Shown here piece by piece: positions 1-64,000 of a stretch of 64,000 nt of DNA. Below the pieces are notes generated by a model. The model was given only the letters and a program-made list of their open reading frames with translations. It searched no databases and was not told the DNA's origin. The translations under genes were made by a program, and so were the position numbers. The stretch's first letter is position 1, and each line of letters starts with the position of its first letter. Source of the DNA: a virus; the IMG/VR virus record IMGVR_UViG_3300020179_001612, positions 1 through 64,000 of that record, one strand, 5' to 3'.

Positions 1-600
1 AAAGGAATTGAAGATACATATTGTGATTGTTTAAGAAATGTTGGTGTTGAAAGATATAGTCAAAAATATTGTTTTTGGAAATATGAAATGGATTGGGCTT
101 CTTGTGTAATGTTATTTGCTCGTTTTGGTACCGACGAAGATAATTTTTTAGATCTACTATTTAATGCAATTAAAAAAGAAAATATTTCACATTTACCTGA
201 GTATTATGAAATGCAGTATCAATTTTGGGACGCCGAAAAATTTGAAAGTACTTGGAATAGTGGTGTTGAAGAAGTATTAGAAAGAAAATTAGAGGATATA
301 CAAACTAATACTGAAAATTATAATGAAAAATATAAAGAAATTATAGATAAAGTATCTCAAATTGGAGGAATTAATAATTGGATCTCAACAAAAGATAAAA
401 AATACCAAATTCTTATAGATGTTATAGATCCATCTACAGGTCAAATTACATATAAAATTAAAAAACCAAATGAATGGAACACTAAGGTAGGAAAAACAGA
501 TATTGATGGAATAATTAATATAATTTATAACGAAAAATTATTTAATATGATGGAGCACCTTGATAGATTTTCAATACTTAGAAATAAGACGTTCCTTTAG
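1..600 (+). CDS. Hypothetical protein, 5' end outside window
   Basis: The frame is open from base 1 to the TAA at 598-600, so this is the C-terminal part (199 codons) of a longer gene; an internal ATG at 88 is unlikely to be the true start. The protein is Trp/Tyr- and acid-rich, with a charged helical stretch in the middle. I do not recognise a family. The last 30 bp overlap the convergent peptidase gene. Confidence 0.6.
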   Translation, partial: KGIEDTYCDCLRNVGVERYSQKYCFWKYEMDWASCVMLFARFGTDEDNFLDLLFNAIKKENISHLPEYYEMQYQFWDAEKFESTWNSGVEEVLERKLEDIQTNTENYNEKYKEIIDKVSQIGGINNWISTKDKKYQILIDVIDPSTGQITYKIKKPNEWNTKVGKTDIDGIINIIYNEKLFNMMEHLDRFSILRNKTFL

Positions 601-1617
601 TATCTCATATAAATACACCAAATCATCATCATTTATAAAAAGTGAATTACCATAAAAAATATCTGATATTGTAATACCATCTTTTTCTTCAATAACATCG
701 ATGCTTTCTAATTGATGAACAGGGTAATCCTCAATTTCTTCATCGTCTTCAAATTGAAGTAATGAGTTCATAACTGTTTGTGGTGTATATACAATTGGTT
801 TATATTCATACTTATATTTTTTCAAACCCAATTCTTTAACCATATTTAATCCTGCTGTAATTGCATTTTCAACATCTTCTATTGAAACAAATTCTTGATT
901 TGAATGCATGTTATAATAACCACATGACATGTTGATACAACAAACATCAATTTTCTTTTTTAACTGTGATATGTCTGTATAAGGGTGAGATTGAACAAGC
1001 ATTTCATTTTTAAATGCATTTTCAATAGCGTCAATTGATTTAATAAAAAATTCACTATCACGTTCAAATAAACGAACTCCCGAGCATATCTCGGAGATTA
1101 AGTGATTACCAGGTGCGTCGTATTGTGTGATATACCCGACATCTTGTAAAAAGTTTTCATCACATTTTGAAGAACCGTGACAACCTGTTTCTTCTGAAAC
1201 AAAAAGACCAATTTTTACTTTATCTAATGTTTTTAATAACTCTAAACAAATAAAAATACCACATTTATCATCACCACCAATACCTGTTGGATTACCGTCT
1301 TCGGTGTAAGCTTTTAAACATGGAACCTCATCGTTACCAAACGATTTACCAAATGTATTTGGTCTAATTAGGTTTTCTTCTTTTACTATGATTTTATCTA
1401 CTTTATGATGAACGGTGTCCGTGTGTGAAATAAACATTGGATAAAATTCACCTTCGTTTAATTCACCTTTAGTTGCATATATATTCATCATACCATCTCG
1501 GTAGTAGGAGACGCCTGGAATTGTGTCTAATTCATTACAAAGATATTCTACCATATCTTCTTCTTGATATGTTTTAGAAGGGACAGATAATATTTCTTTG
1601 AATTTATTTATGTTCAT
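571..1617 (-). CDS. M20/M42-like zinc aminopeptidase
   Basis: This 348-residue protein has the metal-binding layout of co-catalytic zinc exopeptidases of the M20/M28/M42 clan. HTDTVH lies near residues 65-70, GGDDKCG near 114-120 (bridging Asp), SEETGCHG near 141-148 (Glu pair), and a late His sits in NMHSNQE. The order matches peptidase T-like and M42 enzymes, and no signal peptide is visible, so it should act in the host cytoplasm on short peptides. The gene stands alone on the minus strand and its 3' end overlaps the convergent gene by 30 bp. Such enzymes are unusual in phages. Substrate cannot be predicted; sugar or amino-acid deacylase activity is an alternative within the same clan. Confidence 0.8.
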   Translation of the reverse strand: MNINKFKEILSVPSKTYQEEDMVEYLCNELDTIPGVSYYRDGMMNIYATKGELNEGEFYPMFISHTDTVHHKVDKIIVKEENLIRPNTFGKSFGNDEVPCLKAYTEDGNPTGIGGDDKCGIFICLELLKTLDKVKIGLFVSEETGCHGSSKCDENFLQDVGYITQYDAPGNHLISEICSGVRLFERDSEFFIKSIDAIENAFKNEMLVQSHPYTDISQLKKKIDVCCINMSCGYYNMHSNQEFVSIEDVENAITAGLNMVKELGLKKYKYEYKPIVYTPQTVMNSLLQFEDDEEIEDYPVHQLESIDVIEEKDGITISDIFYGNSLFINDDDLVYLYEILKERLISKY

Positions 1618-1638
1618 TTAATTTTTTTATAAAGATAG

Positions 1639-1650
1639 TATATTTATATA
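1639..1650 (+). promoter_or_regulatory. TATATTTATATA motif, candidate late promoter
   Basis: The motif lies 16 bp before the ATG at 1666 and matches the TATATTTAT element found upstream of many structural genes in this window. No TTTG box is seen about 20 bp upstream. Assignment as a promoter is inference. Confidence 0.45.
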
Positions 1651-1665
1651 ATAAAAACAAAAAAT

Positions 1666-2250
1666 ATGAAAAATATTTTATCAAGTTTAAATGAATATAA
1701 AAAAAGAAGGATTTTAGAGATGCATACAAATAAAAAATCATTTTTATTTGAGGCTGTTGAAAATAAAACAGTTCAATTGGATTGTGTCGCAAAAACGGTT
1801 AATGGTATTGTTGTTAGTCAGGCCGATTTATTGGCTAATTTATGTCCAGCAGCTAAAAATACAACAACCACACAAGCAGGTGCAGGTACAACACCTTTAG
1901 ATACCTACGTTAGTAACATGGTTGATTGGAGAAGTAGTGTTATTAATGATAAACTTGCTTCTTTTGGGGGATCTAAAGTTAATGTTAGTGGGTCTGACAG
2001 TAATAAAATTGTTAGTTCGGTTTATATTGAAATGAAAAACCCGAAAGAGGACCCAAAAATGCAAAATTTAATAGCAACACCTACATATAATTGTGTAGCT
2101 CAGGGTACTAATTTAGCGGGAAGCGCACAATATTACGACCTATATTTCAAAAAAGGTAGTCCTGAATATAATGAATTTATGGCCGCTTGTAAATTACAAT
2201 GTCAGGCATCACAGAAAAAAATACAACAAGTTAAATATACAAAACAATAA
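1666..2250 (+). CDS. Putative virion protein with capsid-targeting-like N-terminus
   Basis: This 194-residue protein begins with MKNILSSLNE followed by KKRRILEMH. The module is almost identical, also at DNA level, to the start of the gene at 3540, while the rest of the two proteins differs. The module is short, basic and helical and contains (L/I)xE triplets (LNE, ILE), the kind of site cut by T4 prohead protease. The body is Thr/Ser/Asn-rich with a few Cys and has no known domain. A TATATTTAT motif lies just upstream, and the next gene (2260) follows after 9 bp. I infer an internal head protein, but no function can be read from the sequence. Confidence 0.6.
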   Translation: MKNILSSLNEYKKRRILEMHTNKKSFLFEAVENKTVQLDCVAKTVNGIVVSQADLLANLCPAAKNTTTTQAGAGTTPLDTYVSNMVDWRSSVINDKLASFGGSKVNVSGSDSNKIVSSVYIEMKNPKEDPKMQNLIATPTYNCVAQGTNLAGSAQYYDLYFKKGSPEYNEFMAACKLQCQASQKKIQQVKYTKQ

Positions 2251-2259
2251 ATAAATAAT

Positions 2260-2790
2260 ATGAAAAGAAAAATTAGATTAACGGAATCAGAACTTTATAG
2301 ATTAATAAGAAGGGTTATATCTGAACAAACAACAAAACAAGTAACAGTAACTGTTGATTGTACTGCAAAAACATTAGACACAATGGCAATGACAGCACCA
2401 ATGATTACTAAATACTGTACAGAGACGAAGGGTACAACAACTCAAACATTAGCTCAAGAATATAAAATGACTAGAAAGGATCAAATTATTTTAACAAGAG
2501 CCGAATTAGATTCAATTGGCGCCTTTAGTGCTGAGGTTATAATAGATAGTTCTGATAAAGTTTCAGGTGTTTCTTTTAAAATGAAAAAAGAATTAACTAA
2601 CCCGTCAAGTATGGGTGGTGGTATTGCACAACCTTTTTATTCTACCGCCGATGGTGCAGGACAAGGAACAGGTAGAGTTGCGGGTGGAGTAACACAAATT
2701 AAACCGTATGTTGATGCGGGAGTAACGACTGCAGAAGCGGTAAGAAAATTAGGTGAAAAACAAGCTAAGGCTTCCCAAAGCTTTAAATAA
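2260..2790 (+). CDS. Putative virion protein with capsid-targeting-like N-terminus
   Basis: The 176-residue protein starts MKRKIRLTESELYRLIRRVI followed by SEQ. This amphipathic basic helix ends in I-S-E and closely matches the start of the gene at 8100. The remainder is Thr/Lys-rich with a Gly-rich middle and no recognised domain. It is co-directional with the gene at 1666 and ends in a strong terminator. The N-terminus resembles the cleavable targeting peptides of T4 internal proteins, so I infer packaging inside the capsid. Confidence 0.6.
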   Translation: MKRKIRLTESELYRLIRRVISEQTTKQVTVTVDCTAKTLDTMAMTAPMITKYCTETKGTTTQTLAQEYKMTRKDQIILTRAELDSIGAFSAEVIIDSSDKVSGVSFKMKKELTNPSSMGGGIAQPFYSTADGAGQGTGRVAGGVTQIKPYVDAGVTTAEAVRKLGEKQAKASQSFK

Positions 2791-2810
2791 AAAAACAATA
2801 ATAAAAAAAA

Positions 2811-2836
2811 AGGAACCAATTTGGTTCCTTTTTTTA
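2811..2836. terminator. Bidirectional rho-independent terminator
   Basis: AGGAACCAA-TTT-GGTTCCT forms a perfect stem followed by a T-run and preceded by an A-run. It therefore serves both the plus-strand gene ending at 2790 and the minus-strand gene ending at 2834. Confidence 0.85.
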
Positions 2837-3436
2837 TTTATATAACATTCTAATAACTTCTTTATCTATTTTAGATAATTGTTGTGTTGTGGTGTAACCT
2901 TCGTAAAAGATACTATCTTCGTAAGTCCAAGAGTCGTTTGCTAAACCTAACGATTGTGTAATTTCTTCAATTATTGCATGTTTTTTATCTAAAGATGAAA
3001 CATCATTTCTAATAAAAATTTTTACATTATCGATAATAATAGTACCACTATAACTATAAATTAAACAATACCCATTACAACTAACGTATTGTAACTGATT
3101 ATAAACATATTTAGAGTTAAAATTATTAAAATCACCAAAATAAACAATTGAATTTGCTTCCGATTTATTTTTTACAATTGTAATTTTTATACTACCAATT
3201 AATGTATTTAATTCTGTTATTAGACTTTTTACATTGATTAAATCTTGGTTAGTGTAGTAACCATCCAAATACATTTTAATATCTTTATCCCACTTTGTTA
3301 TTTTATTAGTATTATCACCTTTCATTTGATCACTACCATAAGCAACCTCATTGAAATAAGATTTAATTTGTTCTTGTGTTTGACAAACAGAAAATAAAGT
3401 CATAAATAAAAATAAAGAAAGAATAAAAATTTTCAT
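2834..3436 (-). CDS. Secreted DUF2927-like putative metallopeptidase-fold protein
   Basis: This 200-residue protein has an N-terminal signal peptide (MKIFILSLFLFMTLF, then SVCQT). The C-terminal part contains HAIIEEITQSLGLANDS, which resembles the HxxxEExxQxLGLxND signature I associate with DUF2927, a family related to zinc peptidases. The His and Glu residues are present. The protein would be exported to the periplasm or outer membrane of a Gram-negative host. Such secreted proteins are typical phage moron genes that alter the cell surface or block superinfection; that role is inference. It is transcribed opposite to its neighbours with its own leader. Confidence 0.6.
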   Translation of the reverse strand: MKIFILSLFLFMTLFSVCQTQEQIKSYFNEVAYGSDQMKGDNTNKITKWDKDIKMYLDGYYTNQDLINVKSLITELNTLIGSIKITIVKNKSEANSIVYFGDFNNFNSKYVYNQLQYVSCNGYCLIYSYSGTIIIDNVKIFIRNDVSSLDKKHAIIEEITQSLGLANDSWTYEDSIFYEGYTTTQQLSKIDKEVIRMLYK

Positions 3437-3511
3437 ATGAGTTATATTAAATAATTATAATACAAACTTACGAAAACTTTTTATATCTACAAAACTATTT
3501 TTTAAAAAAAG

Positions 3512-3523
3512 ATATATTTATTA
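3512..3523 (+). promoter_or_regulatory. TATATTTATTA motif, candidate late promoter
   Basis: The motif is 17 bp upstream of the ATG at 3540, has the same core as at 1639 and 20708, and no -33 TTTG box. Confidence 0.45.
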
Positions 3524-3539
3524 ATAAAATACAAATTTT

Positions 3540-4319
3540 ATGAAAAATATTTTATCAAGTTTAAACGAATCTGAAAAAAGAAGGATTCTTGAGATGCATT
3601 ATAGGACATCGGGTAGACATTATTTGAATGAACAAACACCAGACACAACACCAGCATTCCCAACATCCGGTGTTGAAAAGGATCTTAATTTTCCTGTGGA
3701 TCAAAACATAATAACAAGCCTCAAGGTTAATACTAATGAATTTACAACAAAGGTACGAGTTACTTTTAATCACGATACAGGGGCATCTACCGCAATGTTA
3801 GTTGGAACACCTAAAACAGGACCGTCAACGACATGGAAATCGTCATTTGATTGTAAATGTCCTACATCAACTAGTCCAGACGCAGATATAAGTTCAACTT
3901 ACGGATTTATAGAAAAAACATCTGGTTTTAATGGAACTAAAGAAAATCTTAATGCCAATACTACAGTTTCAGGTCCAATGATTCAAAAATGGATTAAGGA
4001 GAGATGTGTTGCGTATTTAAAAGATAAAAAAAAATGTGGACCAGTTCTTGCAACAAGAGGTGAACTGAACGCTCTTTACACAAGGACAACACCAACGGAT
4101 ATTCAACCGGGTGACAGAAAAACAATTTGTACATTTGTTAGGGCAAAACAAGGATTTATTGGAATGGATTACCTTTACGATCAAAGAAAAATAATGGATA
4201 ATTTTCTAAGTAATATTGCATTTTATGCTCCTGGAACAGATCAAGAAACTTTTGATAACACTAGCTCTCAAGATTTAAGTGATAAAGGAGAACTATTTTG
4301 TAAAGGTTGGGGATTATAA
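3540..4319 (+). CDS. Putative virion protein with capsid-targeting-like N-terminus
   Basis: This 259-residue protein shares its first 20 residues (MKNILSSLNESEKRRILEMH) almost exactly with the gene at 1666, and even the codons match; after that the sequences diverge completely. The shared module is followed by RHYLNEQ, a second (L/I)xE candidate cleavage site. The body is Thr-rich with several Cys (CKCPTST, KERC, KKKCG) and no recognised domain. A TATATTTAT motif lies upstream and a terminator downstream, so it is a single-gene unit. The pattern suggests module shuffling of a head-targeting peptide onto different cargo. Confidence 0.6.
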   Translation: MKNILSSLNESEKRRILEMHYRTSGRHYLNEQTPDTTPAFPTSGVEKDLNFPVDQNIITSLKVNTNEFTTKVRVTFNHDTGASTAMLVGTPKTGPSTTWKSSFDCKCPTSTSPDADISSTYGFIEKTSGFNGTKENLNANTTVSGPMIQKWIKERCVAYLKDKKKCGPVLATRGELNALYTRTTPTDIQPGDRKTICTFVRAKQGFIGMDYLYDQRKIMDNFLSNIAFYAPGTDQETFDNTSSQDLSDKGELFCKGWGL

Positions 4320-4340
4320 ACCCAATAAAATAATAAAATT

Positions 4341-4369
4341 AACCCACCCCAATAAGGGTGGGTTTTCTA
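4341..4369. terminator. Rho-independent terminator
   Basis: AACCCACCC-CAATAA-GGGTGGGTT is a perfect 9-bp stem followed by TTTT. It lies between the convergent genes ending at 4319 and 4367. Confidence 0.85.
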
Positions 4370-4816
4370 TTTACGTAAATTAAAATGATTTACAATTAAC
4401 AATGTTGATTCATTATTTACAATATCATAAAATAAAAGATGAATGTATGAATCGTTATCATCTATATTAAATTTTGCGATAAAACTATAGGATATTTCTT
4501 TTTTATTTAATTTTATTTTTGATTCCACTGTAATACTATCATTATTTTTGATAACACTATCAATCTTGAATGTTCTTATTTCTGTTTCAGTATTAGGGTA
4601 AGAACTTATTTTAAGTAAAGACGAATCTAAATCAAATATAAAAATTTCTTTTAGTTTTATGTCTTTTTCTGTTTCTGTGTAATCACAAATTGGTGTTTGA
4701 AACGAGGACCGACCTAATTTACCATATAAATCAACTCTATATATTTCAAATATGATTTTTTGTGAAAATGAAAAAAAGGATGTGAATACTAATAAAAATA
4801 AAAAAAAAGTTTTCAT
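4367..4816 (-). CDS. Small secreted protein, unknown function
   Basis: The 149-residue protein has a clear signal peptide (MKTFFLFLLVFTSFFSFSQ). The mature part is rich in beta-type residues and has no recognised domain. It resembles the minus-strand gene at 8411-8848 in size, signal peptide and overall composition, so the two may be diverged paralogues. It sits alone between two plus-strand or converging units, as expected for a moron gene. Confidence 0.5.
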   Translation of the reverse strand: MKTFFLFLLVFTSFFSFSQKIIFEIYRVDLYGKLGRSSFQTPICDYTETEKDIKLKEIFIFDLDSSLLKISSYPNTETEIRTFKIDSVIKNNDSITVESKIKLNKKEISYSFIAKFNIDDNDSYIHLLFYDIVNNESTLLIVNHFNLRK

Positions 4817-4874
4817 AAATAGTTTATTAAATGATTATAATACAAATATATAAAAACTTTTAATATTTACAAAA

Positions 4875-4961
4875 CTATTTTTTACGTTTTGTTGGTTTTT
4901 TTATTTTAACTTCAGTTTTTTTATCTTTTTCGTTATATGATAAAATGAATTTTGAACCTTT
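4875..4961 (-). other. In-frame continuation of the Clp gene beyond a TAA codon
   Basis: After the TAA that ends the long Clp frame, the same frame stays open for 28 more codons to a TAG at 4875-4877. It encodes KGSKFILSYNEKDKK and a Lys-rich tail. The context CCT-TAA-AAA-GGT is compatible with a single-base change from a sense codon such as GAA. The stretch looks like the natural, charged C-terminus of the unfoldase. It is therefore either lost by a nonsense mutation, produced by readthrough, or the product of a base error. Confidence 0.55.
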
Positions 4962-7091
4962 TTAAGGGTTGTCACTAATTACTTTATCAGTAACCGCATC
5001 ATCGACCCACTTTTGAATGGTTCTTTTCAATATACGAGCACCGAATCTAGTGTCAGTACCAACACCTATAATGTGTTTTTTTAATGTCTCATCGACCTCC
5101 AATTCAAAATCAATTAAAGAAACTCTTTCATACACTTTTTCAAGTTCCAAATCAACAATTTTTAATAGGTCGGTCTCATTAAGATCTTTAAAATAAATAA
5201 TTTCATCAAACCTATTTATAAATTCAGGTGCAAACTTTTTAAATAATTCTTTTTCTAATAGAGATTTTATCTCCTCTTCCTTTTTCTCAACTTTTGAATT
5301 TGTTGCAAATCCAACACCTGTACCAAAATCTTGAACTATCTTTGTTCCAACATTAGATGTCATTAAAATAATACAGTTTTTGAAATTGATTTTTCTTCCG
5401 TGACCATCAGTTAAAAATCCTTCATCTAACATTTGTAAAAATACGTTAAATATTTCAGGATGTGCCTTTTCAATCTCATCTAACAAAATAACAGAATATG
5501 GTTTGTTTTTAATTTTATTTAAAAATGGTGATCCATCTTCATACCCAACATAGCCTGGTGATGTTCCTGTGAGTTTTGATGTTGCAATCTTATCTGAAAA
5601 TTCACTCATATCTAATCTAATAAGTGCGTCTTCAGTATTAAACATATGTTTCGCTAATTGCTTAGCCAACTCAGTTTTACCAACACCTGAATTACCAATT
5701 AATAATCCACTAAATATTGGTTTTTTAGGGTCATTTAATCCGACCTTATTTCTTTGTATTGCTTTTGATATTTTTGCAACTGCATCATCTTGACCAATAA
5801 CTTTTGTTGATAGCGTATCTTTGAGTGTTTTTAATTGTTCTGTCTCATCTGTTGATATTTTTGATATTGGTATTTTTGTAATAAGTGACGCGACATCATA
5901 TACAATATCTTCTGTAACTTCTCTTTTGAATAAATTTCTATTTTTTTCAAATTCCGCCTTTTCTCTTTCTAAATCATTCAAAACTTTTCTTTCCTTATCT
6001 CTAAGATTTGCCGCTTCCTCGTATCTTTGACTGTTTATTACTATAACCTTTTCTTCTTTGATTTCTTGAGCCTGTCTTTTTAAATCTTCAATAATTTCAG
6101 GTAATTTTATTTCAACTTGTGATCTAGCTCCAACCTCATCAATAATATCAAACGCCTTATCAGGAAACTCTCTATCTGTGATGTAACGGTCCGCTAACTC
6201 AACACATAGTTTTAATATATCATCACTATAAGTTACTTTATGGTGATCTTCATATCTATCTTTTGAATTTTGAAGTATCTGTAAGGTCTCTTCTTTTGTT
6301 GAAGGGTCCACCATTACTTTTTGGAATCTCCTTTCAAGTGCACCATCTTTTTCAATATTTTTTCTATATTCTTCTAAAGTAGTTGCACCAATACATTGTA
6401 GTTCTCCTCTTGAAAGTGCAGGTTTAAATATATTTGAAGCATCCATCGATCCTGAGGCATTTCCCGCACCAATCATTGTATGGATTTCATCAATAAAAAT
6501 TATAATATCGGGGTTATTGTATAATTCTTCCATAATCACTTTCATTCTTTCTTCAAATTGTCCTCTATATTTTGTTCCAGCAACAATTGATGTCATATCT
6601 AATGAAACAATCCTTTTACCTGATAAATTTTGAGGACAATCACCCTCAAATATTTTCTTTGCTAAACCTTCAACAATTGCCGTTTTACCACAGTTATGTG
6701 AAACCACACCATTTGATATGTATTTTCTTTCATTATCTAACACCTCAAGATCAAAAGTATTATGAACACCAATCTCTTCTTTCTCAATAACCTCATGTAG
6801 GTTATTATCTTCAAAATAAATTGAGTTTCCAACATTTAAATTTTTTAATCTTAACCAATATGAATCATTCATAAATTCAACAAAATCATTATCACTTGTT
6901 TGCCCAACTTCAACTAAATGGTCTTCAGATCCTGAAAGTTCAGACCCGTTTGATAGTTTTATTTTAAAACAATTTTTATTTTGTTTTTTATATAAATTAC
7001 CAACAAGTTTATAACCCGACGGAGTTTTAATTTTGTATGTCCCACCTTCGTTTTTTACAAGGTTAAAAAATTCTTCAATTTTAATTTTCAT
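4962..7091 (-). CDS. ClpC/ClpA-like AAA+ unfoldase, C-terminal gene with split-intein C-part
   Basis: This 709-residue protein has two parts. Residues 1-133 are the C-terminal half of a split intein: a block-B-like GSEDH, then GVHNTFDLEV and a terminal NGVVSHN. Residue 134 is the +1 Cys of the C-extein, and from CGKTAIVEGLAKK onward it is a Hsp100 protein. Motifs are Walker B IIFIDEIH, a UVR-like middle segment (RYEEAANLRDKE), a second Walker A IGNSGVGKTELA, Walker B VILLDEIEKAHP, a VGF tripeptide aligning with the ClpP-docking loop of ClpC, and EFINRFDEI. It lacks the first five residues of the first P-loop, which are in the gene at 7116-7409. Splicing should rebuild an unfoldase of about 649 residues that could dock on host ClpP; no clpP is in the window. 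The C-terminus is cut by an in-frame TAA. Confidence 0.9.
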   Translation of the reverse strand: MKIKIEEFFNLVKNEGGTYKIKTPSGYKLVGNLYKKQNKNCFKIKLSNGSELSGSEDHLVEVGQTSDNDFVEFMNDSYWLRLKNLNVGNSIYFEDNNLHEVIEKEEIGVHNTFDLEVLDNERKYISNGVVSHNCGKTAIVEGLAKKIFEGDCPQNLSGKRIVSLDMTSIVAGTKYRGQFEERMKVIMEELYNNPDIIIFIDEIHTMIGAGNASGSMDASNIFKPALSRGELQCIGATTLEEYRKNIEKDGALERRFQKVMVDPSTKEETLQILQNSKDRYEDHHKVTYSDDILKLCVELADRYITDREFPDKAFDIIDEVGARSQVEIKLPEIIEDLKRQAQEIKEEKVIVINSQRYEEAANLRDKERKVLNDLEREKAEFEKNRNLFKREVTEDIVYDVASLITKIPISKISTDETEQLKTLKDTLSTKVIGQDDAVAKISKAIQRNKVGLNDPKKPIFSGLLIGNSGVGKTELAKQLAKHMFNTEDALIRLDMSEFSDKIATSKLTGTSPGYVGYEDGSPFLNKIKNKPYSVILLDEIEKAHPEIFNVFLQMLDEGFLTDGHGRKINFKNCIILMTSNVGTKIVQDFGTGVGFATNSKVEKKEEEIKSLLEKELFKKFAPEFINRFDEIIYFKDLNETDLLKIVDLELEKVYERVSLIDFELEVDETLKKHIIGVGTDTRFGARILKRTIQKWVDDAVTDKVISDNP
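6693..7091 (-). other. Split intein, C-terminal fragment (133 aa)
   Basis: The fragment runs from the start Met to the His-Asn pair that precedes the +1 Cys of the Clp extein. It ends in the classic GVVSHN|C junction and has a block F-like segment before it. There is no homing-endonuclease domain. Together with the 24-residue N-fragment it forms an intein of about 157 residues, split very close to block A. The experimentally studied AceL-TerL intein has the same unusual geometry. Confidence 0.88.
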
Positions 7092-7115
7092 ATTTTTTAT
7101 TTAATTTTTTTTATT

Positions 7116-7409
7116 TCACATAGTTTCAATATTGTGACTATCTGCGTCAGAAACTTTTTCAATTTCAATCCAAGTATCGCCTAAAACACAACCTGGTTCA
7201 CCTAATATAATAGGGTTATTTTTCTTTCTTCTTGAAAGGATTTGTGCAATTCTATTAATCTCATTTTCTCTACCTACAACAGGATCTAATTTTCCTTCTT
7301 CAGCTAGTTTTATAAGGTCTCTTGAAAAGTTATCTAAAACAGGGGTTTTAGTTTTTGTTTCTGTTTGTTTATTTTTTGATTTTTCCATATCGTCAAATGA
7401 TTCAATCAT
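7116..7409 (-). CDS. ClpC/ClpA-like unfoldase, N-terminal gene with split-intein N-part
   Basis: This 97-residue protein contains the start of a Hsp100 ATPase: [20 protein letters not shown], then [20 protein letters not shown] and PIILGEPG. At residue 74 the P-loop is interrupted by [20 protein letters not shown], a block A intein start (Cys1, GDT). The protein ends 24 residues into the intein with a TGA. The partner gene starts 24 bp downstream on the same strand, so both halves lie on one transcript. The usual Clp N-domain is absent. Neither half alone can hold ATP in the first AAA module, so activity should depend on trans-splicing. Confidence 0.9.
7119..7190 (-). other. Split intein, N-terminal fragment (24 aa)
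   Basis: It starts with the catalytic Cys of block A ([11 protein letters not shown]) immediately after the extein residues GEPG and is followed directly by the TGA stop. The length of 24 residues is far below the roughly 100 residues of canonical split inteins such as Npu DnaE. Confidence 0.88.
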
Positions 7410-7480
7410 AATAATCTTTTTAATTTTTTATTTGTTTAAAAGTTAATTAAATAAAGACCAATAATCAATATTTTTTATTT

Positions 7481-7517
7481 TTTTGTCATCATGTCAGATA
7501 TACTGACATTTTGTCAT
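7481..7517. promoter_or_regulatory. Operator-like palindrome with flanking direct repeats
   Basis: TGTCAG-ATATA-CTGACA (7492-7508) is a perfect inverted repeat. It is flanked by two copies of TTTTGTCAT (7481-7489 and 7509-7517). It lies in the 197-bp divergent gap between the split clp genes (minus) and the UVR gene (plus), where a shared regulator could act. No regulator gene is obvious nearby. Confidence 0.45.
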
Positions 7518-7606
7518 GTTATAATTTGAAAACATTAAAATTTACTTATTTGGCATTTATTTGGTGTAAAATCTTACCAAAATAAACTTATAAATAAAAT
7601 AAAATT

Positions 7607-7972
7607 ATGTTTAGTAGAAATTTTGAAAAATTATTTAATGAACTATGGTCATCAGATCCATTTTTTAATGGTGATAATTGGGAAAGAAAAAACTATAAGT
7701 CCGAAGATGGTAGTATTTCATTTACTTACATTACAAACAAACGAGGAGGACTGAATAAACAAGATGAAATATCATTATTAAAACAAAAACTTGATATTGC
7801 AGTTGATGAACAAAATTTTGAGGAGGCGGTAGAACTCAGAGACAAAATTAAAAATTTAGAGAAAAATAAAGAAGAATTTACAAAACTTAATAAAGAACTA
7901 GATGAATGTTTAAAAAAACAAGATTTTGAAAATGCAATCAAATTAAGAGATAAAATTAGAAGTTTAAAATAA
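7607..7972 (+). CDS. UVR-motif protein, possible Clp adaptor
   Basis: The 121-residue protein has an N-terminal region of about 50 residues without a known domain, then two UVR-type helical hairpins: LKQKLDIAVDEQNFEEAVEL and ELDECLKKQDFENAIKLRDK. UVR motifs occur in UvrB/UvrC and in McsA-type proteins that bind ClpC. No zinc fingers of McsA type and no nuclease domain are present. The gene is divergent from the split clp genes across a palindromic operator-like site, and the Clp protein itself carries a UVR-like segment. An adaptor or activator role is therefore a reasonable inference. Confidence 0.7.
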   Translation: MFSRNFEKLFNELWSSDPFFNGDNWERKNYKSEDGSISFTYITNKRGGLNKQDEISLLKQKLDIAVDEQNFEEAVELRDKIKNLEKNKEEFTKLNKELDECLKKQDFENAIKLRDKIRSLK

Positions 7973-7994
7973 AAATGTTCTTATTTTAGTTTTG

Positions 7995-8022
7995 AACCTG
8001 TCCGTGAGGATGGGTTTTTTTT
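7995..8022 (+). terminator. Rho-independent terminator
   Basis: AACCTGTCC-GTGA-GGATGGGTT pairs along 9 bp, including two G-U wobbles in RNA, and is followed by a run of T. It lies 23 bp after the UVR gene. Confidence 0.75.
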
Positions 8023-8048
8023 TGATTTATGGTTTTTTTTATTAATCG

Positions 8049-8060
8049 TTATATTTATTA
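8049..8060 (+). promoter_or_regulatory. TATATTTATTA motif, candidate late promoter
   Basis: Same core motif as at 1639 and 3512; the ATG of the downstream gene is at 8100, about 40 bp away, with an A-rich leader between. Confidence 0.4.
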
Positions 8061-8099
8061 TAAAAAGATAATAAAAAAATAAAAATAACAAAAAAAATT

Positions 8100-8414
8100 A
8101 TGAAAAGAGTTATTAGATTAACAGAATCAGATCTTACAAGAATTGTAAGACGAGTTATTAAAGAATCAAAAGGGGTTATAAATGAGGCGTATGAGCCTGG
8201 TGCCACATTCGAAGTGGGCGAAATAACATACACTATTGAAGGTAGAGGCACTTTAGGACCTAATGGAGAACAATGTTTTTTCACAATGCAATTCAATGGT
8301 GGCGGTAAAAGATATGACGTAAGTGAAAAAACAATCAATAATATTCAAGATGCGAATTTAAAAGCGACTCTTCAAACTATTATGAGAACAGTAAAGAGAG
8401 AAATAGGTTGTTAA
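8100..8414 (+). CDS. Putative virion protein with capsid-targeting-like N-terminus
   Basis: This 104-residue protein starts MKRVIRLTESDLTRIVRRVI followed by KESKG, a near copy of the N-terminus at 2260 with I-K-E in place of I-S-E. The rest (EVGEITYTIEGRGTLGPN and following) is small and beta-rich without a known domain. It is preceded by a TATATTTAT motif and overlaps the convergent secreted-protein gene by 4 bp. I infer a small internal head protein. Confidence 0.55.
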   Translation: MKRVIRLTESDLTRIVRRVIKESKGVINEAYEPGATFEVGEITYTIEGRGTLGPNGEQCFFTMQFNGGGKRYDVSEKTINNIQDANLKATLQTIMRTVKREIGC

Positions 8415-8848
8415 TTTAAGATAAGTAAATTATTTTTATTTGCAAATTTTAAAGTCGTTGAGTTATAATCTTTTTCAAAATAAAATTGTTTTACACTTTT
8501 TTCATTCTTATTAAGATTAATAGTTAAACTAATATATATTTTTGATGAGGGGTCTGAAGATCCCTCATTGTATTTTATATTAAATACGTTATAACTAATC
8601 GTATCAATTGATAATATTTTATCAACACTTTTGAATTTACCTAGTTTAGTTGTAATTATTTTTTTATCAAAATCAATCATAAAAGTTTGATTTATATCAA
8701 TATTAAATCCATTACCTAATAAATTTTTTTCACCGACATTACCAAAAGATGATGAAAAATTAAAACTGGAAACAATCACAAAAATTGATTGGGACATTAA
8801 ATTAAGTGATGCGATTGTAAATAATAAAGTTAAAATCAAATTTTTCAT
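8411..8848 (-). CDS. Small secreted protein, unknown function
   Basis: This 145-residue protein has a signal peptide (MKNLILTLLFTIASLNLMSQ). The mature part is Ser/Asn/Lys-rich and contains no known domain. It is similar in length, leader and general pattern to the gene at 4367-4816, suggesting a small family of exported phage proteins. Confidence 0.5.
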   Translation of the reverse strand: MKNLILTLLFTIASLNLMSQSIFVIVSSFNFSSSFGNVGEKNLLGNGFNIDINQTFMIDFDKKIITTKLGKFKSVDKILSIDTISYNVFNIKYNEGSSDPSSKIYISLTINLNKNEKSVKQFYFEKDYNSTTLKFANKNNLLILN

Positions 8849-8941
8849 GAGGTTTAATTTTTTAGGTGAATAATTATACTACAAATATAATCATTTTTCT
8901 TGATTTAAAAAACTTTTCTAATATTTTTAGAATAAAAAATT

Positions 8942-9190
8942 ATGGCAATTAAAAGAACTGATATTAACGGAACCAAAATTACTTGTGAAATAGAATCAAG
9001 TAACCTTAAAACAACTATATACGACACCGAATCTAATAAATTAATAGTGGAGTTCAAAAACGGATTTAAATACGAATACGATGAGGTCCCCCATAATATC
9101 TACGCACAGTTTAGATTATCGGATTCCCAAGGTAAATTTTTCAATACCCAAATTGCAAAAACATTCAAATACAAAAAATTAGATAAATAA
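8942..9190 (+). CDS. KTSC-domain protein
   Basis: The 82-residue protein matches the KTSC domain over most of its length. YDTESNKLIVEFKNG is followed by FKYEYDEVPHNIYAQF and SDSQGKFFNTQI, the usual order of this small domain. KTSC proteins are common in phages and bacteria and sometimes accompany nucleases or ribosomal proteins, but their biochemical role is not established. The gene precedes the nucleotidyltransferase-fold gene by 22 bp. Confidence 0.75.
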   Translation: MAIKRTDINGTKITCEIESSNLKTTIYDTESNKLIVEFKNGFKYEYDEVPHNIYAQFRLSDSQGKFFNTQIAKTFKYKKLDK

Positions 9191-9212
9191 TTTTCACGCC
9201 ATATTTATATAC

Positions 9213-9965
9213 ATGGCAAGTTCTGAAAAAATAATAAATAGTTTTTATCTTCAAGACGAATTTAACCCAAATGTGTGGGATAATTCCGACAATCCAAAAA
9301 CGGTAAAACTAAAACCTGAAATTAGAGAAAGACTTTTAAGAGTTGCAAATCTTTTTATTGAATTTTTAGATACGGATCTTTTTATTCAAGATGTCATTTT
9401 TGTAGGTTCACTTGTTGGTTACAATTGGAGTGAATTTTCCGATTTTGACATCCATATATTAATCGATCTTGATGAATCAGAAAATAGAGAAATGACAGAA
9501 GAGTTGTTCAGACTTAAAAAAACAGTGTTTAACGCAGCTCACGACATTTTTATAAAGGGTTCTGAAACGGAATTATATGTACAAGACGCAAATGAAAAAA
9601 ATGAAAGTCAAGGGGTTTATTCTTTATTAAATGACGAGTGGTTAAAAATACCAAAAAAAGAAAATTTCAAAGTAGATAAGAAAAAATTAATGACCAAAGT
9701 TGACCAATGGATGGATATTATTGATGGTGTTTTGGAAAATGCCGAAGATGAAGATATTGAAGATGCTGTTAAACTTGTAAAAAAATATAGAGAAAAATTA
9801 AGAAAATATAGAACTTGTGGATTACAAAAAGAGGGTGAATATTCTTATGAAAATTTGGTCTTTAAATTTTTAAGAAGAAACGGTTATATAGGAAAATTAG
9901 AAAACTTTAAAAACGAGTTTATAGATAAAAAACTATCTTTAGAACAAGAAAATAAAGAATACTAA
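9213..9965 (+). CDS. Nucleotidyltransferase-fold protein
   Basis: The 250-residue protein contains FVGSLVGYNW followed by SEFSDFDIHILID, the GS...DxD signature of Pol-beta-type nucleotidyltransferases (two Asp in FDIH). A third acidic residue would be expected in the later beta strand, and candidates occur near ELYVQD. The C-terminal half is charged and helical. The start is only 3 bp after an ATATTTATA motif, so the mRNA could be leaderless. The substrate is unknown; such proteins are widespread as hypotheticals in T4-like phages. Confidence 0.65.
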   Translation: MASSEKIINSFYLQDEFNPNVWDNSDNPKTVKLKPEIRERLLRVANLFIEFLDTDLFIQDVIFVGSLVGYNWSEFSDFDIHILIDLDESENREMTEELFRLKKTVFNAAHDIFIKGSETELYVQDANEKNESQGVYSLLNDEWLKIPKKENFKVDKKKLMTKVDQWMDIIDGVLENAEDEDIEDAVKLVKKYREKLRKYRTCGLQKEGEYSYENLVFKFLRRNGYIGKLENFKNEFIDKKLSLEQENKEY

Positions 9966-9984
9966 ATAAATTACTATTTATTGA

Positions 9985-9996
9985 TATATTTATATA
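9985..9996 (+). promoter_or_regulatory. TATATTTATATA motif, candidate late promoter
   Basis: The motif ends 9 bp before the ATG at 10006 and heads the block that continues into the terminase and portal genes. Confidence 0.45.
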
Positions 9997-10005
9997 TAAA
10001 AAACT

Positions 10006-10197
10006 ATGCCGACAACTGCTTGTACAGATAATTATTATAACACCGTAGTAGTAGGGTATGTCCCTGGAACAGGTGATACGGTAGGTCAAGTAGTAACATT
10101 TACTACACCTAAACCTGAATGGACAGACGCAAATAACCAACAGGCAAAACAGTGTAATGCAGTTGCTCTTGGCGGATTTAATGGACTAAACAATTAA
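10006..10197 (+). CDS. Small hypothetical protein
   Basis: The 63-residue product is Thr/Val/Asn-rich and acidic, with two Cys and no known domain. It is preceded at short distance by a TATATTTAT motif and followed after 12 bp by the next gene. A structural role is likely from context only. Confidence 0.45.
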   Translation: MPTTACTDNYYNTVVVGYVPGTGDTVGQVVTFTTPKPEWTDANNQQAKQCNAVALGGFNGLNN

Positions 10198-10209
10198 AAA
10201 AACAAAAAA

Positions 10210-11538
10210 ATGGCAGATTTAAAACCTTTAGGTAGTGAAAAATTACAAGGTATGGAAAAAATTAACCGTATCATGGAGATTGCTAGATATAAAGAAACAC
10301 CTAAAAATTTAGTCAACGAAGTTTCATCAGTTGATTATACTATAACTTTGGCTGACGGTAAGACTTATGGTATAGTTAAAGAAAAATTAGGTTATATAAT
10401 TAAAAGTGGATTGAATGAATCAACAATGGATTATGTTGATATTATGAGACACAGAAAACACTACAGGTCATATTCTGAAGCTATGAAAAAACTAAACTTG
10501 ATGGCATCTGAAATCAATAGAGTTACAGGTTATGATGAAAATATTTCGTTAATTGGTGAGCAAACTGACTTAAAAAAAAAATTCGTATTAAAACTTCCTA
10601 AACCAAAAGCAGATAAACCCGCTGGAGAAACCACACCACCAGCACCTCCTACTGGTGATATGGGAGCACCACCTGCGTCTTCTGAACCCCCTGCACCTCC
10701 TGCCGGTGATATGGATATGGGTGCACCACCTGCACCTCCTGCCGGTGATATGGATATGGGTGCACCACCTACTGGTGATACAGGAACACCACCAACAGAC
10801 GATATGGGATCACCCAATGATGATAACATGGGAATGCCACCAACAGATGATATGGGAATGGCTGAAACACCTCCACCCCCTATGGATGATATAGGAATGG
10901 AAGACGAAGGTGAAGAAGAGCCACAAGGACCAACTGGTTTAAAATCAATTCAAAAATTAACAGGTAGATTAAGTCAAAAAATTCGTGCCTTTGAAAAAGA
11001 AAAGGGTATGGATTCTCAAGACATTAAATATGTTTTAAATTCAATAATTTCAGCATTAGAACTTGAAAACTTAGACGAAGACGATAAAGATGATATAATC
11101 TCTAAATTTGACGAGTCTGATGAGTATGGTGAAGAAGGTGCAGGAGAATTGGATTTAGGAGATGAAGATACAGGTATAGAAGATAATATGGATATGGGTA
11201 ATGATATGGGAGGTACTCCACCCCCACCACCAGCAAATAATATGATGGAATCAAAAGTAGATAAATTATTAAAATCATACTTCAAAATTTCTGAAAAAGA
11301 AAAACCAATTTTAGAAGAAAAGAAAAAGAAAGACTTCTTAAAACAAAAACTACAAAGACTTGATGTAAAAAAAGAATTTGTAAAATTAAGTGAAAGTTTA
11401 TCACAATTAGAAGCGGCAAACGAATTTCACAAAAAATATAAAAACGCTAAATTTATTGGTAAAACAAATAAAGAAAATTTAGTTTTTGTTGTTGAAGGAA
11501 AACAATATAGAATAACACCAAGAGGGAGGGTTATATGA
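10210..11538 (+). CDS. Putative head-associated protein with proline-rich acidic repeats
   Basis: The 442-residue protein has three parts. There is an N-terminal helical region (RIMEIARYKETPKNLVNE, with an L-V-N-E site). A long low-complexity segment of about 100 residues is built from PAPPAGDMDMGAPP-like repeats, including an exact 39-bp tandem duplication. The C-terminal part is charged and helical and ends RITPRGRVI. The gene lies directly before the terminase block and overlaps the next start by 4 nt (ATGA). The acidic coiled region is reminiscent of prohead core proteins, but no homologue is recognised. Confidence 0.5.
   Translation: MADLKPLGSEKLQGMEKINRIMEIARYKETPKNLVNEVSSVDYTITLADGKTYGIVKEKLGYIIKSGLNESTMDYVDIMRHRKHYRSYSEAMKKLNLMASEINRVTGYDENISLIGEQTDLKKKFVLKLPKPKADKPAGETTPPAPPTGDMGAPPASSEPPAPPAGDMDMGAPPAPPAGDMDMGAPPTGDTGTPPTDDMGSPNDDNMGMPPTDDMGMAETPPPPMDDIGMEDEGEEEPQGPTGLKSIQKLTGRLSQKIRAFEKEKGMDSQDIKYVLNSIISALELENLDEDDKDDIISKFDESDEYGEEGAGELDLGDEDTGIEDNMDMGNDMGGTPPPPPANNMMESKVDKLLKSYFKISEKEKPILEEKKKKDFLKQKLQRLDVKKEFVKLSESLSQLEAANEFHKKYKNAKFIGKTNKENLVFVVEGKQYRITPRGRVI
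10690..10767 (+). repeat. Two tandem 39-bp repeats
   Basis: Two exact copies (10690-10728 and 10729-10767) encode PAPPAGDMDMGAP each; degenerate copies flank them. The unit is 13 codons, so copy-number change keeps the frame. Confidence 0.85.
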
Positions 11539-11954
11539 ATTTAGTTTATGTTAATGAATTAGGTCCTAACTATAAAGGTGATAATATATATGAGTTTATA
11601 TTTTCTGATTTAGATGACGTGTGGGGAGATGATTGGGATGCAGAACCGGCATCAGGAAAACCATCACCTCCTGATATTAACTATATAAAAAGAGTTGGGG
11701 CATTAAAAAATTCAGAAATTGAGTTAGAATTAATTCAAAACTCGGATTATTTTGGTGTTTACGACGCAATTGACGGTGTTATATCTTTAGCGTGGGAAAA
11801 GAGTGATAGTGATGAGATATTAATTAATAAAAGAAAAAGACTTGTTTTTCAATACGGAGAAAGTGTTGAAAGTGTTGAAAACAAATTATATGAACGAGAC
11901 ATCGTATTAAAATGGGAAAAAAACTTAGTACAAGATGAAACATATGAATCCTAA
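11535..11954 (+). CDS. Hypothetical protein upstream of terminase
   Basis: The 139-residue acidic protein is Trp/Asp-rich in its N-terminal half (DLDDVWGDDWDAEP). It overlaps its upstream neighbour by 4 nt and its downstream neighbour by 20 nt, so it belongs to a translationally coupled operon with the terminase. No domain is recognised. Confidence 0.55.
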   Translation: MNLVYVNELGPNYKGDNIYEFIFSDLDDVWGDDWDAEPASGKPSPPDINYIKRVGALKNSEIELELIQNSDYFGVYDAIDGVISLAWEKSDSDEILINKRKRLVFQYGESVESVENKLYERDIVLKWEKNLVQDETYES

Positions 11955-12708
11955 AATGGTTAGACTACTACATGAAGGGTTTTCTATCTCAACTTTAGAA
12001 AACTTAACTGAAGGTCAGTTAAATTTGTTGTATGAAAAGACTAAAAAGGTAAAAAAGGAACCTAAAGAGGCCGAACAAGTAACAAAAACTATTACCGCAA
12101 CAAAATATAAACCCGAAGAAATAGCACAGTTTAAAAATCCTGATGGTTCCTATAGCATACCCCAATCTGAAGGGGAAGTAACGGAAAGAGCAAAATCAAA
12201 AAAACAACAACAGTTTTTTGGTATTGTAAGAGGTATGCAAAAAGGAGAAATACCTAAAAAAGGTGAAGCAGGAAAAAAAGCCAAAGAGATGGATCCTAAA
12301 GATGTTAAAGATTTTGCGTCAACAAAACACAAAGGTTTACCAAAAAAAGTTGAATCAAAAGAAGGTTCAGAAAAATTTATTCAAAAAGCAACTAAAAAAA
12401 TAGAAAAAAAAGGAACTGAAGGCAAATTCGGTAGATGGTGTAAAAAAGAAGGTTTGGATTCTGACGGTGAAGTTACTAAAAAATGTATTTCAGCAGCAAT
12501 GAAATCAGATGATCCTGCGGTTGTTAAAATGGCAAATTTTGCAAAAAACATCGGTGGTTTTAAAGGTTCAGAACACAAGAAAAAAACAGAGTCAAAAGAA
12601 AATGTAAAAAAACTTGAAGAAAACATTTTAAGACTTATTGAAGATTATTTACCTCCACATACAACAAAAGGTGAATTATTAAGAACAATTAAAAGTATTA
12701 AAAGATAA
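11935..12708 (+). CDS. Hypothetical Lys-rich protein upstream of terminase
   Basis: The 257-residue, very basic protein contains GRWCKKEGLDSDGEVTKKCI, a two-cysteine segment. It has helical ends: MVRLLHEGFS at the start and ENILRLIEDYL near the C-terminus. The latter resembles the short helices found as N-terminal modules in other genes here. It overlaps the preceding gene by 20 nt and ends 3 bp before terminase. A DNA-binding or packaging-related role is possible from charge and position only. Confidence 0.5.
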   Translation: MKHMNPKMVRLLHEGFSISTLENLTEGQLNLLYEKTKKVKKEPKEAEQVTKTITATKYKPEEIAQFKNPDGSYSIPQSEGEVTERAKSKKQQQFFGIVRGMQKGEIPKKGEAGKKAKEMDPKDVKDFASTKHKGLPKKVESKEGSEKFIQKATKKIEKKGTEGKFGRWCKKEGLDSDGEVTKKCISAAMKSDDPAVVKMANFAKNIGGFKGSEHKKKTESKENVKKLEENILRLIEDYLPPHTTKGELLRTIKSIKR

Positions 12709-12711
12709 TGA

Positions 12712-14487
12712 ATGTCTTTATCAAGGGAACAAGCCTTATTGGAATACGCCAAATGTGTAAATGATACTCCTTACGCACTTAAAACATATTTACAAACTTA
12801 CGACAATACACAATCAAAATATGTCCCGTTAGAATTATTTATCGACCAAGTTACGTTAGTAAAGGATTATGATAGTTACGAAGAGAACATCGCATTAAAA
12901 TACCGTCAGGCTGGTGTTTCTACAGTAACATCAGCATGGGCATCAAAGAGGTTGGTATTTGCTAAAAAAGAAAAACCTGAAAAAATCCTGATAATTGCAA
13001 ACAAAATGGACACTGCCGTTGAGATGGCAAATAAAGTAAGAGCGTTTGTAGATCAATGGCCGAAATGGATGGGTGTTGGTTTTTCTGTTGAAAAAAACTC
13101 ACAAAGACATTTTAAACTAACAAACGGTTGTGAAGTGAAGGCGGTTGCAACATCAAAAGACGCTTTACGTGGTTATACACCAACTATATTGATATTTGAT
13201 GAGGCGGCATATATTAATGCCGACGAAGACTTTTGGTCTGCATGTATGGCGTCTCTTTCAACCGGAGGTAAAGTTATAGTAATATCAACACCAAATGGAT
13301 TCGACCCAATTTATTATTCTATATATAGTCAGTCTGTTAAAGGTATGAATGACTTTAGAATTACTGAAATGTATTGGTTTAGGGATCCTAGATATTCTAA
13401 AGATTTAAAACTCATTAAATGTCGTGATATTGTGCATTATATGTTAAATAGGGCCGACTATAAAGATGAAGAAATAACCATTGATTATGGTAACATTAAA
13501 GTTAATGAAAGAAACTTTGAAGAAATTAAACAAAAAATAGAAAATGGTGGGTATAAGGCTTATAGTTCATGGTTTGAGGCCATGGCTAAAAAGTTAAAAT
13601 TTGATAGAAGGAAAATATCACAAGAACTTGAATGTAACTTCTTAGGTTCAGGAGATAATGTAATTCCTGCAGAAACTATGAAAAAAATTAAAGATAAACA
13701 TATTAAAGAACCTGAAAATAAATTTATGGGTGGAGTTCTATGGCAATGGAAAGAACCTGTTGCCGATCACCGATATATAATGGGTATGGACGTTTCACGA
13801 GGCGATAGTGAAGATTTTACAACATTTACTATTATTGATTTTGATGAAAGAGAACAGGTTTTGGAATATTTAGGAAAGGTTCCACCTGATGTTGTGGCAG
13901 AAATTGCATATAAATGGGCAACCATGTATAATGCATTTATTGTGACCGATATTACAGGAGGTATGGGTGTTGCAACATCAAGAAAACTACAAGAACTAGG
14001 ATATAAAAATTTATATGTCGATGGAGTGAATCCCACAGATAAATGGAAATGGGACCCTAAAGCAAACGAAAAGATACCAGGAATTAATTTTAATTCCAAA
14101 AGAGTTCAAATTGTTGCGGCATTTGAAGAAGCGTTAAGACACGATTTTGGTGTTAGGTCTCAAAGATTATATAATGAATTAAACACATTTGTTTATGTAA
14201 ACGGTAGGCCTGATCACCAAAAAGGGCAACACGATGATTTGATTATGTCATTAGCAATGGCTTTATATGTTGCAGAAACATCTTTTTCAAAATTAGAAAA
14301 AGCAACGGAACACGCAAAGGCAATGATTGATTCGTGGACAACGGATAAAAATGAATATAAAGATTCCTCGGCCAATTTTAATCCCGGTTTACCTGTTATG
14401 ACAGGATTACACGAATACTCTAGTGGTCAGGTTAGTAAAAGTGATTATGAAAAGTATTTATGGTTATTCGGAGGAAAAAGAGTTTAG
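12712..14487 (+). CDS. Terminase large subunit (T4 gp17-like)
   Basis: This 591-residue protein is the packaging motor ATPase and nuclease. A Walker A-type YRQAGVST lies near residues 64-71, Walker B IFDEAA near 161-166, and a C-motif-like VISTPNG near 190-196. The RNase H-fold nuclease has Asp in MGMDVSRGDS (about 360), VTDITGGMG (about 413) and HDDLIMSLAMAL (about 508). Length and domain order match T4 gp17. No intein is present at its P-loop. It is followed by the portal gene, the conserved packaging order. Confidence 0.95.
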   Translation: MSLSREQALLEYAKCVNDTPYALKTYLQTYDNTQSKYVPLELFIDQVTLVKDYDSYEENIALKYRQAGVSTVTSAWASKRLVFAKKEKPEKILIIANKMDTAVEMANKVRAFVDQWPKWMGVGFSVEKNSQRHFKLTNGCEVKAVATSKDALRGYTPTILIFDEAAYINADEDFWSACMASLSTGGKVIVISTPNGFDPIYYSIYSQSVKGMNDFRITEMYWFRDPRYSKDLKLIKCRDIVHYMLNRADYKDEEITIDYGNIKVNERNFEEIKQKIENGGYKAYSSWFEAMAKKLKFDRRKISQELECNFLGSGDNVIPAETMKKIKDKHIKEPENKFMGGVLWQWKEPVADHRYIMGMDVSRGDSEDFTTFTIIDFDEREQVLEYLGKVPPDVVAEIAYKWATMYNAFIVTDITGGMGVATSRKLQELGYKNLYVDGVNPTDKWKWDPKANEKIPGINFNSKRVQIVAAFEEALRHDFGVRSQRLYNELNTFVYVNGRPDHQKGQHDDLIMSLAMALYVAETSFSKLEKATEHAKAMIDSWTTDKNEYKDSSANFNPGLPVMTGLHEYSSGQVSKSDYEKYLWLFGGKRV

Positions 14488-14525
14488 TTTAATTTTTATC
14501 TGACTATTTTTAAAATAAAAAAAAT

Positions 14526-16319
14526 ATGGCACAAGAAAAATATACGGTTTGGCAAAGGTTAGGTAGAGTGTTCGGTCCTAATTCAACAATGGACCAACAA
14601 CCACCTGTTTTTAAATTCGATAAAAAAGAATTATTAAAAACAACAAACAAGCAAGAATATGAAACTGAAAAATTACAGTCTCAACAAACAATGTACATTG
14701 GTAAGCAATGGCAAAAAGTAGAAAGTAATTTATATCAACAAGCGGTTTATTATGAACCAACAAGAATGGCGTCATATTATGATTATGAATCTATGGAGTA
14801 TACTCCTGAGATTTCTGCCGCTTTGGATGTATATGCTGAAGAATCGACTACACCTGACCAAGATGGTTATATTTTAAGAGTCTATTCAGAATCGAAAAGA
14901 ATCAAACAAGTGTTAACAGATCTTTTTACAAATAAGTTAGATATAAACACTAATTTACCTATGTGGATAAGAAACACATGTAAATTCGGTGATAATTTTA
15001 TTTATTTAAAATTGGACCCTGAAAATGGTGTTGTAGGTTGTCAACAATTACCAAATATCCAAATAGAAAGATTGGAAAAGGGTATGAGATTCCAGCCCGA
15101 CAAGTATTCACAAGAAATGGAAAATGATGCGTTAAAATTTGTTTGGAAAGAAAAAAACATGGAATTCAACACATGGGAAATTGGCCATTTTAGAATTTTA
15201 GGTGACGATAGAAAATTACCATACGGAACTTCAATGTTAGAAAAAGCGAGACGTATTTGGAAACAATTACTTCTATGTGAAGATGCCATGTTAATATATC
15301 GTTTATCGAGAGCACCTGAAAGAAGAGTTTTTAAAGTATTTGTTGGTAATATGGATGACAAAGATGTTGATGCATACGTACAAAAAGTTGCAAGTAAATT
15401 TAAAAGAGACCAAATATTAGATTCAAAGACAGGTAATGTGGATATGAGATATAATCAAATGGCGGTTGACCAAGATTATTTTATTCCTGTTAGAGATCCA
15501 GCAGCATCAAATCCTATAGAAACATTGGCAGGTGCTGCAAACATGGCAGAAATTGCAGATATCGAATATATTCAAAAGAAATTAGTTACAGCATTAAGAA
15601 TACCTAAGGCTTATTTAGGTTTTGAAGAAGCGGTTGGTGATGGTAAAAATTTATCATTATTAGATATTAGATTTGCAAGAACAATTAATAGAATACAAAA
15701 ATCTATGATTGCAGAATTAAATAAAATTGCAATTATACATTTATTTTTATTAGGATTTGAAGATGAATTAACAAACTTTACATTATCATTAAATAACCCA
15801 TCCAAACAAGGTGAATTATTGTCATTAGAGATTTGGAAAGAAAAAATAACACTATATAAAGATGCGACCGCAGAGATTGCAAAATCATTATCACCTGTTT
15901 CAGCATCTTGGGCTAAAAAACATATATTAGGATTTTCGGATGAAGAAATCAGATTAGATGTTCAACAACAAAGAGTCGAGCGAGCAGTTTATGCTGAGTT
16001 AGAAAAAACTGCAGAAGTTATTACAAAAACAGGTTTATTTGATAATATCGACAAACTTTATGGTAAAAAAGAGGGTGAACCTGCGGGAGATGCCGCCGCA
16101 GCAGGTGCACCACCTGAAGGAGGGGCACCACCACCACCTGAATCAGGAGAAGAAGCACCACCACCACCTGCAATGCCAACAGAAAGATTAGTTAGAAAAG
16201 ATTTAGATTTATTATTAGAAGAAACCTTAATTAGTGGTTCTGACTACATGGATTTATCTAAAGGAAGACTATCTTTGGACTTAATTGATAAAAAATTGAA
16301 AGATTTAATCGATAAGTAA
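14526..16319 (+). CDS. Portal protein (T4 gp20-like)
   Basis: The 597-residue protein matches the T4-type portal in length, position and sequence features. The N-terminal region has ASYYDYESMEYTPEISAALD, a central clip/stem part includes RAPERRVFKVFVGNM, and VTALRIPKAYLGFEEAVGDG precedes a long helical C-terminal region. A Pro/Ala/Gly-rich linker near residues 520-560 (APPEGGAPPPPESGEE) is unusual and echoes the repeats at 10690. It forms the dodecameric DNA channel at the head vertex. Confidence 0.92.
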   Translation: MAQEKYTVWQRLGRVFGPNSTMDQQPPVFKFDKKELLKTTNKQEYETEKLQSQQTMYIGKQWQKVESNLYQQAVYYEPTRMASYYDYESMEYTPEISAALDVYAEESTTPDQDGYILRVYSESKRIKQVLTDLFTNKLDINTNLPMWIRNTCKFGDNFIYLKLDPENGVVGCQQLPNIQIERLEKGMRFQPDKYSQEMENDALKFVWKEKNMEFNTWEIGHFRILGDDRKLPYGTSMLEKARRIWKQLLLCEDAMLIYRLSRAPERRVFKVFVGNMDDKDVDAYVQKVASKFKRDQILDSKTGNVDMRYNQMAVDQDYFIPVRDPAASNPIETLAGAANMAEIADIEYIQKKLVTALRIPKAYLGFEEAVGDGKNLSLLDIRFARTINRIQKSMIAELNKIAIIHLFLLGFEDELTNFTLSLNNPSKQGELLSLEIWKEKITLYKDATAEIAKSLSPVSASWAKKHILGFSDEEIRLDVQQQRVERAVYAELEKTAEVITKTGLFDNIDKLYGKKEGEPAGDAAAAGAPPEGGAPPPPESGEEAPPPPAMPTERLVRKDLDLLLEETLISGSDYMDLSKGRLSLDLIDKKLKDLIDK

Positions 16320-16340
16320 TATTTATATATAAAAAATATT

Positions 16341-17072
16341 ATGAGTACTTTTGGGAACATCAAAACAAACATAGAAAATACTGCGGTAGAATTGGCTAAA
16401 AAATCAAGTTTTAAAAGATTTATTAGTGAATTCAATTGGTTAGTTTTAAAAAATAAAGACCTTTCTGAGTTATACTACATTTATGATGATTTATCATCTA
16501 AAAACGGAATATCGGAAGACATTGCAAATGAATACATCAATGAATCTATAGAATATTCACAAATATTAATAGAAAATCAAACAAGAAACATTAACCAATT
16601 AAATCTTTGGATTAACTCTTGGAATGAATCAATAGAAAATAATTACTCAGACATAGACAATGCAATTTATAAAAATGGGATAAAAAATTTAGAGTCAATT
16701 TTAGAATCCAAAAAAAATATTAAAAATATTATAACAAAAGAAGAAAAAATAAAAAACATTACTAAAAGTGTAAAAATACCAATTTCTTCTATGGTGAAAA
16801 TTGCTAACCAAAATTTAAAAAAGGAAGTTGAAAATTTAAATGAAAACGATAAAAAAGAATTACAAGAAGTTTTAAATTTAACTAACGAGGATTTAAAAGA
16901 AAATTTCAATAACTTGAAAAAAGTGGTGTTGGAAAATTTGAAAGGGTCTATTAACGAATCAACTGATAGTGATTTACAAAACACCATAAATGAAACAATT
17001 AATAAGATTAAGGAATCTAAATGTAGTCATTATGATTATTATAAATTAAAAAAATTAAATTCAGGATTATGA
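16341..17072 (+). CDS. Hypothetical helical protein between portal and protease
   Basis: The 243-residue protein is Asn/Lys/Glu-rich and almost entirely helical, with several (L/I)xE triplets (ISE, INE, LIE). In T4 the small core proteins gp67 and gp68 occupy this place between portal and protease, so a prohead-core role is plausible but not shown by similarity. A TAATATTTATATA motif precedes the start by about 12 bp. It overlaps the next gene by 4 nt. Confidence 0.5.
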   Translation: MSTFGNIKTNIENTAVELAKKSSFKRFISEFNWLVLKNKDLSELYYIYDDLSSKNGISEDIANEYINESIEYSQILIENQTRNINQLNLWINSWNESIENNYSDIDNAIYKNGIKNLESILESKKNIKNIITKEEKIKNITKSVKIPISSMVKIANQNLKKEVENLNENDKKELQEVLNLTNEDLKENFNNLKKVVLENLKGSINESTDSDLQNTINETINKIKESKCSHYDYYKLKKLNSGL

Positions 17073-17323
17073 TAAAATTTTTCAAATCATTACTCGGTTC
17101 GGGCACCCAAACACTTTCTTCAAAAAGATTTACAGGAATTATTTGTGTTATTTCGTTAGTTATTGCACTATTTGTTTCTATGTTTTCTGGAGGTAAATAT
17201 TGTGCTAACGACGGATTGGTTGAGGTAGTTGGTTTATTAGCATTCGGGTCTTTGGGATTAACCTCAACAGAGTCTATTTTTGGAAAAAAATACGACAGTG
17301 ATAAAAATCAAGAATCCAATTGA
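17069..17323 (+). CDS. Small membrane protein, holin-like
   Basis: The 84-residue protein has two hydrophobic segments: FTGIICVISLVIALFVSMF near residues 21-39 and VEVVGLLAFGSLGL near 51-64. Both termini are charged. Size and topology fit a class II holin, but the same architecture is common in other small phage membrane proteins, and no endolysin lies next to it. It starts at the ATGA overlap with the upstream gene and overlaps the convergent bS21 gene by 16 nt. Confidence 0.5.
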   Translation: MIKFFKSLLGSGTQTLSSKRFTGIICVISLVIALFVSMFSGGKYCANDGLVEVVGLLAFGSLGLTSTESIFGKKYDSDKNQESN

Positions 17324-17496
17324 TTCTTTTGTTTATATTTTGCTTTTTTAATCTGAGCCCTTCTTTTTACGGAGGGTTTTTTATATTCTTGTCTTTCTTG
17401 TAGTTTTTGAATTTGTTTAGTTTTATATATTTTAAATTTATATAACTTTAAGGCCTGCTCAATCGACTTTTCATTTTTTACTTCAACTATAATCAT
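17308..17496 (-). CDS. rpsU: Ribosomal protein bS21
   Basis: The 62-residue product MIIVEVKNEKSIEQALKLYK followed by FKIYKTKQIQKLQERQEYKK is bS21. The PSVKRRAQIKKAKYKQK segment is the Bacteroidota version of the basic C-terminal helix. The ATG at 17494-17496 was chosen over a longer hydrophobic extension because it matches the family start. In Bacteroidota, bS21 helps cover the anti-Shine-Dalgarno of 16S rRNA, so phage bS21 could alter start-site selection on host ribosomes. The leader has no Shine-Dalgarno sequence but does have a TATATTTAT motif. Confidence 0.88.
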   Translation of the reverse strand: MIIVEVKNEKSIEQALKLYKFKIYKTKQIQKLQERQEYKKPSVKRRAQIKKAKYKQKNQLDS

Positions 17497-17514
17497 AAAT
17501 TTTTTTGGTTTGAA

Positions 17515-17526
17515 ATATAAATATAA
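17515..17526 (-). promoter_or_regulatory. TTATATTTATAT motif upstream of bS21
   Basis: Read on the minus strand, the motif is about 18 bp before the bS21 ATG and shares the core found before structural genes. Confidence 0.4.
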
Positions 17527-17602
17527 GTAATTTTTCAAATTTTGACAACATATAAAAATTTTATTATAATTGTAAAAAACATAAACTTGTAAGGTATGAA
17601 AA

Positions 17603-18052
17603 ATGAAAAAAGGAAAAACATCAAAATTAAACATTTTTGATGATGCAAAATGTCACTACGGAACAGTGGACTCAAAAGAATTAAGATCACTGTATATAGT
17701 ATTACAAACATGGGTAGAACCAATAGTCGATGGGGAAAATTGGACAAAAATAACAGGATTAATTAAAAGACAAATTTTACACACATTATTGGAAGTCGTT
17801 GATTTTACAACTTTTGAAAAAAAACAAATAGTTGATTTAGATTTAAGAACAAGCGGAATCCAAAGAAACAAAAAAAGTTTTTTAAACTTAGAAATTACAT
17901 TATTTGTTCATAATAATAAAACAGATTTTAAATCACTAATTTTACGTTCAAAATTAAAAAAAATCATATCATCAGTATATCATGATGATTTAAAAAAATC
18001 AAAGTATTTTACTTTAAGCCTTACAAAAAATAAAGAAACACAATTAATATAA
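17603..18052 (+). CDS. Hypothetical protein upstream of prohead protease
   Basis: The 149-residue protein has no recognised domain. It contains YGTVDSKELRSLYIVLQTWV and a basic C-terminal half. It is divergent from bS21 and directly precedes the prohead protease by 20 bp. Conservation of this place in head modules would suggest a head or assembly role. Confidence 0.5.
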   Translation: MKKGKTSKLNIFDDAKCHYGTVDSKELRSLYIVLQTWVEPIVDGENWTKITGLIKRQILHTLLEVVDFTTFEKKQIVDLDLRTSGIQRNKKSFLNLEITLFVHNNKTDFKSLILRSKLKKIISSVYHDDLKKSKYFTLSLTKNKETQLI

Positions 18053-18072
18053 TATTTATCATAAAAAACATT

Positions 18073-18783
18073 ATGAAAATATTAGGACCAAATGATACAG
18101 GTAAGGGCATCCTTGTCGAATGGGATGCCGGAGTTATTAACCCACATGAATATAGAAACAGGCAAGTAATAAAAGAATCTTACGGTCAGTTAGACTATTC
18201 TAAACCCTTTGTTTTTTATGCAACTTTACAAAAATACGGTGTTCCAAATAGAAACGGGAGAATATACCCAAAAAAAATTCTTGAAAGGGAAGCAGAAAAA
18301 TATAAGGAAATGATTAATCGCGGTATGTCGATATCCGAACTTAACCACCCTGAATCTTCACTTATTGATTTAGATAGGGTTGCACATCTCATAACCGACG
18401 TATGGTGGGAAGATAATATATTAATGGGTAAAATTAAATTATTAACTTCACCAGGCTTTCATGAAAGAGGTATTATTTCATCTAAAGGCGATGTTGCGGC
18501 AAATATGATGAGACAAGGTGTAACTATGGGGGTCTCTTCTCGTGGTGTCGGATCACTAGTCAAAAAAGGGGAACAAAATGAAGTTCAGGATGACTTTGAA
18601 TTGATTTGTTTTGACTTAGTTTCTTCTCCGTCAACACCTGGAGCATATCTTTATTTAAATAAAGAAGATAGACCAAAATATGAAGAAAAACTTACTGAGC
18701 ACGAAAATATAGAAATTTCATCAAATCCTTTAGGTAAATCTGTTGACTTAATGAGAAGATTATCCGATTATTTGGATAAATAA
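18073..18783 (+). CDS. Prohead protease (T4 gp21-like)
   Basis: This 236-residue protein matches the T4 gp21 / herpes-assemblin-like serine protease fold: PNRNGRIYPKKIL, then ELNHPESS with the catalytic His near residue 92, and MGVSSRGVGS with the catalytic Ser near residue 155. In T4 the enzyme degrades the scaffold and trims the capsid and internal proteins after (L/I)xE. Here it lies two genes before the scaffold and three before the capsid protein. A TAATATTTAT motif is just upstream. Confidence 0.92.
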   Translation: MKILGPNDTGKGILVEWDAGVINPHEYRNRQVIKESYGQLDYSKPFVFYATLQKYGVPNRNGRIYPKKILEREAEKYKEMINRGMSISELNHPESSLIDLDRVAHLITDVWWEDNILMGKIKLLTSPGFHERGIISSKGDVAANMMRQGVTMGVSSRGVGSLVKKGEQNEVQDDFELICFDLVSSPSTPGAYLYLNKEDRPKYEEKLTEHENIEISSNPLGKSVDLMRRLSDYLDK

Positions 18784-18795
18784 AAAAATTGAATT

Positions 18796-19005
18796 ATGGA
18801 TGAAAAATATTTTGTAGCAAGAGTAACAACCGATATGGTCGATGAAAACACAGGAAAAGTCAAAAAAATTAAAGAAGAAAAATTGGTTAGAGCCTTTTCA
18901 CCAACAGACGTTGAAGCAAAAATCACAAAGGCTTATGAAACTTACAAAATGGATTGGAGAATTACTGCGGTTGTAGAAAGTAAAATTGATGAAGTAATCG
19001 AATAA
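18796..19005 (+). CDS. DUF4494-like small protein
   Basis: The 69-residue protein begins with YFVARVTTDMVDENTGKVKK and continues EEKLVRAFSPTDVEAKI, the layout of the Bacteroidota DUF4494 family (a conserved LV.A.S.T.AEA-type core). Its function is unknown. It follows the protease gene by 12 bp and ends in a terminator, so it is probably co-expressed with it. The family link also points to a Bacteroidota host. Confidence 0.5.
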   Translation: MDEKYFVARVTTDMVDENTGKVKKIKEEKLVRAFSPTDVEAKITKAYETYKMDWRITAVVESKIDEVIE

Positions 19006-19036
19006 AAAAACTAAAAAAAATATAAATTGTTTTTCG

Positions 19037-19062
19037 AGGTGACCTTACAGTCACCTTTTTTA
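19037..19062 (+). terminator. Rho-independent terminator
   Basis: AGGTGAC-CTTACA-GTCACCT forms a perfect 7-bp stem followed by TTTTTT, 31 bp after the DUF4494-like gene. Confidence 0.85.
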
Positions 19063-19105
19063 TTTTATTCTATTTTTTCTAAACCCCTAACTTTTTACAA
19101 CATTG

Positions 19106-19117
19106 ATATATTTATTG
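19106..19117 (+). promoter_or_regulatory. TATATTTATTG motif, candidate late promoter
   Basis: The motif is about 41 bp upstream of the scaffold ATG at 19158 and directly after a terminator, which makes this spot the expected start of a transcript. Confidence 0.5.
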
Positions 19118-19157
19118 ATAAATAAACGATTAGCGTAATGCAAATTTATTGAAGAAC

Positions 19158-20684
19158 ATGGAAAATAGTAAATCGATAGTTGAAAACACTTTATTACAAA
19201 TTAAAGCGGTTGAAGATGCTATCAGCGAAAACGCAAAAGGAATACTTGCTTCAACAATGAAGGAAGAAATCAGCGAACTTGTAAGAGAATCATTAGGTTC
19301 TAAAAAAAGAAAAATTCGCGAACAAGAAGAAAACGAACCTGAAGCAGAAGTAGATGCTGAGGTTGAAACTGAAGAGGATCCGGAAGGAACAGAAGAACCT
19401 GAAGTTGATGTCGATGTCGATGTTGATGATGAGGGTGAAGAGCCTATGATGGGTCAAGAACCTGTGATGGGTGATAATGAGATGCCTCCGTTAGATATGA
19501 CATCTGCACCTATGAGTGACGTACTTAAAGTATTTAAAGCGATGGGTGATCAAGATGGTATTATTGTTGCCAAAGATGAAGACGATTTTTATCTTAAAGA
19601 TGGTGAAAATGAATATATTATAAGAACGGGAGCCGATGAAACAAATACTCAAACACAAATGGGACAAACGATGGCAGAGAGTGTTTTGTATGAATTAGTT
19701 TTGAATGAAGATTCAGTACCTCAAGCAGATTTTAATGAAGATTTAGATACGTTTGGAAGTGATTTTGAAAATTTAGAAACTCACATAGAAGAAGACGATT
19801 CAATTTATGAATTAAATTTTAATGAGGGTGAAACTTACGAAGAAGTAGATGGCGTTTCTTGGTACGAGGATTTAGGCGAAGAAGAATACAACGAACAAAA
19901 ACGAGATTCTATGATGTCTGAACAACCTAATGTTCCACCTACATACGAAGTCGATATGGACGAATTAGCAAATGTAATGGAATCGTTCAAGGATAAAGGA
20001 ATTGGGGTGGGTAAAGCTAAATTTTCTTACGAAAAACAAAAGGGAGGTTTTAAAGAAGACAAAAAATATGCTGGAAAAACATCATCTAAAGGTCCTAAAT
20101 TTAATTACCCTAAAATCAAACATGGAGTTACTGAAACTGAAATGGATGAGGAGGAATTCGAAGGATGGGACAGAGAAGAAAACGAGGGTATGATGATGGA
20201 ACCTAAAGAAGCATCAAGAACTATGACATATAGAAGGAGAGCTGAAAGAGGTAGAGTGACCGCACCTAAACAAGTAAGAAAAGAGTCAGTAGATGTTGAA
20301 TTAAATTTATTGAGAGAGAAAAATGAAGAATATAAAAAGGCTTTAGATTTCTTTAGAACTAAATTAAATGAAGTTGCGGTCTTTAATTCAAACTTAGCAT
20401 ATTCCACAAGATTGTTCACAGAACATTCAACTACAAAACAAGAAAAAATAAATATTTTAAGAAGATTTGACGGAGTTGAGTCTTTGAAAGAATCAAAAAA
20501 CCTTTACCAATCAATTAAAAAAGAATTAGATGGAAATACTAATGTTGGTGTTGTGACTGAATCTATACAGAGAAAAGTTGTTAAAACACCACAAACAGGT
20601 TCCGCAGCTAATTTAATTGAAAGTAAAACTTATGAGAATCCACAATTCTTGAGAATGAAGGATTTGATGACAAAAATTAAATAA
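19158..20684 (+). CDS. Prohead core scaffold (T4 gp22-like)
   Basis: I place the start at the ATG at 19158, giving 508 residues; an in-frame TTG lies three codons upstream. The protein is acidic and helical, with long Glu/Asp/Val runs near residues 55-110 and a basic-helical C-terminal half (RRFDGVESLKESKNLYQSIK). It sits between the prohead protease and the major capsid protein, the gp22 position in T4. Numerous (L/I)xE triplets would allow full degradation by the protease. Its length is greater than T4 gp22 (269 aa), suggesting an enlarged core. Confidence 0.75.
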   Translation: MENSKSIVENTLLQIKAVEDAISENAKGILASTMKEEISELVRESLGSKKRKIREQEENEPEAEVDAEVETEEDPEGTEEPEVDVDVDVDDEGEEPMMGQEPVMGDNEMPPLDMTSAPMSDVLKVFKAMGDQDGIIVAKDEDDFYLKDGENEYIIRTGADETNTQTQMGQTMAESVLYELVLNEDSVPQADFNEDLDTFGSDFENLETHIEEDDSIYELNFNEGETYEEVDGVSWYEDLGEEEYNEQKRDSMMSEQPNVPPTYEVDMDELANVMESFKDKGIGVGKAKFSYEKQKGGFKEDKKYAGKTSSKGPKFNYPKIKHGVTETEMDEEEFEGWDREENEGMMMEPKEASRTMTYRRRAERGRVTAPKQVRKESVDVELNLLREKNEEYKKALDFFRTKLNEVAVFNSNLAYSTRLFTEHSTTKQEKINILRRFDGVESLKESKNLYQSIKKELDGNTNVGVVTESIQRKVVKTPQTGSAANLIESKTYENPQFLRMKDLMTKIK

Positions 20685-20707
20685 AAATAAACTTTTTTAA
20701 AAAACTG

Positions 20708-20717
20708 TATATTTATA
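20708..20717 (+). promoter_or_regulatory. TATATTTATA motif upstream of major capsid gene
   Basis: The motif is about 42 bp before the capsid ATG, in the gap after the scaffold gene. No TTTG box is seen at the -33 position. Confidence 0.5.
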
Positions 20718-20759
20718 TACATAAAATAAAAAAAATAAACTCTAATTAAAAATAAAAAA

Positions 20760-22556
20760 ATGGGAGCATTATTAGAATCAGGTCTTGTTGGTAACATAGG
20801 TTTGAAACACCTTAAAGTTATCAAAGAAGATACAATTAACAAATGGGATAGATTAGGATTCCTAGACGGTCTTAAAGGACACGTTAAAGAGAACATGGCA
20901 CAATTATATGAAAATCAAGCATCTCACCTAATTAACGAAGCGGCTGCGACTGATAGCTCAGGTTCATTTGAAACTGTAGTTTTCCCAATCGTAAGACGCG
21001 TATTTTCTAAATTATTGGCTAATGATTTAGTATCAGTACAAGCAATGAACTTACCTATCGGTAAATTGTTCTACTTCGTACCTAAAATTCAAAGTTATCA
21101 AGCGGCAGGATCAAACTCTATTGATCATTATCCACCAATCGGCGGACCAACTTCTCCAAATTCAGATCCTACTCAAGGGTACACTGACGGAAGTAAAAAC
21201 CTTTATGATAGATTTTACGAAGGAAATGAAGCCGGATTAGATCCTGCAGGTCTTTTCGATTATTCAAAAGGTTCTTATACTGCTATTACTTCAACCGCAG
21301 TACAAACAGTTGCATGGTCTAACGGTTCTTTAGTACAATCAGGATACACAACAGGTGAATATAGAAAAGTTCTTTTAGCACTTTCAGGATTTTCTTCAGC
21401 AGGTGCTGGAAAACTTATCGGACCTGATGGTCAAGAAATGGATAACGAAGCGTTCCTTTCAGACTTAACTATCAACGCTGTAAGTTCTGGGGCGTTCTCA
21501 GGAGCTGGTTCAGGTAACCTATTATTTAGAGTAGTAACTCAAAAATATGGTAAAGGTATCGTACAATATGGTTCTCAAGCAACTACAACATGGTCTTCAA
21601 CAGGTAATGGAGGATCTTATGATGATATTTGTGACCAAGCAGGTATTATCTACTTAGAAGTTGATTTACAAGTTCCTTGTTCAATCGGAGCAAACTCTTT
21701 AGATGGTTACTCAGGTTTAACTACAACTGTCGCTGGTACAACAACTGCAGGTTCTCAATTTGAAGCAACTTATAGAAGATACAAAGAATTGGAATTTGAA
21801 GACAAAATTGGTGAAGTTTCTTTTGACCTTGAGTCAGTTACTGTTTCTGTTACAGAAAGAAAACTAAGAGCGCAATGGTCACCTGAATTGGCACAAGACG
21901 TTTCTGCATTCCATAACATCGACGCTGAGGCTGAATTAACAGCTTTATTGTCTGAACAAGTGGCAGCAGAAATCGATAGAGAAATCTTGAGAGACCTTAG
22001 AAAAGGAGCAGCTTGGAACCTAAGATGGGATTACAACGGATGGAAAAGAGGTACTGCTTCTAACCCATTAACTCAATACACACAAAAAGATTGGAATCAA
22101 ACTTTGATTACAGCAATCAACCAAATTTCAGCACAAATCCACAAGTCTACATTAAGAGGTGGAGCTAACTGGATTGTTGTTTCTTCTGAGATTTCTGCAA
22201 TCTTTGATGATTTAGAATACTTCCACGTATCTAACGCGTCTCCTGAGCAAGATCAATACAATATGGGTATTGAAAGAGTTGGTACATTGGCAGGAAGATA
22301 CCAAGTGTATAGAGACCCTTACTTCCCACCAAATACAGTATTGTTGGGTCACAAAGGTTCTTCATTGTTAGACACAGGGTACGTTTACGCACCGTATGTT
22401 CCTCTACAATTGACACCTACTATGTATAACCCATTCAACTTCACGCCTATCAAAGGTATTATGACCAGATACGCTAAGAAGATGGTAAATAATCGCTTCT
22501 ACGGACGAATTACCGTTGATGGTGTTAGAACGTTTGATTTAAGAGAATTGAGATAA
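20760..22556 (+). CDS. Major capsid protein (T4 gp23-like)
   Basis: The 598-residue protein matches gp23 in length and motifs. TERKLRAQWSPELAQDVSAF is followed by AEAELTALLSEQVAAEIDRE, both characteristic of the HK97-fold P-domain of T4-type capsids. The N-terminal 60 residues form a helical propeptide ending in SHLINE|AAATDSS, an I-N-E site that fits prohead-protease cleavage at about the position used in T4 gp23 (residue 65). Codons are richer in GC-ending choices than those of neighbours, as expected for the most highly expressed gene. A strong terminator follows. Confidence 0.95.
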   Translation: MGALLESGLVGNIGLKHLKVIKEDTINKWDRLGFLDGLKGHVKENMAQLYENQASHLINEAAATDSSGSFETVVFPIVRRVFSKLLANDLVSVQAMNLPIGKLFYFVPKIQSYQAAGSNSIDHYPPIGGPTSPNSDPTQGYTDGSKNLYDRFYEGNEAGLDPAGLFDYSKGSYTAITSTAVQTVAWSNGSLVQSGYTTGEYRKVLLALSGFSSAGAGKLIGPDGQEMDNEAFLSDLTINAVSSGAFSGAGSGNLLFRVVTQKYGKGIVQYGSQATTTWSSTGNGGSYDDICDQAGIIYLEVDLQVPCSIGANSLDGYSGLTTTVAGTTTAGSQFEATYRRYKELEFEDKIGEVSFDLESVTVSVTERKLRAQWSPELAQDVSAFHNIDAEAELTALLSEQVAAEIDREILRDLRKGAAWNLRWDYNGWKRGTASNPLTQYTQKDWNQTLITAINQISAQIHKSTLRGGANWIVVSSEISAIFDDLEYFHVSNASPEQDQYNMGIERVGTLAGRYQVYRDPYFPPNTVLLGHKGSSLLDTGYVYAPYVPLQLTPTMYNPFNFTPIKGIMTRYAKKMVNNRFYGRITVDGVRTFDLRELR

Positions 22557-22578
22557 TCAAAATCTTAAAATAACCTAC

Positions 22579-22608
22579 AAAGGAGACAAGATATTGTCTC
22601 CTTTTTTA
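22579..22608 (+). terminator. Rho-independent terminator after capsid gene
   Basis: AAGGAGACAA-GATA-TTGTCTCCTT is a perfect 10-bp stem followed by a T-run. Confidence 0.9.
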
Positions 22609-22660
22609 TTTTTTTATATTTACTATATGTTTTTTGGTAAAATGTATTATATTTATAATT

Positions 22661-23338
22661 ATGAAGAAAATAGAACTAATTAAAGAAGAAATAGATAAAA
22701 TTTTAAAAATGTATAATGAAGAATTATTTGGTTCTCACACTATTTCACAAAAAACGGGCATTAGTAAGCCAACAATCTTAAAGATTTTAAAAGAAAATGG
22801 TGTTATTATGGGCCCATCAGGTAGAAGAAATATTGGGGGTAAAAAAGTTGCAGATAAAAAATGGAGGGACAAAAATAAAGATTATATGTGTAATAAATCC
22901 AAAAATTGGTACGAACAAAACAAAGAACACAGAAAACAATATTTAAAAGAATACCGTGAAAAAAACATAGACAAAATTCGTGAAACAAAAAAAAACTACG
23001 AAAAAATACGTAAAGCGACTGATCCAATTTATAAACTAATATCCAACTTCAGAACGGCAATCTATCAAGTATTAAAAGAAAACAAAGTCCAAAAAAAAGG
23101 ACACTATTTTGACATACTTAAATATTCGCCAGAAAACTTAGTAGGACATTTAGAAAGTAAATTTAAAGATAATATGACTTGGGACAATTATGGTGAATGG
23201 CACGTAGACCATATAAAACCAATATCATCGTTTCAAATAACAGAAATTGGTGATAAAGAATTTATGTCTTGTTGGTCGTTAGACAACCTTCAACCATTGT
23301 GGAATAATGATAATATCCGAAAATCAAATAAATTATAA
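22661..23338 (+). CDS. HNH homing-type endonuclease
   Basis: From the ATG at 22661 (chosen because the upstream in-frame start is a TTG and a TATATTTATAA motif lies just before the ATG) the protein has 225 residues. The N-terminal helix-turn-helix-like part is FGSHTISQKTGISKPTILKI. The middle is Lys-rich. The C-terminal HNH domain contains WHVDHIKPISSF and WSLDNLQPLWNNDN with the expected His/Asn residues. It stands alone after the capsid terminator, a typical free-standing homing endonuclease site. Confidence 0.85.
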   Translation: MKKIELIKEEIDKILKMYNEELFGSHTISQKTGISKPTILKILKENGVIMGPSGRRNIGGKKVADKKWRDKNKDYMCNKSKNWYEQNKEHRKQYLKEYREKNIDKIRETKKNYEKIRKATDPIYKLISNFRTAIYQVLKENKVQKKGHYFDILKYSPENLVGHLESKFKDNMTWDNYGEWHVDHIKPISSFQITEIGDKEFMSCWSLDNLQPLWNNDNIRKSNKL

Positions 23339-23352
23339 TAAAATTAATGTGA

Positions 23353-23811
23353 ATGAATAGATGGGATATGTTTGAAAGGTTGTTTACATCGGTAATTGCG
23401 GTAGCTCAACCTTTCATCATTTATTTCCTATACGGTGACAATCAAGCAATATCTAGAGTATGGGACACACCATTACAACCTTTATTTATTATCACAAACG
23501 CACTTGTTAGTTTTTTCTTTTTCAAATTACCAAAATGGAGAATACCCGCAACACTACTACTTCTTTTAACTTCTTTTTCTGTTACTGACCATTTTATATT
23601 ACATAATATTTTTGCAATACTATTTTTTATTTTCTCTGCAGTTTCTTTATGGAGTATAAAAAAGTTTAGATATTATTTTTTTATATTTTTAATGTCTGCA
23701 ATTTTTTTATTTGACGGATTATTTTGGGCTGAGACTTGTGGTATAATATCATTAGTATTTTATCATACACATTTGACCATATATAGATATTTATTAGAAA
23801 AAAAAAGATGA
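23353..23811 (+). CDS. Integral membrane protein, unknown function
   Basis: The 152-residue protein has four or five hydrophobic segments, including VIAVAQPFIIYFLY, LFIITNALVSFFFF, ATLLLLLTSFSV and NIFAILFFIFSAVSLWSI. No catalytic motif is seen. It overlaps the next gene by 4 nt. A holin or anti-defence membrane role cannot be told from sequence. Confidence 0.55.
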   Translation: MNRWDMFERLFTSVIAVAQPFIIYFLYGDNQAISRVWDTPLQPLFIITNALVSFFFFKLPKWRIPATLLLLLTSFSVTDHFILHNIFAILFFIFSAVSLWSIKKFRYYFFIFLMSAIFLFDGLFWAETCGIISLVFYHTHLTIYRYLLEKKR

Positions 23812-24518
23812 ACGTCAATAGAATAGTTAAAGGTATAATAAATGAATTAACCTCATCAAGGTATGGTGGTTATTATAATGGACCACTAACTATGGGTGAA
23901 GTTTATTGGGACAAAGAAGAGTTGGGTCCATTTACTAAAAAAGTTTCAGATTTTTTTAATTCGGATTTAGAGTATGATAGTTATGACGGTGCAATGGATT
24001 CACATAAAAAAAACTCTAAAAAATTAGAGTCAAAATCACGTAAAATTTCAAAATACAATAAAACACACAAACAACTTAGTGACGAAGAAGGCGGAATAGT
24101 CAATCAAACACCGGGTAAGGGTAAAAGAATTGTTCCGGTTAACGAATGGGTTAATTTAAACAACATACCATTAAATGAAGATTTGGCCGTTTGGTTTGGT
24201 AAAAAGAAAAAACCCAAAGGTTCAAAACAACCAAAAGGACCTTGGGTTGATATTTGTAGAAAAGTTGACGGTAAACATCCACCTTGTGGTAGGTCTGACG
24301 CGAGTACTGGATCATATCCTAAATGTAGAGCGGCAGGAGTTGCCAGTAAAATGTCTGATTCACAAAAAAGATCGGCTTGTCAACAAAAAAGAAGAGCGGA
24401 AAAAAAAGATACACAATCAGGAAAAGGACAAAAACCTGTGATGACATCTTACAAACCGAAAAAGACCCAAAAAGAATCCATAGATATTATTGTAAGAAAT
24501 ATTTTATCAAGTCTTTAA
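23808..24518 (+). CDS. Putative virion protein with Cys/Arg-rich domain
   Basis: The 236-residue protein starts MNVNRIVKGIINELTSS, a short helix with an I-N-E site like the other targeting-type N-termini. It ends IIVRNILSSL, which echoes the MKNILSSLNE modules. The middle is a Cys- and basic-rich segment (WVDICRKVDGKHPPCGR, then YPKCRAAGVASKM, KRSACQQKRRAEKK). I recall this type of segment from other phage and large-virus proteins but cannot name it. It overlaps the convergent gene at its last 4 nt. Confidence 0.55.
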   Translation: MNVNRIVKGIINELTSSRYGGYYNGPLTMGEVYWDKEELGPFTKKVSDFFNSDLEYDSYDGAMDSHKKNSKKLESKSRKISKYNKTHKQLSDEEGGIVNQTPGKGKRIVPVNEWVNLNNIPLNEDLAVWFGKKKKPKGSKQPKGPWVDICRKVDGKHPPCGRSDASTGSYPKCRAAGVASKMSDSQKRSACQQKRRAEKKDTQSGKGQKPVMTSYKPKKTQKESIDIIVRNILSSL

Positions 24519-24970
24519 CAATAAGCCCCTGAACAATGTTTTTTACCATCTAAACCTTTAATTTTTCCTTTACATACTTGAACGGCATAACCATTTGCAT
24601 AGGCGCTCGGGTACACATCAAATTTTGCTTTAGCTGCCGATTTACCTCTAGCACAAAGTTTAGTTCCTGTTTTTTTACGACCTTCTTCAATCATGTCCTC
24701 ATCTTCCTCTTCTTCGTATTCATTTTCACCTTCTATTTCGTTTTTTAAAAAATCGAAAACTTGATCCATATTATTTTTTGCTTCAGCAATATGGTCTTGC
24801 GCCCAATCATGACCATCATCTAAAATAGATTCAATTTCATCTTGATCCATGTCCAATAACATCTCACACTGCCTTTTAATTTGTTCTAAATTTGAAAAGA
24901 ACATGTATCTACTTGAGTGTTTTTTTTCTTCTTCTCTTAGCACTTTTCTAATAATTTGATTTATATTCAT
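24515..24970 (-). CDS. Putative virion protein with capsid-targeting-like N-terminus
   Basis: The 151-residue protein begins MNINQIIRKVLREEEKKHSS, an amphipathic helix of the targeting type. It then has an acidic helical middle. Its C-terminal domain is GTKLCARGKSAAKAKFDVYP followed by SAYANGYAVQVCKGK and a Cys-containing end. The SAYANG-type domain recurs in my recollection of T4-like phage virion proteins. It is convergent with the gene at 23808 and is the last gene of a minus-strand structural operon. Confidence 0.55.
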   Translation of the reverse strand: MNINQIIRKVLREEEKKHSSRYMFFSNLEQIKRQCEMLLDMDQDEIESILDDGHDWAQDHIAEAKNNMDQVFDFLKNEIEGENEYEEEEDEDMIEEGRKKTGTKLCARGKSAAKAKFDVYPSAYANGYAVQVCKGKIKGLDGKKHCSGAYC

Positions 24971-24971
24971 A

Positions 24972-26453
24972 TCACATTTTATTTACTATTTGGAACTGAA
25001 GTTCCCTTTTATATGTATCCACATTTTTATCTGTGTTAACTTTAATATCCACATAATACTCGTTTGGTATTTTATCTCTCGTGTCAAATACAAAATAATA
25101 CCCGTCAGGTGTTTTATTAACCTTTGTCCATTCTTGAACTTGTACTTCGGTATTTGCGCCTTCTTTGACGTATATACGATAATAAACGTCAACACTTTCT
25201 AAAACTTGAGATGAGGTGTAGGCCTGTTTAATAGTCAAATTAACTTTTCTAATATCGGTATTTAATACTTTTTCATTTTGTTTAATCCCACCTACATTGA
25301 ACCCGAATATTTTAGGTTTACTCGTTGTAGTCCCTATCTGGTAATTACCGTTTGTTTTCAAAACTGCAAATTCATTTTCTACATCATCCAATGATGTACC
25401 GTTAATTGATAACCCTCCCCAAACGTCATTAAACAAACAAGGAATACTATCTGAAGTTAAATTATTAACATTAACTTTGTATACTCCTTTTGTGACTAAA
25501 CATGTGGTAAGTGCGGTAAATCCACTAATCTCATCACCATTAGAATCTAATATATCTACTGTGGGTAATGAGTCCAAATTTATTGGATTTCCGTTTTCAT
25601 AAACGTATAAATATAAATTATTATTTGAATTGGCGTAAAAACTATTTCTATCATCATTTATATAATCATCATATGTTGTTTCTAAAAAGGGTTCATAAAA
25701 TGTTTGGGTGTGAGGAGAGAAAAAACCAACAGAGTAATTTTCTGTTAGACCTGAAATATTTTCAACTTCAGGATAAAATGCAATACCCCATCCTGTAACC
25801 CCCGTAGTACCACCACTTAATATTGAATTTATTTCATTTGTCATATCGAACTCAATATCTTCATCACCAAATTCAAAATGTTGTGTATCTACAATTGTAA
25901 GTGCCGAGTAATTAACACCACTCCCTGTTACGGAATTTTCATTATTATAAATACCGTTAGTTGACCACCCACTTATTGTTGTTCTTTCAAACCAGTTTGA
26001 AGGTCTTTGGGAAAAAGATCTATCATTCAAGTTAGTTACACCGAAATCATAATAATCGTAACCAACACCCGAATCCCAATTTTGTGGATTTCCTGTCGAT
26101 CCTGAAGTTTTAGGTATTCTAAATAAAATTAAATCAAATGAAGTTGCTCTTCTTCTTCCTTGTGAAGTTTTATCATTGAATAACTCTTTATCAAAAAAAG
26201 AAGTATTTTTCATTTTTAAAGAGTGAGTTAAACCACTATAACCATTACAACTAAGGGATATTGTATTGTCTGTTATTTTTTCATTCAAAATTGTTAAATC
26301 AATATTGAAAATATAACGACTATACCCCAAAGGAACTGCAACGTTATCAACCCTACCATAAAATAATTCAACAATGGGATTTCTTCCCGTGTTAGTGTAG
26401 GAATTGTCTATTAATGTGTTAGATTTATTAAAATAGGATCTATGTATTGACAT
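24972..26453 (-). CDS. Putative tail or baseplate structural protein
   Basis: The 493-residue protein is rich in Asn, Thr, Tyr and Gly with an all-beta appearance. Its first half (LIDNSYTNTGRNPIVELFYG and following) resembles DNRLRE-type beta-sandwich domains, and its last third is Ig-like (SVDVYYRIYVKEGANTEVQV). It has no signal peptide. It is preceded on the minus strand by TATTTATAA and is the second gene from the end of the operon headed by the baseplate-like genes. Precise role unknown. Confidence 0.5.
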   Translation of the reverse strand: MSIHRSYFNKSNTLIDNSYTNTGRNPIVELFYGRVDNVAVPLGYSRYIFNIDLTILNEKITDNTISLSCNGYSGLTHSLKMKNTSFFDKELFNDKTSQGRRRATSFDLILFRIPKTSGSTGNPQNWDSGVGYDYYDFGVTNLNDRSFSQRPSNWFERTTISGWSTNGIYNNENSVTGSGVNYSALTIVDTQHFEFGDEDIEFDMTNEINSILSGGTTGVTGWGIAFYPEVENISGLTENYSVGFFSPHTQTFYEPFLETTYDDYINDDRNSFYANSNNNLYLYVYENGNPINLDSLPTVDILDSNGDEISGFTALTTCLVTKGVYKVNVNNLTSDSIPCLFNDVWGGLSINGTSLDDVENEFAVLKTNGNYQIGTTTSKPKIFGFNVGGIKQNEKVLNTDIRKVNLTIKQAYTSSQVLESVDVYYRIYVKEGANTEVQVQEWTKVNKTPDGYYFVFDTRDKIPNEYYVDIKVNTDKNVDTYKRELQFQIVNKM

Positions 26454-26476
26454 TCAAGTATTTTTATTATAAATAC

Positions 26477-28054
26477 TTAGTTAATCCGAATATTACTATT
26501 TAAAACTTTTTGATATGCTTCTTGCATTTTTTTTAATACATCATCTGTTGAAATACTTGAAGACCTACATATAGGACTTGGTGGTAACATCGGATATGGG
26601 TGATCGTGAGTTATTAAAAAGTTTACAATTAATTGTAATAGTTCCATCAATTCCTCACCCCTAACTGTTGATGATGTATTTGGTGAAATTATATCATTAA
26701 AAGTATTACCCGTTATTCCATAAATCGTACCATTCAAATTTATCGGGTCTTTACCTGGTATTGTACTTTTATGACTCAATAAAAATAATTGGTCTGCACC
26801 TAAAGTAGCTACCGTATTATCTCCTTTTACCACCGTGGCGGGTACTACAATTTCTTGTACTTTATTAAAAGGCTCAGGTTGTTTGAAATTTTTATAAACA
26901 TCACCATAACCGGGTGTTAAATCTGTTGCTGTTACAATTGTTGAGTTTATTAATCTCGACATATTATCAACAGATATTAAATCAATATTACCCGATAGAT
27001 TTGATAATACATTTCTTATTTGTTCACCAGGTCTATAATAAAAAGGAAATTGTTGATCTTTTTGTATATTACAAAAAGTAGGATCATCGTGAAACTTTCT
27101 TACTGTACCAACTATTAATTGAACAAATTCTTCAAATGTTTTTGCTTGTATGTTCAAATTATATACAATACCATATGTGCTTTGTCCCGATAATTTGGTG
27201 TCATAATCGAAAAAACCAACTTGAGTCTCAAAAGAGTTGTTTGAGGGTAATTGAATTATTCTAACTCCTCCACTGAAAACATCTACTTGGGTGTTCATGG
27301 TTGTACAATAATATTCTATTAAAAATTTTAATTGATCTTTTCTATCTACCAATTTAGTAAAAGATTGTGGTTCTCCGTATTTTACTGTGTCGGTTAATTT
27401 AGAAAGTTGTAAAAACGCTCTGTTATTATTAATTACAGGTATTTCACCCCTCTGATAATCAAAATGTTTACCAGACCTTAATAATACATCATTTTGTTTG
27501 ATTATTAAATCAGAATTACCCCTACCATTTATTGATATATCTATTGGTTCAGAAAATACACCAGACTTAGATGGGTCTTTATAAGTTCCGTCAATGTTTT
27601 TAATATTTGGGACACTTATTGGTGAATTTTCATATCCGTCATCTAAATGTATTTTTGATGATCTAAAATCTTCACCTCCGATATACAAAGGGGAAGAGAA
27701 AGGTGCAGACATGTAAAACTTATTTCTACCCGTTGTTCTTTTTCTATCAAAGTAAAAAATCATCACCCTATCTCCTGGTTTTGGTACTTGATTGATAAAA
27801 TAAGGTAAAAACGGTAAATGAACCCAAGGATCTTTAGGTGACCAATTCCCAATTGTTTCCTTATCGGAATCAGGTTCCCATCCACTTTTTTTTGCAGACT
27901 TTTCTATTTGTTCAATATTTTTTAGATTGATTGGTTTTATCCTTGCTCTACCTAACATTAAAGGGTCTTCATTATTAACACAAACCCCCCAGTAGAAGTT
28001 TTGTGTCATATCTTGTGAAAACGAATCTGTGGTTTGTATTTCTCCTTTAGACAT
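26477..28054 (-). CDS. Baseplate hub/spike-like protein with OB-fold (T4 gp5-like)
   Basis: The 525-residue protein opens with FYWGVCVNNEDPLMLGRARI and, after an insertion, PGDRVMIFYFDRKRTTGRNK. This is the pattern of the OB-fold domain in gp5/VgrG/gpV-type spike proteins. A later GRGNSDLIIKQNDVLLRSGK segment follows, and the C-terminal part has LLQLIVNFLITHDHPYPMLP. No lysozyme domain is seen. It overlaps the small gene upstream by 8 nt and is in a run of minus-strand structural genes. Assignment to the baseplate centre is a moderate inference. Confidence 0.55.
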   Translation of the reverse strand: MSKGEIQTTDSFSQDMTQNFYWGVCVNNEDPLMLGRARIKPINLKNIEQIEKSAKKSGWEPDSDKETIGNWSPKDPWVHLPFLPYFINQVPKPGDRVMIFYFDRKRTTGRNKFYMSAPFSSPLYIGGEDFRSSKIHLDDGYENSPISVPNIKNIDGTYKDPSKSGVFSEPIDISINGRGNSDLIIKQNDVLLRSGKHFDYQRGEIPVINNNRAFLQLSKLTDTVKYGEPQSFTKLVDRKDQLKFLIEYYCTTMNTQVDVFSGGVRIIQLPSNNSFETQVGFFDYDTKLSGQSTYGIVYNLNIQAKTFEEFVQLIVGTVRKFHDDPTFCNIQKDQQFPFYYRPGEQIRNVLSNLSGNIDLISVDNMSRLINSTIVTATDLTPGYGDVYKNFKQPEPFNKVQEIVVPATVVKGDNTVATLGADQLFLLSHKSTIPGKDPINLNGTIYGITGNTFNDIISPNTSSTVRGEELMELLQLIVNFLITHDHPYPMLPPSPICRSSSISTDDVLKKMQEAYQKVLNSNIRIN

Positions 28055-28250
28055 TTTTTGTTCTATTATTTATTTCATCCAATAATTTATTATAACTACT
28101 TTCTGTCGAATCTAAATGGTGTGTTAATTTCATAATTAAAGATTTAGTCTTTTCGAAGTCTTCAGATAGAAATTTTAAAGCACTCGTTAAATCTTTATTA
28201 GATTTATTTTTATAATTTTTTATAATCTCAATTAGTTCTTTCGTTTTCAT
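28047..28250 (-). CDS. Small coiled-coil protein
   Basis: From the ATG at 28248-28250 the protein has 67 residues; a longer frame would overlap the upstream gene and is less likely. It is a charged helix (MKTKELIEIIKNYKNKSNKD onward) with heptad-like leucines. It lies 1 bp after the stop of the upstream structural gene and overlaps the spike-like gene by 8 nt, so it may be an assembly chaperone. Confidence 0.5.
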   Translation of the reverse strand: MKTKELIEIIKNYKNKSNKDLTSALKFLSEDFEKTKSLIMKLTHHLDSTESSYNKLLDEINNRTKNV

Positions 28251-28251
28251 A

Positions 28252-30282
28252 TTAATAAGATTTTCCCCATCCTTTTGTTGGTTGGGTAGTCCCCGGTCCG
28301 GCACCAAATGGTGGTACAATTACTTTCAATGGCGGTATTAGAATTTCAGTTCTACCATTTTGTTTATTTTCTTTACTTTGTCCCTTTATTTTAGATTTAG
28401 TAAACAAATTCATTAAATTTGGTGTTCCGTCAGGATTATCGTCTGTTGGTAATCCTGCGTTTTGTAAATTCTCTATTACATTAGCATAACTTCTTGTGTC
28501 AGACGCTCCACCCAAAAATTGTGCACCAGCTAGTGCAAATAACGGTAACCCTAAATTAAACTGACTGAGACCCAAATTTAGTAATTTTAATAATTCATCT
28601 AAAACACTTTTACAGTTTCTGTAATCAATCACTGCCTGACCAACAACAAAAAGAATGTAAACTATATTTGCATACATTGAAAGTTGTGTATCTTTTGCTT
28701 CTTTTGCAATATCTAAAAGGATACTCTCAACTAAAAGTTTAATATTTTTCTTAACTAAAGAAAAAATTTGTTCTATGAAAATGGCAATAACTCTTCTTAT
28801 AAAACATAGAAGAAATTTTTTAAATTTTTTAAAAAAATCAGTTACGTCCTCAAATAATTCGTTTAAAAATGCAGAACCATTAGAAATTATCGCCTTTATC
28901 ATTATTATAAACCCTAACATTACTTTTGGTGTTAAAATTGCTTTAACTAAATTTGCCGGTAAGTTCAAAAGAAATTCTAATAATAATGATTCGTTAATAT
29001 CTATATTTGGTCCTAAAAGTTGTTGCCATTTTGGATCTTCAGAGATGGAATCAATACCTTCAAAGAATTTATTTATTTTTTCTTGTGCCTTATTTTCTTT
29101 AATTACGTCGTCTAAAATTTGTGTGGTTGCCTGTACATTGACAGGTAAATTAACCTCATCGCAATCTTTAAATGTTACTAAACCATTAACTTTTAGTTCT
29201 GTTTTAAAATCAATTTCTAATAAATCTTGTGGCGAAAGCTCAAAAAAAGAATCATCGATTAAATCCAAATCACTTAATTTACCACTACCAGATATATCTA
29301 TTTTTTTTGACGGATCAGAACAAATACCCATTAATCTTTTAACAAATTTTATAAATTTTTCAAGATCACTTAATTCATCTGCTGGTGTGTTTAACCCTAT
29401 TTGTATTGCTCCCATAAGTTGGGACATAATGGATTGTATTAATCCGTTTAAATCAAATATTTCAATACTACCAAAATAATCTCTTAAAAAATCACTAATT
29501 TTTGTTCGATTTAATGATTGATTTAATAATGTTATTTTAAAATAATCATCATATTCTGTTAAGTTAGTAGTCGGGTTTGTATATTGGTTTACATATTGTA
29601 TGTCAAAAAGTTGAGCCCCTGATGATCCAATATATGATTGTCCATACTGTTGTTGAAATGATTGTGGAGAAATTAATCTATTATAAAGTTCTCTATTCAT
29701 TGAATAAGGAACTTGACCATTTTGAGTGGTTTCAAACTCATACATATATTTACCATATTGATCATCAGGAGAAATCTTTAAAATTTTAAACAAGTCTAAA
29801 TGTTTTAATTTTATATAGATGGGTATATTTACCATATCTTGGTACGATTGTTCTTCAGAACAACCAATAGTGTCAGTAATACATTCTATAAAAATATCAG
29901 TGAATTTTGCTTTAGTATTTTCTACCGCCAATAAAAAAATATTACCTAAAATTTTACTTGTCTTTAGGTTTCCTATTCTTCCTGATTTATTTTTGGATTT
30001 TTTTCTTGAATTTTCTCCTGACTTTTCTCCATAACCTATAGTTGTTTTATATAAATCAATTAATGATTCATAAAGACCTGGTTCTTCAGAACTTCTTTTT
30101 TTATTTTTATTTTTTTGTAAATCTTTTAATTTTTTCTTAACGTCTTTACTGGTCAATGTATTTTTTTCTTTTGTTTGATCCTTCTTTCTTTTTTTTTCTG
30201 ATTGATTATTTTGCACAACGGTTTTGTAAGCGGAAACCTTACTTTTTATGTTATCTAAATCATTTTTATTATCCAATCCCAT
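28252..30282 (-). CDS. Large putative baseplate or tail structural protein
   Basis: The 676-residue protein has a Lys-rich N-terminus, a beta-rich central part and, near residues 450-570, long hydrophobic helices (LTPKVMLGFIIMIKAII, FLLCFIRRVIAIFIEQIF, IVYILFVVGQAVIDY). A Gly/Pro-rich C-terminal tail (PPLKVIVPPFGAGPGTTQPT) follows. Such buried helices occur in tail initiator, tape-measure and baseplate proteins. I do not recognise a specific family. It is the longest gene of the minus-strand structural run. Confidence 0.5.
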   Translation of the reverse strand: MGLDNKNDLDNIKSKVSAYKTVVQNNQSEKKRKKDQTKEKNTLTSKDVKKKLKDLQKNKNKKRSSEEPGLYESLIDLYKTTIGYGEKSGENSRKKSKNKSGRIGNLKTSKILGNIFLLAVENTKAKFTDIFIECITDTIGCSEEQSYQDMVNIPIYIKLKHLDLFKILKISPDDQYGKYMYEFETTQNGQVPYSMNRELYNRLISPQSFQQQYGQSYIGSSGAQLFDIQYVNQYTNPTTNLTEYDDYFKITLLNQSLNRTKISDFLRDYFGSIEIFDLNGLIQSIMSQLMGAIQIGLNTPADELSDLEKFIKFVKRLMGICSDPSKKIDISGSGKLSDLDLIDDSFFELSPQDLLEIDFKTELKVNGLVTFKDCDEVNLPVNVQATTQILDDVIKENKAQEKINKFFEGIDSISEDPKWQQLLGPNIDINESLLLEFLLNLPANLVKAILTPKVMLGFIIMIKAIISNGSAFLNELFEDVTDFFKKFKKFLLCFIRRVIAIFIEQIFSLVKKNIKLLVESILLDIAKEAKDTQLSMYANIVYILFVVGQAVIDYRNCKSVLDELLKLLNLGLSQFNLGLPLFALAGAQFLGGASDTRSYANVIENLQNAGLPTDDNPDGTPNLMNLFTKSKIKGQSKENKQNGRTEILIPPLKVIVPPFGAGPGTTQPTKGWGKSY

Positions 30283-30284
30283 AA

Positions 30285-30659
30285 TTAAATTTTGTAACCA
30301 TCGCTAAACGAATCTTTATTTAAATCTTTTTGTATCAAAGTCTGTAATAAACTATCATCAACATCAGATAAAGAAAAATCAGAATCTTTATCACTGTTTT
30401 GAGATTTTTCCCAAATTGAGGATTGTAGTTTTGATAAACTCAACTTTTTTTCTATTGTGTCGTTAATTATTTTTTGTTGTTCCTTTATAACGGGACCAAT
30501 TAATGTCATGTCTTCGGCCTCTTTAAGCATTGACAACATTTTGTTTTGAATTCGTAATGCGGTAGATCTTTGCTCAACCAACTCATTATAAATTTCTTGC
30601 ATTAAAGAAAGTACAGAATCTTTATTTAACGATATCTCTTTTTTTCTATTTCTATTCAT
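30285..30659 (-). CDS. Hypothetical helical protein
   Basis: The 124-residue protein is mostly helical (SVLSLMQEIYNELVEQRSTA and following), with an acidic Ser/Asp-rich C-terminus. It is preceded on the minus strand by AATATTTATT and starts the operon of structural genes, 2 bp before the next one. Function unknown. Confidence 0.5.
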   Translation of the reverse strand: MNRNRKKEISLNKDSVLSLMQEIYNELVEQRSTALRIQNKMLSMLKEAEDMTLIGPVIKEQQKIINDTIEKKLSLSKLQSSIWEKSQNSDKDSDFSLSDVDDSLLQTLIQKDLNKDSFSDGYKI

Positions 30660-30673
30660 AATTAATAAATATT

Positions 30674-31411
30674 TTAATACTGATTATTTATTTTTCTGAC
30701 AGTTTCAATATATAATGTTTTGTATTTTTTTAAATAAATTCTTATTTCTTTTGTGTTAAGATTTGTCATTTCTCTCAAAGTTAAAAGAACAACATTCTTG
30801 TTGAACTTATTATTATCATTACCAATAAAAATATTTCCATAGTTGTCAAATAAATCAATAAGTGCAACCCCTAATTTTGATTCGTTTTCATTTAGTCTTG
30901 AATCTTCTACATAATTTTTTAAATCAATCAAAAACAATTCAATTATTTTTTCTGCGCCTATTTTTTCGAATTCCATATAATATACCATATCAGGTCTATT
31001 TTCTAAACTGGCTGAAATATCCTCATATGAAATTTTTCTGTTCATATCTTTTTGGTCTTTTTGGATTTGCCCCATTAAATAATTTTTGCAAATGGTACCA
31101 AAATATGAATATGCTTTTTTGTTTTTTGCCGGTCTAAATTTATCCACTTTAGTCATAAGAAAAGAATGTGTGTCTGTGTGGATGTCTTTATAATCCATAT
31201 CTTTTCTATATAACTTATACCTTCTGATTATAGATTCTATCATCTTATCTAAAGGGTCTCTAAGAAATTCATTATATATTTCTTCTTTTTCTTCACGAGA
31301 TTCGGCGGTGATGTATTTTTTCACCGCCTCTTCTTCACGGACATCAAAATAATTTGTTTTTTTTACCGTCTTTTGCTTTTCGATGCTGTTTTCATCATGG
31401 TTTAACTGCAT
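30674..31411 (-). CDS. Late sigma-like factor (T4 gp55-like)
   Basis: The 245-residue protein resembles sigma-factor region 2. DPLDKMIESIIRRYKLYRKD is followed by DYKDIHTDTHSFLMTKVDKF, AKNKKAYSYFGTICKNYLMG and QIQKDQKDMNRK. The aromatic AYSYF...Y core corresponds to the part of T4 gp55 that melts and reads the -10 region of late promoters. A C-terminal helical region (TNLNTKEIRIYLKKYKTLYI) resembles a helix-turn-helix. It overlaps the upstream glycosyltransferase gene by 1 bp. It is the obvious candidate reader of the TATATTTAT motif. No gp33-like co-activator was seen. Confidence 0.7.
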   Translation of the reverse strand: MQLNHDENSIEKQKTVKKTNYFDVREEEAVKKYITAESREEKEEIYNEFLRDPLDKMIESIIRRYKLYRKDMDYKDIHTDTHSFLMTKVDKFRPAKNKKAYSYFGTICKNYLMGQIQKDQKDMNRKISYEDISASLENRPDMVYYMEFEKIGAEKIIELFLIDLKNYVEDSRLNENESKLGVALIDLFDNYGNIFIGNDNNKFNKNVVLLTLREMTNLNTKEIRIYLKKYKTLYIETVRKINNQY

Positions 31412-32223
31412 TAAACATCTTGTGGTTCATATTTTATGTTTCTATCAGATGTAAAAAAATGTTCTTTTTTTGCTACATCTAACCAAAAGGTTATTTCATT
31501 ATCAGAAATCTTTTCTTGACCAAATTTATAATTCCAAAAAATAGAACCTTCTCTCATGTTTGTATGTTTATAACCAATTCTAGGAATTGTCATAATTTTA
31601 ATAGAATTGTAAGTTAATCTCAATAAAAACTCATACACAAAAGTAAGTTTTATTGATGGTTTGAATCCTCCATTATTTTCGAAAATTGATTTTTTTAAAA
31701 CCATACCTGATGATTGAAAATTTTGGTATGTTAATAACACATCATTTGTTAAATAACCCATTTCGGTATTTAAACTTACTGCAAATGTGGCTTCATTAGT
31801 AAACCCCGCAAAAAGCCCTTTTTCATCAGTGTCTACAACTAAGGGTAAAAAGGCTTCGACTTCAGGGTATGACTCTGTAAATCTTTTTACATTTTTGAAC
31901 CATATTGATGAGTACTCATCATCAAACTCTAAAATAGATACCCATTTACTCTTTGCGTTTTTAACTCCCATATTAACTTGGGTTGCGAAATCTTTTGATC
32001 CACTATTTTCAACTAAACTAACACTTAGGTTACCAAAATCATAGTTTTTTAAAATATTAACAAGACTTTCTTCTTGTGTGTGTACAATTACCAACTCATT
32101 AATGTCTACCGTTTGGTTTTGTAACGATTTGATTGATCTTTCTAACAGTTCTTCAAATGATCTGTGTTTTGAAGACTCAATAGGTAAAATTACCGATACG
32201 TCTAATTTTTGTTTTTCTTCCAT
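31411..32223 (-). CDS. Glycosyltransferase family 2
   Basis: The 270-residue protein has a GT-A fold signature: VSVILPIESSKHRSFEELLE, the acidic motif EFDDE near residue 116, and conserved GFKPSIKLTFVYEFLLRL later. It transfers a sugar from a nucleotide donor. It ends the 19-kb glycan island and lies 1 bp from the next GT gene, so it is co-transcribed. Confidence 0.8.
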   Translation of the reverse strand: MEEKQKLDVSVILPIESSKHRSFEELLERSIKSLQNQTVDINELVIVHTQEESLVNILKNYDFGNLSVSLVENSGSKDFATQVNMGVKNAKSKWVSILEFDDEYSSIWFKNVKRFTESYPEVEAFLPLVVDTDEKGLFAGFTNEATFAVSLNTEMGYLTNDVLLTYQNFQSSGMVLKKSIFENNGGFKPSIKLTFVYEFLLRLTYNSIKIMTIPRIGYKHTNMREGSIFWNYKFGQEKISDNEITFWLDVAKKEHFFTSDRNIKYEPQDV

Positions 32224-32224
32224 G

Positions 32225-33289
32225 TTATTTTTCTTCTGATATTTTAAGTTTATCTAATTGTTCTGTGAACAAATCATGTCTAGTTTCAAAGTAATCGTTA
32301 AATGTATTTATAACCTGATCTTCAAAAACTTCTTTTTTATTATAATTGGATGATGTTTTTTGCATTTCAATATATAGTTCATCATTAATATTATCTTCTA
32401 ACCAGTTTTGTGTGAAATTTGCAGCAACATCAACAATGTCATTAAATTCTTGTGTCCACACACCATTCATATCACTCATCCATTCTGGTTTTAGTGCTGG
32501 TATTTTACCAATTACAGGTGTATTAGATGACATAGACTCTAATGGGTATGTACCAAAACCTGACTCATAATCTACCCAAATCGATAAATAAGATTCTTTT
32601 AAAAATTTAGCAAAATCCTCCTGTTTAATACCTCTCATGTCCCTAAAAGTAATCCATCTATATTGTGGGTATTTTAAATAAAAAGTTTTGATTATTTTTG
32701 CAGTATCCCTTTGTTCTCTCGTGTGTATTGCGATAATTGGTTTGGAAGGTTTTTCTTTTTTTGTAAAGAATTCGCTGATGTATGGCTCAATAATGTCATA
32801 ACTAACTCCTCTCATTATTTCTGACAAATGTTTTTTTTGTGTTTCGTTTGTTGTAATACATTTAATAAATCCATATTGAGACCAAGAAACGCCAGGAGGT
32901 AATGTTTCTAACATGTGGTCATACGCTTGACATAAAACAATTTTTCCACAAGGAAAACTTTTTAATTGGTCCATAACATGTCCATAAATTTCAGGAATAA
33001 CAATGAAATCTTCGGGTGAAATAGCCAAATTCTGACCTTCAATTGGTTGGTGAGGTAACTCCATGTACTTAGGATCTAACCATTCTGAAACACCTTTGTA
33101 GTCGTTGGCTTCATGAATAATAATAGAATTATATCCATTATTTTTCAAAGTTAATGCTATGTCATAGATATATTTAATAGACGCCTTGGGATTACCTTTA
33201 GTGTCTTGAACTAAAAAATATAATCTTGCATTTTTGTTTTTTAAGTTTTCAATTGATTTCTCAATTTTTTCTAATTTTTCTAATTCCAT
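32225..33289 (-). CDS. Glycosyltransferase, GT-B (family 4-like)
   Basis: The 354-residue protein has a Rossmann-type start (LYFLVQDTKGNPKASIKYIY) and the GT-B donor-site pattern YESGFGTYPLESMSSNTPVI, an E-x7-E-like segment. A charged N-terminal helix of about 20 residues precedes the domain. It is packed tightly between GT2 and the gene at 33293. Confidence 0.75.
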   Translation of the reverse strand: MELEKLEKIEKSIENLKNKNARLYFLVQDTKGNPKASIKYIYDIALTLKNNGYNSIIIHEANDYKGVSEWLDPKYMELPHQPIEGQNLAISPEDFIVIPEIYGHVMDQLKSFPCGKIVLCQAYDHMLETLPPGVSWSQYGFIKCITTNETQKKHLSEIMRGVSYDIIEPYISEFFTKKEKPSKPIIAIHTREQRDTAKIIKTFYLKYPQYRWITFRDMRGIKQEDFAKFLKESYLSIWVDYESGFGTYPLESMSSNTPVIGKIPALKPEWMSDMNGVWTQEFNDIVDVAANFTQNWLEDNINDELYIEMQKTSSNYNKKEVFEDQVINTFNDYFETRHDLFTEQLDKLKISEEK

Positions 33290-33292
33290 TTT

Positions 33293-33580
33293 TTAAAACT
33301 TTTTAAGTATTTTATTTATTAATAGAGTATTGAATGATATCTTGAAAGGTATGGTTAAGTTTTTTGATCCATGTAACCCCAAACTTTCATCCAAGTCTTC
33401 TCTTTCTGTTAATATTACCTCGATCAAACTTTTAAAAGTTTCAAATCTTGTAACGCTTATTTGTTGTTCAGGTGTTTCTGTTTCTCCTGAGACAACGGGT
33501 AATACTGATTTTTCATAACTAACTTGCTTTTCTAATTCATCAATATCAATGTAATAATTTTCTCCTAAAAATTCTAACAT
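33293..33580 (-). CDS. Hypothetical protein
   Basis: The 95-residue protein has no recognised domain. It is acidic at its N-terminus and hydrophobic-basic at its C-terminus (TIPFKISFNTLLINKILKKF). It is spaced 3 bp from both neighbours, consistent with one operon. Confidence 0.45.
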   Translation of the reverse strand: MLEFLGENYYIDIDELEKQVSYEKSVLPVVSGETETPEQQISVTRFETFKSLIEVILTEREDLDESLGLHGSKNLTIPFKISFNTLLINKILKKF

Positions 33581-33582
33581 AT

Positions 33583-34224
33583 TTATAATTTTTTTAACAC
33601 TTCGTCAAATTCTTTCAATGTATTTATTTCATATTCACAATCGACACTTTTATTGTAATTCGTATTATATTTGATAACAATTTTACCTTTCGGTTTTTCT
33701 AATAATAAGATAGGATTTGCCGTAAGTAAAATATCAATTTCATCCCACATTGAATTTATTGTTGAATTTGAGTAAAATTTAACCTTTTCCAATAGGCATC
33801 CGAACTTAGATAAGAAAAATAAAGATGCTGGTTTTGATTTACCCATCTCGTCAGAAACAATCAATAATTCATTATTATCTCTATATTTTAAATAAATTTC
33901 ATTAAGATCATTAAAAGTAAAAGTTTCAGTAGAACCCGCATGACCAAAAATTTGCATAGCAAAATCTTCATACATAAATTCGTATAATTCATTTTCATCA
34001 ATAAATTTGAAGTGATCTATTAAATTTAATGTTGTAACATCACTTAAAATTTTATATTCAAACTCTTCAGGTGTTGATATCTCTTCGGTATTTCCCGATA
34101 TGTCTAACTCAAAAGTTTTACTATCGTCATTTTTTTCTTCAATCATATGTTTTTCATATAATTGAGTAAACTTACCAATAGTGTCCCTTAACACTCCATT
34201 AATTTCAATCCCTATTCTCTTCAT
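33583..34224 (-). CDS. Degenerate HAD-fold protein
   Basis: The 213-residue protein looks like a HAD-superfamily phosphatase but its motif I is GIEINGVLRDT, where the two catalytic Asp of DxDGT are replaced (EIN). Motif II/III-like SDEMGKSKPASLFFLSKFG and motif IV-like DEIDILLTANP are still visible. It is probably a catalytically inactive or altered member. It overlaps the phoH gene by 20 nt. Confidence 0.5.
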   Translation of the reverse strand: MKRIGIEINGVLRDTIGKFTQLYEKHMIEEKNDDSKTFELDISGNTEEISTPEEFEYKILSDVTTLNLIDHFKFIDENELYEFMYEDFAMQIFGHAGSTETFTFNDLNEIYLKYRDNNELLIVSDEMGKSKPASLFFLSKFGCLLEKVKFYSNSTINSMWDEIDILLTANPILLLEKPKGKIVIKYNTNYNKSVDCEYEINTLKEFDEVLKKL

Positions 34225-34939
34225 ATTTTTTTAATATTCTACTAATTAGTGGATTCCTTACCACATCCTCATCCCTAAACTCAAATACCCCTACATCATT
34301 TACATCATTAAACTTTCTAATTGCGTCATAAAGACCTGATTGTTTTTTGTCTTTATAACGGTCAGTTTGTTCAATGTCTCCTGATATAAAGAATTTACTA
34401 TTGAAACCTATTCTTGTCAATAGTAATTTCATCTGATTTGGGCTTGAGTTTTGCGCTTCCTCAAATATTAAAATTGTATTATCTATATTCATTCCTCTCA
34501 TATATGCTAAAGCAAATACCTCAATAATTTCAGCGTCCTTTAATTTTTCTCTTGCATCTTTACCTATAATTTTGTTTAATAGATAATAAGATGGGAAAAT
34601 GTATGGATCTAATTTTTCTTCTAAATTACCGGGTAATGAACCAAGTTTTTCTTCTGCCTCAACTGCTGGTCTAACAATAACAAGTTTTTCATAATGATTG
34701 GTTGGGTCCATTAATAAATCTACGGCAGCTTTCATTGCTATATATGATTTACCAACACCAGCAGGTCCTGAACAAATAGTTATTTGATTATTTTTTAAAA
34801 GGTTATAATAATGTTCTTGATTCTCTGTAAGAAATTTATTTTTTACTTTTTTTTTGATAACTGAATTTATAAAATCTTTTCTTGAAAAGGGTTTGGATTC
34901 TTGTTCTTCAGATTGTTGTTGTGGTTTTTTTCTTGTCAT
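34205..34939 (-). CDS. phoH: PhoH-like ATPase
   Basis: The 244-residue protein has the PhoH ATPase core: Walker A GPAGVGKSY, then RPAVEAEEKLGSLPG, Walker B TILIFEEAQN and the following NQMKLLLTRIG...SGDIEQTDR. PhoH-like proteins are very frequent in marine T4-like phages; a helicase/nuclease link is known for some bacterial relatives, which carry a PIN domain that is absent here. It is inserted among sugar genes. Confidence 0.92.
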   Translation of the reverse strand: MTRKKPQQQSEEQESKPFSRKDFINSVIKKKVKNKFLTENQEHYYNLLKNNQITICSGPAGVGKSYIAMKAAVDLLMDPTNHYEKLVIVRPAVEAEEKLGSLPGNLEEKLDPYIFPSYYLLNKIIGKDAREKLKDAEIIEVFALAYMRGMNIDNTILIFEEAQNSSPNQMKLLLTRIGFNSKFFISGDIEQTDRYKDKKQSGLYDAIRKFNDVNDVGVFEFRDEDVVRNPLISRILKKYEENRD

Positions 34940-34940
34940 A

Positions 34941-35855
34941 TTATTTTCTTATAATATTATAGTTGTTTTCAAAATATTCAATAGTTTCTTTTAAACCTTC
35001 ATAAAGCGGTGTGAATTTAAAATCAGGTAAATATTTTTTTATTTTTGAATTGTCACTTGGTTTTCTAAATTGCCCCTCTGGTTTTTCTTTATCCCAAATA
35101 ATATTACCCTTGTAATTCATAATTTCTATTATAACATCAACAACATCTTTTATTGATATTTCATCAGATGTTGAAAGTATTATAGGTTCACTTTCTTCGT
35201 AGTTGTCTAAAACCCATTCTGTTAGTTTTGCAACATCACGGCTAAATATAAACTCCCTTAATGGTTTACCTGAACCCCAAATAATAAAATCTGTTTTATT
35301 TTCTCTTGCTAAGTAACATTTATGAATTAATGAAGGAATTACGTGTCCATTTACAATATCGTAATTGTCGTTTGGTCCGTAAATGTTTGTTGGAATTACT
35401 GATTTGTAATTTAATCCATATTGTTCTTTGTATGCTCTAATTTGTACATCTGCCATTCTTTTTGCATAAGCGTATGCATCATTTGAAAAATGTGGGGGAC
35501 CTAAATGTATTTTTGATTCAGTAAGGGGATATTCTACATTATTTGGAAAAATACAAGTAGATAAAAAAGCCACAAGATTTTTTATATTATGTTGTCTTGA
35601 TGATTCAATAACATTTGTATTAATCATAATATTATCATAGAAAAACTTACCCTTATGGTTCATATTTCCGCCAACACCACCAACTTTACCTGCACAATGT
35701 ATGATACTATCAAAATTATTTAACCCAACTAACGTGTTGACTTCTGAGGTTATTCTAATGTCAACCTCTTTAGATGTTGGTTTAAAGTATTTATCTCCAA
35801 TAAATTCTGATCCAACCAAACCATAACCACCGGTAACTAATATCTTATTTTGCAT
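34941..35855 (-). CDS. fcl: GDP-L-fucose synthase
   Basis: This 304-residue short-chain dehydrogenase has the NADP-binding LVTGGYGLVGSEF, the active-site Ser/Thr in FLSTCIFP, and YAYAKRM (Tyr-x3-Lys). KVGGVGGNMNHKGKFFYDN is typical of GDP-4-keto-6-deoxymannose epimerase/reductases. It would perform the second step of GDP-L-fucose synthesis, using the product of the upstream gmd gene, whose coding region it overlaps by 11 nt. Confidence 0.9.
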   Translation of the reverse strand: MQNKILVTGGYGLVGSEFIGDKYFKPTSKEVDIRITSEVNTLVGLNNFDSIIHCAGKVGGVGGNMNHKGKFFYDNIMINTNVIESSRQHNIKNLVAFLSTCIFPNNVEYPLTESKIHLGPPHFSNDAYAYAKRMADVQIRAYKEQYGLNYKSVIPTNIYGPNDNYDIVNGHVIPSLIHKCYLARENKTDFIIWGSGKPLREFIFSRDVAKLTEWVLDNYEESEPIILSTSDEISIKDVVDVIIEIMNYKGNIIWDKEKPEGQFRKPSDNSKIKKYLPDFKFTPLYEGLKETIEYFENNYNIIRK

Positions 35856-36822
35856 AGTAATCTAACCAATATTCAATCATTTCATCTAACATAGTTTCAA
35901 ATGTGTATTTAGGTTCCCATCCCAATTTGTTTTTTAACTTTGAGGAATCTCCTTTTAAATCATGTAATTCTTCGGGTCTGAAATGTTTTTCATCAATAAC
36001 CACATAGTCTTCATAATTTAAATTTAACTTTTTAAAAGTGTAATCACATAGTTCTTTAACTGAATGAGATACACCTGTGGAACAAACATAATCTTCAGGA
36101 TTTTCAGATTGTAACATTAACCACATCGCTTCGACATAATCCTTAGCGTGGCCCCAATCTCTTGATGCCGACAAATTACCTAAATGTAATTTATCTTGTA
36201 GTCCTAAACTAATTCTAACCGCAGCCTTTACGACTTTATTTGTTACAAAATTAGTTCCCCGTCTTGGTGATTCGTGATTAAACAAAATCCCATTCCATAT
36301 TTTCATACCATAAGAATTTCTATAGTTTCTACAAATATTATATGAAAATACTTTAGCACAACCATAAGGTGATACTGGATTCATTGATGTCGTTTCTCTT
36401 TGATATCCGTCGTCATCAATAGTATTACCAAACATTTCTGAGGAAGATGCTTGATATATCTTTGAATGTGGTGAAACCATTCTTACCGCCTCTAATAAAT
36501 TTAAAGTCCCTAAACCTGTTGCATTTGCGGTGTAAATTGGTTGGTCAAAACTAATTCTTACGTGTGATTGAGCTGCTAAATTATAAACTTCATATGGCTG
36601 TATTAGTGAAATTACTCTGACTAATGATGCCATATCTGTTAAATCAGCATACTCTAAATTTACTAAATTTTGCTCTCTTAAGTGTTCAATTCTACTTGAT
36701 TGGGTTTCTGAAACTGAATTTCTCTTAACTATACCCCAAACCTCATAGTTTTTACTAATTAGTAATTCGGCCAAGTATGACCCATCCTGACCATTTATAC
36801 CGGTTATTAACGCTTTTTTCAT
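35845..36822 (-). CDS. gmd: GDP-mannose 4,6-dehydratase
   Basis: I use the ATG at 36820-36822 (MKKALITGINGQDGSYLAEL), giving 325 residues; the upstream extension is hydrophobic and unlike the family. Motifs are GxxGQDGSYL, QASSSEMFG and SPYGCAK (Tyr-x3-Lys), then GILFNHESPRRGTNFVTNK, all diagnostic of Gmd. It converts GDP-D-mannose to GDP-4-keto-6-deoxymannose. Host GDP-mannose must be the source, since no manC or manB is in the window. Confidence 0.95.
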   Translation of the reverse strand: MKKALITGINGQDGSYLAELLISKNYEVWGIVKRNSVSETQSSRIEHLREQNLVNLEYADLTDMASLVRVISLIQPYEVYNLAAQSHVRISFDQPIYTANATGLGTLNLLEAVRMVSPHSKIYQASSSEMFGNTIDDDGYQRETTSMNPVSPYGCAKVFSYNICRNYRNSYGMKIWNGILFNHESPRRGTNFVTNKVVKAAVRISLGLQDKLHLGNLSASRDWGHAKDYVEAMWLMLQSENPEDYVCSTGVSHSVKELCDYTFKKLNLNYEDYVVIDEKHFRPEELHDLKGDSSKLKNKLGWEPKYTFETMLDEMIEYWLDYYAK

Positions 36823-36862
36823 ATATTTTTTAAAAATACACGTAAAAACAATAAAGGTCAAG

Positions 36863-37171
36863 TTAATATTTTGAAAAAAAATCGGTGTCTGTTATACCTT
36901 TATCATCTATATAGTAATCGGCAGATATTTTAACACCCACCCTTAATTTATGATATTTCACACCCCAATTACTAAGTTGCTTTTCAGTTTTTTTATACCA
37001 ATCTATTTTCGACTCAGAACCTCTAGCTGTTTCAATGATTATTGTATGACCATTATCAAATAGTTCATTAACTAGCTCAATCCTACTTTGGTAGGGTTCT
37101 GAATTTTCATAATTTAATCCATTAAGTTTACATAATGTACCATCTAAATCAAAACAATAAATTTTACTCAC
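36863..37171 (-). CDS. Small HAD-family hydrolase
   Basis: The 102-residue protein has motif I CFDLDGTLC with both Asp and a late DDKG. The cap is minimal. This type resembles capsule-biosynthesis phosphatases. The start is a GTG (37169-37171) that overlaps the neuB stop by 8 nt. A phosphatase step acting on a nonulosonate phosphate is conceivable but not shown. Confidence 0.7.
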   Translation of the reverse strand: MSKIYCFDLDGTLCKLNGLNYENSEPYQSRIELVNELFDNGHTIIIETARGSESKIDWYKKTEKQLSNWGVKYHKLRVGVKISADYYIDDKGITDTDFFSKY

Positions 37172-38012
37172 CTCTTAAAGTTTTTCTTTTTGATAATTCG
37201 CTTTTAATAACTTCTCTTGGGCCATAACCATTACCACTAGCTATCTCAATATCTCTAATACCTTTTATTAGTTTTATTAACCCACTAGGTTCAACTGAAG
37301 CCATTTGGTCACTACCCCATATTGATCTATCTAATGTGATATGTCTTTCAATCCATGTCGCACCTAATGTTGTTGCTGCAAAAGTTGTTGTTAACCCAAA
37401 TTCATGTCCACTATAACCTATTTCTTTGTTAGGGTATTTTTCAGTTAACCATTTAATATAACCTAAATTTAATTCGTCTATTGGTGATGGGTAAGTTGAA
37501 TTTGTATGAAAAATCAAATCTGGTTCACAAATATTTATACATTTAACAATTTCTTCTTCAGTACTCATGCCAGTTGAAATCATTAAATAATCAGATTTTT
37601 CTTTTGCGTATTTAATCAATTCGTCATTAGTTATTAATGCAGATGGTATTTTCATCATTATTTTTTCTTCATCATTAAATTTAGTAGTATATTGACTCAT
37701 AAAATCAACTGAACCTAAATCCCACACAGATGCAAACCAACCTATTTTCTTTTCTCTACAATACCTATCAATTTCATCATATTCTTCTTTACCAAATTCT
37801 ATTTTATGTTTATATTCTAAATAAGTCATTTCACCCCATGGTGTTGATTTAATTTTATTTTTTTCATCCTTTGGAACACAAACATCTGGATTTCTTTTTT
37901 GAAATTTGACGTAATCACATTTTGCTATAACAGCAACGTCAATTAATTTTTTTGTCATTTCTAATGAACCATTGTGGTTTATACCTATTTCACCAATAAT
38001 TTTTGTTTTCAT
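37164..38012 (-). CDS. neuB: Nonulosonic-acid synthase (NeuB family)
   Basis: The 282-residue protein carries the NeuB barrel motifs GEIGINHNG, YVKFQKRNPD, MISTGMST, HTNSTYPSP, GYSGHEFGLTTTFAA and WIERHITLDRSIWGSDQMAS. It condenses phosphoenolpyruvate with an N-acyl-hexosamine to a sialic, legionaminic or pseudaminic acid. It lacks the C-terminal antifreeze-like (SAF) domain of the usual 340-350 residue enzymes, ending just after the barrel. It overlaps neuA by 4 nt. Confidence 0.88.
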   Translation of the reverse strand: MKTKIIGEIGINHNGSLEMTKKLIDVAVIAKCDYVKFQKRNPDVCVPKDEKNKIKSTPWGEMTYLEYKHKIEFGKEEYDEIDRYCREKKIGWFASVWDLGSVDFMSQYTTKFNDEEKIMMKIPSALITNDELIKYAKEKSDYLMISTGMSTEEEIVKCINICEPDLIFHTNSTYPSPIDELNLGYIKWLTEKYPNKEIGYSGHEFGLTTTFAATTLGATWIERHITLDRSIWGSDQMASVEPSGLIKLIKGIRDIEIASGNGYGPREVIKSELSKRKTLRGE

Positions 38013-38656
38013 AATAATTTTTCTATTAATTTTAAATCGTCTATAGTATCAACTTGAAAGCTTTTTGAATAAGGCATTTCAATTATACCAACGTTATTGT
38101 TATATCTTAATTTATTTTTGATTAATGATTCTTTTTTTGTTATATAAAAAGCACCATTTTCAACAAATAATTCTTTAATTTCTTGTCTCATTGGTCTGTT
38201 ATTAACATCCCAGTTATGTGGAGTTATTTTATTATCAATGTTTTCCCATCTTGGTAACCAATGTTCTTTATAGCCGCTAAATACTGAATCAAAATTATTA
38301 TTTAAAATTAATTCAATACCTTCGTTTATATAATCATGAGTTAATAATGGAGAAGTAGCTTGTATAAAAACTAAAACATCAAAGTCAACATTGTCTGAAA
38401 AATATAATAACGCTTCTTCACTTTTACTAAAGTCAGTTGATATTTCTTTTGGCCTAATAAGAATATTAGCACCATTCATTTTACTAACATTAGCTATTTC
38501 TTCATCATCAGTGCAAACCCATGTTTCATTAACTTTTGAGTTTATTGATGCGTCTATAGTGTAATTAATCATTGGTTTTCCTTTCAACGGATAAATGTTT
38601 TTCCTAGGAATACCTTTCGATCCACCTCTAGCCAAAATTACTGAAACTATTTTCAT
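38009..38656 (-). CDS. neuA: CMP-nonulosonate cytidylyltransferase (NeuA family)
   Basis: The 215-residue protein begins with SVILARGGSKGIPRKN, the CTP-binding signature. It contains WVCTDDEEIANV, QATSPLLTHDYI and a late KSFQVDTIDD metal-binding Asp. It activates the NeuB product with CTP. It overlaps neuB and is preceded by a 138-bp AT-rich gap. Confidence 0.92.
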   Translation of the reverse strand: MKIVSVILARGGSKGIPRKNIYPLKGKPMINYTIDASINSKVNETWVCTDDEEIANVSKMNGANILIRPKEISTDFSKSEEALLYFSDNVDFDVLVFIQATSPLLTHDYINEGIELILNNNFDSVFSGYKEHWLPRWENIDNKITPHNWDVNNRPMRQEIKELFVENGAFYITKKESLIKNKLRYNNNVGIIEMPYSKSFQVDTIDDLKLIEKLL

Positions 38657-38794
38657 TAATTTAATGGTTTATAAATTACATTATATTCAAAACTTAAAAA
38701 ACTAATCATTTTTTCTTCAATATAACCATTTTTATATAATTTTTAATATAAGTCAAAATAAGATATTTTATCCATAATTGTTTTTTAACTTTTG
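38657..38794. other. AT-rich intergenic gap inside the glycan island
   Basis: This is the only clear gap in the island. I see long A and T runs but no good stem-loop and no clear TATATTTAT or TTTG/TAnnTTTG promoter. It divides the nonulosonate and fucose genes from the FdtA/FdtB block. Confidence 0.4.
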
Positions 38795-39193
38795 TTATTT
38801 ATTATTATTTTTAATTTTTAAAAATTCGTTATAATCAAAAATATAATCATTTATGTCATATTCTGTTGAGCAAACTACAATGATTTCTGAATTAATATCC
38901 ATAAATTCTTGACTGTCCCATATTAATTCTGGGATTAGTATGGCCTCACCTTGTGTTAACGTTATTTTTTCTTTTTTAGTTCCATCATCTAAAAAAACAT
39001 CCACAATTCCTTTACTACAAATTAAAAATTGTTTTGTAGTAAAATGAGAATGGCAGCCTCTAATTAATCCGGTTGGAACATCTTTAACTATGAAAAATCT
39101 TTTCGGTTCAAATTCTAATTCATTAAATTCGAATGGTAATAATAAACCTCTCTCATCTAAAAAATTTTTTAATTTTATTTTTTTATTTTCCAT
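38795..39193 (-). CDS. WxcM-like sugar 3,4-ketoisomerase (FdtA-like)
   Basis: The 132-residue cupin contains RGCHSHFTTKQFLICSKG, with the catalytic His pair and conserved Gln of FdtA/WxcM enzymes, and VDVFLDDG after it. Family members isomerise dTDP-4-keto-6-deoxyglucose to the 3-keto form. Its stop region overlaps the next gene (a DegT aminotransferase), the usual FdtA-FdtB pairing. Confidence 0.85.
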   Translation of the reverse strand: MENKKIKLKNFLDERGLLLPFEFNELEFEPKRFFIVKDVPTGLIRGCHSHFTTKQFLICSKGIVDVFLDDGTKKEKITLTQGEAILIPELIWDSQEFMDINSEIIVVCSTEYDINDYIFDYNEFLKIKNNNK

Positions 39194-40112
39194 TTTTGTA
39201 TTCGTTTACTTTATCAAAAATATAATAAATTTCAGAATTAGTTAATAGTTCATGGAATGGAATTGAAACCGTTAATTTTGATTTTTCTTCTGAGTTAGGG
39301 CAATTTGCGTCATGTTTTAAATAAACTGGATGTAAATGCATTGATTCATAATGAATACCGCAAGAAATATCACTATTTTTCATAAAGTTAATAAATTTAT
39401 CTCGTTTATTAACTTCTATCCTATATAAGTGGTTGCTGGTATTATCATACCCAAGTTCTTTATTGTATAATTCTCTAATTGTTTTTAATTTTTCTAACTT
39501 ATCAGAATATAAATTAAAATTTTTAAGTGCTATATCACATTGCATTGAATTCATATACATTTTATAACCGACAAAATTAATTTTTCTTTCCCAGTTATTT
39601 GGTGAATATGACATACCATTTAAAGCTAATTCTTTTAATTTTTTAATTTTTTCAAAATCATCTGATACAATCATTCCGCCATCACAACTACCAACTGGTT
39701 TGGTTGGGTAAAAACTAAAAATCATTAAATCATTTGAATTACATTCTTTTTTAAATTGGTCTTTTTCTAGTTTTTGAGCTGAGTCGATAACTTTATAATC
39801 ACCAAAATCATGTAACAAATAAGAATCACCAACCCAATTAACATCGTCATAAAATTCATAATCATTTCCAGAGGTTATAATAGCATTTAAAACAACTGGT
39901 GGTATCATACTAGGTACTTTAATTGAAAGTCCTTTATACTCCGTTAATAATAAGAAAATAGCACTAGTTGCACTATTAAACGTTGCAGCGTATTTAGCAC
40001 CAACATAATTAGCAATAGTTTCTTCAAATTCGTTTACAATTTTATCATGTAATAAATTTGAATACTTACTAGTATCTATAATATGATTATTTAAATTAAA
40101 TAAGTTAATCAT
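39183..40112 (-). CDS. DegT/DnrJ/EryC1 sugar aminotransferase (FdtB-like)
   Basis: The 309-residue PLP enzyme has the N-terminal substrate and cofactor region AATFNSATSAIFLLL, DSAQKL and the PLP-lysine segment FSFYPTKPVGSCDGGMIV. Length is somewhat short for the family (360-380). With FdtA it would make a dTDP-3-amino-3,6-dideoxyhexose such as Fuc3N or Qui3N. The dTDP-sugar precursor must come from the host, as rmlA and rmlB are absent here. Confidence 0.85.
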   Translation of the reverse strand: MINLFNLNNHIIDTSKYSNLLHDKIVNEFEETIANYVGAKYAATFNSATSAIFLLLTEYKGLSIKVPSMIPPVVLNAIITSGNDYEFYDDVNWVGDSYLLHDFGDYKVIDSAQKLEKDQFKKECNSNDLMIFSFYPTKPVGSCDGGMIVSDDFEKIKKLKELALNGMSYSPNNWERKINFVGYKMYMNSMQCDIALKNFNLYSDKLEKLKTIRELYNKELGYDNTSNHLYRIEVNKRDKFINFMKNSDISCGIHYESMHLHPVYLKHDANCPNSEEKSKLTVSIPFHELLTNSEIYYIFDKVNEYKNGK

Positions 40113-40113
40113 A

Positions 40114-40809
40114 TTATATTATAATAAATTCTAAACTTGTTATTAAACTGTTAGGTGTCCCATTGTATAAGTCGATACCACCATTTTTAAATAAATTTCT
40201 ATAAGAAGCATATGTGTTATCTAAATTTGCTAGGTTTTGTCTTTCCATCTGTTCACCTTGTTCTTTGTTATAAACATTAAACCATTCGTTATAACCCATT
40301 CTAACTAAAACACTTTCTGATTCTTCATAAAAATGTTTTGATTGATTAACATGGTTAACCCAACTATGGTCAATACCCATAATAATAACTTCATTTATAT
40401 TTTCTTCTTTAGCGACAAGATAACCAATTTGTAACCCTATTTGTGAAACACTTATATACGAATCAACGTTATTTGGTAATGTTTCTGGGAAATGACCATT
40501 TTCAGACCAAAAAATAACTTCATTATTTTTAAACAGTCCGTTATCTTCAACCAAAGGTTTTTGGTCTATATGAACCATTATTTTTGTTGAACTATTTAAT
40601 TTTTCTTCGCATTCTTTAAACCAAGCTACTCCCATATCATAACTAATAGGATGATGTAAATTTCCAAAAATATGATATTTAATATTCATATTCTGAAATT
40701 CTGGATGAACAAAAAAATTACTAATTGTAACACAAGGACTATCTTTTATTTTTTTTAAATCTTGGTCCTTAATAGATGGGCCGCAAGCAAATACATAGCA
40801 AGTTTTCAT
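40114..40809 (-). CDS. Putative sialyltransferase-like / MptE-like Rossmann protein
   Basis: The 231-residue protein starts CYVFACGPSIKDQDLKKIKD followed by SPCVTISNFFVHPEF. This is the GPS(I/L)K..D motif that opens both DUF115/MptE-like proteins and the GT42 sialyltransferases of Campylobacter type. VIIMGIDHSW later fits the same fold. Its neighbours neuA and neuB make a GT42-like role attractive, but overall identity is too low to choose. It overlaps the next gene by 4 nt. Confidence 0.5.
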   Translation of the reverse strand: MKTCYVFACGPSIKDQDLKKIKDSPCVTISNFFVHPEFQNMNIKYHIFGNLHHPISYDMGVAWFKECEEKLNSSTKIMVHIDQKPLVEDNGLFKNNEVIFWSENGHFPETLPNNVDSYISVSQIGLQIGYLVAKEENINEVIIMGIDHSWVNHVNQSKHFYEESESVLVRMGYNEWFNVYNKEQGEQMERQNLANLDNTYASYRNLFKNGGIDLYNGTPNSLITSLEFIII

Positions 40810-41675
40810 ATATAATATTTTTTATAAGTTTCTATTGTTTCGTTAAAGTAATCATCATATAATGATTTAATTTGTTGGTATTTCATAAATTCTTGATTAT
40901 TAGGTTCATTAGTTGCCTCATAATTGTTTTTATCAAAATTTGGTTTGAATTTCATAAAATGAACAAATATTAATTTTTGTGGTTTACCGTTATAGATAAT
41001 TTCTTTATTTTCATCAGTAAAATTAGAATAATCATATAAATGAAAATTAAATGGTGCACCGTGACCTAATTTTTTGTCAATTACACATAATTCTTTTTCA
41101 TACTTAGGTAAAAATAATTCTAAATATTTTTGGTCGCCACATCTACCATGACTTCTGTGATATTCATGATTTTTAGTTTTATTAAGTGACCACCAATAAT
41201 TAATTGATTCATTACCTATATTATCATTTTTAAAATAAACAATCCCAACATTGAAATCACCAACTCTGCTACCATAAAAAGTATGTCTATGTCTTATTAA
41301 ACCAATTGATTTATCACCTATTTCATCATATATTGTATCTAAATCATTGTAAAAATATAAATCAGAATCACAGTATAAAACAGAATCTAAATTGTTTAAT
41401 AATTTCATTGTAAAGTATGATGCTAAACTCCAACAAAATTCATCATATTTTAACTCATTTTTAGTGTTTAACAATTCATTATCGGTTGTTAAATAATTGT
41501 TTAAATTATAAATTACTAAATTTTCTAAATTTAAATTTTTTAATTTTTGATAAGCTAAATCATCTAAACAAAGATAATGTAAAGTAAAATCACCAGCATT
41601 CTTAATTAGTGATTCATATAAAACTAAACCTTTTAATAGATAGTTGTTATCTGAAAGTGTGCATAAATGTCTCAT
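40806..41675 (-). CDS. GT8-like glycosyltransferase
   Basis: The 289-residue protein has the GT-A layout: RHLCTLSDNNYLLKGLVLYE, the DxD in VLYCDSDLYFY, NVGIVYFKN and a late HFMKF. These proteins are often annotated as hypothetical nucleotide-diphospho-sugar transferases. It is a paralogue of the gene at 42450-43334 and is coupled to both neighbours by short overlaps. Confidence 0.75.
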   Translation of the reverse strand: MRHLCTLSDNNYLLKGLVLYESLIKNAGDFTLHYLCLDDLAYQKLKNLNLENLVIYNLNNYLTTDNELLNTKNELKYDEFCWSLASYFTMKLLNNLDSVLYCDSDLYFYNDLDTIYDEIGDKSIGLIRHRHTFYGSRVGDFNVGIVYFKNDNIGNESINYWWSLNKTKNHEYHRSHGRCGDQKYLELFLPKYEKELCVIDKKLGHGAPFNFHLYDYSNFTDENKEIIYNGKPQKLIFVHFMKFKPNFDKNNYEATNEPNNQEFMKYQQIKSLYDDYFNETIETYKKYYI

Positions 41676-42448
41676 AATTTTTTAAAAATATATCCTTTGT
41701 ATGCTGACGTATTAATTCTTGGAGCAAAACCTCTACCACCTAAAGCGTCAAAACTTTTTAAATGCTCATATCCATTATCGACAACATAATTTATAAATTT
41801 ATATTCACCAAAAAACCAGCATGGGTATATTGCTTTATAAATGTCTGGTGGTACTATTTGTATTGACAATCTATCTTTGTCACCGTCAATCATTGACATT
41901 CTATCTAATAGAATCCAATCAAACTTATAATCAAAAACAGATGTTAATATTTCTTCTGTGTTTTTAATGTACGGAAAAACACCCGAACTAATAAAACAAT
42001 TTGGTTTAGTTTCGGCTAAACACTCATCAATAGTATAATAAAATTTAATATTATCATCCTCAAAAATTTCTTTACCAGTAGTAACAAAATTTCCTTGTTC
42101 GATAATGTTCCATCTAACTTTATAATCTTTTAAATATTTTTTTAATTGAAAAAAGGTTGTACCTAATGACCCACCAAAATCGATTAAATTAATTTCATTG
42201 TTTATCGCAGTTTTTTTAATCCATTCCAACAATTCAAAAGCATATTCTGGTTCACCAACTATGATGCAGCCATCCCTTTCGTAAATATCTTCTCTATCTT
42301 TGGTTGTTAATAATATATTCTTAACTTGTTCTAAAATGCATTCGTCTGAATAACCAGTACATTCTTTTTCAGCGTCATCCCATGTAGGGTAATCACCACT
42401 CCACCAATAACCATGTTTATTGATTTGTTCGTTATAAAATTCACTCAT
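41672..42448 (-). CDS. TIGR04325-type methyltransferase
   Basis: I start at the ATG at 42446-42448 (258 residues), because the longer frame begins with TTG inside the upstream gene. YWWSGDYPTWDDAEKECTGY matches the N-terminus of TIGR04325 putative methyltransferases. NLIDFGGSLGTTFFQLKKYL is the SAM-binding loop, and ILLDRM follows. It probably methylates a sugar in the glycan made by this island. Confidence 0.8.
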   Translation of the reverse strand: MSEFYNEQINKHGYWWSGDYPTWDDAEKECTGYSDECILEQVKNILLTTKDREDIYERDGCIIVGEPEYAFELLEWIKKTAINNEINLIDFGGSLGTTFFQLKKYLKDYKVRWNIIEQGNFVTTGKEIFEDDNIKFYYTIDECLAETKPNCFISSGVFPYIKNTEEILTSVFDYKFDWILLDRMSMIDGDKDRLSIQIVPPDIYKAIYPCWFFGEYKFINYVVDNGYEHLKSFDALGGRGFAPRINTSAYKGYIFKKL

Positions 42449-42449
42449 G

Positions 42450-43334
42450 TTAAATTTTGTATTTATTTTTGGTTTCAATTAATTTATTAAAATAATCATT
42501 ATAATATTCATATATCCTAGGATGTCTTAAATGTGAGTTATTCCATTCACCTTCTCTGTCTACTTTAAATGTGTTGTTTTCATAGTTTGGTGTAAAGTGA
42601 GAAAAATGTATAAATAACATTTTTTGTCTTTTACCACCCCAATCTATGTAATCACCATCATAACCATATAATGTAAAATTCCATGGTGCACCATGACCTA
42701 TTTCACTGTCAATAACGCAAACATTATCTTCACCGAATATAGGTCCAAACCCTTCCAAATAAACTTGGTCGCCAACTCTGCCATATTCAGCAAACCATTC
42801 GTTTGTTGGGTCCATCACACAATCTCTCCACCATTTTAAGCATTTATAACCTATTTCGTTATTTTTAAAATAAACAACACCTACGTTATAACCACCGACA
42901 TGATGTCCTATTGGTACATGTCTATGTAACATTATACCTATACTTTTATCGCCAATTGTTTTAATAATAGAATTAGGGTCATCATAAAAAATAATGTCTG
43001 AATCAACATATAAAACATCCGCTAAATTATATTTTTTAATAACATATTCAGTGAAAAACGAGCCAAGTGCAAAACAATATGTACATTCATGTGAATTTGG
43101 TTTATAATCTGTATTCTTTTTTAAAGTTTCAAAATCTTCATCGTTTTCAAATTCTTTTATGCTTATTGGAATTACATTTTTATTGTTAATTTCATTTAAT
43201 TTATTTAAACTATCATCATCCATACAAAAATAATATATGTTTATATCGGTTGCTGAGAATTTAGTTAGTGAGTCAATTAATAATAAACCATTTATTAAAA
43301 AGTTTTTGTCAGATAAAGTACATATGTTAATCAT
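42450..43334 (-). CDS. GT8-like glycosyltransferase
   Basis: The 294-residue protein repeats the pattern of the gene at 40806: NICTLSDKNFLINGLLLIDS, the DxD VLYVDSDIIFYD, IMLHRH, YNVGVVYFKN, GAPWNFTLYGYDGD and FIHFSHF. Two paralogues on either side of a methyltransferase suggest duplication and divergence to use different acceptors or donors. Confidence 0.75.
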   Translation of the reverse strand: MINICTLSDKNFLINGLLLIDSLTKFSATDINIYYFCMDDDSLNKLNEINNKNVIPISIKEFENDEDFETLKKNTDYKPNSHECTYCFALGSFFTEYVIKKYNLADVLYVDSDIIFYDDPNSIIKTIGDKSIGIMLHRHVPIGHHVGGYNVGVVYFKNNEIGYKCLKWWRDCVMDPTNEWFAEYGRVGDQVYLEGFGPIFGEDNVCVIDSEIGHGAPWNFTLYGYDGDYIDWGGKRQKMLFIHFSHFTPNYENNTFKVDREGEWNNSHLRHPRIYEYYNDYFNKLIETKNKYKI

Positions 43335-44136
43335 TATTATTTATTTTTTTATAGATTAAATCATCGGCTATTAAATATTTTTTAGCTAATTCATAATTAG
43401 TTTTTATTACTTCTAATTTACTGAAATAATTATTTAAAGTCAATGTATTTTTCATTTTTTTTAAATCGTTTATATCGTCAAAAATAATAAATCCATCCAA
43501 ATCAAAAAATTCACATATAGAAGGACAACCCCAGTATATTGGTATCGTACCAGTTATTAAACAATCTATTAATTTTTCAGTAAAATAATAATCTTTTTTA
43601 ACATTTTCAATTATGACGCTATATCTGTAATCTTTTAAACCTTCTGATTTATTTTCAATTTGGTTATTGAATCCGTACACATCTAAATTATCAATAACAT
43701 CGCTAAATGCTATTTCATGTCTTAATCTATGGCCATATGTTGATTTTTTGGCTGATAAAATAATTGAAGTGTCTTTTGTCTTTTCGTGTATTATCCTATT
43801 TTCTTCTTCAATCCAACAACCACCAATTGGTACCAACACAAATTTTTCAGACAAGTTTAATAATTCTTTATCAAAAGTAAAAATTTTATCGAACTTTTCA
43901 AAATTGTCTTTTATGTATTCATATGCATGTGGTGTTATTGCTGGTGATTCTAATAACCATGCGAATTTTTTAACGCCATTTATATTATCAACAAATTTTA
44001 ATGTTGTGTCAGTCATAACAATATGGTCACCTATTTTATCCCTTACCCATTTAAATTCTGTAGGTTTATTATACCAACTAGATGAATGAGCGTGAGAAAA
44101 AATATTATCTAAAATATATAATTCACTTTTTAACAT
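43327..44136 (-). CDS. GT10 family fucosyltransferase
   Basis: From the ATG at 44134-44136 the protein has 269 residues; a longer TTG-started frame would overlap the FkbM gene by 65 nt. The C-terminal half carries the alpha-1,3-fucosyltransferase donor motif: SVIIENVKKDYYFTEKLIDC followed by LITGTIPIYWGCPSICEFF. This motif binds GDP-fucose. The donor would be supplied by gmd and fcl in the same cluster. Confidence 0.85.
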   Translation of the reverse strand: MLKSELYILDNIFSHAHSSSWYNKPTEFKWVRDKIGDHIVMTDTTLKFVDNINGVKKFAWLLESPAITPHAYEYIKDNFEKFDKIFTFDKELLNLSEKFVLVPIGGCWIEEENRIIHEKTKDTSIILSAKKSTYGHRLRHEIAFSDVIDNLDVYGFNNQIENKSEGLKDYRYSVIIENVKKDYYFTEKLIDCLITGTIPIYWGCPSICEFFDLDGFIIFDDINDLKKMKNTLTLNNYFSKLEVIKTNYELAKKYLIADDLIYKKINNND

Positions 44137-44734
44137 ACAACGCATCTCCCCAAGTTCCACCATCCCAAGTCGTTTCAACTCTTTCAAATCCGTATTGACC
44201 TAAAAACATATCTAAATCTTCTATTCTGGCACAACCTTTATATAGTTCAGCCCTATTAACTTCAGTCATTATGTAGTCAATATTTTTAAGATATTCAGAT
44301 CCCCCTTTAAAAACCTCTAGTTCATAACCTTGTACATCAACATTGATAAAATTATAGTTTTCTTTATCTTTTATGAAATTATCTAACTTTGTAATTTTAA
44401 CTTTTTCTCTTCCATTAAATTGAATGTTGGGGTGTTGAATTAAATGGTATTCTGGTTCCAAGACCGAACTTGATTGTCCTTCATTTATTGTTTCAGTATA
44501 CATCTCAACTTCACCTTCAATGTTTCCGAGAGCGGTATTAATAATAATTGCCGACTCGCCAACATTTTGTTTAAGCCTGTTAAATGTTTTTTGTACAGGT
44601 TCAAAAAACATAACATTTGATATTCCTAATTTTTGATAGGTACCAAATTCTTGACCAACATGTGCCCCGATGTGTAAAACACCTTTTATTTTAAGGCCAT
44701 ACTTTAACTTTAAATTTTCTAAATTTAACAACAT
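44123..44734 (-). CDS. FkbM-family methyltransferase
   Basis: The 203-residue protein contains KGVLHIGAHVGQEFGTYQKL (SAM-binding), FFEPVQKTFNRL, and NFINVDVQGYELEVFKGG, all typical of FkbM methyltransferases that act on sugar hydroxyls. It lies between the two fucosyltransferases, so O-methylfucose is a possible product. Confidence 0.88.
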   Translation of the reverse strand: MLLNLENLKLKYGLKIKGVLHIGAHVGQEFGTYQKLGISNVMFFEPVQKTFNRLKQNVGESAIIINTALGNIEGEVEMYTETINEGQSSSVLEPEYHLIQHPNIQFNGREKVKITKLDNFIKDKENYNFINVDVQGYELEVFKGGSEYLKNIDYIMTEVNRAELYKGCARIEDLDMFLGQYGFERVETTWDGGTWGDALYVKK

Positions 44735-44738
44735 AATT

Positions 44739-45548
44739 TTAAATTATTAATTTATTGTTTTCATATTTGACTTTTATTTTTTTCCAATCATTCTCATATA
44801 TTGAATGGTAGTCTTTTTCGCCTTTAGGTCCAAACCAAACTGACGGAACAAATACTTTTTTATCTTTATTTGTATTAAGATAAGAACCCCACCAAGAAAA
44901 TGAAGAGTTACACATAATATTATGATTACATAAACTCATCGCCCAAAGTTCTTCATAATCTTCTAACCCATCAACAACTATTGAGTTTTTATAGGTTAAG
45001 TTTTCCTTTACCCATTCTTTATCATTTGAAAAAATAAAAACGTTTGAATGTTCAAGTTGACTTATACATTCATCAAAATAACTTTTGTCTAAAACCGGTA
45101 AAATTTCAGATATCCCTAAATAGTCGCCTCTTCTTACATGAATTGAAACTGAATTTTTATTGAATATTTCAGGGTATAAATTTTTTATTTTGTTTTTAAA
45201 TTCTTCGGTTGGTAAAAACATTTCTTGTATTTCTTTTTTAAAATTTAAAAAGTTTTCACTACTTTGAAAATAACCATAAAATTCAGTTGGTTCTGTGTAA
45301 GTATATTCAGTTTCATAGTGAGCCCAAGTAATCTCATTAATTCTTTTTGTTGGTATTTTAATATAATCAAAATTTATATTTCTAAATATGTTATTTTGAT
45401 ATTTTGTTGGTTGATTACCTTCCATTGGAATAAAAGCAACATTATTAAAAATAACTGATGTATTACTTTTTAATCCTTCTGCCGTGGCCTTTGCAATTTG
45501 AAACATTTGATTACCGAGACCTCCCATCAAATAACTAGTCAAAAACAT
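44739..45548 (-). CDS. GT11 family alpha-1,2-fucosyltransferase
   Basis: The 269-residue protein has the full GT11 motif set: YLMGGLGNQMFQIAKATAEG at the N-terminus, VSIHVRRGDYLG near residue 135 (GDP-fucose binding), FIFSNDKEWV and NSSFSWWGSYLN. It would add L-fucose, and it is 4 bp from the FkbM gene. Confidence 0.93.
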   Translation of the reverse strand: MFLTSYLMGGLGNQMFQIAKATAEGLKSNTSVIFNNVAFIPMEGNQPTKYQNNIFRNINFDYIKIPTKRINEITWAHYETEYTYTEPTEFYGYFQSSENFLNFKKEIQEMFLPTEEFKNKIKNLYPEIFNKNSVSIHVRRGDYLGISEILPVLDKSYFDECISQLEHSNVFIFSNDKEWVKENLTYKNSIVVDGLEDYEELWAMSLCNHNIMCNSSFSWWGSYLNTNKDKKVFVPSVWFGPKGEKDYHSIYENDWKKIKVKYENNKLII

Positions 45549-45550
45549 TA

Positions 45551-46282
45551 CTATAATTTTTTATATTTTGGTGAATTTCTAATAATATTAGAACATCTGT
45601 ATTGTTCGTGTGCAGATCCTGAAGAAGAACCGGGTTTGTGGTCGTTATACGGGTTTTGTTCATTATAAACGTATAAAATATTAGGTATATATTCATAATG
45701 ATTTTCACCGGCCATCTCTACCATAGGAAAAGAATATGCCGCGTCTCCCGCAGATTTAAAATATTCACCATTTTCATCTAAAAATGATTTTTGTTCAATA
45801 TTTCTCCATAGATGAACTTTCCATGTTCTAAGGTGAGAAAATAAGAAAGTATCAGTTCTAACAGTTTCAGGATTAACTTTAGATGAAAACCCAAATCTAC
45901 CGTCTGAATAAACAAAACTACCGTTTGTTATCCAAAGGTTTTTATTATTTTCATATTTGTTATTAATTAATGATAATACTTTCGTGTTTTCTAACCAATC
46001 GTCGCCGTCTAACTCGATCATAATATCTTCATCATCAAAAAGACTTTCATCCATTAATAAGTCATCAATATTTTTTAACTTATATTTTTTTTCCGTATTT
46101 ATTATAAGTTTGAACCTATTATCATCTTTAATTTTATTTTTTATAATATCTATAGTGTTGTCATTTGACATATCGTCAACTAAATACATTTCAAAATTTT
46201 TAAATTCTTGATTCATTACAGAATCAATACATTTTGTAATGTATTCCCCAACATTCCAAAAACAACTAACAATTTTAATCAT
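45551..46282 (-). CDS. Glycosyltransferase family 2
   Basis: The 243-residue GT-A protein starts IKIVSCFWNVGEYITKCIDS and has YLVDDMSNDNT and the metal-binding ELDGDDW near residue 91. The C-terminal region has HLRTWKVHLWRNI. It overlaps the two-domain GT gene by 8 nt. Confidence 0.88.
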   Translation of the reverse strand: MIKIVSCFWNVGEYITKCIDSVMNQEFKNFEMYLVDDMSNDNTIDIIKNKIKDDNRFKLIINTEKKYKLKNIDDLLMDESLFDDEDIMIELDGDDWLENTKVLSLINNKYENNKNLWITNGSFVYSDGRFGFSSKVNPETVRTDTFLFSHLRTWKVHLWRNIEQKSFLDENGEYFKSAGDAAYSFPMVEMAGENHYEYIPNILYVYNEQNPYNDHKPGSSSGSAHEQYRCSNIIRNSPKYKKL

Positions 46283-47915
46283 TTAAAATTTTTATATATT
46301 CTTCTTTTATTTTTTTTGCAACTTCAAGTCCATTGAACTTTGTAACATCGTTAGGTACTTCGTGTTTTTCTTTGTTTAAAATATAACCATTTTCATCCAC
46401 ATTGTAAATCCATCCTGGTTTTCCACAAAGCCAACCTTCAATTGTTGTTCTACCTAAAAGTATCCCCGCAGTTTCAGAACAATTTTTAACAAACATCTCA
46501 ACTTTACTTGTTGCATCAAAATGTTTTACGTGTGAATTTTTTAATAAATCATTTAAATAATTTGATTTATTTTCACCAACAATCCAAAATTCTTTACCTA
46601 TTTCTTTTGTGTATTCAACAAGATCTTTAATTGCGTTTTCTCTTAAATAATCTAAGGTTCCTACAAATAAAACGTATCCATTGTCTTTTGTGTTTTTTGT
46701 GTTAAATCTTTCAGTATCAATTGGATTATAAATTACTTCAGTATTATTAACATCAATATTAAATTTTGTTGTTATATGTTTCTGTATTTCAGGTCTAATA
46801 CAAATATATTTTTTAATTGTTTCATTAATTACAGGATTTTCAAGTTCAATAACTTCAGAATGAATTGTTGAAATTTTATCAATGTTTGGGTACATCTGAC
46901 ATATCTGTTCTGTAATTGGTGTGTGTTGAGTATGTATTATATCATAATTTACTTCACCTATTTTATACATAACGTTTGGTTGTGATGGTTGCATACCTTG
47001 TGGCGTATTCAAACTCCACTTTCCGTCACCTAATTTAAAACCAGGAGGATTGCTAAAAGGTAAAACTTTAATACCTTGTTGTTGTGCTATTTTCGATAAT
47101 GGACCATCAATATCTGATAGTACTGTAACATCACAATTTAATTTTTTAAGACCCTTTGCTAGTTCATAAACATACATTTCTGATCCTGTGAATGTTTCAA
47201 AAAATAAACAAGAAAGTAAAACTTTAATAGGTGAATTTATTGTGAGATTTCTTTTTACTTTAACGGGTAATATTTCCTCATATTTTTTTGCAAACACCTC
47301 TCTATTTTTTTCCCACTGTTCGTTAGTTTGACCTATTGATTTATGTGTGACTCTAACATCATACATAACACCAATTTTTACACCTTCAATAAAATTCCTA
47401 AAAGAAAAATCAACATCATAAAAGTGAAATCCTTTTATTTCTTCATTAAATCTTTTTTTAATGTTATTCTTATTTACAACAATAAAAAGACCGTCAACTA
47501 AAACAACATCATCCAATTGGTTACCTTTGCTTTGTGAATATTTTGATTCCCATTTTTTTCCACCATGTTCGTGATTTACAATACCTTTCATTTTTGAAAA
47601 GTCTTCCCACCATCTACCTGATTTTGGCATGTTTGTGGTTCCTGCCAAACCTAAAATACCATAATCTTGACTTCTTTTAAAATGATTTAATATCTTTTGA
47701 GCCCAATTTTTTGAATCAAAATAAACGTCATCATGCATTAAAACAATAATATCATTTGATGATTGGTCTAATATTTTATTATATACCTCAGTTAAAGAGT
47801 ATTCGCCGTTATTTTCAAAAGGGATAACTTCAGGTTTTGAAACTCCTGAAGTTTTTTTCAACATTTCAATAAATGTTGGATCTATTTTTTTTGTTGAGAA
47901 CCCTATTGTTATCAT
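46275..47915 (-). CDS. Two-domain glycosyltransferase (GT2-like plus GT4-like)
   Basis: The 546-residue protein joins two GT modules. Residues 1-215 look like GT2 (IVLMHDDVYFDSKNWAQKIL, DGLFIVVNKNNIKKRFNEEI, GFHFYDVDFSFR). Residues 230-546 are GT-B family 4 (VLLSCLFFETFTGSEMYVYE, YDIIHTQHTP, GYVLFVGTLDYLRENAIKDL, RTTIEGWLCGKPGWIYNV). Such fusions build disaccharide units in one chain. It overlaps dUTPase by 4 nt. Confidence 0.85.
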   Translation of the reverse strand: MITIGFSTKKIDPTFIEMLKKTSGVSKPEVIPFENNGEYSLTEVYNKILDQSSNDIIVLMHDDVYFDSKNWAQKILNHFKRSQDYGILGLAGTTNMPKSGRWWEDFSKMKGIVNHEHGGKKWESKYSQSKGNQLDDVVLVDGLFIVVNKNNIKKRFNEEIKGFHFYDVDFSFRNFIEGVKIGVMYDVRVTHKSIGQTNEQWEKNREVFAKKYEEILPVKVKRNLTINSPIKVLLSCLFFETFTGSEMYVYELAKGLKKLNCDVTVLSDIDGPLSKIAQQQGIKVLPFSNPPGFKLGDGKWSLNTPQGMQPSQPNVMYKIGEVNYDIIHTQHTPITEQICQMYPNIDKISTIHSEVIELENPVINETIKKYICIRPEIQKHITTKFNIDVNNTEVIYNPIDTERFNTKNTKDNGYVLFVGTLDYLRENAIKDLVEYTKEIGKEFWIVGENKSNYLNDLLKNSHVKHFDATSKVEMFVKNCSETAGILLGRTTIEGWLCGKPGWIYNVDENGYILNKEKHEVPNDVTKFNGLEVAKKIKEEYIKILND

Positions 47916-48523
47916 AAACCTGTACTACCAAATCCTTTATCGTTTCTATCTTTTTCTTTTATTTCTTCAACCTTAACTAAATTAACCCACTTTCCATTTA
48001 CTACAGGACAAAGAACTGCTTGTGCTATTTTTTGACCCTTTTCTATTTTAATTCTTTCATTAGTAGTATTAAATATGATAACTTTAATTTCTCCCTGATA
48101 TCCGCTATCAACAGTACCTGGTGAGTTTAAAACCATAAGTCCTTGATTTAGTACCAATCCACTTTTACTTCTAACCTGTATTTCATAATTTTCAGGTATG
48201 TCAAATCTTAATCCTGTTGGTACTAATAACCTACTATTTGCCTGAACCCATAATTCTTCTGTCGATCTTAAATCAAAACCAGAGTCAGACTCATATGCGT
48301 ATTCGGGCTCTTTATTATCCGTATCGTTCACATATTCAACAGATATTTTGTTAATAACATTTTGTGTCAAACTTTCATTGAAGTGTTTTTCAATTTCATC
48401 CATATCAATTCCTAGCGAATCTAAGAATGATTGTGGGTCTGACATATTTACTTCGGAAACTTTTCCTTGTAAATCTTTTAACATTTTTAATTCTTGGTTT
48501 AACTTTTTATATTCTTCGTGCAT
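47912..48523 (-). CDS. dut: dUTPase
   Basis: The 203-residue protein has all five trimeric dUTPase motifs: SDSGFDLR, RSKSGL, GTVDSGYQGEI, RIEKGQKIAQ and NDKGFGSTG. An N-terminal helical extension of about 60 residues (YKKLNQELKMLKDLQGKV and following) is extra to the family core. It removes dUTP during phage DNA synthesis. It is coupled to the exonuclease gene by a 1-bp overlap. Confidence 0.93.
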   Translation of the reverse strand: MHEEYKKLNQELKMLKDLQGKVSEVNMSDPQSFLDSLGIDMDEIEKHFNESLTQNVINKISVEYVNDTDNKEPEYAYESDSGFDLRSTEELWVQANSRLLVPTGLRFDIPENYEIQVRSKSGLVLNQGLMVLNSPGTVDSGYQGEIKVIIFNTTNERIKIEKGQKIAQAVLCPVVNGKWVNLVKVEEIKEKDRNDKGFGSTGL

Positions 48524-49251
48524 TATTTTAATTCTTTTAATTTTTTTATAAATTCTATCAAAACATTTACATCTTTTTCACAATACTCCGAAATTTCTTG
48601 TAACCTATTATCATTCCAATACGCTTCGTGTACCATACCACCATTTATTTCTCCGTCTTTAGGTGTTGGTATATCTAAGGTTGCACAAACTAAATCTAAT
48701 GATCCAATTACAGAATAAGCTCCGTACTGCCAAATTTCTTTTGTGTCAATTGCTTTTACTTCCCAAGGTTTAGTATCATATGAAGGAAGAATTTTAGATG
48801 GTTTAATACCGTTAATTATCATTCTTTTTGCCATCATAGGTATGTCAAAGTTTTTAAGATTGTGACCACAAAGATAAAAATCTAAGTTATGACATCTATC
48901 AAGAAGGTTTCTAACTTGTATTAATAATTCTTTTTCGTCATCACCTGAAAATGTTTGTTTTTTTATTTCACCATTTTCCATAACAAAAGCCATCGACACA
49001 CAGACAATTTTTGCAAACTCAGGAACAAGTGCCGAACGTTTAAAATAAACATCATTCATTTTTTGTAGATCATCTTCCAAACTATCTGTTTCGTAGTTAT
49101 CTTCAGGAAATCTTTTTAAGAACCAATCAAAGTATTTAACAAATTGTTCTGCTATTTTTGGGTTACTCTCTTGACATGATGACCAATCTTTACAAAGACC
49201 AACCGTCTCTATGTCCAAGAATAAAATTTTTGTAATAGGTATGTTTATCAT
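48523..49251 (-). CDS. DEDDy 3'-5' exonuclease (DnaQ-like)
   Basis: The 242-residue protein has Exo I FLDIETVGL, Exo II YLCGHNLKNFDIPMMAKRM and Exo III ISEYCEKDVNVLIEF, the DEDDy set. It resembles the stand-alone PolB-like exonucleases of Bacteroidota. It could act in DNA repair or nucleotide recycling. It overlaps the neighbouring glycosyltransferase stop by 4 nt. Confidence 0.88.
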   Translation of the reverse strand: MINIPITKILFLDIETVGLCKDWSSCQESNPKIAEQFVKYFDWFLKRFPEDNYETDSLEDDLQKMNDVYFKRSALVPEFAKIVCVSMAFVMENGEIKKQTFSGDDEKELLIQVRNLLDRCHNLDFYLCGHNLKNFDIPMMAKRMIINGIKPSKILPSYDTKPWEVKAIDTKEIWQYGAYSVIGSLDLVCATLDIPTPKDGEINGGMVHEAYWNDNRLQEISEYCEKDVNVLIEFIKKLKELK

Positions 49252-50498
49252 TTTATTAAGGATTTATATAATTGTGCACGGTCAGCCGTGACTTTATTTA
49301 AGTCGTATGTGTCTTTAACTGTTTCATATAATCTTTGTCCTAAATCATAAGCCCAATTAGGGTTATCAATTAATTTTTTCATATACTTAGACCAATCCCC
49401 ATTTCTTACCTCATCAACTAAAAGAGCATTACCATCAACAAAATTACCATTTTGTAATGAATGTTTCAAGTCGATAGTATACGGACCAACATTTGATGCA
49501 ATAATTGTCTTTTTATAGAAACCTGCCTCAATTACTTTCAATTGTGATTTAACTCTGTTAAAGATATGGTTTTTAATTGGCGCTAATGACACATCAAACC
49601 ATTTGTAATTACCTGCATAACTTGTTACAGGTTTTGTCCAAACACGATTGTAAAAAGGTAAAACATCCGAATTATAATCTTCTTCTTTAAATTTCATTAA
49701 AAACTCTTTGTGTTTATCATCAACCATTCTATAATTGTCTGTGAAAATTTCTTCATAACGAGCCCAAACCGTTTCTTCAGGTTTAATTGGTCTTTGTTTT
49801 TGTTCCCCTGTTTCTTTATTAATTTCAGTAACGGTACCTCTAATATCAAACCCACAAAGATACATACTAAATTGATCTTTATATGGTTTAAGTTTATTTA
49901 TTGTTCCATCTAATAATTTTAAATCATGTAAGTGTGATGACCCACCTAACCATCCAAAACGTAATTTATCTGATTTTAAAGTTTCTTGTTGAAACTGAGG
50001 TTCATTTGGGTTAATGGCGTTTGGTAACACATAAACATTTTTATTAAGTTTTGAAATCTCTGTTGCAAATATTGATGTTGTTGTCGTTACATGTTTTGCA
50101 ACTTTAAGGTTTGCCATTATTTTTTGATGTAATTTGTTTTGCACAACTAATTGATGTACAGGATGTTCTTTTGTTGGTAACCAATAATCATCTAAATCCA
50201 TTATAGTTATAATTCCCATATCGTTGAGACGTTGAATAAGAATTGGTGCTTGATTATAGTCTTGACCTATAGTTCTATGAAAATGAACAATATCGTATTG
50301 CTTCCAATAATTCATATCATTAATTTTCGTGTCGTAGTCAATGTCTACATGGAAATCTTCTCCATGATTATTTTGTAACATAACGTGGGGGTCCACACTT
50401 CTAAATTTACCTTAACCAACTCCGGTGCGATCGCTAGGGACTACTAACACCCTAATTTTTCTGCGAACGTCCGGAGTATATTTACTCTCTTGTGTCAT
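49248..50498 (-). CDS. GT-B glycosyltransferase interrupted by an in-frame TAA
   Basis: From the ATG at 50496-50498 the frame reads MTQESKYTPDV, then IRVLVVPSDRTGVG, then TAA (50412-50414), then GKFRSVDPHVMLQNNHGEDF and about 380 more codons. Later motifs include YDIVHFHRTIG, ITIMDLDDYWLP, VLPNAINP, FGWLGGSSHLHD and VIEAGFYKKTIIAS. The first 28 codons form the natural N-terminal strand and glycine loop of this enzyme family, so the TAA splits one protein. The codons around it are GTT GGT TAA GGT AAA. A strong hairpin lies directly 5' of it. A short product from GTG 50396 or a later ATG would lack the first Rossmann strand. Programmed bypass, pseudogene or assembly error are all possible. Confidence 0.75.
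50419..50477 (-). other. GC-rich RNA hairpin 5' of the GGT-TAA-GGT site
   Basis: ACTCCGG (50471-50477 read on minus) pairs with CCGGAGT (50419-50425). Further inward CG and TCGC pair with GCGA and CG, and TAGGG pairs with CCCTA around a 10-nt loop. The total is about 18 bp with one mismatch and two small bulges. The 3' arm ends 5 nt before the TAA. The arms use codons that are rare in this AT-rich genome (CCG, CGC, AGC) and contain the palindrome GCGATCGC. Confidence 0.65.
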
Positions 50499-50862
50499 AT
50501 TTTTTTATAATTTGTTTTATAAGTTTTGGATTTTCTTTTAGATGTGGTTCCCAAACTACTTCCAAATTATAACCATTTTTTATAATTAAGTCAATCTTGT
50601 CCTTATCATTATCCCATAATTCTTGTGCTGTTTTTTGTTTTACCTGATGAAAATAATCTGATTTATATTTTTTGGATTACAATGCCAGTAATCTCCATTA
50701 TATTCAATTATTAAATTTAATTTAGGTATGTATATGTCACATATTTTAGTATCTATTTTTAATGAGTGTTTTACATCATAACCTATTTTTTTTATTTCTA
50801 AAACTATATCTTTTTCTTTTTTTGATCTTACAACAGATTTTATTTTTCTAATTTTTTTATTT
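50482..50862 (-). pseudogene. Vsr/PD-(D/E)XK-like homing nuclease remnant with a frameshift
   Basis: On the minus strand one frame reads KSVVRSKKEKDIVLEIKKIG, then CDIYIPKLNLIIEYNGDYWH and CNPKN, the core of Vsr-like EDxHD/PD-(D/E)XK homing nucleases. After an A6 tract at 50668-50673 the sense continues in the -1 frame: KYKSDYFHQVKQKTAQELWD, then KDKIDLIIKNGYNLEVVWEP, ending at 50482. The junction CCA-AAA-AAT contains the slippery heptamer A-AAA-AAT, where a -1 shift would restore the family sequence. No ATG start was found. Decay by a 1-nt deletion is the simplest reading. It overlaps the glycosyltransferase start by 17 nt. Confidence 0.7.
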
Positions 50863-51460
50863 TTGTTACTTTTCCGATAAACAAATGCTGACCGACTTTG
50901 AATTGTATTGTTTCATTTGTGTTTTGTGTTGATTCAACAATCATTCCAGCATCTTTAAACTCTTCTCTAACAACATCTCTCACAGTGTCTCTAACAACAT
51001 CTCTAATTATATTTTTAATTTCAGACATGTTTATATTAGATGATGTTTGTGTTTCTGTAATTTTCTGTTTTGGTATTTGTTTATTAGGTATTTCTGATGT
51101 TTTTTCTTTTTTCATTAATCTTGTTGCCCCCTCGATAACCTCATTTGATAGAACAGTGCCGCCACCCATTGAACTTGGTTGTACTATTGGTTGCTCAATC
51201 ATTAATCTTTTTATCTCATCAGGTAATTTTGAATTCATTATTCTTTCCCGTTCTAAGGGTTGTGAAGGATCGTGGTAAGTTTTGGGTGATGAATTTTCTG
51301 TTAAAAATTCTTCAGGTAAATTATAAGTCGCATTGAACGGTTGAAACTCCTCAATTGATGATGTCATCGGTCTTGAGTCACCCCTTCTAATTTCACCATG
51401 TTTTTCCATTATTTTTTTTGATACTGCCAATCTTTGCATCAAATCTTGTTCATTTGTCAT
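50840..51460 (-). CDS. Hypothetical protein, probable virion-associated
   Basis: The 206-residue protein has a low-complexity polar centre (PLERERIMNSKLPDEIKRLM). A predicted coiled coil with a repeating RDVVRDTVRDVVREEF pattern lies near residues 152-168. It ends VGQHLFIGKVTKIKKLEK. No domain is recognised. It is 1 bp from the WYL-like gene and its tail overlaps the nuclease remnant. Confidence 0.55.
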   Translation of the reverse strand: MTNEQDLMQRLAVSKKIMEKHGEIRRGDSRPMTSSIEEFQPFNATYNLPEEFLTENSSPKTYHDPSQPLERERIMNSKLPDEIKRLMIEQPIVQPSSMGGGTVLSNEVIEGATRLMKKEKTSEIPNKQIPKQKITETQTSSNINMSEIKNIIRDVVRDTVRDVVREEFKDAGMIVESTQNTNETIQFKVGQHLFIGKVTKIKKLEK

Positions 51461-51461
51461 A

Positions 51462-51863
51462 TTATGTTAAATTATCAACGTTATCGAATTTCGCATTTAT
51501 TAAAACTCTCTCCATGGACCTATCACCATTAGGGTTATAATTAGGCCTCATGTCAATAAAATTATCCATTGTTGGTTGGTATGTAAATATTTTATCTAAT
51601 CTAAATAGCCTCCAACCTGGTAAAAAGTTTCCTTTATTTTTTGCACTCCAAGAAGATCCCTCGGATTCCCAAGCCCTAAGAACTAAATTTCCTTTTTTAC
51701 TGTAACCTAAACACAAAGGTTCAATTGTTCTATAACCCTTACCACCATTATCATTTCCATCGTAGTAAATAACAATTATCTTTTTTTTCTTAATAGAGTC
51801 TTGAACATCACCCAAAGATGCCGCTTCAGTAACTAATTTTTTTAAACTATCTAGTAGTCTCAT
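51462..51863 (-). CDS. WYL-like domain protein with targeting-type N-terminus
   Basis: The 133-residue protein begins MRLLDSLKKLVTEAAS (short helix with L-V-T-E). A compact domain follows: GYRTIEPLCLGYSKKGNLVL, then RAWESEGSS and LPGWRLFRLDKI. This is the strand pattern of WYL domains that bind ligands or nucleic acid. There is no helix-turn-helix, so it is not a standard transcription factor. The N-terminus suggests packaging into the head. Confidence 0.6.
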   Translation of the reverse strand: MRLLDSLKKLVTEAASLGDVQDSIKKKKIIVIYYDGNDNGGKGYRTIEPLCLGYSKKGNLVLRAWESEGSSWSAKNKGNFLPGWRLFRLDKIFTYQPTMDNFIDMRPNYNPNGDRSMERVLINAKFDNVDNLT

Positions 51864-52153
51864 TTAACGGTATAGTATGGGTTGTTTGGTGAATATTTAT
51901 TACCTTTTAGATCGTCTTTTCTTTCTGCTCTATCAACACTTGATCCTGCATTTTGATTATATACGTCTAAAAATACTCCCGTACCCTTTCCATTTGCATC
52001 ACCATCAGCGATTGCGTTTGGATGTACTGATGAATATTGGTCGGTTGGTTTATAGTCATTTCTTGGAAATAATCTTTTTCTTTGTTCTTCTGCAATTTTT
52101 GATAAATTATTATCCGGTTGCGAAAAATCTAATTTGTCTGATTGTACTGGCAT
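51860..52153 (-). CDS. Hypothetical small protein
   Basis: The 97-residue protein is polar and Asn/Asp-rich with no known domain. It overlaps the WYL-like gene by 4 nt and is followed upstream by another gene of the same operon by 1 nt overlap. A structural role is likely from context. Confidence 0.45.
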   Translation of the reverse strand: MPVQSDKLDFSQPDNNLSKIAEEQRKRLFPRNDYKPTDQYSSVHPNAIADGDANGKGTGVFLDVYNQNAGSSVDRAERKDDLKGNKYSPNNPYYTVK

Positions 52154-52602
52154 TATAATATTTTTATTAGTTTATTTATTCTTTTTATTTCTTCTTTTAC
52201 TGATAATTGATCTGCTGTGGTTGAATGGGTGTCCGCCAAATTAAAACTATTTTTTTCATGTGAATCTAAATATTGGTTTTGCATTCCAGCGTCTGATTTA
52301 TGTTTTTTACTTGAGTCATCATTATCTCTCCAAACCCTTAATACCTCATCACACCAATTTTTCATTCTATCACCACCATTTAATATGAAAGGAGCGTCTT
52401 CTTTTTTACCCCCATAACCATCAAACCAATTTTTAATTCTTTTGATTTGTTGGTATGTCACATAACCACTATCATTTATTTCTTTATTTCTGTTATATCC
52501 CTCAGTATTACTATCGGCATCAACAGAACTAAAACATTGTTTCAAATGTTTTAATAAATCATCAGGTAGTTTCGCCTTTCTATCATATAGATTCTTGTTC
52601 AC
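52153..52602 (-). CDS. Hypothetical protein
   Basis: The 149-residue protein starts with GTG (52600-52602) and overlaps the upstream gene by 20 nt. It contains GYVTYQQIKRIKNWFDGYGG and KNWCDEVLRVWRD, which I recall as common in T4-like phage hypotheticals but cannot name. Ends in a helical INKLIKIL. Confidence 0.5.
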   Translation of the reverse strand: MNKNLYDRKAKLPDDLLKHLKQCFSSVDADSNTEGYNRNKEINDSGYVTYQQIKRIKNWFDGYGGKKEDAPFILNGGDRMKNWCDEVLRVWRDNDDSSKKHKSDAGMQNQYLDSHEKNSFNLADTHSTTADQLSVKEEIKRINKLIKIL

Positions 52603-53335
52603 TTGACAACATATTAATTAATTGTTTAGTTGAAATGCCGGCATTACCTGCCATTTTTTTCAATGACATGATATTTCTCTTAATAATTTTTACTTGTGAA
52701 TCGTTGTCGGTTTTTTTATCACGGTTCAATATTATATCTTCAATTATTTCATCAGTTTCATCTATATCTTTTTCTTTCAAAATTAACCTATCAATAAATC
52801 CTTTTTTATTTTTAATTGCTTTTGGTGTTCTTTTGTGTAATTTAGGTTTTTTTCCTTGTTGTACCGTCCTTTCAATTGCTGAGTCTTTGTCCAAACCTAA
52901 CTTTTTTTTAAAATACTCAACAGTTTCATCATAGTCCATAAACAAAGTATCATGATAACCGAACGCCCTTTCCATGTCGCTTTCATCCACCTTTCCTTCT
53001 CCATAATATCCGTACCAACCTCTTAATAGTGGGTCTCTTGGATTTCTCGATTGTTGAACTGTTTTATCGGTAAATGTCGAACCTTGCAAACTTGATGCCG
53101 GATCTAAAATAGGAATTGATGAACTTAACCAAGTACCGTCATCATCAATCAATTCTGTTACCTCTTCTTCTTTACCTTTAGTTTCTTTTTTTGTTTTTTC
53201 TTTAAAGGTTTTCATATCTTTACACGGCATGTATTTTCTTTTTCCATCTTCGTTGTGATAATGAGATCCCGAACACCCTAAAGATTTTGCAACCCTTTCT
53301 GCTCTTTCCTTTGTTGAATATTTATATGTTTTCAT
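52583..53335 (-). CDS. Hypothetical protein with Cys-His N-terminal motif
   Basis: The 250-residue protein begins RAERVAKSLGCSGSHYHNED followed by KRKYMPCKDM, a compact Cys/His motif seen in phage virion proteins. The rest is charged, with a Trp/Tyr-rich centre (GWYGYYGEGKV) and helical C-terminus. It is the first gene of the minus-strand operon 50840-53335 and is divergent from the tail gene at 53387. Confidence 0.5.
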   Translation of the reverse strand: MKTYKYSTKERAERVAKSLGCSGSHYHNEDGKRKYMPCKDMKTFKEKTKKETKGKEEEVTELIDDDGTWLSSSIPILDPASSLQGSTFTDKTVQQSRNPRDPLLRGWYGYYGEGKVDESDMERAFGYHDTLFMDYDETVEYFKKKLGLDKDSAIERTVQQGKKPKLHKRTPKAIKNKKGFIDRLILKEKDIDETDEIIEDIILNRDKKTDNDSQVKIIKRNIMSLKKMAGNAGISTKQLINMLSSEQESI

Positions 53336-53345
53336 TCAGTCTTTT

Positions 53346-53375
53346 ACCTATAAATACCGCGATTAAACTATTTAT
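53346..53375. promoter_or_regulatory. Divergent candidate late promoters
   Basis: The 51-bp gap between the divergent genes holds GTATTTATAG on the minus strand (about 53350-53359) and CTATTTATC on the plus strand (about 53367-53375), one for each direction. Confidence 0.4.
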
Positions 53376-53386
53376 CATAAAAAAGA

Positions 53387-55315
53387 ATGCCAAGTCAAAA
53401 TATTAATTCTTATTATTATCCAAAATACTCCACAAAATTAAATTATGGTCAATATTTTGACCTTACTTTGGCCTCAGATGAAAAAGACTATGACAAAGAA
53501 GTTGTATTCTCAACTGAAGTGATTGGAAAAAATGATGGCAACAGATTACCTATAACTATAGAATTAGACAATTCTGGAAACACTTTACAATCAAATATTA
53601 CTTTTGGTAATTATGTTTCAAACAATACTTTAATTTCTTCCAATTTTTATAATCCAAAAAATTTAGATTATAGTTGTTATACTGCGTATACAGGAATTTG
53701 TGATGTAGGTTTGGTTGGTACTGACAACGGTTTATTTACAGGGCTTACTGGTCAAACTTTATATTATATCAAAGGGATTAATAATACATATAAATTTAAT
53801 CCACATTATAGGGATAGTAGATTCAAAATGCACCCTGTGAGAAGTTTGGTTAATTCACCAAACATAAGTTTTTCAGGAAGACCGAAAGAAACTGTTTATA
53901 ATATTGTATCAAAAAGTGCGTCAACGGTTGGATATTACCAAGAATTATATGGAGGATTTTATCAAGGTTTTTATAAATTAAATGGTTACGACTACGAAGT
54001 ATTCCCAGAAAGAGTGAATAAGGGTTGGTCTGCCGAAATGGTTTTAAAACCAAGAATAACTGATGAGTATTTTATTAATAGTACAACACAAGAATACTTA
54101 AATGACAAATATCCTTCTAATGCTGGAACATTTTTTTATTTTGGTACAAGAGCAGAAAATAAATTTTATCATAATGCAAGTGGGTCACCTGCAAGTAATA
54201 CAGGTTATACAAGAAATACAAAAGATTTAACTTGTATTGAGACTTGTGGATGTTCAAATACGGGCATTACAAATTCAGATTGTATAAAAGTTTACCCAAG
54301 TAGTGGATTTACAACAATACATAACACCGGATGTAATTGTGGTTGTGCAAGTACAGAAAACGTTCCTTTACCTGAAACCGATCCAAAGTTTGATGTTTTA
54401 TCAAATGCAATATCATTAAGATTTGACGGTTGTGCTTTGAATCCTCGTATTGGTATTAAGTACATAAAAATTACAGGTGATTGTGTTACAACAGGAACTT
54501 GTGAAACAACAGGTGTGACATTTCAAACAGGATACACAATAACAGAAGTTTTATCAGATCCAATATATGATATTTGTGGTTTACAGTGTGGTGATACCGA
54601 TAAAGAAAGGTGGGTAATGATAAGTGCGGTATTCGAAAGGTATAAAATAATAGAGGAATGTGATTTATTAAATTTAGGGGGATTAAATGATTTAAGAGTT
54701 GTTACAACGCAATCATCAATAGATGGTCAGTCAGTCAATTTAATTTCACCACCTGAGACACATTTTGGTTCTACACCCGAAAGAAAAATACATGAAATAC
54801 GTTTTGATAAAAAATGGTTCGATGATTTGGACTATAGATTAGGAACGTTAAAACTTTATGTTAATGGATATTTGTTTTTAGTAATTGAAGATTTCGAAGA
54901 AATTATTCCAAGAGAATTAAACACAGAAAAAGAAAAACAAGTAGGTGTTCCCTTCAACCTATCATTTGGTGGAGGTACGCAAGGGTTACACGATCATTTA
55001 ATTTTTTCAGGTTGTTCATTACCAAATGGTCCTTACACACAAGATCCTGAACTTTTTCCAAATAATATTTTATCGGCAACTACTTTATCAGGACTTCCAA
55101 CAAATATACTTTTAGAACAAAATTTTGGTGGAACATTTATGGGTGGTATATCTCAATTTAGAATGTATGTTGAACCATTAGGGTCTCCACAAGTACAACA
55201 TAATTTTAGAGTGTTAAAAAATAAATTTAATCTTTTAGATTTTTGGTGTCCTGATTGTCTTGTCACGAATGGATATTTACCTGAAGGTTACGTTGATGAG
55301 TTCTATTTTGAATAA
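53387..55315 (+). CDS. Large tail-associated structural protein
   Basis: The 642-residue protein is Asn/Thr/Tyr-rich, beta-type, and without signal peptide. A cysteine-rich insert near residues 280-335 contains CIETCGCSNTGITNSDC and CNCGCAS, unusual in a cytoplasmically assembled virion protein. The C-terminal half (LGTLKLYVNGYLFLVIEDFE, GGISQFRMYVEPL) resembles LamG/concanavalin-like domains that bind sugars. It is followed by the fibre genes, so a receptor-binding or tail-tip role is likely. Confidence 0.55.
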   Translation: MPSQNINSYYYPKYSTKLNYGQYFDLTLASDEKDYDKEVVFSTEVIGKNDGNRLPITIELDNSGNTLQSNITFGNYVSNNTLISSNFYNPKNLDYSCYTAYTGICDVGLVGTDNGLFTGLTGQTLYYIKGINNTYKFNPHYRDSRFKMHPVRSLVNSPNISFSGRPKETVYNIVSKSASTVGYYQELYGGFYQGFYKLNGYDYEVFPERVNKGWSAEMVLKPRITDEYFINSTTQEYLNDKYPSNAGTFFYFGTRAENKFYHNASGSPASNTGYTRNTKDLTCIETCGCSNTGITNSDCIKVYPSSGFTTIHNTGCNCGCASTENVPLPETDPKFDVLSNAISLRFDGCALNPRIGIKYIKITGDCVTTGTCETTGVTFQTGYTITEVLSDPIYDICGLQCGDTDKERWVMISAVFERYKIIEECDLLNLGGLNDLRVVTTQSSIDGQSVNLISPPETHFGSTPERKIHEIRFDKKWFDDLDYRLGTLKLYVNGYLFLVIEDFEEIIPRELNTEKEKQVGVPFNLSFGGGTQGLHDHLIFSGCSLPNGPYTQDPELFPNNILSATTLSGLPTNILLEQNFGGTFMGGISQFRMYVEPLGSPQVQHNFRVLKNKFNLLDFWCPDCLVTNGYLPEGYVDEFYFE

Positions 55316-55319
55316 ACAT

Positions 55320-55329
55320 TATATTTATA
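55320..55329 (+). promoter_or_regulatory. TATATTTATA motif, candidate late promoter
   Basis: The motif lies 10 bp before the ATG at 55339. Confidence 0.4.
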
Positions 55330-55338
55330 AAATAAAAA

Positions 55339-55764
55339 ATGCCATTAGTTACAAGAATATTACCTCCTGACGCAAAAAACGCCAAACTGACATTCCAAGA
55401 AATGGATAATAATTTATATTATCTACAAAGTCTGGGGGTTAGCGGGCTTACTTTTTCTGCAAATACGTTAACAATAACAAACCCAACAGGGGGTACAAAA
55501 TCTGTTACAATAAATTCTGTAACAGGACTTACTGTAAATGGAAATTTAACTGTAACAGGAAATACATCTTTACAAGGATTGACAGCAACAACAATATCTG
55601 CAACTACAACAACCACGGATGATTTCATTTTTAAAACAACATACGTTCCAACAGGATCCACAGACCCAACAGGGTCTATTGGTTCGATGAGTTGGAGCGG
55701 CAATTCTTTTTATGTTAAAACAAATACCTCTTGGGTAAAATTTACGGGACTAACATCGTGGTAG
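55339..55764 (+). CDS. Short tail-fibre protein
   Basis: The 141-residue protein contains a triple-beta-helix-like repetitive stretch: TVNGNLTVTGNTSLQGLTAT. A short C-terminal domain (SWSGNSFYVKTNTSWVKFTG) follows. A 77-bp segment is identical to one in the fibre gene at 56461-56537, so this is a shorter relative of that gene. Its last 23 bp overlap the convergent gene at 55742. Confidence 0.65.
   Translation: MPLVTRILPPDAKNAKLTFQEMDNNLYYLQSLGVSGLTFSANTLTITNPTGGTKSVTINSVTGLTVNGNLTVTGNTSLQGLTATTISATTTTTDDFIFKTTYVPTGSTDPTGSIGSMSWSGNSFYVKTNTSWVKFTGLTSW
55519..55595 (+). repeat. 77-bp direct repeat, copy 1
   Basis: An exact copy of 56461-56537; encodes the repetitive fibre shaft segment. Confidence 0.9.
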
Positions 55765-56239
55765 GTTTAAAAAAAACACGTTCTTTAGAACCAACTATTT
55801 GTTTATACCACATACCTTTATCATCTAACCAAACATAAGGATCTTCAGGATTTTCAGTCCAACCATGTTTTGTGTAATATTCAAAATCTTTACGTAAAAG
55901 ATTTGCTCTGTGAGACGAATGAAACTCTTCGTTACCCAACCAATGTGGCAAAACAAATTCACCTTCAATTGTCTCGTATTCCATGTTATTTTTAAATCCA
56001 CGTTCTTTCCAAACATCAATACAATCGTTGTAGTATTGTCTAAGTGCATTTACATAGTCTTTCCACATGATAGAACAAGGGTGAGACACCCAACCTTTAT
56101 ATGGTTTACCATCTTTACGCAATCTACCTGTAATTGCTGAAATAATTTGATAAGCCTCAACACGCTGCTTACCTAAACGTTTGTTGTCTAATGACTCTAA
56201 TGATTTTATAAAATCGGAATACGGAAGAAATGTTTGCAT
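55742..56239 (-). CDS. Pyrimidine-dimer glycosylase-like protein (MSMEG_6728 family)
   Basis: The 165-residue protein opens MQTFLPYSDFIKSLESLDNK followed by RLGKQRVEAYQII, the signature of the MSMEG_6728 / Pyr_excise-like family related in annotation to T4 endonuclease V. HPCSIMWKDYVNAL and EFHSSHRANLLRKD follow. Enzymatic activity is unproven for most of the family. It is on the opposite strand between two fibre genes that share a 77-bp repeat, which suggests insertion into a fibre locus. Confidence 0.7.
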   Translation of the reverse strand: MQTFLPYSDFIKSLESLDNKRLGKQRVEAYQIISAITGRLRKDGKPYKGWVSHPCSIMWKDYVNALRQYYNDCIDVWKERGFKNNMEYETIEGEFVLPHWLGNEEFHSSHRANLLRKDFEYYTKHGWTENPEDPYVWLDDKGMWYKQIVGSKERVFFKPTTMLVP

Positions 56240-56253
56240 AATACAAATTTAAG

Positions 56254-56265
56254 TATATTTATTAA
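56254..56265 (+). promoter_or_regulatory. TATATTTATTA motif, candidate late promoter
   Basis: The motif precedes ATG codons at 56282 and 56288 that are out of frame with the long fibre frame. Confidence 0.4.
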
Positions 56266-56280
56266 TATCACAAAATATTT

Positions 56281-56520
56281 TATGAAAATGGCATATTAAC
56301 AGGTCAAACAAATATAGAATCTTCAATAATATCGGCAACAACATATCAGAATTTACCCGTAACTGCAGATACGTTCACATCAGCATTCACATATTCAAAT
56401 AACGTATTTACAATATCAAGAAATCAAGGTCAACCAAATTTAATAGCAACAATTAATACCGTAACAGGACTTACTGTAAATGGAAATTTAACTGTAACAG
56501 GAAATACATCTTTACAAGGA
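56281..56520 (+). other. In-frame 5' part of fibre gene lacking a start codon
   Basis: The fibre frame is open from 56269 and reads ENGILTGQTNIESSIISATT then QNLPVTADTFTSAFTYSNN. The ATGs at 56282 and 56288 are in another frame and run into TAA after a few codons. One extra base after ATG-GC at 56288 would give M-A-x-L-T-G-Q, a typical fibre start. So the gene has a probable 1-nt deletion at its start. Confidence 0.6.
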
Positions 56521-56537
56521 TTGACAGCAACAACAAT
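56461..56537 (+). repeat. 77-bp direct repeat, copy 2
   Basis: Exact copy of 55519-55595; encodes the same fibre shaft segment. Confidence 0.9.
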
Positions 56538-57138
56538 CAGTGCGACAACAATAAGTGCAACAACACTCTATGGTGATGGTTCTAATTTAACGGGAGTTAG
56601 TGGTGGAGGTTACACCTATGAAATTGGTGAGTATGTCCCATCACAAGGAGGAGTAATATTTCATAGATACTTAGATGGTGTAAATGAAAACTATCTAGTT
56701 GTTGATACCGCTGATTTGAACACATCATCTGTTTGGAGCAATGTAACTACTACGTTTATTGGTTCAACTGCTCAAAGCACATGGGATGGAAATTCAAATA
56801 GTAATGCAATAGTAGGACAAGGTGGATTTACAAGTGGAGCAGCTAAATTGTGTTTAGATTCAACTAATAATAGCAAAACAGACTGGTATTTACCGGCTAT
56901 TGATGAGTTAAGTTTATTATGGCAAAACAGATTTAATGTAAATAGAACTTTATTTGGTAGTAGTAGTTATGGGGCAATTGAGGCAGCCACTCAAATTGAT
57001 TATAATGCCTATTGGAGTAGTGCGGAGGACTCCAACAGCACTGCGTGGTACTTCAACTTCGTCAATGGGTTTGCCAGCAACGCCTCTAAGAGCTACACGG
57101 CCAATGTGCGTGCTGTAAGAAAATTTAGCTTACCTTAA
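56521..57138 (+). CDS. Tail-fibre C-terminus with DUF1566-like lectin fold, DGR target
   Basis: From the first available start (TTG at 56521) the product has 205 residues, though the natural protein probably starts near 56288. Residues 1-20 are fibre shaft (TATTISATTISATTLYGDGS). The rest is a DUF1566/formylglycine-enzyme-type C-lectin domain: GEYVPSQGGVIFHRY, DWYLPAIDELSLLWQNR and YWSSAEDSN near the end, closing NVRAVRKFSLP. The last 100 bp are far richer in GC than the genome and dominated by NNC codons, the mark of adenine mutagenesis by a diversity-generating retroelement. It should present the variable receptor-binding tip. Confidence 0.75.
   Translation: MTATTISATTISATTLYGDGSNLTGVSGGGYTYEIGEYVPSQGGVIFHRYLDGVNENYLVVDTADLNTSSVWSNVTTTFIGSTAQSTWDGNSNSNAIVGQGGFTSGAAKLCLDSTNNSKTDWYLPAIDELSLLWQNRFNVNRTLFGSSSYGAIEAATQIDYNAYWSSAEDSNSTAWYFNFVNGFASNASKSYTANVRAVRKFSLP
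57012..57113 (+). other. Candidate DGR variable region
   Basis: This stretch encodes W-S-S-A-E-D-S-N-S-T-A-W to V-R-A-V. Variable-type positions are almost all NNC codons, for example TAC TTC AAC TTC GTC and AGC AAC GCC. That is what AAC codons of a template become when A is replaced at random. GC content of 57021-57110 is 50 of 90 bases. No template copy and no reverse transcriptase were found in the window. Confidence 0.7.
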
Positions 57139-57202
57139 TTAAAATCAAATAAAAAATGTAAATATAATTTTTTATATATTACAAATATTTATAAAGTAAA
57201 AA

Positions 57203-57319
57203 ATGGGAAGAATAATTCAACAAAATAATGGTAAAACCACAATTTACGTAACAGGAGAAGATTTTAATAAAACAAAAACAATTTCTTTAGGGGAAAACAA
57301 GAACTTTTTAATTTATTAA
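57203..57319 (+). CDS. Small hypothetical protein (38 aa)
   Basis: The product is MGRIIQQNNGKTTIYVTGED followed by a short polar tail ending FLIY. A TATTTATAA motif is 10-15 bp upstream and the next gene starts 8 bp downstream. No family is recognised. Confidence 0.45.
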   Translation: MGRIIQQNNGKTTIYVTGEDFNKTKTISLGENKNFLIY

Positions 57320-57327
57320 AAAAATAA

Positions 57328-57681
57328 ATGGAATTTTTTATAAAACAAAATAGTAATTTACCCATTTTGAAAATGGATGTCGTAAGAGACGGGAGAACTG
57401 ACTCTTGGAAAGACTTTTATTCTATACTTGATAATGCAACCATTAGGTTTTCTATGAAAAGTGAAAATGATGGAATTCAAAAAATATTCATGAGGCCAGC
57501 ATATATAACAGAAAAAGAAAGAAGAAATCCCGACTCACCAAGAGAATATTATATCTACTACAAGTGGAGAGGAAAAGATACAGAAAAAAAAGGAAGATAC
57601 ATCGGAGAATTTTTAATTGAATTATCAAACGGAGAATTAATAGGACCAATTAGAGAAAATTTATATATCAATATTATTTGA
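57328..57681 (+). CDS. Hypothetical protein, probable virion component
   Basis: The 117-residue beta-rich protein contains DSWKDFYSILDNATIRFSMK and YYIYYKWRGKDTEKKGRYIG and FLIELSNGELIGPI. This layout resembles the N-terminal domain of baseplate upper (BppU-type) proteins, but the match is weak. It lies directly after the fibre genes. Confidence 0.5.
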   Translation: MEFFIKQNSNLPILKMDVVRDGRTDSWKDFYSILDNATIRFSMKSENDGIQKIFMRPAYITEKERRNPDSPREYYIYYKWRGKDTEKKGRYIGEFLIELSNGELIGPIRENLYINII

Positions 57682-57708
57682 CATGGGTAAATTTTACTCT
57701 TATATTTA
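57677..57708 (+). promoter_or_regulatory. Bacteroidota-type promoter upstream of DNA polymerase
   Basis: TTTG (57677-57680) and TATATTTA (57701-57708) are separated by 20 bp. The arrangement fits the Bacteroidota housekeeping consensus TTTG / TAnnTTTG. Late-gene motifs in this window lack the upstream TTTG. It overlaps the end of the preceding gene. Confidence 0.5.
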
Positions 57709-57721
57709 AAACGAAGGTAAA

Positions 57722-57739
57722 TGTTACCAATGTGTAACA
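57722..57739 (+). promoter_or_regulatory. Hairpin in the polymerase leader
   Basis: TGTTAC-CAATGT-GTAACA forms a 6-bp stem-loop 31 nt upstream of the polymerase ATG. T4 gp43 represses its own translation by binding a leader hairpin, so an analogous operator is possible; a DNA-binding operator is the alternative. Confidence 0.35.
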
Positions 57740-57769
57740 GCTAATATACCAAACTTAAAATATACAAAT

Positions 57770-60673
57770 ATGGTTCCACAAGAAGAAATTGAACGCTTCC
57801 TACATGGCGAAGACGACGAAAAATATATCGTAGCGTTAGAATACGATTACAAATCAGATAAAATATTTAAAGTAATTCAAGATCCAATCAAAGGTAAACT
57901 TCTTAGAATGGATACATTTGTTCCATTTGCTTGGGTTGGTGACTTACGTAGTAAGAATTTCTATAAAGGTAATAAAGACTTTCAAAAAAAGGCAATGTCT
58001 GAAAACGGCATCATTATAGAAAAATTAGAAGATCATGGAGATGAAAGATTAAAGACAGGACTTACCTTTTTTGTTAAGACCACAAAATCATATTCAAATC
58101 TTGTAAATTTTTTCAAGGGTGGAGGACTTGATCCATGGGGTAGAGATAACTCTGATTGTATAACAATACTATCACCAGTAGAACAATACCTAATACAAAA
58201 AAGTAAAAGACTATTTAAAGGGTTTGATGAATATGATGAAATACATAGGTTTGTATTCGATATCGAGACCACAGGTTTAGATCCAAATAAGTGTTCAATA
58301 TTTCTAATTGGAATGAAAGACAATCGTGGTTTTATTAAATTATTATCCGCACAAAATGAAGATGAAGAACGACAAATGATCATTGAGTTCTTTGAAACAA
58401 TTGATAAATTAAAACCTTCCCTTGTTGGTGGTTACAACTCGGCATTCTTTGACTTTCCTTTTATTTTAAGACGTGCAGAAATATTAAAACTTAACATTAA
58501 AAAGATTGCAAAAACTTTAAATCCTGATTATTCACTAAAACAAAAAGAAGGAATATTAAAGTTAGCAAATGAAATGGAACCTTACACACAAACTCAAATG
58601 TGGGGTTACAATATTATTGATATTGCACATGCGGTTCGTAGAGCACAGGCAATTAATTCAGACATCAAGAGTTGGTCTTTGAAGTACATTACAAAATTTA
58701 TTGAAGCAGAAAAAGAAAATCGTGTTTATGTTGAAGGTGATAAGATTGGTAAAATATATTTTGATAACCATGAGTATTGGATGAACAAAGAAAATGGAAA
58801 CTACAAAAAAGTAGGGTTTGATTCTAAAATAGATGAGATTTGTTCAAGAAGGGATGATGTATATTTTAAAACAAATGGTTCAAAAATAATTGAGAATTAT
58901 CTTGATGATGACTTATATGAAACGATGATTGTTGACGAACAGTTTAATCAAGCAAACTTTTTGTTGTCTAAACTTGTACCAACAACATACGAAAGACTTT
59001 CAACTATGGGTACTGCAACTTTATGGAAAATGATTATGTGTGCTTGGTCATATAAACATAATTTAGCGATCCCAAGAAAACTCCCAAAAAGAAAATTTAC
59101 AGGAGGTCTTTCAAGACTACTTCAAGTCGGTTATTCGAAGAACGTATTAAAACTTGACTACTCATCACTCTATCCTTCTATTCAGTTGGTTCATGATGTG
59201 TTTCCTAAATGTGACGTAACAGGTGCGATGAAAAGTATGTTAAAATACTTTAGGGACACTCGTATAAAATATAAAAACTTAGCAGGTGAATTTAAAAAAA
59301 CGGATCCGAAACTTTCTGTCTCATACGACAGGAAACAGTTACCAATTAAAATCTTTATCAACGCCTTCTTTGGATCATTATCAGCACCTCAAGTCTTCCC
59401 TTGGGGTGATATGGACATGGGAGAACAGATTACGTGTACCGGTAGGCAATATCTACGACAGATGATTATGTACTTTATGAGTAAAGGTTATGTTCCTCTT
59501 GTAATGGACACGGATGGTGTAAACTTTGAAACACCTGATGATGTTGATACTCACCACTATATAGGTAAAGGTCTTAATGATTTAGTGGAAAAAGATAAAG
59601 GGTATTGGGGTTCTGAGGCTGATGTTGCAGAATACAATGATTTATTTTTAAGAAACGAAATGGGTCTTGATATTGATGGTCTTTGGCCTTCAACAATAAA
59701 TGTGGCAAGAAAAAACTACGCACTTCTTACAGATAAAGGTAAGGTTAAACTTACAGGAAATACCATCAAATCTAAAAAATTACAAACGTATGTTGCAGAA
59801 TTTTTGGACAAAGGGTTAAGAATGCTACTTGATGGTGAGGGGTCAGAATTTTTAGATTTCTACTATGAGTATGTAGAAAAACTTTTTAATAGACAAATAC
59901 CATTATCTAAAATTGCAAATAAGGCACGTGTAAAACAATCCGTAGAAGATTACAGGGTACATGTTACTAAAAAAACAAAGGCAGGAAACTCTATGTCACG
60001 TCAAGCACATATGGAACTTTTGATACGTGCCGGTATTAGTCCAGGTTTAGGTGATACTGTTTATTATGTAAATAATGGTGAAAAGAAATCACATGGGGAC
60101 GTTCAAAAAAAGACAAGAAAAATTAAATCAACGAAAGAAGAAGTTTCTCTTTATGAAACAAATAATGGTAAACCTTTACCTATTGAGTATGAAGATGATA
60201 TAGTTTTGAACTGTTATCTAATTAATGAGCAAGATATAGAAAAAACTCCTGACTTACTTGGTGAATACAATATTGCAAGATACATGGCCGCCTTTAACAA
60301 GAGAATCGAACCATTACTTGTTGTTTTTAAACCTGAAATTAGAGATGAGATATTAATTGAAGATCCAATAGATAGACCAATATTTACTAAAGCACAAACT
60401 GAATTAGATAGAGGCACACCTAAAAAAGAAAAAGACCAAGATAAATTAGATGAGGTTTTAACTTTATCGGATATGGAATTAGAATTTTGGCAATCAACAG
60501 GTATCGACCCTTATTATATGTATTTAGAAAATACTTTAGAATTAGTTGATAACGAATATGTAGAAAAAAATAATATTCTTATGAAGACTAGAGTTAAAAA
60601 AGTTAAAATAGATAATGAAGAAATATATGAATTTGATGAAGATGGGGATTTAATGTCTTTAGTATTTGACTAA
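57770..60673 (+). CDS. Family B DNA polymerase (T4 gp43-like)
   Basis: The 967-residue replicative polymerase has Exo I FVFDIETTGLDPN (Asp164, Glu166), Exo II GGYNSAFFDFPF, Exo III YLDDDLYETM, polymerase motif A KLDYSSLYPSIQ, motif B KIFINAFFGSLSAP and motif C VMDTDGVNFE. All catalytic acids are present. It is in one piece without intein or intron. The leader lacks the TATATTTAT late motif in the usual position but has a host-type promoter, consistent with early expression. The end overlaps the convergent gene by 4 bp. Confidence 0.95.
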   Translation: MVPQEEIERFLHGEDDEKYIVALEYDYKSDKIFKVIQDPIKGKLLRMDTFVPFAWVGDLRSKNFYKGNKDFQKKAMSENGIIIEKLEDHGDERLKTGLTFFVKTTKSYSNLVNFFKGGGLDPWGRDNSDCITILSPVEQYLIQKSKRLFKGFDEYDEIHRFVFDIETTGLDPNKCSIFLIGMKDNRGFIKLLSAQNEDEERQMIIEFFETIDKLKPSLVGGYNSAFFDFPFILRRAEILKLNIKKIAKTLNPDYSLKQKEGILKLANEMEPYTQTQMWGYNIIDIAHAVRRAQAINSDIKSWSLKYITKFIEAEKENRVYVEGDKIGKIYFDNHEYWMNKENGNYKKVGFDSKIDEICSRRDDVYFKTNGSKIIENYLDDDLYETMIVDEQFNQANFLLSKLVPTTYERLSTMGTATLWKMIMCAWSYKHNLAIPRKLPKRKFTGGLSRLLQVGYSKNVLKLDYSSLYPSIQLVHDVFPKCDVTGAMKSMLKYFRDTRIKYKNLAGEFKKTDPKLSVSYDRKQLPIKIFINAFFGSLSAPQVFPWGDMDMGEQITCTGRQYLRQMIMYFMSKGYVPLVMDTDGVNFETPDDVDTHHYIGKGLNDLVEKDKGYWGSEADVAEYNDLFLRNEMGLDIDGLWPSTINVARKNYALLTDKGKVKLTGNTIKSKKLQTYVAEFLDKGLRMLLDGEGSEFLDFYYEYVEKLFNRQIPLSKIANKARVKQSVEDYRVHVTKKTKAGNSMSRQAHMELLIRAGISPGLGDTVYYVNNGEKKSHGDVQKKTRKIKSTKEEVSLYETNNGKPLPIEYEDDIVLNCYLINEQDIEKTPDLLGEYNIARYMAAFNKRIEPLLVVFKPEIRDEILIEDPIDRPIFTKAQTELDRGTPKKEKDQDKLDEVLTLSDMELEFWQSTGIDPYYMYLENTLELVDNEYVEKNNILMKTRVKKVKIDNEEIYEFDEDGDLMSLVFD

Positions 60674-61002
60674 GAATTTTTTAAACCATCTGAAGATAAG
60701 ATATACCAACCACCATTTACGTATTTAAACTCAACACAAGAACCTTTACCTAACTCAACTTCACTAAATTCATCATCTATTAATCTGTTGGTCTTTACGA
60801 TTGTATTAGTTAAAGATTTTATAACTACATGGTCACTTGTGTTTTCATTAAGTATTACTTCACAATTTGATATTCCTTTTGTTATTATAACATATTCACC
60901 ATTTACTTCATATGTTGAATTTGAAACTATTGCAGAATCTGAAGTCTCAATTAAATTACCATTTATTATTCTTTGTGATGATACGGTTCTAAAAACTGCC
61001 AT
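60670..61002 (-). CDS. Small virion-type hypothetical protein
   Basis: The 110-residue protein is beta-rich: FRTVSSQRIINGNLIETSDS at the start, EYVIITKGISNCEVIL, and VEFKYVNGGWYILSSDG at the end. The last segment resembles capping domains of phage tail or fibre proteins. It lies 6 bp from the neck-like gene and is probably co-transcribed. Confidence 0.5.
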   Translation of the reverse strand: MAVFRTVSSQRIINGNLIETSDSAIVSNSTYEVNGEYVIITKGISNCEVILNENTSDHVVIKSLTNTIVKTNRLIDDEFSEVELGKGSCVEFKYVNGGWYILSSDGLKNS

Positions 61003-61008
61003 GAAAAA

Positions 61009-62127
61009 TTATATAATATTATACGGACTTGTAAATGGTCTAAATTTAAGTGCCTTATTCATATTTTCAGCCATTGCTCCTTTTATCTCCCACTGTTTTT
61101 CGGGTCTTAATCTTTCGAGTCTTGTTTTCAATTCTTCCCACAAAATTGTTTTTTCATCTTTTGCTTCGGTATTCAAACTCTGCCATTCTAAAGTCAATTC
61201 ACTATCAGGTGTTTTCAAATTACCGCCATATTTACCTCTAACTTTCGCTAATGTTTCTTTACAATATGCAGTAAACCACCTTCTAACCCAAGTTTGTGCG
61301 GGACTATTTAATTCGTCCCATCTTGTTTCGTCTATTGGAATATCGGAAGGTAATCTAACAACATCAGGATTTTTCGCTAAACAGTCCTCTCTATCAAAAG
61401 TATCGTAATACCAATACCAAACTTTGTAGTCATTTCTTTTCATGTTTCCAAAGTCAAATTTACCACCAGGTACGTTATATAAATGTATTGCCTTTTTACC
61501 TTCAGGAAGTGCTGTTATTCTATATGTTAAATCTCCAGTTATAATTCTTCTTTTCATTTGTATGTCTTGCATTCTTAAAAGAATATCAAACGCTGGTGTA
61601 ATAAAATAATTTCCTGTTGTCCCCATTTGTGAAAAACCGGCACCACCACCAAGACCAATACCTCCGAATCCACCAAAACCACCCATAAACGGGTCAAAGT
61701 AGGCCGCGTCAAGTTCTGAACGTGCAAACCATAAAAGTTCATTCACTTCTCTACCCGCAGGTATTTCATAAATTTGTTGGTTTGGTATTAAATCAATATA
61801 ATCTTTTTGTAGTACGTAATCACCGCCGGCTTGTAATCCAACAATTTTTGAGTAGGCATACGTATATTGAGTTTCCCAATCCAAACTTCTTGTAATAAAC
61901 GCCTTTGTTAGTGATTGTTCGTCAAGATTTAAACCATAAAGAGATGACCACTGAGTTTCAATTAACCAATCATTAACATGTTGTGAATAGTCCTGAATTG
62001 ACAACTCTAAAAGTGAGTCCATCATTTCATCTTCCAATTCAACACCTCTTAATGGTGCACCCAAAAGATTTCTAATTCTTTTATATAATTTACTTCTATG
62101 TGGTTCTGAAATAATTGATGTAGACAT
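61009..62127 (-). CDS. Neck protein-like (T4 gp13-like) structural protein
   Basis: The 372-residue protein has an N-terminal helical part, RIRNLLGAPLRGVELEDEMM followed by LLELSIQDYSQHVNDW, similar to the head-completion and neck proteins of T4-like phages. A central Gly/Phe-rich loop (MGGFGGFGGIGLGGGAGF) is an expanded low-complexity insert. The C-terminus has WVRRWFTAYCKETLAKVRGK. A TATTTATAT motif is upstream on the minus strand. Assignment rests on pattern memory rather than alignment. Confidence 0.55.
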   Translation of the reverse strand: MSTSIISEPHRSKLYKRIRNLLGAPLRGVELEDEMMDSLLELSIQDYSQHVNDWLIETQWSSLYGLNLDEQSLTKAFITRSLDWETQYTYAYSKIVGLQAGGDYVLQKDYIDLIPNQQIYEIPAGREVNELLWFARSELDAAYFDPFMGGFGGFGGIGLGGGAGFSQMGTTGNYFITPAFDILLRMQDIQMKRRIITGDLTYRITALPEGKKAIHLYNVPGGKFDFGNMKRNDYKVWYWYYDTFDREDCLAKNPDVVRLPSDIPIDETRWDELNSPAQTWVRRWFTAYCKETLAKVRGKYGGNLKTPDSELTLEWQSLNTEAKDEKTILWEELKTRLERLRPEKQWEIKGAMAENMNKALKFRPFTSPYNII

Positions 62128-62140
62128 AAGAATATTTTTT

Positions 62141-62151
62141 ATATAAATATC
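62141..62151 (-). promoter_or_regulatory. GATATTTATAT motif, candidate late promoter
   Basis: Read on the minus strand, it lies about 14 bp before the neck-like gene start at 62127. Confidence 0.4.
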
Positions 62152-62154
62152 TTA

Positions 62155-63243
62155 TCATTGTGCTTTGTTTCTTTCTATTTGTGTTGTGTAAAGATCTGTA
62201 ACAAAATGCCAATTAACGACTTTCCAAAAATTGTGAATATATCGGTCCCTTTCGTTTTTATATTTTAGATAATATGCATGTTCCCATAAATCTAACCCAA
62301 GTAAAGGATAAGATTTATTTTTACCACTCATCATTAGAGGGTTGTCTTGATTTGGGGTCGTTACGATTTTTAATCTATTTGCTTTAGTTAGTACTAACCA
62401 AACCCAACCAGAACCAAATTTTGATTTTGCTTCCTCCTCAAATTTTTCTTTAAATTTATCAAATGACCCAAATATTGATTCTAATTTATAAAGTAATGGG
62501 TTTTCTAATTTGGTTTTTTTTGGTGACAACATTTTCCAAAAAAGTGCGTGATTAAAAGCACCACCACCGTTATTTCTAACTTTATTATTGAATTTAGAAA
62601 TACCTGATATTATCTCCTCTAAATCTAAATCTTTACCTTTTATTTTTTCTAACTCACCATTTAACTTTTCAACATACCCTTTGTAGTGTTTTGTGTAGTG
62701 GGTCTTCATTGTTTCAGAATCGATAAAATCTTCTAATTCATCGAATTCGTATGGTAATTTTTCAATAGATATTTTTTTTATTTCAGAAATAATTTGTGTA
62801 TTATTAAAAGATTCTACTTGTAGTAATAATTCTAAATTATTAATTTGTTCGGTAAACATTTTATATATTCTCGGTAATAAAGACTTATTACTTTTTTCAA
62901 ATTTTTTCATAATTTCACCAGCAATTGCGTTTGCATCATCCTCATTTTTACCTCCGATGTTAGGTCCTTTTTTTCTTTTTTGTACCGTCCTTTGATATTC
63001 GTGTGACCACTCGTGAGCTAAAGTCCTAAGTATGTCTCTATTTAATCTATCTTTTATTAAAATTTTAAGCTTGTGTTTGTCAGTCCTACTACCGGTAGTC
63101 ATTTTACCAGTTCTTTTGGTCATAAAATCAATAACAATATCTTCTTTAAGAGGATATTCCTTTTTTAAAAAATCAATAAATTTTTCTACTAATTTTTTTT
63201 GTTCTTTTGATATTCCATCAGGGTAAATAATTTCTATGTCCAT
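62155..63243 (-). CDS. Zincin metalloprotease - Mn superoxide dismutase fusion
   Basis: The 362-residue protein has two domains. Residues 1-125 carry a zincin helix LRTLAHEWSHEYQRTV (HExxH at 77-81) and NEDDANAIAGE after it, as in SprT/WLM-like phage peptidases. Residues 160-362 are a complete Fe/Mn superoxide dismutase: THYTKHYKGYV (His182), GGAFNHALFWKML (His232), FGSGWVWLVL, TTPNQDNPLM and GLDLWEHAYYLKYKN (Asp318, His322). All four metal ligands are present. Gly four residues before His232 and Gln in NQDNPL favour the Mn type. The joining segment has LQVE and IISE, possible prohead-protease sites. No signal peptide is present. An ATATTTATA motif precedes the start. Confidence 0.9.
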   Translation of the reverse strand: MDIEIIYPDGISKEQKKLVEKFIDFLKKEYPLKEDIVIDFMTKRTGKMTTGSRTDKHKLKILIKDRLNRDILRTLAHEWSHEYQRTVQKRKKGPNIGGKNEDDANAIAGEIMKKFEKSNKSLLPRIYKMFTEQINNLELLLQVESFNNTQIISEIKKISIEKLPYEFDELEDFIDSETMKTHYTKHYKGYVEKLNGELEKIKGKDLDLEEIISGISKFNNKVRNNGGGAFNHALFWKMLSPKKTKLENPLLYKLESIFGSFDKFKEKFEEEAKSKFGSGWVWLVLTKANRLKIVTTPNQDNPLMMSGKNKSYPLLGLDLWEHAYYLKYKNERDRYIHNFWKVVNWHFVTDLYTTQIERNKAQ

Positions 63244-63244
63244 A

Positions 63245-63255
63245 ATATATAAATA
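63245..63255 (-). promoter_or_regulatory. GATATTTATAT motif upstream of SOD fusion
   Basis: Read on the minus strand, the motif is only a few bases before the ATG at 63243, so transcription from it would give a nearly leaderless mRNA. Confidence 0.4.
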
Positions 63256-64000
63256 TCACCTCTTATGAGAAATCATATTTAACACTTCTTCAATAGCAGA
63301 TGCGTCTTCCATAAGACCATCACCCATCACAGTAGATATTATTTTTTTCTTTCTATTAAGGATATCATATATAACACCTTCTATTGTGTTTTCAAAAAGT
63401 GGGTAGTAAACTGATGTTGAATTTTTTTGACCAATTCTATGTGATCTGTCTTCTGCTTGTGCGTGTTCTGCAGGCACAAACGATAAGTCATTCATAATAA
63501 CGGCCTCCGCTGAGGTTAAAGTAATACCAACACCTGCAGCCTTTAAGTTCCCAACGAAAACTTTAATCTTGTCGTTTTCTTGAAAATCGTCCACCGCCTT
63601 TTGACGATGAGGTTTTGAACATGAACCATCTAAATAAACCGCTTGTTTTCCAAAATGTTCATATATTGTTTTTAAAGTGTCGGTGAAGTTTGTAAATATG
63701 ATTACTTTTTTTCCTTGCTCTATAATGTTTTCTGCTAACTCAATAGTGTTTTTTACTTTTTCTTCAGCAATCACTTTTCTAACTTTCATTAGTTTTCCAA
63801 ACTGAATTGTTAAAGATGATGACTCTTCTGAGTTGTTATCATACCAATTAAAATATTCACCCATAAGTTCTTCATAGTCTTTAGATTTTAATCTTAAATA
63901 AACGGGTGTTATAATTTTATCAGGTAAATCTAAAACATCTTCTTTTAATCTTCTTAAAATATGTGTTTGAGTTCTTTCTCTTAATTCATCTAAATTTGAT
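63256..64000 (-). CDS. SNF2-family helicase, C-terminal part
   Basis: The frame is open to the window edge, so the N-terminus is missing. Visible are LRRLKEDVLDLPDKIITPVY (SNF2 linker region), then the second RecA domain: KVIIFTNFTDTLKTIYEHFG, VFVGNLKAAGVGITLTSAEA, and motif VI QAEDRSHRIGQKNS. This is the SNF2/RapA-like group rather than the UvsW type. In T4-like phages such helicases may serve replication fork or transcription functions. Confidence 0.85.
   Translation of the reverse strand, partial: SNLDELRERTQTHILRRLKEDVLDLPDKIITPVYLRLKSKDYEELMGEYFNWYDNNSEESSSLTIQFGKLMKVRKVIAEEKVKNTIELAENIIEQGKKVIIFTNFTDTLKTIYEHFGKQAVYLDGSCSKPHRQKAVDDFQENDKIKVFVGNLKAAGVGITLTSAEAVIMNDLSFVPAEHAQAEDRSHRIGQKNSTSVYYPLFENTIEGVIYDILNRKKKIISTVMGDGLMEDASAIEEVLNMISHKR

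Follow-up and report, generated by a model that had tools for sequence, protein, structure and literature searches.

We analysed a stretch of 64,000 nucleotides (hereafter the window) from an uncultured virus of bacteria; its IMG/VR record comprises 65,359 bp and represents a fragment. Two fibre open reading frames lie on the plus strand, with a minus-strand gene for a pyrimidine dimer DNA glycosylase between them (55742–56239; PF03013, E = 1.7e-20). The first is a short fibre gene that encodes an N-terminal anchor of its own (55339–55764). The second, the tip-bearing frame (56266–57138), encodes a collagen-like 'LTVNGNLTVTGNTSLQGLTATTIS' module upstream of a C-type-lectin-like domain of the Lcl_C (DUF1566) type (56710–57121, plus strand). 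It contains neither an ATG nor a GTG start codon, and the first possible start is a TTG at position 56521. The two frames share an in-frame direct repeat of 106 bp, in which 97 of 106 positions are identical (55507–55612 in the short fibre gene and 56449–56554 in the tip frame). Recombination between these repeats would join the N-terminal anchor to the lectin tip, in the manner of a silent cassette. The tip frame lacks a normal start codon, with the TTG as its sole possible start, and shares the repeat with a complete fibre gene. It could thus be a silent module for the tip that needs recombination for its expression, or else a gene that is broken. On the basis of its domain build and neighbourhood, the encoded protein is predicted to form a fibre tip, which presumably binds to the host surface.

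The preliminary description had proposed a C-lectin fold of the DUF1566 type, and this assignment was borne out. PF07603 matched the tip domain with E = 5e-11, AlphaFold2 yielded a confident model (pLDDT 90.5), and the best solved structure matched to this model by Foldseek was the C-terminal domain of Legionella Lcl (8q4e, E = 2e-7). Among cultured phages, only two Pseudomonas phages had relatives of the tip (about 32%).

The 3' end of the gene, which lies within this lectin-type domain, holds a variable region (VR) of 104 nt. It extends from TATTGGAGTAGT to GTGCGTGC (57010–57113, plus strand) and codes for YWSSAEDSNSTAWYFNFVNGFASNASKSYTANVRA. The GC-rich 3' end noticed beforehand was evident from the composition: the tip has a GC content of 0.52 and a GC3 of 0.63, compared to 0.35 and 0.19, respectively, in the upstream domain. 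The variable region had previously been placed at 57012–57113; the end at 57113 was retained, while the start had to be moved to about 57007/57010. Identity to the template described below stops at GTGCGTGC (57106–57113, plus strand). The sequence 3' of it is the phage's own, of the type TGTAAGAAAATTTAGC, and relatives with AT-rich tips retain the same RKFSI end. Phage and cellular VRs diverge directly after GTGCGTGC(GGT), and no significant GC-rich hairpin or IMH stem-loop was found 3' of the window VR or of most phage VRs, which have only the end GTGCGTGC in common. Thus, target signals of the BPP-1 type are absent from the phage VRs.

The VR backbone was searched for in 84,980 prokaryote genomes, where six stretches matched it. 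A complete cellular DGR is present on L073, a contig of 4,466 bp in a Chitinophagaceae MAG from a lake. It consists of an Lcl_C target gene with a VR (799–1764), bAvd (1823–2167; PF22296), a template repeat (TR) of 104 nt (2286–2389), and an RT gene (2458–3726). The template is the AAC-rich sequence YWSSTENDNNNAWNFNFNNGNANNNNKNNTNYVRA, and the L073 target protein is homologous to the window tip across the whole domain, with 57% identity. Comparison of the window VR with this template clearly revealed an adenine footprint: 20 of the 43 adenines were changed, compared to 3 of the 61 other bases (Fisher p = 5e-7), the latter at positions 57031, 57042, and 57103. AT-rich tips of equal length, which served as controls, showed no adenine bias, with 20/43 A and 32/61 non-A differences for L016 and 21/43 A and 29/61 non-A differences for L020. 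With this footprint against an independent template, the assignment of 57010–57113 as a DGR variable region, made earlier from the window alone, is strongly supported. The preliminary description had also noted a match to DGR target proteins of Bacteroidota phages and suggested a search for an AAC-rich near copy of the VR beside an RT. A template with both RT and Avd indeed exists; its carrier, however, is a Bacteroidota MAG and not a phage, and no such copy was found in the phage records searched.

The matching template occurred in one bacterial genome only, that of L073, which accounted for the single hit among 395 genomes of the class and among 246 of the family. As AAC-rich templates may assemble poorly, their absence from the databases weighs little. 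BLAST searches with the template repeat in a cultured-phage collection and with the phage VR in a plasmid collection gave no match, under a low-complexity filter that may mask AAC runs. VRs of the same backbone are present in other Bacteroidota MAGs, namely, L077 (a Flavobacteriaceae contig of 1.04 Mb), L072, L074, L075, and L076. No matching template was found in these assemblies, and the RT matches in the genome of L077 resemble group II introns. Cells, too, may harbour orphan VRs.

Relatives of the tip are encoded at 45 viral loci, some with the GC-rich cassette and others with an AT-rich tip. The latter encode the same Lcl_C framework using AT-rich codons, often contain indels, and show no adenine bias relative to the template. 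Scanning IMG/VR for the VR/TR backbone returned 27 stretches, including short Lcl_C proteins (about 120 aa) of other phages, and none of the 27 was a template. When 17 distinct phage VRs were compared with the L073 template, 315 of 731 adenines were changed (43%), but only 18 of 1037 other bases (1.7%). These VRs come from several phages that are unrelated to one another, and from Lcl_C proteins of two kinds. The VRs of L007, L049, L059, L063, L064, L067, and L071 had no non-A mismatch at all (0/61), and the same was true, once gapped, for the VR of phage G044 (L045, at G044:162609), which carries a 9-nt insertion relative to the template. The VRs of L072, L076, and L077 differ by whole codons. 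In view of these differences and the 9-nt insertion, several length variants of the template probably exist.

The short, stand-alone Lcl_C proteins (about 120 aa) belong to AT-rich phages and carry the same variable cassette at their end (L061, L063, L067, L071, L054, L059, L049, and L066); they are not obvious fibres. The tips of L009, L035, and L038 resemble decaying VRs with codons drifting to AT, and L009 has 8 non-A changes. Such eroded tips could possibly serve as a clock that tells how long ago the last rewriting took place.

Seven cassette-bearing fibre lineages were compared; as they had been grouped partly by their GC-rich tips, the comparison is mildly circular. Amino-acid identity was 0.73 upstream and decreased to 0.43 in the VR, and third-position identity increased from 0.63 to 0.87. 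The pattern is the opposite of drift and is that of a DGR. The synonymous and amino-acid identity figures suggest that the VR postdates the divergence of these phages and has undergone repeated rewriting. Owing to the circularity, the weight is carried by the template match and by the comparison of sister phages.

In the sister phages L061, L063, L071, and L213, variation was concentrated in the VR. Their flanks are 94–98.6% identical, and their VRs differ at 17–29 of the 104 positions; for L061 and L063, this corresponds to 0.96 mismatches per 100 positions outside the VR and 21 inside. Within the fibre family, L005 and L006 differ at 26 of 104 VR positions, with flanks that are 92.3% identical. 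Other close fibre contigs have one VR in common (L003/L005, 96.9%; L021/L022; L008/L010; and the window/L002), which counts against the diversification in trans considered below. These pairs say little about the rate of rewriting, since their identity also extends over the 500 bp to either side. The window and L002, its sole near-identical record, are identical over 16 kb, including the VR.

In agreement with the preliminary description, the window itself yielded neither an RT nor Avd nor a template. A search of the window for a TR pattern was likewise empty, and neither RT nor Avd was found in the whole 65,359-bp record. A weak RT-profile match in the window (14.5 bits) was rejected because it did not cover the catalytic palm. 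PF00078 detected no RT in three sets of related viral records (0/45, 0/17, and 0/7; 69 in all, among them the self-closing G044 and G046 described below), and the same search recovered an RT from 16 of the 18 further viral records that had been picked only for a TR-like motif. Avd (PF22296) was present in the L073 genome and was found in none of seven phage records, and no template repeat was found in the other long related viral records. G044, a VR-bearing relative of the window phage, comprises 296,330 bp with an end repeat of 174 bp (99.4% identity, one mismatch); 42 of the 68 window ORFs have relatives in G044, mostly in collinear order, with 56% for the DNA polymerase. G046 is a VR-bearing phage of 61,130 bp with an end repeat of 240 bp (99.6% identity, one mismatch). 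We took both genomes as complete, although they are reported as linear, which the single mismatch in each repeat may explain. No RT was found in G044 or G046 by Pfam, by RT alignment, or with a DGR profile built from 20 sequences, and neither a template nor Avd was found in them. AAC-rich stretches in G044 were considered as templates and rejected, as they represent threonine runs. The ends of the records G482, G486, G057, G021, G047, and G007 do not overlap, and these records were treated as fragments. In the 80 viral contigs whose RTs are most similar to that of L073, the recognisable templates differed at at least 18 non-A positions.

An alternative that involves no DGR would be an ordinary bias of codon use or composition within a conserved lectin loop, in so far as the Lcl_C framework residues are generally conserved. 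Relatives encode this very framework with AT-rich codons, however, and the changes are specific for adenine against a real template, both in the window and across the 17 VRs. The template match already refutes this explanation, and its probability is close to nil. A different alternative is that the window phage possesses a DGR of its own, encoded in a genome portion outside the 65-kb record. The record is a fragment, and judging by the 296-kb relative, the whole genome could be several times its size. Nevertheless, this same relative weakens the case, as the self-closing genomes of G044 and G046 lack RT, TR, and Avd. In addition, the backbone scan of all IMG/VR returned VRs and no template, and the best templates beside the 80 viral DGR RTs have at least 18 non-A differences. 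We therefore consider a DGR of the phage's own to be quite unlikely.

The main rival of diversification in trans is that the phages gained VR DNA that was already diversified, through homologous recombination, either with DGR target genes of the host or with other phages. The VR would afterwards have stayed unchanged until it decayed, so that no mutagenic homing takes place in the phage. In favour of this, the phage tip domain is homologous to the L073 target. Moreover, the tips form a graded series from pristine to eroded (0/61 non-A changes for L007, 3/61 for the window, and 8/61 for L009, followed by the AT-rich tips), and near-identical fibre contigs carry identical VRs. On the other hand, the exchanged tract ends at the edges of the VR, with flanks that remain phage-type, four sister phages have four different VRs, and no phage VR copies any of the bacterial VRs compared, of which few were available. 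Taken together, we regard capture without further rewriting as somewhat unlikely, but clearly less so than a DGR of the phage's own.

We lean towards the view that the orphan phage VRs are diversified in trans by a bacterial DGR. According to this model, a bacterial DGR of the L073 type would transcribe its own template, and its RT would produce cDNA with random bases opposite the template adenines. When a phage replicates in that cell, the cDNA would replace the homologous stretch of 100 bp in its fibre gene or Lcl_C gene; the replicating phage would offer single-stranded DNA for this step. The phages would thus retain the target only and rely on the host for template, RT, and Avd. The donor DGR presumably resides in the actual host, and we infer that transfer occurs by cDNA homing and not by copying of a host VR. 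Diversification in trans is consistent with published work on BPP-1, in which the reconstituted DGR edited a target on another replicon, the stem-loop was not strictly needed and acted as an efficiency element, and the cDNA is thought to exploit single-stranded DNA exposed at replication (PMC12875486). Besides the shared VRs of close fibre contigs, three observations speak against it: the window VR already contains three non-A changes, the template is known from one bacterial genome only, and BPP-1-type target signals are missing from the phage VRs. The earlier proposal that diversification acts at a distance thus finds support for the phage group, given the self-closing VR-bearing genomes without RT, TR, and Avd and the near-identical sisters of another lineage with different VRs. 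For the window's own phage it is no more than conceivable: its VR is identical in L002, its tip ORF has no normal start, and the template-bearing bacterium may not be its host.

Several known systems resemble the one described here. In Bordetella phage BPP-1, whose target is the tail-fibre gene mtd, an A-to-N VR likewise occupies the 3' end of a gene for a receptor-binding protein with a C-type-lectin fold. RT, Avd, and TR lie beside the target of BPP-1, together with an IMH with a stem-loop, whereas none of these was found in the phages studied here. Gut Bacteroidota prophages contain second VRs distant from the RT cassette (PMC12629997), but in these the RT belongs to the prophage itself, while none was found in the searchable parts of our phage genomes. 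The crAss-like Epsilonunovirus phages with a deleted RT (PMC11054128) also have VR-bearing receptor-binding proteins. Their VRs, however, are relics of a DGR that the lineage once had, and the phages have close RT-bearing sisters; in the present case, there is no RT-bearing sister, and the sole matching template is bacterial. The chromosomal DGRs of Bacteroidota with DUF1566/Lcl_C targets, of the L073 type, have the same template backbone (0–3 non-A differences in 61) and the same target domain, but their target sits next to Avd, TR, and RT in the chromosome of the bacterium. DUF1566 has been described as a DGR target domain (PMC6642488). Remote DGR targets within the same prophage and crAss-like phages with a lost RT are thus already known (PMC12629997, PMC11054128), and we found no paper in the open literature on RT-less phages with VRs that match a bacterial template. 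Remote targets were undetectable by the method of the largest DGR survey (Roux et al., 2021; PMC8144416), and surveys that start from the RT overlook such targets.

That the VR footprint occurs in viruses without a retroelement of their own suggests borrowing: a bacterial mutation machine would vary the tips with which these viruses bind to their hosts. More tentatively, a guild of unrelated phages may independently have come to retain in their adhesins nothing of a bacterial DGR but its 'write here' sequence. A single chromosomal retroelement could then rewrite the receptor-binding tips of any infecting phage, and targeted hypermutation would be a service of the host. If diversification in trans is true, targeted hypermutation of phage adhesins would be more common than RT counts suggest, and the template sequence would provide a searchable handle that ties phages to DGR-bearing hosts. 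A host element would then feed the tropism change of its own parasite.
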